DNA of 33,506 nucleotides from Xanthobacteraceae bacterium (lineage in GTDB: Bacteria; Pseudomonadota; Alphaproteobacteria; Rhizobiales; Xanthobacteraceae), in the NCBI GenBank assembly GCA_019745775.1, contig JAIESR010000048.1:1-33506 (forward strand). Reading direction: 5' to 3'. The position numbers were made by a program, and so were the translations under genes. Below, in pieces: positions 1 through 33,506 of the stretch (positions within the stretch are counted from its first letter, which is position 1; each line of letters opens with the position of its first letter). The notes beneath the pieces are model-generated. The model was given only the letters and a program-made list of their open reading frames with translations, had not been told where the DNA came from and did no database searches.

Positions 1-62
1 GAAGTCGGATGTTTCCGACTTCGACCACTCCTTTGATGCCGAACTCGGGTAAACCCGAGTTC
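1..62. promoter_or_regulatory. Two tandem hairpins upstream of livH
   Basis: Two perfect inverted repeats lie 18 bases apart. At 1-22 a 9-bp stem (GAAGTCGGA/TCCGACTTC) closes a 4-base loop. At 41-62 a 9-bp stem (GAACTCGGG/CCCGAGTTC) closes the loop TAAA. The stems differ in sequence but have the same design. They precede livH by 80-140 bases. In liv operons the binding-protein gene often lies upstream, so these may be an attenuator or RNA-stabilising structure between genes, or a dispersed palindromic repeat. Neither role can be shown from this window. Confidence 0.6.
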
Positions 63-142
63 GGACGGGGGGAGGGAGCCGACCGAGCCTGCCGCGCTAT
101 CGTAGCTAATCCTCGAAAAGCCGAACGGGCTGGGGGCCGCTG

Positions 143-1018
143 GTGATCTTTGGCATCGACGTAGCGAGCATGGTGCTCGGCGGCCTCGCCGCCGGGATGG
201 TGCTGTTCATCGTGTCGGTCGGGCTCTCCGTCACCATGGGCCTGATGGGTTTCGTCAACCTCGCCCACGGCGGCTTCGCCATGCTCGGCGGCTACGTGAT
301 CGTGCTGACGATGCGCAACTGGGGCATCGGCTTTATCCCGGCGCTGGCGCTCGGCTTCATCATCATCGCCGGTATCAGCATCGCGTTTGAACGCCTGCTC
401 TATTCAAGGCTCTACCGCGCCGCCGAGCTCGACCAGGTGCTGTTCACCATCGGGCTGGTGTTCTTCATGATCGCGTCGGTGACGCTGATCGTGGGTCCCG
501 AGAACCAGCAGCTGATGCTGCCGTCCTGGCTGCAAGGACAGCTCGACATCGGCTTTATGCATTATCGCACCTACTCGATCTTCCTGATCGTCGTCGGCAC
601 GCTGATCGTGATCGGGCTCTGGCTCGGCTTCGAGCGCACGCGCATGGGCGCGCAGATCCGCGCCGCGGTCGACAACCGGCGCATGGCGGAATCGCTCGGC
701 ATCAACATCGACCGCCTGTTCATGCTCACCTTCGCGTTCGGCAGCGGCATGGCGGCGATCGGCGGCGGGCTCGGCGCCGAGTTCCTCGGCCTCAATCCGC
801 AATATCCGCTGATCTATCTCGTATACTTCCTGATCGTGGTGTCGGTCGGCGGCCTCGGCCGCGTCACCGGCGTGTTCTTCGCCTCGATCGTCATCGGCGT
901 GCTCGACTTCGCGCTGAAGAAGTACCTGCCGCAGGGCGGCACGCTGTTCATCTTCGCGCTGACGATCCTGCTGCTGTTGTGGCGGCCGCAGGGCCTGTTC
1001 GGAGGCAAGGCGTCATGA
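143..1018 (+). CDS. livH: Branched-chain amino acid ABC transporter permease LivH
   Basis: A 291-aa inner-membrane permease of the LivH family, which with LivM forms the transmembrane channel of a high-affinity ABC importer for branched-chain amino acids or related compounds. The sequence is hydrophobic throughout with about eight membrane segments. It carries the family signature GLSVTMGLMGFVNLAHGG near residues 27-44 and the EAA-like loop GxRIRAAVDNRRMAESLGIN near residues 168-188. The start is GTG at 143; no in-frame ATG lies before conserved sequence. Its TGA overlaps the next ATG (ATGA), so it is translationally coupled to livM. The binding protein is not in the window. Substrate specificity cannot be read from the permease; aromatic acids or amides are alternatives in this family. 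Confidence 0.95.
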   Translation: MIFGIDVASMVLGGLAAGMVLFIVSVGLSVTMGLMGFVNLAHGGFAMLGGYVIVLTMRNWGIGFIPALALGFIIIAGISIAFERLLYSRLYRAAELDQVLFTIGLVFFMIASVTLIVGPENQQLMLPSWLQGQLDIGFMHYRTYSIFLIVVGTLIVIGLWLGFERTRMGAQIRAAVDNRRMAESLGINIDRLFMLTFAFGSGMAAIGGGLGAEFLGLNPQYPLIYLVYFLIVVSVGGLGRVTGVFFASIVIGVLDFALKKYLPQGGTLFIFALTILLLLWRPQGLFGGKAS

Positions 1019-2043
1019 CCATGCCGGCGCAGCAGGTGACACCGGGACTGAGCGGCCACCCGGCGGCGCTCGCGCTCATCAACCGCCATCGCGTGCGGGC
1101 GTGGGAGCCGCTGCCCTGGATCATCGCGATCGCGTTCTACTTCGCGTTCCCGAACCATCTCGGCTTCGGCACCGACCTCTTGGTGACGATCCTGTTCGCG
1201 CTCTCGCTCGATCTCGCGCTCGGTTATGCCGGCATCGTCACGCTCGGCCATGCGGCCTTCTTCGGCGCCGGCGCCTACACGGTCGGGATGCTGGCGCATC
1301 ACGGCATCTGGACCGAGCCGATTTCGGGCCTGTTCCTGGCCGCCGGCGTCGCCGCGCTGATCGGCTTTGCCTCCGGCCTGATCCTGCTGCGCACCACCGG
1401 CCTGACGCTGCTGATGCTGACGCTCTGCACCATGGCGCTGCTCGAAGAAGCCGCCAACATGGGCGAGAAATATACCGGCGGCTTCGACGGATTGCCGAAC
1501 CTGCCGATCCCGCCGCTGTTCGGCCTGTTCGAATTCAATCCGCTCTATCCGCGCGTGCAATATGTCTACGTGCTCTGCGTGCTGTTCGTCTGCTTCGTGT
1601 TCGTCCGCACCCTGGTCTATTCGCCGTTCGGGCAGAGCCTCACCGGCATCCGCGAGAACGTCCTACGCATGCGCGCGGTCGGCGCGCCGGTGAACTGGCG
1701 GCTGGTCACCTGCTACACCATCTCGGCCGCGATCGCCGGCATCGCCGGCGGATTGTGGGCGCAGGCCAACGCCTACGTGAATCTCTCGACGCTCGGCCTC
1801 GACCGCGCCGCCACCGTGCTGATCATCCTGGTGCTCGGCGGCTACGGCCGGCTCTACGGCGCATTCATCGGCGCGGTCGTCTACATGGCGCTCTCGCATT
1901 TCCTGGCCAAGGTCTATCCGACCGCCTGGCAGCTCGGCCTCGGCCTGCTGCTGATGCTGATCGCGCTGTTCGCGCGCAACGGCGTGCTCGGGCTGTGGGA
2001 CCAGCTGACGAGCCGCTTCATCGGCAAGCGCGGGCCGACATGA
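1015..2043 (+). CDS. livM: Branched-chain amino acid ABC transporter permease LivM
   Basis: A 342-aa second permease of the liv importer. The ATG at 1015 overlaps the livH stop and gives MTMPAQQ; this is preferred to a longer reading that starts upstream inside livH. The protein has a short hydrophilic N-terminus and then about nine hydrophobic segments. The family motif LSLDLALGYAGIVTLGHAAF lies near residues 63-82, and the cytoplasmic coupling loop with GIRENVLRMRAVGAPVNWR near residues 212-230. Length and layout are normal for LivM. It pairs with LivH as a heterodimer energised by the two downstream ATPases, and its stop overlaps the livG start. Confidence 0.95.
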   Translation: MTMPAQQVTPGLSGHPAALALINRHRVRAWEPLPWIIAIAFYFAFPNHLGFGTDLLVTILFALSLDLALGYAGIVTLGHAAFFGAGAYTVGMLAHHGIWTEPISGLFLAAGVAALIGFASGLILLRTTGLTLLMLTLCTMALLEEAANMGEKYTGGFDGLPNLPIPPLFGLFEFNPLYPRVQYVYVLCVLFVCFVFVRTLVYSPFGQSLTGIRENVLRMRAVGAPVNWRLVTCYTISAAIAGIAGGLWAQANAYVNLSTLGLDRAATVLIILVLGGYGRLYGAFIGAVVYMALSHFLAKVYPTAWQLGLGLLLMLIALFARNGVLGLWDQLTSRFIGKRGPT

Positions 2044-2795
2044 GCGACGTCCTCCTCGAAACCCGCTCGCTCAGCAAGAGCTTCGGCGCGCTCGCGGCGT
2101 CGCGCGACATCAATTTCAAGCTGGAAGCCGGCGCGCGCCATGCGCTGATCGGGCCAAACGGCGCCGGCAAGACGACCTTCATCAACCTCCTCACCGGCGT
2201 GTTCCTGCCGACGCAGGGCCAGGTGCTGCTCAAGGGCCGCGACATCACCACGATGGAGCAGTCGGCGCGGGTCAAGCTCGGCATCGCGCGCACCTTCCAG
2301 ATCAACCGGCTGTTCCGCGGGCTGTCGGTGCTCGAGAACGTCTACATCGCGGTGGCCGAGCGGCTCGGCGCCGGCAACCAGATGATGAAGCCCGCCGGCA
2401 TGCGCAAGGACATCGTGGACGAGGCGATGCGGCTTCTCGACATGCTCAAGCTGTCGAACGATGCCGGCCACCGTGTCTCGGAGCTGCCCTATGGGCGGCA
2501 GCGGCTGGTCGAGCTCGCGATCGCGCTCGGACTGAAACCCGACGTGCTGCTGCTCGACGAGCCCGCGGCCGGCGTGCCGAGCGCCGAAAGCCACATCATC
2601 CTCGACGCCGTGGCCGCGCTGCCGAAGCATATCGGCGTCCTGATCATCGACCACGACATGGACCTGGTTTTCCGGTTTGCGCAGCGGATCACGGTCCTCG
2701 TCGGCGGCGCGGTGTTCGCCGAAGGCACGCCGAAGGAGATCGGCGCCGACCAGCGCGTGCGCGACGTCTATCTCGGACAGGCGCATCATGGCTGA
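2040..2795 (+). CDS. livG: Branched-chain amino acid ABC transporter ATPase LivG
   Basis: A 251-aa cytoplasmic ATPase of the liv importer. The start is ATG 2040 in an ATGA overlap with livM; the frame is open much further upstream only because of high GC. The Walker A motif GPNGAGKTT is at residues 38-46 and Walker B LLLDEPAAG near 171-179, with the switch His in IIDHDMDLV. The ABC signature is degenerate (YGRQRLVE), as is usual in LivG, and the insertion after the Q-loop ARTFQINRLF is also typical of LivG. It forms a heterodimer with LivF. Its last bases overlap the livF start by 8 nt. Confidence 0.95.
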   Translation: MSDVLLETRSLSKSFGALAASRDINFKLEAGARHALIGPNGAGKTTFINLLTGVFLPTQGQVLLKGRDITTMEQSARVKLGIARTFQINRLFRGLSVLENVYIAVAERLGAGNQMMKPAGMRKDIVDEAMRLLDMLKLSNDAGHRVSELPYGRQRLVELAIALGLKPDVLLLDEPAAGVPSAESHIILDAVAALPKHIGVLIIDHDMDLVFRFAQRITVLVGGAVFAEGTPKEIGADQRVRDVYLGQAHHG

Positions 2796-3504
2796 GGCTC
2801 TCGCCTTCCGCGGTGTCTCGGCCGGCTACGGCGAAACCGTCGTGCTCGAAGACATCAATCTGACGCTCGCCGGCGGCGAGAACGTCAGCATCATCGGCCG
2901 TAACGGCGTCGGCAAGACCACGCTGCTCGCGACCGCCATGGGTCACACCCGGCTGCACAAGGGCGAGGTGCTGCTCGGCGGGATGAACATCAACCGCATG
3001 CCGATCTATGCGCGCGCGTTGGCCGGCCTCGGCTATGTGCCGCAGGAGCGCGAGATATTTCCGTCGCTGTCGGTGCGCGAGAACCTCGAGATCGGCGCAC
3101 GCCCGGGCTACTGGAACGAGGCGCGGATCTTCGAGCTTTTCCCGCGCCTCTCGGAGCGGCTCACCAACATGGGCAACCAGCTCTCAGGCGGCGAGCAGCA
3201 GATGCTCTCGATCGCGCGCGCGCTGCTCACCAACCCGGACGTGCTCTTGATGGACGAGCCCACCGAGGGCCTCGCACCGGTGCTGGTCGAGACGCTCACC
3301 GCCGTGCTGCTGAAGCTTCGCGATTCCGGGCTTTCGATCGTGCTGGTCGAGCAGAACAGCCGCGTCGCGCTCGGTTTCTCCGAGCGCGCCGTCATCATGG
3401 ACAAGGGCCGGATCGTCTATGACGGGCCGTCGGCGGCACTGCGAGACGACCCGGAGCAGCTCGCCAAACTCGTCGGCATCGTCGAGGCGGCCGCGCCCCA
3501 TTGA
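2788..3504 (+). CDS. livF: Branched-chain amino acid ABC transporter ATPase LivF
   Basis: A 238-aa ATPase and the last gene of the liv operon. ATG 2788 lies within the end of livG. It carries Walker A GRNGVGKTT near residues 37-45, Q-loop GYVPQEREIFPSLSVREN, a canonical signature LSGGEQQM, Walker B LLMDEPTEGLAP and the switch sequence LVEQNSRVALG; the EQN form replacing His is typical of LivF. Length matches the family. No convincing intrinsic terminator follows; the next gene is 291 bases away and functionally unrelated. Confidence 0.95.
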   Translation: MAEALAFRGVSAGYGETVVLEDINLTLAGGENVSIIGRNGVGKTTLLATAMGHTRLHKGEVLLGGMNINRMPIYARALAGLGYVPQEREIFPSLSVRENLEIGARPGYWNEARIFELFPRLSERLTNMGNQLSGGEQQMLSIARALLTNPDVLLMDEPTEGLAPVLVETLTAVLLKLRDSGLSIVLVEQNSRVALGFSERAVIMDKGRIVYDGPSAALRDDPEQLAKLVGIVEAAAPH

Positions 3505-3795
3505 GGTGGAGGGCACCGCCATCGATGACGATCCATCGCCGCGGGGGAAGCGGTGCGCGTGGTCCGGGCGCCGCCTGGCCCGCCAACGAACGGAACCGGA
3601 AACGGTTGCAGTTATCGACCATATTCGCGGTGGCAATCCCGATAACGGAAAGAAATACACTCAATAACGGTCGTGCAAACCGTTATGTCGATGCAGCGGG
3701 AGCCGCGTTCGCTTACCTCCATCTTTATCGGACGCATCAACGGGTCCCCGCTTGATTCCTACTGACGGCCTATTCATCGTGCTATCAGTGATTTC

Positions 3796-5016
3796 ATGAC
3801 CCCGTCATCCACAGACGAAGAGCCGATCGTCGAACCGTCACCCGGGAATGACGGGGCGGACGACGTCGCCGGGCGCGCCCTTCGCCTGCGCATTCGACAG
3901 CAGGAGTTGCTCGCCGAACTGGGCGTGCTGGCGCTACAGGGAACAAGCTTCATCGACATGCTTGGCCACACCGCTCGGATGACCGCCGAAGGGCTGGGCG
4001 CGGAATTCTGCAAAGTGATGGAATACCTTCCGGCCGAGGATCGTTTTCTGGTGCGGGCGGGCGTCGGCTGGAATGACGGCGTTGTCGGCTCGGCGACGGT
4101 GGGTGCCGATCTGGCCTCGCCCGCAGGCTATGCGCTACGGACCGGCAAGCCCGTTATTTCAAACCACCTGGAAAACGAACAGCGTTTCAGGACGCCGGAG
4201 CTGCTGGTCGAGCACGGCATCCGCCGTGCCATGAACGTCATATTGCAGGGCGACGGTTCGCCCTACGGCGTACTCGAAGTGGACAGCCGCGCCGAAGGCG
4301 AATTCAGCGAGCATGACGTGGCCTTCCTGCAAGGCGCCGCCAACATTCTTGGAATGGCGATCGAGCAATTGAAGTATCAACGCGAGCTGCAGGCGGCGCT
4401 CGACCGTCACCAGGTGCTGCTCAAAGAAGTCAATCACCGCGTCAAGAACAGCCTGCAATTGGTCTCCGGCATGCTTCAACTGCAAGCCAATGCAGTCGCC
4501 GACCCCGGTCTCAGCGAACGGCTCAACGAAGCGTCGACCCGCATCCTGGCCGTCGGCCGCGCCTATGACCGCCTCGCCTACGAGGCCGACTATGAGAATA
4601 TCGATCTCGCCGCCTATCTTCGGGACGTCATCGAGGATCTGGAAAGCGTCGTCGCTCCCTGCACGATCAACCTCGAAGCGCCCGAGCTGATCCACTTTGC
4701 TGCCGACCGCGCGATCCTTGTGGCACTCGTCATCAACGAACTCATCTCGAATGCCGGCAAGTATGCGTATCCCGAATCCCATGGGCCTGTCTGGGTGCGG
4801 TTGCTCCGGACAGAACGCAACAAGGTTTTGGTCTCGGTTCGCGACGAGGGCGTTGGCTTGCCCGCCGACTTCAGCCCGACCGCGGGCAAGCGGCTGGGGA
4901 CGCGGCTGATCAACGCCCTGGCGACTCAGCTGGACGCCGAATTGACCCGCCCACCATCCTCCAAGGGCACGCACTTCGCGCTGCTGGTTCCCATTCAGCC
5001 GCCCGTGTCTCCCTGA
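3796..5016 (+). CDS. GAF-domain sensor histidine kinase, HisKA_2 type
   Basis: A 406-aa soluble sensor kinase. A short N-terminal stretch is followed by a GAF domain (about residues 40-190) for small-molecule or light sensing. The phosphoacceptor box LLKEVNHRVKNSLQLV has His near residue 214; the HRVKN form is the mark of HisKA_2/HWE-related kinases common in Alphaproteobacteria. A HATPase domain follows, with N-box VINELISNAGKYAY and G-box VRDEGVGLP. There are no membrane segments, so it senses a cytoplasmic signal. The start is ATG 3796. No response regulator is adjacent, so it is an orphan kinase. Kinases of this group often feed the PhyR/EcfG general stress response; here that is only a possibility. 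Confidence 0.9.
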   Translation: MTPSSTDEEPIVEPSPGNDGADDVAGRALRLRIRQQELLAELGVLALQGTSFIDMLGHTARMTAEGLGAEFCKVMEYLPAEDRFLVRAGVGWNDGVVGSATVGADLASPAGYALRTGKPVISNHLENEQRFRTPELLVEHGIRRAMNVILQGDGSPYGVLEVDSRAEGEFSEHDVAFLQGAANILGMAIEQLKYQRELQAALDRHQVLLKEVNHRVKNSLQLVSGMLQLQANAVADPGLSERLNEASTRILAVGRAYDRLAYEADYENIDLAAYLRDVIEDLESVVAPCTINLEAPELIHFAADRAILVALVINELISNAGKYAYPESHGPVWVRLLRTERNKVLVSVRDEGVGLPADFSPTAGKRLGTRLINALATQLDAELTRPPSSKGTHFALLVPIQPPVSP

Positions 5017-5144
5017 CCGACCGAGGGCCCGCCTCGCGGGAGCGAACGATCGGTGCGTTTGTCGGCATCCGATTCACGGGGTCGAAACCTATATGCAGTA
5101 ACATCGACGACAATTCGTCGATATCTCAAGAAAGTTTCGCTGAC

Positions 5145-5902
<758 letters not shown>

Positions 5903-5906
<4 letters not shown>

Positions 5907-7429
5907 GCCAGCCGGGATCGCTTGCCTGGTTTGCCCGTCACGAATCCCGCCTGGCGTGGCGCGACTGGCTGTCGATGATGACGGCGGGGCGGCGGCGGCG
6001 CCTGAGCACCGTGGTCATCGTACTCGCGGCCTTTCTCGCGTTCCTGCATCTCGTCGCCTATCCGATCGTCAAGGATTATGCGCATGTCGCGCGCGCCCCA
6101 GACAAGACTGCGCTGGTCGTGATCACCGGCATGCTGGCGCTGTCGTGGTCGCTGATGGCGTCACAGGCGATGGAGTCGGTCACCCGGGTGTTTTATTCGC
6201 GTGCCGATCTTGACCTGATCCTCTCGTCGCCGGCGGCTGCGCCGACATTGTTCGCGGTGCGCATCGCCACCATGACGCTGGCGACGGCGCTGATGTCGCT
6301 CCTGCTGGCGTCGCCCTTCATCAACGTGCTGGCCGTGCTCGGCGGGGCGCGCTGGCTCGCCGCCTATGCGGTGGTGGTCGCAATCAGCTTCAACGCCATG
6401 GCTTTCGCAGTCGCGGTCACTATCGCGCTGTTCATGGTGCTGGGCCCGAAGCGCACGCGGCTGGTGGCGCAGGTGATGGCCGCCGTCATCGGCGCGGCCT
6501 GCGTGATCGGCCTGCAGCTCGCCGCGATCCAGTCGCTCGGCAGCCTGTCTCGCACCGAGATCCTGTCGTCTTCCGCGCTTGTCGCTTGGGCGCCGGCAAG
6601 CGACAGCCTGCTCTACTGGCCGGCGCGCGCGACCACCGGCGACCTCACCGCGCTCGCGGGCGTGCTCGGCGCCGGCGTGCTCTTGCTGGGCGCGGCGATT
6701 GCGCTGTTCGCGCCGCGCTTCGGCGATTGCGCGCTCGCCGCCGGCGGCGTCGCACAGGCCGCAAAGCGGCGGCTGTCGACGTCAAACGGCTTCCGGCAAG
6801 CGACTCCGCGGCACGCCTTGCGGCTGAAAGAATGGCTGTTGCTCAAGCGCGATCCGTGGCTGATGTCGCAGAGCCTGATGCAGATCCTCTACCTCGTCCC
6901 ACCCGCGTACCTGCTCTGGCGCGGCTGGGGCGAAGGCGCCGGCGCCGTCGTCGTGCTGGTGCCGGTGCTGGTGATGGCAGCAGGACAGCTTGCCGGCGGG
7001 CTCGCCTGGCTCGCGATCTCGGGCGAGGACGCACCCGAACTGGTCGCCACCGCCCCTGTCACCGCCGCGGAGGTCCTGCGTGCCAAGGTCGAAGCCGTCA
7101 TGGGCGCGATCGCGCTCGTGTTCCTGCCGTTTGTCGCGGCGATCCTCCTGATGTCGCTCTGGCACGCCGCGGTCACCGTCGCGGGGATTGTCGCTGCCTC
7201 GGCGGCGGCGATTGCGATCCAGCACTTCTTCCGGAGCCAGGCCAGGCGCAGCCAGTTCCGGCGCCGTCAGACATCGTCGCGCGCGGCGACTTTTACCGAG
7301 GCGTTCTCCTCGATCGCCTGGGCCGGCACCGCGGCGCTCGCCGCCGCCGGCACCTGGCTCGCGGTGATCGGCGGACTGTTTGCGCTCGCGGTCCTGCTGG
7401 TGGCGCGGCTGATCAGCCCTAAACCTTAA
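5903..7429 (+). CDS. ABC exporter membrane subunit
   Basis: A 508-aa membrane protein, the partner of the preceding ATPase. About ten hydrophobic segments are arranged in two halves separated by a hydrophilic region near residues 285-320. The N-terminus FARHESRLAWRDWLSMM and the overall design resemble large ABC-2 type permeases that carry both membrane halves in one chain. The ATGA overlap with the ATPase argues for stoichiometric co-translation. Its 3' end overlaps the convergent flavoprotein gene by 11 bases. The substrate cannot be inferred. It could export a small molecule or act on the envelope. Confidence 0.8.
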
Positions 7430-8648
7430 GGGCGTCGGCGAACACCCGGCCGTAGCCGGTCGGGCCCTTGTCCTCGCCGTAGAGCCACTCCATCGCCTCG
7501 AACGATTGCTCGGCGGTGCGCGCCGACAGCATCATGTTGCGCAGTTCGCGCGCGACGCCGCCGGCGTGATAGAACTCGCCATAGACGCGCGCCATGATCT
7601 GCACCCGCCCGGTGCGCAGATAGCGCGCGGCCTGGTAGTCCTGGAAGGCGGCGGCGTAGTCAACCTGGGCGCTTTCGACACGGTTGGCGAGACAGACCGC
7701 ATCCTCGATCGCCATGCAGGCGCCCTGCGCGAGATACTGCAGCATCGGATGGGCGGCATCGCCGATCAGCGTCATGCGGCCCTTGCTCCAATTCTTCACC
7801 GGTGGGCGGTCGCACAGCACCCACATCCGCCAGCTCTCGATCTTGCCGAGCAGCGTGCGCACCGGCTCGCAGGTCTTGGCGAAGCGTTCGTGCAGTTCCG
7901 CGGGATCACCGAAACTGTCCCAGCCTTCTTCGTAGCGGTTGGAGTGGAACACCGCGACGAGGTTGTAGAGCTCGCCGCCGCGCAGCGGATAGATCACGAG
8001 ATGCACCTTCTCGCCCGCCCAGAAGGTCATCGCCCAGCGCCGCAGATTCTCAGGCACTTCTTTCGTCGGCAGGACCGCACGATAGGTAATGTGGCCGGCG
8101 ACCTGCGGCTTGCCGTCGCCGACAATGAGCTGCCGGATCGTCGACCACAGACCGTCGGCCCCGATCAGCGCCGCGCCCTCATAGCTATGGCCTCCTTCGC
8201 TGCGCGCGGTCACGCCTTTGCTGTGCTGCTCTGCCGCGACGATCTTTTGCGACGTGTGCAGCTCGACCAGATCGTTCTTGCGGCATGCTTCGAGCAGGAT
8301 CGAGAGCAGGTCGGGACGGTAGATCAGCGCATAGGGATGCGTGAACTTGGCGCGAAACCGCTGGTCGAGCGGGACGCGCGTCACCTCCTCGCCGGTGATG
8401 GCGTCGAGCATGATCAGGTTTTCAGGAAACACCGCAAGCGCGCTCACCTTCTCGGTCAGGCCAAGCACGTCGAACATACGGAACACGTTGGGGCCGAGCT
8501 GGATGCCGGCGCCGACTTCCTTGAACTCCGCCGCCTGTTCGATCACCCGCGTGCGCACGCCCTTCTGCGCGAGCGCGAGCGCCGCGGCCAAACCGCCGAT
8601 ACCGCCGCCGACGATCAGCACCGGCGGCTGCCCTGCCCGATTCAGCAT
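7419..8648 (-). CDS. FAD-dependent monooxygenase, 3-hydroxybenzoate 6-hydroxylase-like
   Basis: A 409-aa flavoprotein hydroxylase of the PHBH fold. The Rossmann motif VLIVGGGIGGLAAALALA near the N-terminus binds FAD, followed by the DG motif LIGADGLWSTIR and the second FAD motif RMTLIGDAAHPMLQYLAQGA. The whole resembles single-component 3-hydroxybenzoate 6-hydroxylases of the gentisate route and salicylate hydroxylases; substrate assignment is by resemblance only. ATG 8648 is chosen because GGGAG lies six bases upstream. An ATG at 8669 would add seven residues but has no clear ribosome site. There are no other ring-cleavage genes beside it. It converges on the exporter gene with 11 bases of overlap. 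Confidence 0.85.
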   Translation of the reverse strand: MLNRAGQPPVLIVGGGIGGLAAALALAQKGVRTRVIEQAAEFKEVGAGIQLGPNVFRMFDVLGLTEKVSALAVFPENLIMLDAITGEEVTRVPLDQRFRAKFTHPYALIYRPDLLSILLEACRKNDLVELHTSQKIVAAEQHSKGVTARSEGGHSYEGAALIGADGLWSTIRQLIVGDGKPQVAGHITYRAVLPTKEVPENLRRWAMTFWAGEKVHLVIYPLRGGELYNLVAVFHSNRYEEGWDSFGDPAELHERFAKTCEPVRTLLGKIESWRMWVLCDRPPVKNWSKGRMTLIGDAAHPMLQYLAQGACMAIEDAVCLANRVESAQVDYAAAFQDYQAARYLRTGRVQIMARVYGEFYHAGGVARELRNMMLSARTAEQSFEAMEWLYGEDKGPTGYGRVFADALKV

Positions 8649-8993
8649 CGGATCTCCCGTGTGGCTCATGGAAATGCCGGGTGAATGCCCGATTTCTCAA
8701 CCCCGGATTAAACCCAAGAAGAGAATCCGGGTCCAGTTCCAAGCACCTGACCTGAGCCAGAATCCCCTTTCGCTCGTTCTCATGACGATAGCAGCAATTA
8801 GGGCCGACGATGCTACTCCGCAGCATTCGATGCGCACGCCGAGCGGCTGACACGCACGCACGAGTCACAGCCTGCCTCGGTACTTTCGTCCTGCATCCGG
8901 CACGACCGACGGACGATCATCCGTGCGGATGATTTACCCCGCGCGGCTCCCAGCCCAAGTTGCTGCATCCGTTGCAGAACAAGAGAGGCAGCG
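8649..8993. other. Intergenic region between divergent genes, with one palindrome
   Basis: About 345 bases separate the divergent flavoprotein gene and the 44-aa gene, so both promoters should lie here. The only clear structure is a perfect palindrome at 8916-8933 (ATCATCC, loop GTGC, GGATGAT), about 60 bases before the small gene. It could be an operator or a hairpin. No open frame here looks coding. Confidence 0.5.
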
Positions 8994-9128
8994 ATGTACG
9001 AACTCCTCGGTGCGCTTGCATTCGCCGCGCTGGTTGCGGGTTATGTGCTGGCGGTCGTGTTCATCCGCCACCAGGATGAGGCCGGCGTCGGCCACCGGCG
9101 TTCGATCCGTCACGACAAGCGGATGTGA
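8994..9128 (+). CDS. Small single-span membrane protein, 44 aa
   Basis: A 44-aa reading frame starting ATG 8994 with a good ribosome site (AGAGAGGCAGCG before ATG). Residues 5-23 form one hydrophobic helix (LGALAFAALVAGYVLAVVF), followed by a basic, His-containing tail ending RHDKRM. Third codon positions are GC-rich like the neighbours. A hairpin followed by T residues lies just after its stop, so it looks like a complete small transcription unit. No function is recognised; small membrane proteins of this shape often modulate transporters or sensors. It is easily missed because it is short. Confidence 0.65.
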   Translation: MYELLGALAFAALVAGYVLAVVFIRHQDEAGVGHRRSIRHDKRM

Positions 9129-9150
9129 GCGACGGGTCGCTCACTCTTTT
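9127..9150. terminator. Putative intrinsic terminator between convergent genes
   Basis: An inverted repeat GAGCGA-CGGG-TCGCTC at 9127-9142 is followed on the plus strand by ACTCTTTT. It overlaps the stop of the 44-aa gene and sits between it and the end of the convergent regulator gene, so it probably ends the plus-strand transcript and may serve the other strand as well. Confidence 0.55.
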
Positions 9151-9863
9151 CGGCTAGTCGACGCGATCGACTCAAGCGCTCGCGGCGCCAGGATGACAAT
9201 CCCGCCGCGCTGAAGCTCGATCAGCTTCTGCTTTTCCCACGTGCGTAGCTGCTTGTTCGTGCTCTCGCGCGACACGCCGATCATTTCGCTGAGATGGCGC
9301 TGGGTTAGCGCGATCTTCTGCTTGCCCGACGCCGGCGCGGCGCCGTCGGCCGCCTGCAGCAGCACCTTGGCGAGCCGTCCCGGCAGATCGAGCAACATGA
9401 TGTCCTCGAGCTGCTCGGTGGTGTGGCGCAGCCGCCGGCAGAGCACCTCGATCAATTTCAATGCAAACTCGGCGCGCTCGCGAATCAGCGTGACGAGGTC
9501 GCGCCGCTCGATCACCATCAGCTCGCAATCCGTGAGAGCGATGGCGTCGGCCGTGCGGGGCAGGCCATCCAGCACCGCGATCTCGCCGAAGATCGCGCCT
9601 TCCGAAATCAGGTTGAAGACCGCGCCTTTGCCGTCCGCGGACGGCGTGCTGATCTTCACCGTGCCCGAGCAGATCGCGAACAACGCGCTGCCCGGCGCGC
9701 CGCGTTCGCAGATCATGGTGCCGCGCTTGAACGCGCGCGGGATGGCGTAGGAGCTCAACTGATTGAGCAGCTCCGGCCCGAGCGCGCCGAAAATCGGATG
9801 CCTGCTGAGAAAAGCGCGCTTGTCGAACGCGCGAGCGACGCCTTTTCGTTTCGGAGTGACCAT
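9141..9863 (-). CDS. Crp/Fnr family transcriptional regulator
   Basis: A 240-aa regulator. The N-terminal cyclic-nucleotide-binding-like domain (about residues 15-135) has the jelly-roll glycines (GTMICERGAPGSALFAI, EGAIFGEIAVLDGLPRTADA). A dimer helix follows, then a C-terminal winged helix with the recognition helix in LTQRHLSEMIGVSRESTNKQLRTWE, near residues 185-215. It lacks the four N-terminal Cys of an Fe-S FNR, so it is not an oxygen sensor of that type. ATG 9863 is preferred; a TTG at 9944 would add 27 poorly conserved-looking residues. The related dyads at 10532 and 27746 are of the kind this family binds, but no direct link can be shown. Confidence 0.9.
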   Translation of the reverse strand: MVTPKRKGVARAFDKRAFLSRHPIFGALGPELLNQLSSYAIPRAFKRGTMICERGAPGSALFAICSGTVKISTPSADGKGAVFNLISEGAIFGEIAVLDGLPRTADAIALTDCELMVIERRDLVTLIRERAEFALKLIEVLCRRLRHTTEQLEDIMLLDLPGRLAKVLLQAADGAAPASGKQKIALTQRHLSEMIGVSRESTNKQLRTWEKQKLIELQRGGIVILAPRALESIASTSRKE

Positions 9864-10025
9864 GGGCGCACGGATCGACCTAGCGTGGGCGCCCAGCGCG
9901 CGGATCGCCTCGTTCGAGCGGGCTATTCGGTGGGCGCCAACCAAGGATTATCACCAGCGCGGACGTCTGTCGCCGCGAATTGTTGGTTTACGGATCGGCG
10001 ACGCTCGCCCCTGGCAGCGGCAGCG

Positions 10026-10052
10026 GGCGCGCCTCCCTGCCGGAGGCGCGCC
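10026..10052. terminator. Strong hairpin downstream of LuxR-type gene
   Basis: A perfect 11-bp stem (GGCGCGCCTCC/GGAGGCGCGCC) with a 5-base loop lies 28 bases beyond the stop of the minus-strand LuxR-type gene. It is not followed by a T run on that strand, so it may be a Rho-assisted terminator or a 3' stabilising hairpin. Confidence 0.5.
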
Positions 10053-10079
10053 GCATGTGCCGGCGGGCTATCTCCCCGC

Positions 10080-10454
10080 CTATCGGCTGAGGAAGGTCGA
10101 GTAGCCTGAGATCGTGTAGGAATAGGACATCGAAGGCGCCGCCGCCCGGGCCACCTTGATGACTGCCTCGGTGCGGTTGGTCACCTTCAGAGCCTTGAGA
10201 ATGGCGGTGACATGGTTTTTGACCGTCGGTTCCGCCAGCTTCAGGATCCGGCAGATCGCCTTGTTGCTCTTACCCTGCATCATGACCGCGAGGACATCGC
10301 GCTGGCGAGCCGTGAGGTTCGAGCCAACGCCGTTGACCGTGGCGGCGACCACATCGATGAGCGCGGCCGGCTGGCCTGATGCAACCGGGTAGCCACCTGC
10401 AGGCACCGAACTCTGGAAGGACGTGACGGGTCCGCCGGTTTCTTGAGTGAGCAT
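10080..10454 (-). CDS. Orphan LuxR-type HTH protein
   Basis: A 124-aa protein with a C-terminal NarL/LuxR helix-turn-helix: LTARQRDVLAVMMQGKSNKAI and PTVKNHVTAILKALKV near residues 47-92, the usual four-helix unit including the invariant Glu-to-Asp change at RQRD. It has no receiver or autoinducer domain; the first 45 residues are low in complexity. The start is ATG 10454 with GGGAG about nine bases upstream. A perfect TGTGA-type palindrome sits 78-93 bases before the start, so a Crp/Fnr protein may control it. It may act as a DNA-binding modulator lacking its own input domain. Confidence 0.8.
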   Translation of the reverse strand: MLTQETGGPVTSFQSSVPAGGYPVASGQPAALIDVVAATVNGVGSNLTARQRDVLAVMMQGKSNKAICRILKLAEPTVKNHVTAILKALKVTNRTEAVIKVARAAAPSMSYSYTISGYSTFLSR

Positions 10455-10531
10455 TCGTATTGTCTCCCGCTAACCGTTCCACTGTCGTCGTCGTGGACGG
10501 GCGGAAAATAGTGCGTTCGCCAAAAGTCGAA

Positions 10532-10547
10532 TGTGATGCGCATCACA
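10532..10547. promoter_or_regulatory. Perfect Crp-type palindrome
   Basis: TGTGATGCGCATCACA is a perfect 16-bp dyad of the Crp/Fnr type (TGTGA-N6-TCACA). It lies 78 bases upstream of the LuxR-type start on the minus strand. A second dyad GTTATG-G-CATAAC is at about 10582-10594. A Crp/Fnr-family regulator gene is encoded about 0.7 kb away. Confidence 0.6.
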
Positions 10548-10683
10548 CTTCGGAAGTTATTTTTTCAGTCGATAGATCAATGTGTTATGGCATAACGCAT
10601 AAGGATCGGGATTCCGATCCCCTTCAAAGGTATGGGCTGAGCGTGGTCACGCCCGGCCCCACCGGTCTCGATCAGCAGGTGCG

Positions 10684-11238
10684 TCAATCCTGGGCGGGCG
10701 AAACTGTCGCATACTGGGCGCAGGGAAACAGCTGATGGGTCATCGCATAGCCCGGCAGGCCGGCCGCGACCGCATGGTAGTCCTGGCACGCCAGCGCGAC
10801 CCAGCCGGCCTCGCAATTTCGCCGCGCCCGCCGCATCCGAAACACCGAGTCGTTGACCCGGACCAGATCGGCGTCGCGCGTGCTCTGTACCAGCCGCCCC
10901 ACGACTGCTCCCGCCGCCAGGTGCCACTGCATGCAGGTGCGCGCGAACCTCTGTTTGTCGGCATCGCCGTCGGCCAGCGTCGTCGTGCCGCTCCTGAGCG
11001 ATAGCGCCGACACCAGCAGCACGATGGCGGCGAGCGCCGCCAGGCCTCCCATTGCGGGCCGCCAGCCGGATGCGACCGAACGGTTGAGCGCCATGATCGG
11101 CACGTGCCGCCGCGGCGCGATCGCTAAGTCGCCGCTGACGAGCTCCGGATGTGCCGACGCCGAGGTGACGCCCTCGGCATAGCGCGGGGGCCTCGCGTCG
11201 GGCAGAGGAAATTCACGCATGACCATGCTCCAACTCAT
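10684..11238 (-). CDS. Hypothetical membrane-anchored protein with Cys-rich exterior
   Basis: A 184-aa protein not recognised by family. One hydrophobic segment (GGLAALAAIVLLVSALSL, near residues 64-81) separates an N-terminal tail from a C-terminal part with four Cys (in RTCMQWH, RRNCEAG, LACQDYH, FPCAQYA). The spacing would allow two disulfides if that part is periplasmic. Starts at 11238 and 11220 both have purine-rich sites upstream; 11238 is given. The gene begins nine bases after the end of the next upstream gene and probably shares its transcript. Confidence 0.6.
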   Translation of the reverse strand: MSWSMVMREFPLPDARPPRYAEGVTSASAHPELVSGDLAIAPRRHVPIMALNRSVASGWRPAMGGLAALAAIVLLVSALSLRSGTTTLADGDADKQRFARTCMQWHLAAGAVVGRLVQSTRDADLVRVNDSVFRMRRARRNCEAGWVALACQDYHAVAAGLPGYAMTHQLFPCAQYATVSPAQD

Positions 11239-11247
11239 AGGAGGCCC

Positions 11248-11565
11248 TCATCTCGAAGGTGATCCGGGCGGCCAGGCACTGAAGCCGGGCACGCCATCCG
11301 CCGGATTCCAGTCGAACTCGAGATGGCCGAACGCAAACGGGCCGAACTCGCCGGAATCGAGAGGAACGGAAACCGGCAATGTCGGCACCGATGGTGCCGG
11401 CTGCGACATGCGCGATTGAGCGGCCGCGCGCGTGTTCCCATGAAGCATGCCCGTGATCGCCAGCGACGCGATGGCCGCTACGACCAACGTTGCGCTAACC
11501 ATTGCTCGCGTCGACACAGGCGGCGGCATGGCCGCAGGCTCACCGTCCAGGACATCTTTTTTCAT
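11248..11565 (-). CDS. Hypothetical membrane-anchored Pro-rich protein
   Basis: A 105-aa protein of unknown function. ATG 11565 (MKKDVLDGEP) is preceded by GGAGG at five bases and is preferred over a frame open to 11730. A hydrophobic segment (MVSATLVVAAIASLAITGML, near residues 22-41) is followed by a Pro/Ser-rich stretch and a C-terminal part with FGPFAFGHLEFDWNPADG. It looks like a signal-anchored periplasmic protein. It lies directly upstream of the Cys-rich membrane-anchored gene on the same strand, and the two likely form a two-gene unit. Confidence 0.6.
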   Translation of the reverse strand: MKKDVLDGEPAAMPPPVSTRAMVSATLVVAAIASLAITGMLHGNTRAAAQSRMSQPAPSVPTLPVSVPLDSGEFGPFAFGHLEFDWNPADGVPGFSAWPPGSPSR

Positions 11566-11881
11566 GGGCGCCTCCAAGCGACCGGGATCATTTGAGTGCC
11601 GGCGAACAAAGGCGGAGCATCGAGGAGATTCGCCGAACGCGCGCCACAGTGCGCGAGCGACCGCGCGTCGAGAATCATCCTGACGTCTGGGATCAGAAGC
11701 GTCGCGGCGATCCGCCAATCGCGAGAACACTCGATGTCGCCATGACTTTTTGGCGCGGCGAGAAGCGACCGGTCCGCCGGGACTAAGGTATCGCGGCCGG
11801 CGAATTCATGCCCGACGCGGGCACATTGCCTGATCTCCGGCGCGCGGTAGAATGCCGGCAGCCGGAGCCCAAGGAGCCTTC

Positions 11882-12529
11882 ATGGACATCGTTCTGTACT
11901 ACGCGCCGAATACCTGCGCGCTCGCGCCCTATGTCACACTCACCGAAGCCAACGCGCCGTTCGAAGCGCGTGCGCTCAATTTCCGCAAGGGCCAGCAGAA
12001 TTCGGCCGACTACCTCAAGCTCAATCCCAAGCACAAGGTGCCGTTGCTCGTCGTCGACGGCGCGCCGCTGACCGAAAGCGCCGCGATCCAGATCTGGATT
12101 TCGCGCAATTTCCCGCAGGCAAAATTGCTGCCGTCGGATCCGTGGCAGGAGCTGAAGGCGATCTCGGTGATGTCGTGGTGCTCGTCCGGCATTCACCCGT
12201 TCCTGGCACGCATCAACAACCCGCCGAGGGTCGTGGATGGCCTGCCGGGCGCGGAGGCGAGCGTCGTGAAGGCGGCGACCGAGATGCTGCACGAGAACTA
12301 CAAAATCGCCGACGACATGCTGAAGGGCCGCGAATTCTTCTTCGACCACTTCACCGCCCCCGACGCGCATTTCTTCTGGTGCATGCGCCGCAGCGCGCAA
12401 CTCGGCGTCGACACCTCATCCTTCCCGAACTGCACGGCGCATTTCGAGCGCGTCAAGGCCCGCCCGAGCGTGCAGAAGCTGTTCGCCTGGGAGAAAGAGG
12501 TGAACGAGGAATTCGCCAAGGCCGCGTAG
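11882..12529 (+). CDS. Glutathione S-transferase family protein
   Basis: A 215-aa GST-like protein. The thioredoxin-fold N-terminal domain contains YYAPNTCALAPYVTLTEAN (Cys at the active-site turn, near residue 12) and the glutathione-binding elements KVPLLVVDGAPLTESAAIQIWI, with cis-Pro and Glu-Ser near residues 54-67. The helical C-terminal domain follows. It resembles beta-class GSTs. The start is ATG 11882 with AAGGAG at six bases. There is no operon partner. Role: glutathione conjugation, thiol transfer or detoxification; the substrate is unknown. Confidence 0.88.
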   Translation: MDIVLYYAPNTCALAPYVTLTEANAPFEARALNFRKGQQNSADYLKLNPKHKVPLLVVDGAPLTESAAIQIWISRNFPQAKLLPSDPWQELKAISVMSWCSSGIHPFLARINNPPRVVDGLPGAEASVVKAATEMLHENYKIADDMLKGREFFFDHFTAPDAHFFWCMRRSAQLGVDTSSFPNCTAHFERVKARPSVQKLFAWEKEVNEEFAKAA

Positions 12530-12577
12530 CGCCGGCCAGAGCATTCCCCGGTGAAGTTGACTCGCTCTCTCCCGCTC

Positions 12578-12637
12578 GTCCCCGCGAAAGCGGGGACCCA
12601 GATTGGCTCAAGACTGGATTCCCGCATGCGCGGGAAT
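12578..12637. repeat. Interspersed palindromic repeat (double hairpin)
   Basis: Two GC-rich hairpins lie between the convergent GST and asnS genes: GTCCCCGC-GAAA-GCGGGGAC at 12578-12597 and ATTCCCGC-ATGC-GCGGGAAT at 12618-12637. Read in one frame on the minus strand the element spells RMRESS and VPAFAGT, a pattern familiar from dispersed repeats in many proteobacterial genomes. It may also act as a bidirectional terminator here. Confidence 0.75.
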
Positions 12638-12682
12638 GAGCGGGGAAAGACCCGTTTCAGCTGGAACCACTTTAGTCTCTCA

Positions 12683-14089
<1,407 letters not shown>

Positions 14090-14135
14090 GGATCGAGAGT
14101 GAACCACGCGGAATGGCTTTGTCCAGCTTGTCCGG

Positions 14136-14822
14136 CTACGCGATACCCTCGCCTGCGAATAGGGCCTTCGCTTCCGGCGCTTCGAGGAAGCGGACAAACG
14201 CCACGCCGCCGTCCGATCGTGCTGCGGGCGCCGCGGCATAGGTCGTGTAGCTCTGGATGTCGGCCGGCAACGGACCGACGAGTTGCAGCCCTCGGCCACG
14301 CCAGTTCAATATCTGGACCAGGGGCATGAAGCCGATCTCCTGGCCTGTGCCGTGGATCAACGGCTCGATCATGTCCGTGCCGATGTAGCGCTTTACTTTC
14401 GCCTGAATGCGTTCGGCGAGACCGAGCCGTTGCAGCAATTCATCGACGTAGAGCCCGCTCGATGCGCGATTGTAGACGACGCCATCCGCGTCGAGCAGCG
14501 CGCGCTTGAGCGCGTCCGTGGTCGAGACATCGGGCCGCGGCGCGCCGTCGCGGATCACGACGCCGATCCCGACCTTGCCGAGCAGCACCTGCGCGGCGCC
14601 GTCGATCTTGCCGGACTCTGCGAGCGCGTCGAGCGCGGCAGGCGGCGCGATGATGACATCGGGCGTTTCGCCTGCGCCGATCCGCCGGCGGATTTCCGGG
14701 GTGGTGGCGAAGGTGATGTTGACGGTGTTGCCGGTGCGCTTGCGGAACACGTCGGCGGCCGTGAGCAGCGCGGGCTCTACCGCGGCGCCGCTCAGGACGT
14801 TGATGTCGACGGCGGGCGGAAT
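14136..14822 (-). CDS. ModA-like substrate-binding protein with non-ATG start
   Basis: A protein of about 228 aa resembling the molybdate-binding (ModA) type II periplasmic fold: [57 protein letters not shown] and [10 protein letters not shown]. No signal peptide is visible, which is seen in a group of short ModA-like proteins. The homology-like part begins with ATT CCG CCC GCC GTC GAC, and GGAG lies seven bases before that ATT, exactly where an ATG would be expected. An ATG at 14927 is in frame but would add 35 unlikely residues crossing a palindromic junction. Either ATT is used as the start, or an ATG has been lost and the gene is weakened. No ModB or ModC is adjacent. Confidence 0.6.
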
Positions 14823-14852
14823 GATCTGTCTCCAGATGCTAATGGAATCATG

Positions 14853-14880
14853 GTGGCACCTTATGGCGTCACCGTAAATC
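14853..14880. repeat. Palindromic element, copy A (possible IS terminus)
   Basis: The 20-bp core GTGGCACCTTATGGCGTCAC followed by CGTAAATC matches a second element at 15892-15919 at 21 of 28 positions; within the core all five differences are transitions. It lies at the junction between the ModA-like gene and a TetR remnant and supplies the stop codon that truncates the TetR frame. The shape is reminiscent of terminal repeats of IS21-type elements, which is unproven. Confidence 0.45.
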
Positions 14881-15147
14881 GGATTTTCGCCGGCGCTGCG
14901 GAAGGTGGAAGAAGAGTTCGAGCGCATCCGCTACGAGATGCAGGAAAAGCGCCTGCGCATGTTGTTCGCGGCCAGGAAGGCCAAGCCCGGCCTGTCGCTC
15001 GTCGAGGCGCGGCGGATATTGTGGATGTACACCAGCCCGGACGTCTACCGGATGCTGGTCCACGAGGGCGGATGGATCACCGACGCGTATCAGCGGTGGC
15101 TGTCGCGGATCCTGCTGGAGGCGCTGGTGGGGCGAGGCAAAGAATAG
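14878..15147 (+). pseudogene. TetR-family regulator, C-terminal remnant
   Basis: About 80-90 codons end with EARRILWMYTSPDVYRMLVHEGGWITDAYQRWLSRILLEALVG (split here only by reading), which resembles the C-terminal end of TetR/AcrR ligand-binding domains. The N-terminal HTH domain is absent. In frame, a TAA lies at the border with the palindromic element, and the first candidate start is GTG 14905. It is best read as the 3' part of a regulator gene cut by an insertion or deletion; a functional 80-aa protein is unlikely. Confidence 0.6.
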
Positions 15148-15158
15148 GCGCCGACGAC

Positions 15159-15812
15159 CTAAGCGGCCGCGGCACGTTGCTTGCGCGCGACGATGAAGAT
15201 GCGGGCATCCTTGCGCCCGGAGCCATGCCGCGCCCGCTCGACGATCGTGAACCCCGCGCCGGCGATTTCGTTCTCCAGCTCGGCGGCAGAGAAGAACGCG
15301 ACGAACGGCGCCTTGCCGATCAGACGCATCACCGGGACGGCCACCCGGATGAGCGGGTTCATCTCCGAAAGGCATGGCGTCTTGATGATGAACAGGCCGT
15401 CTGGCTTCAGCAGTCGATGAACGTCTTGCAGCATCGCCGGCCGATCGGCCACGAGATGCAGAAGGTTGAACGCCAGCACGGCATCGCATGAGCTGTCGGC
15501 CCCCGCCGCGCGCCCGGCCGGAGCCACCGCGAATTCGGCATTGGGACAGGCTTGAGCAAGAGCCTTCTCCCGCGCGACGGCGATCATCTCGCTCGACACG
15601 TCGGTTGCCACGATGCGGGAGATGAATGGCGCGAGCTTGAGCGCTGTGGTGCCGGTGCCGCAGCCCAGTTCCATCACGATGTCGGAGCTGCGGAGAAGAC
15701 CGCGGGTGCGCGCAAGCGTGCGCTCGTAGCCGGCCAGGTCCGCGATCGGATCGGCGGCATACTTCCGCGCGGCCCGGTTCCAAAACTGCGCGTCGGCGTC
15801 ACGAAGCATCAT
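15159..15812 (-). CDS. Class I SAM-dependent methyltransferase
   Basis: A 217-aa methyltransferase. Motif I is VMELGCGTGTTALKLAPF near residues 45-62, motif II has VATDVSSEMIAVAREKA, and motif IV is CDAVLAFNLLHLVADRP, followed by LLKPDGLFIIKTPC. ATG 15812 is preferred because GGGGAG precedes it; the longer frame begins with TTG 15866. Its 5' 196 bases plus leader are duplicated at 19614-19880. The substrate is unknown; the form suggests small-molecule or lipid methylation. It lies 11 bases after the TetR remnant on the opposite strand. Confidence 0.85.
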   Translation of the reverse strand: MMLRDADAQFWNRAARKYAADPIADLAGYERTLARTRGLLRSSDIVMELGCGTGTTALKLAPFISRIVATDVSSEMIAVAREKALAQACPNAEFAVAPAGRAAGADSSCDAVLAFNLLHLVADRPAMLQDVHRLLKPDGLFIIKTPCLSEMNPLIRVAVPVMRLIGKAPFVAFFSAAELENEIAGAGFTIVERARHGSGRKDARIFIVARKQRAAAA

Positions 15813-15883
15813 TGCTCTCCCCGCGGACCCGAACCCCTGTGAGTTCCGCGCTGCTTGTTCACGCAAATGATACCAGCCATCGG
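15617..15883. repeat. 267-bp direct repeat, copy 1
   Basis: This stretch covers the first part and leader of the methyltransferase gene and recurs in the same orientation at 19614-19880. I count about 11 differences, all transitions, so roughly 96% identity. Together the copies bracket the copper module and the IS3 remnant. Confidence 0.85.
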
Positions 15884-15891
15884 GCGTTACC

Positions 15892-15919
15892 GTGACACTT
15901 TACAGTGTCACGATAAATC
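15892..15919. repeat. Palindromic element, copy B (possible IS terminus)
   Basis: GTGACACTTTACAGTGTCAC is a perfect hairpin (8-bp arms, TTAC loop) followed by GATAAATC. With one mismatch the arms extend to 13 bp. It resembles copy A at 14853-14880 and lies exactly where direct repeat copy 1 ends and the IS3 remnant begins. Confidence 0.5.
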
Positions 15920-16099
15920 AGCAGCAACGCGCTGGCGGCACCGCCCTCGAGCTGCGCCTTCCATGACGTCACCTGATTTAGGATGGGCGTCGAACTGCTC
16001 GGCAATCTGTGCAACCGTTCGAACGCTCTTGACGGCGGCAAGCGCCACCTTCGCCTTGAAGGCCGGTGTGTGGTTCTGGCGCGGTCGTTTCTCGACATG
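15920..16099 (-). pseudogene. IS3-family transposase OrfA remnant
   Basis: Reading from ATG 16099 leftward across two frameshifts gives a protein like QNHTPAFKAKVALAAVKSV, then QIAEQFDAHP, then TSWKAQLEGGAASAL. This is the HTH region of IS3-family OrfA proteins. A one-base loss near the fourth codon and another near HPK break the frame. OrfB is absent. A possible element end lies near 16150-16185 (GCGCCCTGTCTAAATTTCCG). It is a decayed insertion sequence at the edge of the copper module. Confidence 0.7.
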
Positions 16100-16212
16100 C
16101 GCTCCCCTGATTCGCAGGCCATAGCGTGCCTGCCGTCAGGCAGAAATTCCACTTAGCGCCCTGTCTAAATTTCCGGGACCGGCTCCGTCTATTGTCCGCT
16201 CCGCTTCGTTAA

Positions 16213-16488
16213 TTACTTGCCTTCTAGCTCCGAGGACCTACGGGAGAAGAAATTGAACAACGGCGCGAACAGAACCGCGACGTACCAACCGTATATGAAG
16301 CTCCAGATCAGACCGACAAAGAAGCTTGGCCATGTGATCCACGTGAACCCAGGCATCAGTTGCCCCAAAAGCTGGTGCATCCCGCGATCCGAAACCAAGA
16401 GGCCGAACAGCACGCACAGAACATATGTGATCACGAGGAACGAGCTGAGGCTCAGCCCCAGCGACATAACTTTCAATCGCTTGTTCAT
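16213..16488 (-). CDS. DUF5676-like small membrane protein
   Basis: A 91-aa protein with two hydrophobic hairpins: LSLSSFLVITYVLCVLFGLLV near residues 11-31, and a C-terminal pair around WPSFFVGLIWSFIYGWYVAVLFAPLFNFF. The layout resembles DUF5676 membrane proteins, which are often found beside heavy-metal and copper genes. The start is ATG 16488 with AGAGGT eight bases upstream; the frame is open 12 codons further. It is the last gene of the copper-related set on this strand. Its precise role is unknown. Confidence 0.7.
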   Translation of the reverse strand: MNKRLKVMSLGLSLSSFLVITYVLCVLFGLLVSDRGMHQLLGQLMPGFTWITWPSFFVGLIWSFIYGWYVAVLFAPLFNFFSRRSSELEGK

Positions 16489-16546
16489 CGTCGACCTCTT
16501 GGCTTCGCGAATTTCGCGCGACAAGACCCTCAGGATACGCAGGGCC

Positions 16547-17092
16547 TCACTTTCCCGCAGGCGGCATAGATCCCGGCTGCATCGGCATGCCCTGCATCTG
16601 GCCCTGCATCATCTGCATCATCTTCATCATGCCCTGCATCATCTGCATCATGCCGTCCATCTGGCCCTGCATCATCGGGCAGTTCATCATCATGCCGCCC
16701 TGCGGCGTCTGAGCTGCCGGCGGCGTGGTTTGGGATGCACTCTGCCCGGCCGTGGAAGGTTGCCCGGTCGCTGCGGCAACGCGCACGCCAAGCTTATCCA
16801 AGGTCGCTTTGTCAGGCTCACCCGTGACTGGGAGATGGTGCAGAGACTGGTATCGCCTGATCGCCGACCGCGTCTCATCGTTCAAGATGCCGTCGACCTT
16901 GACTGCGATGCCCTGCTTGATGAGAGCTTCCTGCAAGGATCTGATGACAGGCTCCGTCAGGGGCGCCGGAGTTGATGCCGCTGGCGGCGCGGTTTGTGCG
17001 AATGCATCGACACCTGGCGACACACCAACGATCAACATAGCCGCGAGTGCGGCAACCAGAGAGAGACGTGACCTAATGGCGACTGACTGCAT
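16547..17092 (-). CDS. Peptidoglycan-binding protein with Met-rich copper-like tail
   Basis: A 181-aa exported protein. A signal peptide (residues 1-33, ending VDAFAQ) is followed by a PG_binding_1 domain (about residues 48-105: EPVIRSLQEALIKQGIAVKV, LNDETRSAIRRYQSLHHLPV). After a Thr/Pro/Gln linker comes a tail of about 45 residues that is one third to one half Met (MMMNCPMMQGQMDGMMQMM and similar), with one Cys. Met-rich periplasmic sequences bind Cu(I) in proteins such as CusF, CueO and CopA. The PG domain would anchor such a site at the cell wall. ATG 17092 has AGGAG eight bases upstream. It lies 35 bases after the multicopper oxidase and is surely cotranscribed. Confidence 0.8.
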   Translation of the reverse strand: MQSVAIRSRLSLVAALAAMLIVGVSPGVDAFAQTAPPAASTPAPLTEPVIRSLQEALIKQGIAVKVDGILNDETRSAIRRYQSLHHLPVTGEPDKATLDKLGVRVAAATGQPSTAGQSASQTTPPAAQTPQGGMMMNCPMMQGQMDGMMQMMQGMMKMMQMMQGQMQGMPMQPGSMPPAGK

Positions 17093-17127
17093 TGTGTTGC
17101 TCCTTCGGCTCGTGTGTTGAAGTACGA

Positions 17128-18642
17128 TCAATGGGCGGACTGGACGCTTCCTTGCCTTAGATCAAGTTTCGTTCGCCGCTCGATCTTTGAGGTTTCGTAG
17201 TTCACCGTCGTCATCATGCCGGCGGCCATGTGGTAGAGATGGTGGCAGTGGAATGCCCACCGGCCGGGGTTCGCTGCGTCGAATGCGATCGTGACCGAAC
17301 GATGGGGCGGGAGATGAACAGTGTCGCGTACCGCGCCTGCGACACGTCTCCCGTCAATGGCAACCACTTGGAAATGATGGCCATGCAGGTGCATTGGATG
17401 CGCCATCATGCTGGTGTTTCGCATTGTCAGTTCAATGCGGTCGTCCTTACGCACCACAAGCTGTGGTTTGGTCACCAAATTCCAGCTATAGCCCTGCATT
17501 CCGCCCACGAGTTCCATGTCAAAGCGGCGGTCGGGGCGCCTCGTTGCAAGCGGCTTGACCGCGTGCAAGGCCTGCTCGATCGCGAGATCCAGCACAGGAC
17601 TCCTCGTTTGACCCTCGGCCGCGACTTTTTGAACGGCTGCCTTCGCTGGTGCCAGGATGATTCCTGTTCGCTCGAGAGCACCTTCACGCAGCGCAAGAAC
17701 GGGGAATGCCTCACTTGTACGCGGCAGTTCGACCACGATGTCGAGCCGTTGGCCCATTGAGATTGGGAATTGCCTCCCTCTTATCGGAACGACGGGTTGC
17801 CCATCCACTGCAATCAGCGTTCCTTCGAGCCTACCGAGATCAACTGTGAACGCGGTTGCCGTGGCACCGTTGATGATCCGGAGACGAACCCTTCCACCCA
17901 ACTCAACCCTGACAACCTCAGGATCATCGAGAGTACGATCATTGGTGAGATATGCGTCGTAATCGATGTCGTTGACGTCCATAGCGGCGGAGACCGGAGC
18001 CGAACTGCTCTTGCCCGGCGTGGCTTCATGGCCCATTGCCGAGTGATCAGCCGGTCCGGCGGTGCCGTGGTCCGGCCCTTTTTTGAGCCGTTCAAGAAGC
18101 TCCTCTGGGCTCGAAAACGAGAAGTCATGAAGCAGGATCACGACATCTTGCTTGTCTCGGCGGCGGTCATCTCGGTCAAACACGATCAGCGGCGCTGCCA
18201 GCAAATTCTGCTCCTGGAGCGTGTGCGCATGCATCCAGTGTGTCCCTGCAGCGCCCACAGGAAAGCTGAATTGGCGACTAATATTCGGACCAAGAGCCGG
18301 CGTCGGAGCATCGAGCACACCATCCTGATCCCAGGGTGGCGTCAGACCGTGCCAATGGACAATTGTCGGCTCCGATGACTCGTTGCGCAGGGTGACATCG
18401 AAGAGGTCGCCAGCCGTGAAGGACAGACCGGGCGATCCATTGGACTGAACAAGGCCGAAAACCTTCGCTGCGCGCTTCTTGACTTCGATCGTGCGATGCA
18501 CGACGCGTAGAACTTGATGTCCTGCCTTCCGTTCGCGACTAGGCGTTGCCTCCCGGCCAATCACCTGACGCGCGAAGGGTGATGGCAGGCCAAGTGCGGC
18601 AGCCGCAACCAGCGCTGTCCGCAAGAGTTCCCGTCGATCCAT
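17128..18642 (-). CDS. Multicopper oxidase, Tat-exported, copper resistance type
   Basis: A 504-aa multicopper oxidase. The N-terminus MDRRELLRTALVAAAALGLP is a Tat signal. Copper ligands appear in order: HWHGL (type 2/3), HWMHAH, HPMHLHGHHF and HCHHLYHMAAGM, which supplies the type 1 Cys, His and Met. Three cupredoxin domains fit the length. A His/Met-rich stretch (DHGTAGPADHSAMGHE, near residue 205) may be a substrate-copper site. It probably oxidises periplasmic Cu(I) or organic substrates and protects against copper. ATG 18642 is used; ATG 18654 is possible. The Met-rich protein and the DUF5676-like protein follow on the same strand. Confidence 0.92.
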   Translation of the reverse strand: MDRRELLRTALVAAAALGLPSPFARQVIGREATPSRERKAGHQVLRVVHRTIEVKKRAAKVFGLVQSNGSPGLSFTAGDLFDVTLRNESSEPTIVHWHGLTPPWDQDGVLDAPTPALGPNISRQFSFPVGAAGTHWMHAHTLQEQNLLAAPLIVFDRDDRRRDKQDVVILLHDFSFSSPEELLERLKKGPDHGTAGPADHSAMGHEATPGKSSSAPVSAAMDVNDIDYDAYLTNDRTLDDPEVVRVELGGRVRLRIINGATATAFTVDLGRLEGTLIAVDGQPVVPIRGRQFPISMGQRLDIVVELPRTSEAFPVLALREGALERTGIILAPAKAAVQKVAAEGQTRSPVLDLAIEQALHAVKPLATRRPDRRFDMELVGGMQGYSWNLVTKPQLVVRKDDRIELTMRNTSMMAHPMHLHGHHFQVVAIDGRRVAGAVRDTVHLPPHRSVTIAFDAANPGRWAFHCHHLYHMAAGMMTTVNYETSKIERRTKLDLRQGSVQSAH

Positions 18643-18814
18643 TGTTGACCTCATTCGTTCTCTTGAACGTACCCAGGCACGAGTTCGTGTTTCGTAGATG
18701 CCAGGACTCGCGGGACCGGTCCGGCTCACACTATGGGGGCTCATGGGCGCCCAGACTCTTCCCGCGAACCGCAGTCGACAAGCGTTGCTGACAGGTCGTC
18801 GACTACTGGCAGGC

Positions 18815-19297
18815 TCAAATCAACGAGCGGGGAGGTCGAAAGTGAAACACTATGGCCCCTGACCTGATTCCAGACATGGCCATCGTGGAATAGTGGGACA
18901 AAGGCTCAATCATCAAAATTGGCCCAGCGGCAACGTCAGCCGCCGCGCAACACATCGCGCACGAACCTGCAGCACACGACGCGCCGTCAGCATGATGGGA
19001 TTGCCCACCGCAGCAATTCGTGATCTTCCAATCGACCCGTGCGTTTGCCAACGACAGCGGCGGTGCCTCACTCGTAGCGGTGCCGAGTTTGGTCTGAGCT
19101 GCCGTCACGTCCGGCGATGCAGCATGATCGACCGCAACCGCAGTAGAAACTGGCCGCTCCAGAGCCTCCGCGCGCGCACACGCCTGAGATTGTTCAATTG
19201 TAGCTACGGCAGCGATCATCAGGGTCATGGCGGCCAGAACTTTCCGCCATCCCCGCCGGTACGGCAGGCATCCCATCGATGGTGGTCGGCGAGCCAT
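18815..19297 (-). CDS. Exported Cys/His-rich protein of the copper module
   Basis: A 160-aa protein, family not recognised. A hydrophobic N-terminal segment (VLAAMTLMIAAVATIEQSQA, about residues 20-40) looks like a signal peptide or anchor. The central and C-terminal part has CCGGQSHHADGASC, then CAMCC, a cluster suited to binding soft metals such as Cu(I). A second hydrophobic patch follows. ATG 19297 has AAGG upstream; a GTG at 19330 would lengthen it. It is the first gene of the minus-strand copper module, 170 bases before the oxidase, and about 60 bases downstream of the FNR-like boxes. Confidence 0.65.
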   Translation of the reverse strand: MARRPPSMGCLPYRRGWRKVLAAMTLMIAAVATIEQSQACARAEALERPVSTAVAVDHAASPDVTAAQTKLGTATSEAPPLSLANARVDWKITNCCGGQSHHADGASCAAGSCAMCCAAADVAAGPILMIEPLSHYSTMAMSGIRSGAIVFHFRPPRSLI

Positions 19298-19353
19298 GCG
19301 TGGCGCCTTGATGCTCTGACTACTACGCACAATCTCCGAGACCGGGAGCCAAT

Positions 19354-19387
19354 ATATTGACCCAAGTCAAATATTGATCCAGGTCAG
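19354..19387. promoter_or_regulatory. Tandem FNR/FixK-like boxes at copper module promoter
   Basis: Two adjacent 17-bp units, ATATTGACCCAAGTCAA (19354-19370) and ATATTGATCCAGGTCAG (19371-19387), differ at three transitions. Each contains a TTGAY-N4-RTCAR dyad like the FNR/FixK/NnrR consensus TTGAT-N4-ATCAA. They lie upstream of the Cys/His-rich gene on the minus strand. This suggests oxygen- or NO-linked control of the copper genes, by family resemblance. Confidence 0.6.
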
Positions 19388-19608
19388 CATCTTTCCCGGC
19401 GCATCCTGCCTATCTTTCTCGTTGAATGCGATCGCTTGTCGGTCGCAAGAAACACCGACGTTGGCAGGAATGCGTCCTGACTGTCCCGGCCACCGATGTT
19501 GTAGTCGGCAAGTTTTGTTGGCCCGCGCGGTGCTCAATAGTTCTTTGATAAACAGCCTGTTGGAGTCCGCTGGGTCCAGTGTTTCAACGCTGTAGAAATC
19601 GTCTAATA
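19388..19608. other. Spacer upstream of the copper module
   Basis: About 220 bases between the FNR-like boxes and the second direct repeat. Minus-strand frames spell patches such as DDFYSVETLDPADSNRLFI that look like decayed coding sequence, but I cannot assign a family. No RNA gene is seen. Confidence 0.4.
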
Positions 19609-19809
19609 TGGACGGGAGATGAATGGTGCGAGCTTGAGCGTTGTGGTGCCGGTGCCACAGCCCAGTTCCATCACGATGTCGGAGCTGCGAAGAAGACCGC
19701 GGGTGCGCGCAAGCGTGCGCTCGTAGCCGGTCAGGTCCGTGATCGGATCGGCGGCATACTTCCGCGCGGCCCGGTTCCAAAACTGCGCGTCGGCGTCGCG
19801 AAGCATCAT
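19603..19809 (-). pseudogene. Truncated copy of the methyltransferase gene
   Basis: The first 66 or so codons of the 15159-15812 methyltransferase are repeated here, including motif I (VMELGCGTGTTTLKLAPF), and then the frame ends three codons after FISR. Domain parts beyond motif I are missing, so no activity is expected. It is part of the 267-bp repeat 19614-19880. Confidence 0.85.
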
Positions 19810-19880
19810 TGCTCTCCCCGCAGGCCCGAACCCCTGTGAGTTCCGCGCCGCTTGTTCACGCAAATGGTACCAGCCATCGG
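19614..19880. repeat. 267-bp direct repeat, copy 2
   Basis: Same orientation as 15617-15883 and about 96% identical, with differences that are transitions. Left of this copy is the copper module; right of it is the leader of the PQQ sugar dehydrogenase gene. Recombination between the copies would remove about 4 kb and leave one complete methyltransferase gene next to the dehydrogenase. Confidence 0.85.
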
Positions 19881-20010
19881 TGGGAACCGACGTTGCACAA
19901 GCTTGCGCGGTCGCACTACAATCGATCCACAGAATGAAGCTTTCGGCTCAGGTCCGGCAGACCGTGGGCCTTTATCAGGGAGAGACTTACCACAATCGGA
20001 GGAGGCATCG

Positions 20011-21288
20011 ATGATCCGACGTATTCGTTTCGCGTTGCGTTGTACGTTACTGGCCTCATTTGTCCTGCCCGGGTTGGCGGCGGCGCAAAGCCCTAGCGGT
20101 ACTCCCGTCCTCACCAGCACCACCGTGATGTCGGGCCGTGACCTAACGTGGGACATGGCGTTCCTCCCCGACGGCACGATGTTCTTCACCGAGAAGTGCC
20201 GTGGACTGTCGGTCCGGTTACCGTCCGGCACGGTCAACGCCCTGCTCGGCATGAAGGATTCCAAGGGCTACCCGGACACCGCATCCGACCTCTTCTGCAG
20301 CGGTCAGGCCGGCATGAGCGGTGTGGCAATCGACCCCGACTTCGCCAGCAACCGTTTCATCTACGTGTTCTCGGCGTCGAGCATGACCGCGCCAGGAACC
20401 AATCGGGTGCTGCGGCTCACGGTCAGTTCCGACCTGACCAAGGTCTCGAACCGGCAGGACATCGTCACCGACATCGCCTACAAGCCGAAGCCCAGCAACC
20501 ATCCCTTCGGCGATGCCGGCGCGCACAACGGCGGGCGGCTGCGCTTCGGCCCCGCGGACGGCTTCCTGTACGTAACGACGGGCGACACCCACAACGGCGA
20601 GGTGCCGCAAAGCCCGACCCGCATGGGTGGCAAGGTGCTCCGCATCGATCGGGACGGCAAGGCCGCGCCCGGCAACAACGCGCCGCAGGGTTTCGATGCG
20701 CGCGTCTTCACTTATGGACATCGCAACCCGCAAGGCATCTGCTTCCGCCCCGGTACCAACCAGCCCTACACGGCGGAGAACGGTCCCTGGCATAGCGACG
20801 AGGTGACGGCGCTCACCGCCGGCGGCAACGGCGGATGGGATCCGCGCCCCAACGTCGCCGGCCGCGGCGACTGCCCCGACGGGTATTGCGGATACTCGCC
20901 GAACCAGATGGGCGCGATGGATCCGAAGGAACGGTCGGCGTTCATGCCGATGACCGACACCAAGACCTATCCTAACGCCATGAAGCCGGCCTGGAACAAC
21001 GACATGCTTTCGCAGGGCATGTCGTCATGCACGTTCCTGAACGGCCAGCAGTGGAAGGACTGGAACGGCCGGATGGTCGTAACCTTCATGGGTATCGGCA
21101 TCCACGGAACGCCGGTCGGTAACCGCCTCGACGTGCTCAACATCACGCCCGACGGCGCGTCCGCCACGCGCACCACGGTGTCCTTGCCGATGCCGGCCGG
21201 ACGCTTCCGCTCCGTCGTGCAGGCGCCGGACGGCAGCATGTACGTGGCCACCGACCAAGGCGACATCTACCAGCTCAAGCCCAACTGA
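20011..21288 (+). CDS. PQQ-dependent sugar dehydrogenase-like protein, exported
   Basis: A 425-aa protein with a Sec signal peptide (residues 1-25, ending GLAAAQ). The rest fits the six-bladed beta-propeller of soluble aldose sugar dehydrogenases (GSDH/YliI family): DLTWDMAFLPDGTMFFTEK, GMSGVAIDPDFASNRFIYV, the catalytic-region sequence GDAGAHNGGRLRFGPADGFL, FTYGHRNPQGICFRPGT and ENGPWHSDEVTAL. It oxidises sugars in the periplasm and passes electrons to the respiratory chain. The start is ATG 20011 with GGAGGAGG upstream. The cytochrome c gene follows closely and is a plausible electron acceptor. Substrate and metal content are not determined here. Confidence 0.9.
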   Translation: MIRRIRFALRCTLLASFVLPGLAAAQSPSGTPVLTSTTVMSGRDLTWDMAFLPDGTMFFTEKCRGLSVRLPSGTVNALLGMKDSKGYPDTASDLFCSGQAGMSGVAIDPDFASNRFIYVFSASSMTAPGTNRVLRLTVSSDLTKVSNRQDIVTDIAYKPKPSNHPFGDAGAHNGGRLRFGPADGFLYVTTGDTHNGEVPQSPTRMGGKVLRIDRDGKAAPGNNAPQGFDARVFTYGHRNPQGICFRPGTNQPYTAENGPWHSDEVTALTAGGNGGWDPRPNVAGRGDCPDGYCGYSPNQMGAMDPKERSAFMPMTDTKTYPNAMKPAWNNDMLSQGMSSCTFLNGQQWKDWNGRMVVTFMGIGIHGTPVGNRLDVLNITPDGASATRTTVSLPMPAGRFRSVVQAPDGSMYVATDQGDIYQLKPN

Positions 21289-21365
21289 GCTTGATCGGCA
21301 GGCCACGAACGCGACGACACGGACAAAAGGGCGCCGCGCCTTACACCGCGGCGATACGGCTGATC

Positions 21366-21680
21366 GTGATTGACTTCCGCCAACTCGCTACAGCCGCTTT
21401 CGCCGCGCTTCTGACATCGTCGGCCGCTTTCGCAAGCGCCGAATTGGCCAGGAGCAAGAACTGCGTGGCCTGCCATTCTGCCGAACGGAAGATGATCGGT
21501 CCGACTTACAAGGCCATCGCCGAGCGCCATGGCAAGGATGAATCCGCGATCAAGCTCTTGAGCGAAAAGATCGTGAAGGGTGGCGGCGGCAATTGGGGTC
21601 AGCTGCCGATGCCTCCTCAACCGGGCGTTTCGCCGGAGGAAGCCGAAGCTCTGGCGAAGTGGATTCTGTCCCACGAATAG
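21366..21680 (+). CDS. Small class I cytochrome c
   Basis: A 104-aa monoheme cytochrome c. A hydrophobic signal region (FRQLATAAFAALLTSSAAFA) is followed by the heme site CVACH and a likely Met ligand in LPMPPQP about 50 residues later, with the final helix EEAEALAKWILSHE. This matches the cytochrome c551/c552 group. GTG 21366 gives a normal signal peptide; a TTG at 21291, just after the dehydrogenase stop, would add 25 basic residues. It is probably cotranscribed with the sugar dehydrogenase and may carry its electrons. Confidence 0.85.
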   Translation: MIDFRQLATAAFAALLTSSAAFASAELARSKNCVACHSAERKMIGPTYKAIAERHGKDESAIKLLSEKIVKGGGGNWGQLPMPPQPGVSPEEAEALAKWILSHE

Positions 21681-21749
21681 GGTGCGCGGCGCCACACGCG
21701 CCAACTGACGCCAAGTGACAAAGGCCATGTAAGAGGCAGGGGTTGAGAA

Positions 21750-21800
21750 TGGCGCGCCCGAAGAGATTCGAACTCCTGACCCCCAGATTCGTAGTCTGAT
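21750..21800 (-). other. 3' part of tRNA-Arg(ACG): probable attachment site
   Basis: On the minus strand the sequence reads as the anticodon arm (CAGA, loop CTACGAA, TCTG, anticodon ACG), variable loop, a T arm with TTCGAAT, acceptor 3' strand CGGGCGC, discriminator G and CCA at 21750. The 5' half (acceptor 5' strand and D arm) is missing: sequence beyond 21800 does not pair. A tRNA 3' fragment directly beside an integrase gene is the usual left or right junction of an integrated element. The intact tRNA should lie at the element's other end, which is not in this window. Confidence 0.8.
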
Positions 21801-21973
21801 TTGAGCGCCTTTCGAGTGTACTCCACTGCACGTTGCCATACTCTGGCCATCCTCACAAGTTACTGATTGATCTGGATATTCGTGCTATGGCGCACTGTAG
21901 CGTAGCGCGACCTCGATAATCCTTTATCGAGGAGTTCCCCAGACTAAACCCAGACTATTGTGGGGAGAGCACT

Positions 21974-23290
21974 ATGGCTGATCAACGCCAGATTCTTACC
22001 GACAAGTGCATCGCGCGTTTGTCGTTCGCGGGAGAGAAGCAATACAAGGTCCGCGACAGCGAACTTCCGGGGTTCTTTGTGTTAGTCGGCAAGCGCCGAA
22101 AGAGCTTCATGGCTCAAGGGGAATTCTGGCGCGATGGTGCTCGCGAATTCACTGCACAGGTCAAGCTCGGAGACTTTGGAGATATCTCCACGCGCGAAGC
22201 TCGAGGCAAAGCTAAGCATGCCCTCGGATCAATCGCGCGAGGACGGCGGCCGGGCGAAGAGATAAAAATCAAACGCGGCTCAATCACACTGCGCCAAGCT
22301 TGGGAGCGCTACCGCGACGCTCACATGATCCGAAAGGGTCGGAGTGCAGGTACGATTGAGAACTACCGCGATCATATGGAGCGGCTGTTCGAGCACTGGC
22401 TCGACAAACCGCTTGCCCGCCTCGGTCGGCAGCCGAAGCTTGTCGCCGAGCGCCACGACCAAATCACCAAGGAGAATGGCGCTTATATCGCTAATGGCGC
22501 AATGCGGAGTCTTCGTGCGGTTTACAACCATGCGCGAAAAACGAACCGCGATCTGCCTCCCGAAAATCCCACGTTGGCGGTAGATTGGAATCAGGAAGAA
22601 CGGCGGAATAGCGGTATGGGAGCGGCTGACCTTCCCGCCTGGTTGGAAGAATTAAGGCTGTTGGAGAATCCCATCCGGCGTGAATTCCACTTGCTGACGC
22701 TGCTCAGTGGATCTCGACCGACAGCTCTAAAGAACGCGCGGATAGAGCGCGTCGACTTGCGCATGCGCGTGCTACACATTCCAAAGCCGAAAGGTGGGGA
22801 AGAGCGGGCTTTCGATGTTCCTCTGTCGCGTGCAATGATCCGGTGCATTATCCGCGCGATCCGCATCGGTCGGATGCTGTATCCGGATCAAGCAAACGAG
22901 TGGCTCTTCCCTGCCGACAGTGAATCCGGGCACCTGATTGAGCACAAAGAAGAGCGCGGAGTTCTTTACAAATGGGGGAACGATCTGCGGCAAAGTTACC
23001 GCACCATTGCGCAGTCGGTCGGTGTGTCCAAGCTCGATATTCATCTTCTGATGAACCACTCTTTGCCCGGCGTGAACGAGGGCTACATTACACGGGACAA
23101 GTTGCTCAATGATCTGCTTCGAAAGCAACAAGAGCGAATTTCGGCCGTCATTCTTAAGCAGGCGGCAAAGGCCAAGGAAGACCTAACAACACATTGGCTG
23201 AAGTCCAGTAGGATCGATTTGCCACTTAGCGACACAGGCGCCCAATCGCACGGAGAAAAGCCGGTCGGACCGCAAGAACTGGCGGCTTAA
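21974..23290 (+). CDS. Tyrosine recombinase (phage-type integrase)
   Basis: A 438-aa integrase. The N-terminal arm-binding DUF4102-like part has VRDSELPGFFVLVG and VKLGDFGDISTREARGKAK. A core-binding domain follows (about residues 105-205), and then the catalytic domain: Arg in LLSGSRPTALKNARIERVD, Lys in PKPKGGEERAFDVPL, the HxxR box as NDLRQSYRTIA, His in LLMNHS, and the nucleophile Tyr in VNEGYI. The box II His is replaced by Asn. ATG 21974 has GGGGAG upstream. It lies 170 bases inside the tRNA-Arg fragment and presumably catalysed integration there. Confidence 0.9.
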   Translation: MADQRQILTDKCIARLSFAGEKQYKVRDSELPGFFVLVGKRRKSFMAQGEFWRDGAREFTAQVKLGDFGDISTREARGKAKHALGSIARGRRPGEEIKIKRGSITLRQAWERYRDAHMIRKGRSAGTIENYRDHMERLFEHWLDKPLARLGRQPKLVAERHDQITKENGAYIANGAMRSLRAVYNHARKTNRDLPPENPTLAVDWNQEERRNSGMGAADLPAWLEELRLLENPIRREFHLLTLLSGSRPTALKNARIERVDLRMRVLHIPKPKGGEERAFDVPLSRAMIRCIIRAIRIGRMLYPDQANEWLFPADSESGHLIEHKEERGVLYKWGNDLRQSYRTIAQSVGVSKLDIHLLMNHSLPGVNEGYITRDKLLNDLLRKQQERISAVILKQAAKAKEDLTTHWLKSSRIDLPLSDTGAQSHGEKPVGPQELAA

Positions 23291-23468
23291 GATAAAGCTT
23301 GCTCTGACGCTTCGACTTCATCGGTATGGCCATTTCGACCTCCATCTCTCGAGCCAACAAGGGCAAGGTCGAGCCGCCGCCGCTCTATCCCCAACTACTA
23401 CGTCTGGAATTCCCGACTGTCACCCCCGCTCATTTCGAAAGGACGATCCCCAGGCCCTCCACAAGTTC

Positions 23469-23494
23469 GGCCCGCGCGGCGAACCGCGCGGGCC
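23469..23494. terminator. Strong hairpin with tetraloop
   Basis: A perfect 11-bp stem (GGCCCGCGCGG/CCGCGCGGGCC) with a CGAA loop (TTCG on the minus strand). It lies 18 bases beyond the stop of the minus-strand Asn-rich frame and 179 bases after the integrase, so it can end transcription of the former and perhaps of both. Confidence 0.6.
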
Positions 23495-23511
23495 GTCTTC
23501 CTTGGTCGCTA

Positions 23512-23855
23512 TTAGATGTCGTCAGCTGGGCCGCTGGTCAGGTTATCACCCGCGGCGGTGATGTCGATCTGGTTGAACTGGATGTTGGCGCCCATAACAA
23601 TGTTCTGCGTGAACGCCTCCTGGCTCGCCAGAGCATCGGTCTCGACCTTGTTGTCGACCTCGTTGTCGAGCTTGTTCCCGTTGGAATTCTCGTTTTTGTT
23701 CTCGTTCTTGTTGTCGTTGTCATTCGCGTTGTCATTCTTGTTTTCCGACAACGCGAACTGGAACTGCCCCTGGCCCTGGCCTGGGCTTGACCCTGCAACT
23801 GCGCCTGAAGCTGCGCCTGCAGCTCAGCCCAGCGGATCAACAAACAGGACAACGT
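23512..23855 (-). pseudogene. Asn/Gln-rich low-complexity protein, frameshifted fragment
   Basis: The intact C-terminal frame (23512-23751) encodes 79 residues: an Asn/Asp/Lys/Glu run (NDNANDNDNKNENKNENSN) and then TQNIVMGANIQFNQIDITAAG. Upstream, in another frame, lies a Gln-rich run (LQAQLQAQLQGQAQ). One missing C in a GCCCAGG context near 23775 separates them: restoring it would join QGQAQ to QGQFQFALSENKN. From memory, Bradyrhizobium genomes carry long Gln/Asn-rich proteins with the same C-terminal sequence; this would be the tail of one. The 5' end is lost where an acetyltransferase fragment begins. Confidence 0.5.
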
Positions 23856-23861
23856 CAACAA

Positions 23862-24120
23862 TTGCATCTACCGTATGCAGAACTGCCCAATGATTGGAAT
23901 CGTTATCTTGAGGGCATCAGCACAAATACCCGGCAGAAGATCAGGCGCTTCCTGCGTCAAGTCGAGAGCTCGGAAGAGTTTCGTGTCACGTGCGCCGACC
24001 GGGATACGGTCGACCGCGACATCAAGATGCTTCTACGGTTTTGGGCGATCAAATGGGCGCCCCGAAAGGGCGATCGAACCGAAGGCATCGTCCGAACAAG
24101 CTACGCGACATTGATGCGGC
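23862..24120 (+). pseudogene. FemAB/CelD-like acetyltransferase fragment
   Basis: About 85 codons read LPNDWNRYLEGISTNTRQKI, RRFLRQVESSEEF and a following helix with DIKMLLRFWAIKWAPRKG. This resembles the central part of GNAT proteins of the Acetyltransf_6 (CelD/BioF2-like) type. Both ends are missing: it begins inside the Gln-rich remnant and stops at about 24120, where a reverse transcriptase fragment on the other strand begins. It is not expected to be functional. Confidence 0.55.
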
Positions 24121-24313
24121 TTTCGCGGGTTAGCAGCGAGAAACGATAGTTCCCAGACAGGAGTTCGGCCTTGATCTGCTCCTTCTCGCGTGGCCAGCAG
24201 CGGCGTAACGCTCACACGTCCGAGTTTGCCGAATAATCCCGTCGCCGCCGACATAGCCATTCGTAGGCCGTGTCCAGCACGTCGTCGGAGGTGATTTGGG
24301 TGAGGATCGACAT
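24118..24313 (-). pseudogene. Reverse transcriptase N-terminal fragment
   Basis: From ATG 24313 the frame reads MSILTQITSDDVLDTAYEWL, CRRRRDYSANSDV, a TGA at 24214-24212 where Trp is expected, then ALRRCWPREKEQIKAELLSG and NYRFSLLTR. The pattern (W-x-LR-x2-W-x2-EK followed by LLxGxYxFxxL) resembles the N-terminal part of a group of bacterial reverse transcriptases. The polymerase domain is absent. The stop codon and the abrupt end at about 24118 mark a dead fragment. Confidence 0.5.
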
Positions 24314-24423
24314 ACCAAGAGGCCCGGGCGTGATCAAAAATGAGCTGACGACATCAAATGTGACGCAACGTGATGATGAAAAATTGGAGACACTTACCGC
24401 CCCAATCCCCGTCCCCTATTCGT

Positions 24424-25647
24424 TCAGAAAATCGGATGCAGTGGTGCAGCTGACGAGGCTCCCTGCGTTTGATGTGCAACCCACCGAGTGCTCAGGTCCG
24501 GCGGGAGCCGGTCGATAAGGTCCAGCACCACATCCACTGAGCGCATCAAGCTTCGGCAATGAACCGTTTCAGTCGAGGCTGCCGAGCCGTTCTCGAAAAT
24601 CTTGTTCGCCGGCGCTCCTCCGCCGCAAACCCCGTAATAGGCGCACGTGGAAGCACATTGCTGCAAGCCTGCGCCTATATCCGCGTAAAGGCTGCTCTCC
24701 ATCACGCGAGCCGCGATCTGTTCAAATTCGAGATCACGCAAATTCCCGAAGCAGAAGTCATACCGCTCATGCTTGAGGCCCAGGAGCTCGGGTGAGAATG
24801 TCGAGACATTTCCGTCAGAGTCGACGGAGATGATACGAAAGGGCTCAGCTTGTTCATTTCGAATTTCGGCGCCATGACCCTGGATCGCCCGCATGGAGCT
24901 TTCGACCTCGCGTACAAGAACGGGTTGTTGACGTTGAAAGCTGAGGTCGAGAAAGCGCTCCAAGAAGGAGCGATAGCGCGCGTCCGCTGCGGCGCTGTTC
25001 ACAAATCTCGACCTGCTATTTAGCCCCTCCTGCTCCTCGATGTTGAAACAGATGTATTCGATGGCATTGTCGACGTAGAAGTCGAGCATCTGCTCAAGCT
25101 TCGCCATGCTTTCGACGGTCAGGACCGAAATCACGTGGAATGGAATGCCCGCGCGCTGCAGCCGCCGAAGGCCCTCATGGGTTAGGTTGAACGACCCGGC
25201 GCCGTTCCTCTGTTTGCGGTGTAGGTCGTGTAACTCGGCGGGCCCATCTATACTGACGCCGATGTTGATGTTCCATTTCTGAATTAGCTCGCACCAAGCG
25301 TCGGAAATCAGGGTGCCGTTTGTCTGAAACGAATGGCGCACGTGCAAGCCAGGCGGCGACAAATCTTTGATCAGTTGAAACATCTGCTCATAATATTTAA
25401 CCGGGAGAACCAGCGGTTCTCCCGCGTGCCACACGACCGTTACTAGCTCGCGGACCGTGGGGAAGCGCAATAGCTTCCTGAAAATCACTTGGGCCAGTTC
25501 AAACGAGAGGCGCTTCTTGGACGATCGATCGGGGAGATAACAATAGGAGCAATCAATGTTGCAGAATGGTGTGGGCTGGACAACCAGGAGGCTGGTTTGG
25601 CTAAACGGCATATCACCGACACCCGAGCGCTTGAGTGGCGGGCTCAT
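24424..25647 (-). CDS. Radical SAM/SPASM peptide maturase, GrrM/OscB type
   Basis: A protein of about 407 aa. The radical SAM cluster site CNIDCSYC has Cys near residues 29, 33 and 36, followed by WHAGEPLVLP and SFQTNGTLISDAWCELI. The C-terminal SPASM domain has CASTCAYYGVCGGGAPANK and a last Cys in VHCRSL, which bind auxiliary Fe-S clusters. The opening LLVVQPTPFCNIDCSYCYLP is typical of GrrM/OscB enzymes, which form C-C links between an aromatic ring and the side chain two residues on in secreted precursor peptides. ATG 25647 is used; ATG 25611 is possible. The precursor gene ends 33 bases upstream, so the two form an operon. Identification as GrrM is by motif and partner. Confidence 0.85.
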   Translation of the reverse strand: MSPPLKRSGVGDMPFSQTSLLVVQPTPFCNIDCSYCYLPDRSSKKRLSFELAQVIFRKLLRFPTVRELVTVVWHAGEPLVLPVKYYEQMFQLIKDLSPPGLHVRHSFQTNGTLISDAWCELIQKWNINIGVSIDGPAELHDLHRKQRNGAGSFNLTHEGLRRLQRAGIPFHVISVLTVESMAKLEQMLDFYVDNAIEYICFNIEEQEGLNSRSRFVNSAAADARYRSFLERFLDLSFQRQQPVLVREVESSMRAIQGHGAEIRNEQAEPFRIISVDSDGNVSTFSPELLGLKHERYDFCFGNLRDLEFEQIAARVMESSLYADIGAGLQQCASTCAYYGVCGGGAPANKIFENGSAASTETVHCRSLMRSVDVVLDLIDRLPPDLSTRWVAHQTQGASSAAPLHPIF

Positions 25648-25680
25648 TTTACAGCTCAACCCCGGTTGTCCTGCCGGGTC

Positions 25681-25950
25681 TTAACGGTGGTGATGATTAT
25701 GCCAGTTATGCCAGTTATGCCAATTGTTCCAGTTATGCCAGTGTTGTGCGACACGGTCTTGTTCGCTCGATCCACTATCGGACGTTGTTGATCCGGTTGG
25801 CGCGGCAAGCTTCGCAATTTCGTCGAGCTTGGCCTGTGCGCCCGCAATCCTTTGGTCAAGCGAAATGCTGTTAGAGTTCGTCGTCGTAGCGGAGGCTGCA
25901 CCCGATGTTACAATGAGTGCAGCTAGAATTCCGAAAACCTTACCAAACAT
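25681..25950 (-). CDS. Cyclophane RiPP precursor, GrrA-like, with W-X-N repeats
   Basis: An 89-aa peptide. Residues 1-21 form a signal peptide (MFGKVFGILAALIVTSGAASA). A leader helix ISLDQRIAGAQAKLDEIAKL (residues 29-48) resembles the conserved segment of GrrA precursors. A Ser/Thr linker follows. The core, residues 71-85, is five contiguous triplets WHN, WNN, WHN, WHN, WHN, ending in HHHR. Aromatic-X-Asn is the triplet cross-linked by three-residue cyclophane-forming radical SAM enzymes. The core is encoded by 9-bp tandem repeats. ATG 25950 has GGGAGGG about ten bases upstream. Unlike typical GrrA it has His rather than Gly in the middle position, and the motifs have no spacers. Confidence 0.82.
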   Translation of the reverse strand: MFGKVFGILAALIVTSGAASATTTNSNSISLDQRIAGAQAKLDEIAKLAAPTGSTTSDSGSSEQDRVAQHWHNWNNWHNWHNWHNHHHR

Positions 25951-26039
25951 GATGATCAGCCCTCCCAGGTGCGACATAGGTTGCAACTTCTATCTTCTAT
26001 GCCGCATAATTACATGTCAAGGTCGATAGCTTTTAAAAT

Positions 26040-26300
26040 GGTAATCTGCACTGCCTGGTCCTTGGGCTATTGGAAGCCACGCACACGATGGCGGGGCACT
26101 CCGATTGGTCGGGTGGTCAGCGTGTTCGACAGAGAACGGGTGCAACGCGCTCTCTATCCCGTCCACAATCATGCGCGCCATCACATCCCTGCGCAATTCG
26201 AATCGGATCAGCTTCCTTCGCGGCAACGAGCGCGTCGTACAATCGCTTCTGCTTGTCGAGCGTGGCGGTTTCGATCACATCGACCAGCGTGAGCACTAAG
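26040..26300 (-). pseudogene. Unrecognised small gene, apparently frameshifted
   Basis: One minus-strand frame gives LDALVLTLVDVIETATLDKQ and KRLYDALVAAKEADPIRI, a regular amphipathic helix pattern. About ten codons later a second frame continues plausibly with LRRDVMARMIVDGIESAL. A shift near 26200 would join them. There is no start with a good ribosome site; the left half runs into a tRNA-like scar. I do not recognise the family. It may be a small phage- or island-type protein that has decayed, or the pattern may be chance. Confidence 0.3.
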
Positions 26301-26313
26301 GCGTCGAGTTCAG

Positions 26314-26337
26314 CGGAAGGGGTGGGATTCGAACCCG
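26314..26337 (-). other. 3' end of a tRNA (Ser-like): possible second attachment scar
   Basis: On the minus strand GGGTTCGAATCCCACCCC followed by TTCCG matches the T-loop, the 3' T-stem, the acceptor 3' strand CCCTTCC and discriminator G expected of a tRNA-Ser. Sequence 5' of this block cannot form the T-stem, and CCA is not kept. So it is a scar of about 23 bases, not a gene. Confidence 0.45.
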
Positions 26338-26383
26338 AATTTGAATGCCGGACGAGACGGCGGCGCACTGATATCAAAATCAT

Positions 26384-26817
26384 GCATTCGCTAGAATTGT
26401 TCAGACAGTCTCAGTGCTCCACCGAATCTCCGCGCATCGAAAATTGGACATCGAAAAATCAACATCAGAGACCGGTGCCGAGAACTGCGAGCCAACTAGC
26501 CCACACCGCGCGATTGCTCCCATAGAGACGCTGCCATTTGCGCGCTATCCCGCGGAATAGTCGCGACCACAACCTAGAGCCGCAAAAGCCAGAAATGGCG
26601 GCACTGGTGGGCTGTGGTGCCAGCGCGGTGCGAACCGGTCTCTAGCAGCAATCCCCGATATCACTGAACATACAGGCCAGCGCGTCCAGTACGAATGCTA
26701 GCTGTCGATAACAGACGCGTGCCGCGGCGGAAATTCGGCCAACGGGGGAGGATCATTTGGATCCAACGTCGCGTAGCTATCGCAACCGCCTCCAGCCTGT
26801 AACTACGATCTTCACAA
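26384..26817. other. Gene-free stretch in the island
   Basis: About 430 bases without a convincing reading frame, RNA gene or repeat. Stops are frequent in all frames on both strands. It lies between the tRNA-like scar and the end of the minus-strand periplasmic gene and looks like degraded sequence. Confidence 0.5.
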
Positions 26818-27198
26818 TTAGTCGCGAGGTGCGTGGAAACTCACCCGCGTGGTCTTTCCGTCCGAGGCGGTCAGATGGATTGCGATCCTGCCCTCGGGCG
26901 GCAGCAACAGCGGTGATTTACCCGACCAGCTGCCGCTCTGCTGCCGCTCCAATAGGATGTGTTGTTCCTTGCCGTCCACATCCAATGTCGCGTGCGCCTT
27001 GAAGGCAACCGTCGAGACCGGCCTGCCCTTGAGGTCTGTGAGATAAACTGTCAGGGCGTCGTCTTTGACGACCAGTTCGACACTGTATGCATCGGTCTTG
27101 ACCAGACGGCCGCCATTGGAGGTCCGCAGTACCTCATGCGCTGCTGAGGGAACTCCGATGATAAGGCATGAGATCAGTACTGCGATTCGGAGCTTCAT
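26818..27198 (-). CDS. Small periplasmic protein, possibly metal-efflux associated
   Basis: A 126-aa protein with a signal peptide (MKLRIAVLISCLIIGVPSAA-HE). The rest reads NGGRLVKTDAYSVELVVKDD, VYLTDLKGRPVSTVAFKAHA, VDGKEQHILLE and later a TTRVSF strand, which suggests a small beta-sandwich. Proteins with a GGRLV...HVEL pattern are often encoded beside cation-efflux genes; the function is not established. ATG 27198 has AGGGGGG seven bases before it. It stands alone here but is akin in plan to the 31150-31545 protein. Confidence 0.7.
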   Translation of the reverse strand: MKLRIAVLISCLIIGVPSAAHEVLRTSNGGRLVKTDAYSVELVVKDDALTVYLTDLKGRPVSTVAFKAHATLDVDGKEQHILLERQQSGSWSGKSPLLLPPEGRIAIHLTASDGKTTRVSFHAPRD

Positions 27199-27745
27199 GG
27201 AGAGGCCCCCCTAATGCGTATTTGGTTCTAGTATTACATGGCCAAGCACCAGACGAAAGCGGGGAATCTGCAGGGTCACTAGCTGCTCTGGGTCGCACCG
27301 TCGGGCTCGGCGATACGATGTGCATCACCACGGCAGAGGCGCCGAGATCACGAAGTTTCGAGACGATGTCTGCGATCGTCGAGCGCGCAACTGTCCCCAT
27401 CCGGGGCGAGCGATTCGTCGCGGATATCGAGTTCCGGACGGGTTTATCCTGGTTAGGGGCGTAGAGTGACAACGACCGGTGTCTTGGAGGTCCCGACCAG
27501 TGCCGCGGCAACTGGTTTGCGCGATTCTTTGGCGGAAAATTGATTGAACGCCGCGAGCCGTAACACGCCCCTCACACTCCTGTAATTTGCGTTGTTTGGG
27601 CGACCCACGCACCAGCGCGTTGCTGATTGGGCCTTTGCCGTCAATTTTAGTTCTTGCTGGCCATCTGTAAATTCTACCGACAATTTCTACCGTTCCTAGG
27701 ATGGTTAGATGCTCACAGCCGTTCTGCGGTCGGATTCGTCAATCT
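27199..27745. other. Intergenic stretch with weak open frames
   Basis: About 550 bases. A minus-strand frame 27453-27683 (76 codons, VEFTDGQQELKLTAKAQSAT and so on) and a short minus-strand patch TIADIVSKLRDLGASAVVMH near 27350 have protein-like composition, but I see no good starts, ribosome sites or family motifs. They may be remnants of one broken gene. Nothing else is evident. Confidence 0.35.
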
Positions 27746-27761
27746 TGTGATGGCTATCACA
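27746..27761. promoter_or_regulatory. Crp-type box upstream of His/Pro-rich gene
   Basis: TGTGATGGCTATCACA fits TGTGA-N6-TCACA with an imperfect centre. It lies 82 bases upstream of the 27843 start on the same strand and is similar in half-sites to the palindrome at 10532. Confidence 0.55.
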
Positions 27762-27842
27762 GTCGCGATCCGTGTCTTAAGCGACAACTAGGCACGGCTT
27801 CGGGGATGAGCCCCGGACGGATCAAATCAAGGAACCACGAAA

Positions 27843-28322
27843 ATGTTGAAGCGCACTGCGCTCTTCGCCTTCGCCGCAGCGGTTGTTGTCGGCTTGGCGT
27901 CTCTCACCACGGGGGCTGAAGCCCGCGGTCACGGTGGCGGCCACGGTGGCGGCCACGGCGGCGGTCATCATGGCGGCGGTCACCACCGTCCCCACGGCCA
28001 TCACGGCCATCACGGTCACCACGGTCACCATCGGGCGCACTACCGGTACTACCGGTACCCGACCTACTCCTACCCGACGTATCCGGTGTATCAGCCTCCC
28101 GCTCCGGCGTACCAGGCTCCGGCTCCCGTGTACCAAGCTCCGGCTCCCGTGTACCAGGCTCCGGCTCCGGTCTACTCTTGCCCGCCTCCGACGCCGGCGA
28201 GCTATGAGCAGCCCGCCCCGGCATATGCGCCGCCTCCGGCTCCTGCGGCGTATGCTCCTGCGGCGCCTCCGGCTCACGGCCATCACGGGCAACCTGGCCA
28301 TCATGGAAACCATAGCCATTAA
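27843..28322 (+). CDS. Secreted His/Gly/Pro-rich repeat protein
   Basis: A 159-aa protein with a signal peptide (residues 1-28, ending TTGAEA). The mature part opens with HGGG repeats and PHGHHGHHGHHGHH (about residues 29-63), followed by a Tyr-rich strip YRYYRYPTYSYPTYPVY and then four copies of a heptad near YQAPAPV, one Cys, a Pro/Ala region and a His-rich end GHHGQPGHHGNHSH. The His clusters could bind Ni, Zn or Cu; the Pro/Tyr part suggests an extended cell-surface chain. ATG 27843 has AAGGAACC upstream. A Crp-type box precedes the gene and a terminator follows it. Function unknown. Confidence 0.8.
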   Translation: MLKRTALFAFAAAVVVGLASLTTGAEARGHGGGHGGGHGGGHHGGGHHRPHGHHGHHGHHGHHRAHYRYYRYPTYSYPTYPVYQPPAPAYQAPAPVYQAPAPVYQAPAPVYSCPPPTPASYEQPAPAYAPPPAPAAYAPAAPPAHGHHGQPGHHGNHSH

Positions 28323-28343
28323 GAACGCGTGGATGGCAGTACT

Positions 28344-28375
28344 AGAACCCCGGCCAGTCCGGGGTTCTATATTTC
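28344..28375 (+). terminator. Intrinsic terminator after His/Pro-rich gene
   Basis: A perfect 10-bp stem AGAACCCCGG/CCGGGGTTCT with loop CCAGT at 28344-28368, followed by ATATTTC. It lies 21 bases beyond the stop codon of the His/Pro-rich gene, so that gene is a single transcription unit. Confidence 0.75.
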
Positions 28376-28502
28376 ATTGCACCCACCCGTGCCGGTCGGC
28401 TTGGCGCGCCGCAATTGGATTTAATCACCGAAGTCTGACGGGATACGAAGATGGCGCATACGGTGGAGCACTAGACAACATTGCTGCTCAGGCGTTGGTC
28501 GC

Positions 28503-28691
28503 GACAACTTGGGGCGTCTCCGGCTGACGTTTTGTGGTGTCGGCACGATCGTCGGCGCAGGCATTTATTCAGTTATAGGCGCCGGCGCAGGGGAACTTGT
28601 GGATCAGTTTGGTCCGGCAGGCATCGCGGCTGGGTTTCAGCTCTGTCGTACTCAGAGGCTCGCATCAACTTTCCCTAGAGCGGGTCCGTAA
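28503..28691 (+). pseudogene. APC-family amino acid permease fragment
   Basis: The frame reads LGRLRLTFCGVGTIVGAGIY, SVIGAGAGELVDQFGPAGIA and, after a shift to another frame, VSALSYSEA, then LASTFPRAG in the first frame again. This is the first helix pair of APC-superfamily (basic amino acid type) permeases: GVGTIVGAGIYSVIGAAAGE then ALSYAELASxFPRAG. Only about 60 codons remain, with frameshifts and internal loss. It is dead. Confidence 0.6.
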
Positions 28692-29112
28692 TATCCCGAG
28701 GAAATCGAACTGTCACGACTGCCTCCAGAGGGCCATCCCCATCTTCTCGGAGGGAATCGGGTGGACGGCGGATACCGTCATCGCTATGCGTTCCTGATCG
28801 AGATGATCACCCGAATGGCCTCGTCCGGTCTAACGCTTCACCTGGACCGCCATCACCCCTCTAATTAACTGCGTAGAATTCTTAATCCAGTTCCTTAACT
28901 ACTTATCCATAGCAAGATTTAGAATGTCGAAAGCATCTGACCGCATACTGTACATTCTCAGCAGCGGTATAGCGCGTGCCCTTTCTTAGGCGATGTTCCC
29001 CAGCCCCTATCATACTCGAGGAGCGTAAAGTTGTCGCGGATGGCCCGCCGTAGCTCGCCTTCAGCGCAGTTTCGAGAGACGGGCACGACCAGCAGTTGGA
29101 GCAGCTGCTGTA
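28692..29112. other. AT-richer stretch with weak minus-strand frame
   Basis: About 420 bases. A minus-strand frame at 28958-29185 (EVDVRMWVIQQLLQLLVVPV) is the only protein-like part and continues from the frame of the next feature only if a shift is allowed. The rest, notably 28860-28960, is AT-rich without genes or RNAs that I recognise. Confidence 0.35.
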
Positions 29113-29568
29113 TCACCCACATGCGGACGTCGACTTCGGGATCAGGTGCTCCGACAGGTCGGAAGTTTCTGCTTTTCGACCACATAGGGACGGCGCCAGC
29201 AAGCGCGAGGCTTGGGATAGATGAGCGGGACGATGTTCTCTCTCCGAAGGCCCAACTTCCTCAACCGTGCGCAGCCACGCACGACTCATGGCTTCGTTAA
29301 ATAGAAATTTGTGGATGAACCGATCAAGAACCGCGCCCACCCAAGGCACGGCGACGCCGATGGTCAGCGTGGACAATACTGGGTGCCGCCATTTAGGGGA
29401 CGTGAACTCGTGATTGAGGCATGTGAGCTCGATCCCCAGCCGGTAGCCGACGAGTGCAACGCCGCTGGCATCCAGTCGCGTGACGATGTCCACGACGTCG
29501 ACATAGAAATCGGGATTTCGCCCGAACGCGCGATATGAAATTTTCTTCGAGGCCCGAGGCCACGGCAC
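29113..29568 (-). pseudogene. Unrecognised gene, probably frameshifted
   Basis: A 151-codon minus-strand frame begins at GTG 29568. Its first hundred residues look protein-like (PDFYVDVVDIVTRLDASGVA, LVGYRLGIELTCLNHEFTSP, STLTIGVAVPWVGAVLDRFI), while the last 40 do not. A neighbouring frame supplies a better start region (MIPGAVASGLEENFISRVRA at about 29580-29520), and another supplies a better end near 29185-28958. This suggests one gene of about 200 codons broken by two shifts. I do not recognise the family and no membrane or catalytic motif is clear. Confidence 0.35.
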
Positions 29569-29790
29569 CAGGGATCATGAGCACGCTGCTCTCTGAAAGA
29601 GCGCCATTGATCGAATGTTGATCATCCAAACGGCTGGATTTGAAAAGGCATCCAATCCTGCAATGAATGGCAGATGAACGGCATTGGCGAATATTTGGCC
29701 GGTGGCCGGGTTCACCAATAAGGAATAACCTGATACATTCGCGTTGGTCTGTCTCGCAAAGCAGCCCAGCCCCCCGAGGAGAACTCCAAA

Positions 29791-30123
29791 ATGCCTAAAG
29801 TCCTGATGGCCGCTGTCACCGCCACGGTCGCCCTGATTGCTACATACCTAGTGCCATCAACTGCCAATGCAGCAGCTGGGGCGCCATCGTCTATGCTGCC
29901 TGCTATCGCTGATTCAAATCTAGTCGGCAATGTCCAACACCATCACCGTCACCGACGCCACCACCATCACCGGCGCGCCCACCATCATCACCGGCCCGCC
30001 CATCACCACCATCGGCCCGCTCACCACCACCATCGGCCCGCCCACCACCACCATCGGCCCGCTCACCACCACCATCGGCCCGCTCACCACCACCATCGGC
30101 CCGCCCACCACCACCATCATTGA
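29791..30123 (+). CDS. Secreted His-rich heptad-repeat protein
   Basis: A 110-aa protein. Residues 1-27 form a signal peptide (ending TANAAA). After a 20-residue linker the remainder is almost pure His/Arg/Pro/Ala: HHHRHRR, one HHHHRRA, six copies of HHHHRPA and a final HHHHH. The heptads are encoded by 21-bp tandem repeats at about 29970-30120. ATG 29791 has GAGGAGAA upstream. A hairpin follows the gene. The His density suggests Ni/Zn/Cu binding in the periplasm or outside the cell; the Arg could bind polyanions. No family is recognised. The repeat number is likely to vary between strains. Confidence 0.75.
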   Translation: MPKVLMAAVTATVALIATYLVPSTANAAAGAPSSMLPAIADSNLVGNVQHHHRHRRHHHHRRAHHHHRPAHHHHRPAHHHHRPAHHHHRPAHHHHRPAHHHHRPAHHHHH

Positions 30124-30144
30124 TCCAAGCGAAACTGTGAAACC

Positions 30145-30188
30145 GACGGCGGGTTTGGATCCGCCGTCTCCACAGCCATTTCGGCTGT
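30145..30188. terminator. Hairpins after His heptad gene
   Basis: GACGGCGG/CCGCCGTC with an 8-base loop (30145-30168) is followed by a second small hairpin ACAGCC/GGCTGT (about 30172-30188). They lie 22 bases after the stop; there is no clear T run. Confidence 0.5.
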
Positions 30189-30620
30189 ACTGACATTGAA
30201 GAGATTGTTCGGATTGCGGGCGGCCGAGCAGTTCGAACTCAAATTTTTTGGCGCGAACCTTACCAAGCGGCGCGCTACTCTGCCGGAGAATCGCAAAAGA
30301 CTGCCCTAAAGGGTTGAGCGACGACTCCGGATAACATCAGGGAGTGGAAATAGCATCGCGATAGTCGAGACTGGCTTATATACACCGATCGGATCGTCAA
30401 AAATCATGAATCGAGTGGTTCAGCCCCTGAGGCTATCTCCTTGGTCGGCTTCTTACGAACACCACCGTTATTCCGGCGACAAGAGGGATTCAGTTTTCGC
30501 TATCTAATTGCTGGATCAGCACGCGGACAGAGGGTCGAACCGGCCATGTCACATCCTCCCCACCTCTGGTCTGCGCACGCCGCCCCGTGTGCATTTGCGA
30601 GTGATCTGTCAGACAAAAGG
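30189..30620. other. Gene-free stretch
   Basis: About 430 bases with no convincing coding frame or known RNA. A short T-run (ATTTTTTGG) is present near 30245. It separates the plus-strand His heptad gene from the minus-strand gene ending at 30621. Confidence 0.5.
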
Positions 30621-31109
30621 CTAACGGTGGTCGGGACGTTCCAGCTTCGGTAACGCTCTTATCTTATCCAAGTTCGTCGCCCAAAACTTCAATTCTGCAT
30701 TAAGCGCCCGTTGGCCCTGTTCATTTGAGATTTGCTGATAGTCGGTACCCTTCGAGCGGACATATATCGCGATCAATTCTGCGCGCGGGGAAACGATAAG
30801 GAATTCGCCTATCAGGGGATTGAGATGAAATAAGAGGACATAAGGAATTTGTTTTGTCGAAACCACCGGGACATTGGCGCCATGAGGATAGGCCTTACCA
30901 GAATCATCCTCGACTGAAATCTGCTTAAAAATGCACTCTGGACTTAGATGGCCCACACCTAGCTTCATACATACCGGCCCGAGTCTTGCGCGCCAACCGG
31001 TATCTTGTACGAACTCAATAAGTGCCGAAAGCGATGCCTCGGCACTCATTTTTTCCGAAGTCGCTGGTCCAGCCGGGAGCAAGCTCGCCACACCTACAAC
31101 TGCGGCCAT
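30621..31109 (-). CDS. Hypothetical exported protein
   Basis: A 162-aa protein, family not recognised. The N-terminus MAAVVGVASLLPAGPATSEK may be a short signal peptide. The mature part has two Cys (RLGPVCMKLGV, SPECIFKQI) that could form a disulfide, and a beta-rich centre (KQIPYVLLFHLNPLIGEFLI, RAELIAIYVRSKG). ATG 31109 is the only start before a stop codon upstream, though no ribosome site is obvious. It lies 40 bases after the 31150-31545 gene on the same strand and may share its transcript. Confidence 0.55.
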   Translation of the reverse strand: MAAVVGVASLLPAGPATSEKMSAEASLSALIEFVQDTGWRARLGPVCMKLGVGHLSPECIFKQISVEDDSGKAYPHGANVPVVSTKQIPYVLLFHLNPLIGEFLIVSPRAELIAIYVRSKGTDYQQISNEQGQRALNAELKFWATNLDKIRALPKLERPDHR

Positions 31110-31149
31110 AGCTGTAGAGACGGCACGACTGCGAAAGCTTCGGTCGTGA

Positions 31150-31545
31150 TTACATCAGACCATGCGCTTCGCTCCTAGGGCCGGAATCGGGACCGGACTT
31201 CCCCGCGGCCGTCCGTAGTGCAACTGCTATCGTCACGCCTTTCAGCGCGGACTTGGCCTCACCGCGCAGGACGTTGGTATCGGCGGGTTCGAGCTTGACG
31301 GTTTCGCGATCTTTGCCACGCGTGACCAGCGCTGAACCGGAAAAACCCTTGGTCGGGATCGGTTTGACGGCCTCATCGTAAATATTGATCGTAATGGTGT
31401 TGCCGGACGCAATTAATTCAGGATGAAGACCAGCAACGTCTTCCATTGGTCCGCCTTTTGGTCCCTTTTCGCCGTGACCATGTTGTTCCGCGAGAGCAGC
31501 CGTCCCAACGATGAGGGCGGCCATTAAGGCAAGTGCATATTTCAT
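31150..31545 (-). CDS. Periplasmic His-containing protein, metal-efflux associated type
   Basis: A 131-aa protein with a signal peptide (MKYALALMAALIVGTAALA-EQ). The mature N-terminus EQHGHGEKGPKGGPMEDVAG is followed by HPELIASGNTITINIYDEAV, KPIPTKGFSGSALVTRGKDR and a beta-rich end. The HG-rich start followed by GGPM...V...HPEL is a pattern seen in small periplasmic proteins near heavy-metal exporters; the biochemical role is not known. ATG 31545 has AAGGAGAA upstream. An IS3 remnant lies just upstream and the metal ATPase gene follows on the other strand. Confidence 0.7.
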   Translation of the reverse strand: MKYALALMAALIVGTAALAEQHGHGEKGPKGGPMEDVAGLHPELIASGNTITINIYDEAVKPIPTKGFSGSALVTRGKDRETVKLEPADTNVLRGEAKSALKGVTIAVALRTAAGKSGPDSGPRSEAHGLM

Positions 31546-31699
31546 TGCTGTTCTCCTTGGTCTGAGAGGACTGGAAGCGAAGAAGGCTCTTCGGCCGCGC
31601 TAGGTTCCTCTCGTTCATCACGCCGGAAAAGCACGTAGTCAAGTGGTCGCGGTTGTCTGAACAGATTTTCCGCGTCGGTAAGTGCAGCCTCTGCCGGAG

Positions 31700-32340
31700 T
31701 TAGGCTACCGCGCGGACGGGCAGCGGGTTCAAGTAGGCTTGATCGGGCGTCGTGTCGCCAAGGCTCGAATGCGGCTGGCGGCGATTGTAGAAGTCGATAT
31801 ATCGGCGGATCGAACTGCGGGTCTCGCTGACGCTGTCGTACGCCTTGAGATACACCTCCGCGTATTTGACGCGGCGCCACAGCCGCTCGACGAAGACGTT
31901 GTCGCGCCAGCGCCCTTGCCGTTCATGCTGATCGCGATGCCGTTGTCGGCGCGTACGCCGGTGAAGGCCGCGCCGGTGAACTGCCAGCCCTGGTCCATGT
32001 GAAGATCGCGGGGCTTGCGGTTCTTCGTCAGCGCCTCCTCCAGCACGTTAACGTAGAATGCCGCATCCATCGTGATCGACACTCGCCACGACAGCACATG
32101 ACGGCTGAACCAGTCGAGCACCACCGCCAGCTAGATGAACCCACGCGCCATCGCGATGTAGGTAATGTTCATCGTCCGCAGCTAGTTCGGCCGCGTGATC
32201 TCGATGCCGCGCAGCACATACAGATAGATCTTATGCCCTGGCTCGGGCTTGGTCGTGCACGGGCGGCGATCGAGCGCGTCTATTCCACCGCCGCAGCAAC
32301 GTATTCACGTGCCGACGGCCGACCTTGCACCCTTCGGGCC
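31700..32340 (-). pseudogene. IS3-family transposase OrfB, degraded
   Basis: Reading leftward from about 32340: KVGRRHVNTLLRRW, IYLYVLRGIEITRPN, a TAG (32184-32182), LRTMNITYIAMARGFI, a second TAG (32133-32131), LAVVLDWFSRHVLSWRVSIT, DQGWQFTGAAFTGV, ISMNGKGA, then a one-base loss and RDNVFVERLWRRVKYAEVYL and FYNRRQPHSSLGDTTPDQAY. This is the integrase core of IS3-family OrfB. The first catalytic Asp is Asn (MNITYI for MDITYI). Two stops, a frameshift and the loss of the first third make it inactive. OrfA is not seen here. Confidence 0.85.
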
Positions 32341-32790
32341 GACAAAAGACCGCGCAACATCCGCGATCCCGCGAATGGGAACTCTGGATGCAGCCGCTTA
32401 CAGCTAGAACACGTGCGAAGGAGGGTAAGTTCCCTCTCGCTGTATGTCCTGGGATCGCTGCCAACAAGTCAATTTGTCTCCATCATGCAGGCTCAACCTG
32501 GAAGTTCAGCGCAAGGCGCTGGTCGCTCAAAGCGTTCCGGTTGATTTGCGGATTCCGGCGCATCAGTAGCCATTTTCACAACGAAGAACCGAACGCCGAG
32601 CCCTCAATCCAACTTTTCATCGAAAGCGCCCGCGAGATCGCCAAGCCTCTGGCGAAGATAGCGACCGAAAGAGGCGGTGCCACTTTCGCTAGTGGCGCTG
32701 GGCGCCGATCCCTGAAATGATTGATCTGTCCGCAACGGCATAGAGAGGTTAAATGATGCTCACACCGTTGCCTGCCAGGAAGTGTCGACC
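32341..32790. other. Stretch between IS remnant and metal ATPase
   Basis: About 450 bases without a clear gene. The last 60 bases upstream of the ATPase hold a spaced inverted repeat GCAACGG/CCGTTGC (about 32731-32772) that may bracket the promoter. No MerR- or ArsR-type regulator gene is present in this window. Confidence 0.4.
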
Positions 32791-33506
32791 ATGCCAACGA
32801 AAGACACTGAACGACTTCAGCTAGACTTGCCCGTTCTGCTTCCGGACACCCCCGATGAAGCCGATGCTTGCGTCGCCCGGCTGATAACCGATCTAGCTGC
32901 CCGGGAGGGCATGGCACGCGTTCATGTCGAGCCCGGTTCCGGCGGGAAGCCGTGCAAGCTCTGCATCCACTACGATCCCGAAATCCTGAGTCTCGCCCGG
33001 GTGCGGGAGATCGCCCAGCGCGCCGGCGCCCGTCTCACGGAACGCTTCGGCCATATCCTGTGGGATGCCGACGGGCTTCGGCATCAACGGCGGGCACGCA
33101 CCGTAGCCGCGCGGATGAAGCTGATGCCAGGCGTGGTCGAGGCGGAGGTGTCGGCGGCCGGACTGCTGCGGCTCGAGTTCGACCGGGATGTGGTGTCTGA
33201 GCGGGATCTGCTTCGCGCCTTGGGCCACATGGGCGTGATACTGCGCGGGCAGACCGTACGCGAGGCGGTGCGGGCGGAGGAACGGAAAGCACACGGCCAT
33301 GAACATTCCCACGGAGACCACGAGCACGCGCGTGCAGCTGAGCACGGAACGGGGTCAGAGCGCCAGGACGAGGCCCGCGCTCACGACCATCCGCACGGCG
33401 GTGTGTTCGGCGAGAATACCGAGCTCTATTTCGCCCTGATCTGTGGCGCACTGCTCGCCATCGGCTACTTCATCTCGCTTGCGACCAATGCACCCGCGTG
33501 GCTGCC
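32791..33506 (+). CDS. Heavy-metal-translocating P-type ATPase, N-terminal part
   Basis: An open frame of at least 238 codons running off the window. The cytoplasmic N-terminus has two ferredoxin-like metal-domain-shaped parts: the first with KPCKLCIHYDPEILSLARVR and the second with MKLMPGVVEAEVSAAGLLRL. A His-rich linker of about 35 residues (HGHEHSHGDHEHA and HDHPHGG) follows, and then the first membrane segment LYFALICGALLAIGYFISLA. This layout fits P1B-type Zn/Cd/Co or Cu exporters. The CPx motif and catalytic DKTG lie beyond the window, so metal choice is open; CKLC in place of CxxC-with-Met and the His linker lean towards Zn/Cd/Co/Ni. ATG 32791 has AGGAAG upstream. Confidence 0.8.
   Translation, partial: MPTKDTERLQLDLPVLLPDTPDEADACVARLITDLAAREGMARVHVEPGSGGKPCKLCIHYDPEILSLARVREIAQRAGARLTERFGHILWDADGLRHQRRARTVAARMKLMPGVVEAEVSAAGLLRLEFDRDVVSERDLLRALGHMGVILRGQTVREAVRAEERKAHGHEHSHGDHEHARAAEHGTGSERQDEARAHDHPHGGVFGENTELYFALICGALLAIGYFISLATNAPAWL

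Follow-up and report, generated by a model that had tools for sequence, protein, structure and literature searches.

The window analyzed here, a stretch of 33,506 nucleotides from the genome of a Xanthobacteraceae bacterium, contains two adjoining minus-strand genes for a peptide precursor and a radical SAM/SPASM maturase of the GrrM/OscB family. The precursor gene (25681..25950) encodes 89 residues from an ATG start, with the sequence GGGAGGG lying 12 bases 5′ of the ATG, and has a weak match to TIGR04260. The maturase gene (24424..25659) encodes 411 residues from a TTG at 25659 to the stop at 24424, and an alternative ATG start exists at 25647. The initial annotation had the precursor lying just upstream of the enzyme with a gap of 33 bases. 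The order and shared strand agree with the open reading frames, and the gap of 33 bases is obtained from the ATG at 25647, whereas the listed TTG start leaves 21 bases.

Residues 1-21 of the precursor (25888..25950, minus strand) form a signal-peptide-like N-terminus that ends in SGAASA and has a hydropathy of 2.26 over 14 residues. The stretch SLDQRIAGAQAKLDEIAKL (25807..25863, minus strand) is kept in the related loci L122, L123, L126, and L124 and is weaker in L007; this leader stretch is likely the recognition element for the enzyme. Alignment with relatives also reveals a VAQHW junction in the precursor. The core, HWHNWNNWHNWHNWHNHHHR (25684..25743, minus strand), consists of five contiguous W-x-N triplets and their flanking residues. 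The last 19 residues as first reported, WHNWNNWHNWHNWHNHHHR, match the ORF exactly, and the C-terminal end of the translation reads HWHN-WNN-WHN-WHN-WHN-HHHR.

Membership of the enzyme in the GrrM/OscB family, claimed at the outset, is confirmed by a score of 406.5 bits against the TIGR04261 cut-off of 310, and a radical SAM domain (PF04055, 3.2e-20) is present. The CX3CX2C cluster motif CNIDCSYC (25540..25563, minus strand) supplies C33, C37, and C40, which occur in 62 of 62 enzymes compared, while the SPASM-region cysteines C335, C339, C345, and C368 (24556..24657, minus strand) are found in 61-62 of the 62. At every column with at least 90% conservation in this alignment, the window enzyme keeps the consensus residue, cluster cysteines included. 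The anaerobic sulfatase maturases, which had been named as a competing SPASM family, do not claim the enzyme, since it scores 157.8 bits against their cut-off of 349.45 and lies above that of TIGR04261. AmcB was likewise rejected (295.6 bits, cut-off 425), as were DynA, YhhB, FxsB, and XyeB, the enzyme falling under the cut-off of each profile. The best-scoring solved chains by sequence are the anaerobic sulfatase maturases 4k37 and 4k36 and ChlB (9gm3), the last of which is termed a "multiple cyclophane synthase" in the title of a 2025 paper in the reference list of PMC12636437. The genome has a single TIGR04261 match at E ≤ 0.001. The system is sparse, given that 22 of 391 genomes in a sample of the family lie above the TIGR04261 cut-off and that a protein search with the window enzyme found 3 of 397 genomes of the order at E ≤ 1e-60, its own genome counted.

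Scored against the GrrA/OscA profile TIGR04260, as the initial annotation had suggested, the precursor reaches 18.7 bits and thus falls under the cut-off of 31. Among the precursors of ten relatives, L011 (43.5) and L020 (40.9) pass, L124 (21.3) lies below the cut-off, and seven have no match to this profile at all. The GrrA/OscA1 precursor is, as the family name states, a Gly-rich repeat protein. The window core contains zero Gly, so the precursor departs from this Gly-rich definition. Aromatic-x-x3 motifs do adjoin a 3-CyFE gene, as expected for a triceptide. The pair resembles the GrrM/OscB system typified by OscB in belonging to the sequence family above its curated cut-off, in its W-x-N motifs, and in its two genes with the precursor upstream, as far as the OscB system is set out in the part of PMC11002830 consulted. 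It differs in that its precursor lies below the GrrA/OscA1 cut-off, is His-rich, and is without Gly-rich spacers.

All five triplets fit the aromatic-X-Asn register claimed for them, and the register recurs in relatives. The run is more than chance: when the 20-residue core was shuffled 200,000 times, five triplets in a row arose in no shuffle and four or more in 10. At the DNA level, the array corresponds to 5.1 copies of a 9-base unit in tandem (25697-25742), and in-frame expansion therefore probably contributed to it. The W-x-N register is kept in relatives of differing core length, AAC and AAT are both used as Asn codons, and a 10-residue in-frame core deletion between L082 and L083, whose enzymes are 96% identical, retains the register. 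Together these features argue for selection on W-x-N atop a repeat that expands and contracts in frame. An alternative in which only one or a few triplets are cross-linked, the others being spacer or by-products of slippage, would draw on the same tandem repeat and deletion and on a related rhizobial class with a single terminal WRN. This alternative is a genuine minority possibility, set against the retention of W and N in every triplet, the synonymous variation of the Asn codons, and the spread of comparable runs over several enzyme branches.

That spread emerged from a wider comparison. A contig scan gave 73 loci and a family survey added others; from 98 loci with an enzyme match, 9 were removed as >97% duplicates, and 43 with a motif score of at least 4 and at least 205 bits provided 41 distinct cores for counting. 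Where the enzyme match reaches 215 bits or more, 50 of 60 loci carry two or more motifs in an ORF upstream; of the remaining ten, five have a single terminal WRN and the other five are without a convincing upstream ORF. By a simple threshold, 34 of the 41 distinct precursors have a hydrophobic N-terminus, and 9 show a loose twin-arginine pattern. Cores are alike within enzyme branches, as judged by eye. The 41 cores hold 223 aromatic-x-Asn motifs as compared to 76.9 (sd 6.5) in within-core shuffles, an excess that is partly circular because the ORFs were chosen by a score rewarding aromatic-x-Asn. After an aromatic residue, Asn makes up 71% of residues at +2, 18% at +1, and 4% at +3 in these cores.

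Three features that the initial annotation had singled out are ordinary in this sample. Runs of at least three [WFY]-x-[NQKD] triplets occur in 23 of the 41 distinct cores and runs of at least five in 12 of the 41, so contiguity is not special; His in the middle position is found in L011, L012, and L020 as well; and Gly, supposedly the usual middle residue, accounts for 12% of middle positions, beside R (19%), N (18%), P (16%), and H (9%). The array layout is one of several in the GrrM/OscB family, and neither the tandem layout nor the middle His is unique. By the [WFY]-x-[NQKD] count, the spacer-free tandem arrays beside GrrM-type enzymes contain as many as eleven candidate triplets (L026, including nine FPN), with runs of ten in L088 and nine in L029 and L032. 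The third residues of these arrays go beyond Asn to Gln and Lys, and such arrays open the number of rings, processivity, and the choice of third residue to direct test.

Eight other contiguous-array precursors (L026, L088, L129, L029, L032, L034, L074, and L077) share with the window the back-to-back aromatic-x-polar triplets beside a GrrM gene, and 5 of the 8 have a hydrophobic N-terminus. They differ in having Phe-x-Asn/Gln or Trp-x-Asn/Lys units without His and in belonging to other enzyme branches. When eight spacer-free array precursors were scored, none passed the GrrA cut-off, and profile searches therefore miss them. A codon-pattern search for three W-x-N triplets matched 11 of 385 genomes of the class. 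Among the 15 places listed from it, three are the window locus and L111 is the only other run-bearing ORF beside a GrrM-like match; the matches L110, L112, L115, L116, L118, and L119 have no run-bearing ORF beside a GrrM-like match. Precursors with Aro-Xaa-Asn or Aro-Xaa-Xaa-Asn motifs are similar in that repeated aromatic/Asn motifs lie by radical SAM genes and are predicted to form cyclophanes, but they are associated with other enzyme clusters and, in the case described in the consulted part of the source, carry two Aro-Xaa-Xaa-Asn repeats (PMC9062424). Contiguous W-x-N arrays are not mentioned in the titles and abstract openings of the literature searched, a body from which subscription journals are mostly absent.

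The pair is quite probably a minimal two-gene GrrM/OscB (triceptide) RiPP cassette, whose product would be an exported multi-cyclophane peptide. In the proposed scheme, a Sec-type signal peptide is followed in the precursor by a leader stretch and, at the C-terminus, the W-x-N array, and the enzyme would act in the cytoplasm, joining the Trp ring to the Cβ of the Asn at +2. Such a cross-link would form in most, if not all, of the triplets, with one ring for each 9-base unit, and the peptide would be exported after modification. Modification should precede export because the enzyme needs iron-sulfur clusters. As described in the portion of PMC11002830 consulted, OscB links Trp through C7 to the Cβ of either Asn or Asp, and Phe through C4 to the Asn Cβ; by this precedent, the likely product here has one ring per triplet. 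The peptide is most likely exported. Sec signal peptides are described as rare among bacterial RiPPs in the section of PMC12452194 consulted. The tryptic peptide VAQHWHNWNNWHNWHNWHNHHHR has a calculated mass of 3183.4012 Da unmodified and 3173.3229 Da with five cross-links.

In a tree of 62 enzymes, comprising those with at least 215 bits and more than 250 residues plus two from Micromonosporaceae, and built by a quick method with SH-aLRT support only and a midpoint root, the window enzyme belongs to a clade of six members (96% SH-aLRT). The enzymes of L083 and L082 are 72-75% identical to the window enzyme, that of L006 (locus L087) 64%, L086 55%, and L007 50%. Their cores are HWPNWNNWHNHHWGNHHH in L083, HWHNWPNWNNWHDHWNNWHNHHWGNHHH in L082, HWNNHRWNNHWNNWHNWGNHRNPHH in L006, WSNYYRPWHNWRNWNNWRNYRGGYGY in L086, and WHQFPWNQWDQWHQWQQWQQWQQWHQHFR in L007. 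His makes up 28-40% of the core in the window, L083, L082, and L006, 14% in L007, and 4% in L086. The L007 core has Gln instead of Asn at every W triplet of its array. This W-x-Q array resembles that of the window in its clade, its HW start, its His near the end, and its exported-like precursor, but differs in the Gln at each third position and in a twin-arginine-like N-terminus. Gln is not among the cross-link residues named in the parts of the literature consulted. The unusual point of the locus is this small His-rich clade together with its Gln-type member, rather than the tandem layout or the middle His. Gln also replaces Asn in L035 and L043/L078 and alternates with it in L029/L032; third-position Gln in these several GrrM branches (for L007, at L007:562-882) marks a possible Trp-Gln or Phe-Gln cross-link.

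Beyond the pair, the locus comparison found no neighboring gene common to the clade loci, and hence nothing that would link a protease or an exporter to the pair. The mature form may thus be the whole exported protein. A product acting as an antibacterial or signaling triceptide, with histidines that help only solubility or target binding, would be in keeping with darobactin, a radical-SAM-made side-chain cross-linked RiPP that is antibacterial according to the text consulted of PMC9055067, and the patchy occurrence of the locus in the family, beside an integrase-like gene, would suit a mobile weapon. This use is possible but on the unlikely side, as no immunity, protease, or transporter gene beside the pair is common to the clade loci and the neighbors are partly metal genes.

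The surroundings of the pair bear on this point. From 16 kb onward, GC content is 53-60%, down from 62-69%, except in the kilobase at 20-21 kb. This low-GC stretch holds the integrase-like gene, the pair, two small exported-like ORFs, and a His-rich exported-like ORF. The initial annotation had placed the pair in an island that also carries metal genes; metal-related genes do lie in the same low-GC region, among them a multicopper oxidase (17128-18744), but one belongs to a duplicated piece of an operon, and two clade loci are without a transition-metal gene among the ORFs scanned. The duplicated piece, of CusA/CzcA type (30582..31637), matches contig C64 of the same genome (G000:C64) at 90% DNA identity across 1061 bp, and the C64 copy stands where a CusA-like gene ends; this metal gene of the window therefore sits on duplicated DNA. 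This duplication borders an IS3-like stretch. On it lies a small exported-like ORF (31150-31545, minus strand) whose homologues directly follow RND permease genes in two plasmid regions, both permeases being annotated as the CusA/CzcA heavy-metal type. Another small protein with an export-like N-terminus (26818..27198, minus strand) has homologues in two further plasmid regions, in each case immediately behind an RND permease gene. Among the clade loci, L007 has as neighbors a P-type ATPase piece, a four-helix copper-binding-like ORF, and a ZIP-like transporter whose match (2.6e-6) falls under the Pfam cut-off, and L124 adjoins an Nramp gene. No transition-metal gene was found in the 9 neighboring ORFs scanned at L123, where potassium (Kdp) and MgtC genes are present, or in the 7 scanned at L126. 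The metal context of the pair is therefore suggestive only.

A His-rich exported-like ORF with HHHHRPA repeats (29791..30123, plus strand) has Pfam matches below cut-off only. A second exported-like His-rich ORF in the window (27843-28322, plus strand) fails the His-rich filter used below, and another lies near the pair in L122 (L122:9509-9811, minus strand); none of the three has a Pfam match over the cut-off. His-rich exported-like ORFs within 5 kb were found at 2 of 6 clade loci (the window and L122) as compared to 0 of 69 other GrrM loci, a post hoc contrast (Fisher p 0.005) whose filter (His at least 18%, hydropathy 1.5) was fixed after both positives were known and whose 69 control loci have flanks of unequal length, many ended by contig ends. 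A baseline sample of 711 kb, drawn from four genomes of the family and largely made up of the initial 20 kb of selected contigs, contained none. Such ORFs without an adjacent maturase gene, at 29791-30123 and in L122, would be in line with an enzyme that acts elsewhere and a Trp/His-rich exported protein that binds metal unmodified. The close pairing and common leader throughout the clade, and the regular presence of a motif-bearing ORF upstream of GrrM genes at large, make this very improbable.

For the cross-linked peptide, a metal-binding role is plausible, and the His-rich clade provides a concrete candidate for a triceptide that handles metal. With low confidence, its use may be that of a periplasmic or outer-surface metal-ion ligand acting through closely spaced histidines. 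The fuller proposal of an exported poly-cyclophane metallopeptide, in which contiguous Trp-Asn rings would hold the histidines in place along a stiff backbone to serve as a metal ligand and L007 would have the same layout with Trp-Gln rings, is doubtful and offered tentatively. Such a metallopeptide would be a radical-SAM counterpart of the bufferins, RiPPs that also have a Sec signal peptide and that chelate copper; bufferins differ in being products of MNIO enzymes, which act mainly on Cys and with a partner protein, as the consulted part of PMC12452194 describes them, and no sequence relation is claimed. No MNIO-type domain is among the Pfam matches of 38 window ORFs at the limits used, and the comparison with bufferins is one of analogy. 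A biological role of GrrM products was not found in the literature searched, whose coverage leaves out most subscription journals.

The tyrosine integrase-like gene beside the pair (21974..23290, plus strand; PF13356 2.4e-9, PF00589 6.1e-4, the latter below its cut-off) shares 73% identity over 415 residues with an L122 ORF that lies some 6 kb away from the pair of that locus. Between integrase and pair, a GNAT acetyltransferase-like fragment (23787-24149, plus strand) matches PF13480 below cut-off (6e-4), and a low-complexity Asn/Asp/Lys/Glu ORF (23512-23751, minus strand) opposite another ORF may be no gene. Among the 15 of 112 records listed, plasmid DNA matches to 21974-33506 cover the IS3-like stretch only. 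No tRNA or Rfam elements were found in the window; a promoter scan gave 4 hits versus a shuffle mean of 1.4, and a terminator scan 3 versus 2.2.

Several other GrrM groups have arrangements of their own. In the rhizobial loci L002, L022, L024, L027, L028, and L030, a single motif stands at the extreme C-terminus (AQWRN plus at most one residue). The precursors of L094-L098, L016, and L019, from named Bradyrhizobium or the family sample, have Cys beside the motifs, such as FNCFSGVWRRC. The Gly/Trp-rich loci L008 (6221-6982), L011 (6112-6909), L012 (5954-6865), and L013 (5948-6958) share a related third gene after the enzyme; it is absent from the window's clade in the same comparison, and the L011 copy has no Pfam match. 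In Micromonospora loci (L049, L051, L056, and others), the enzyme comes first, and the likely precursor, with KFDNRPTWDN-type motifs, is found downstream.
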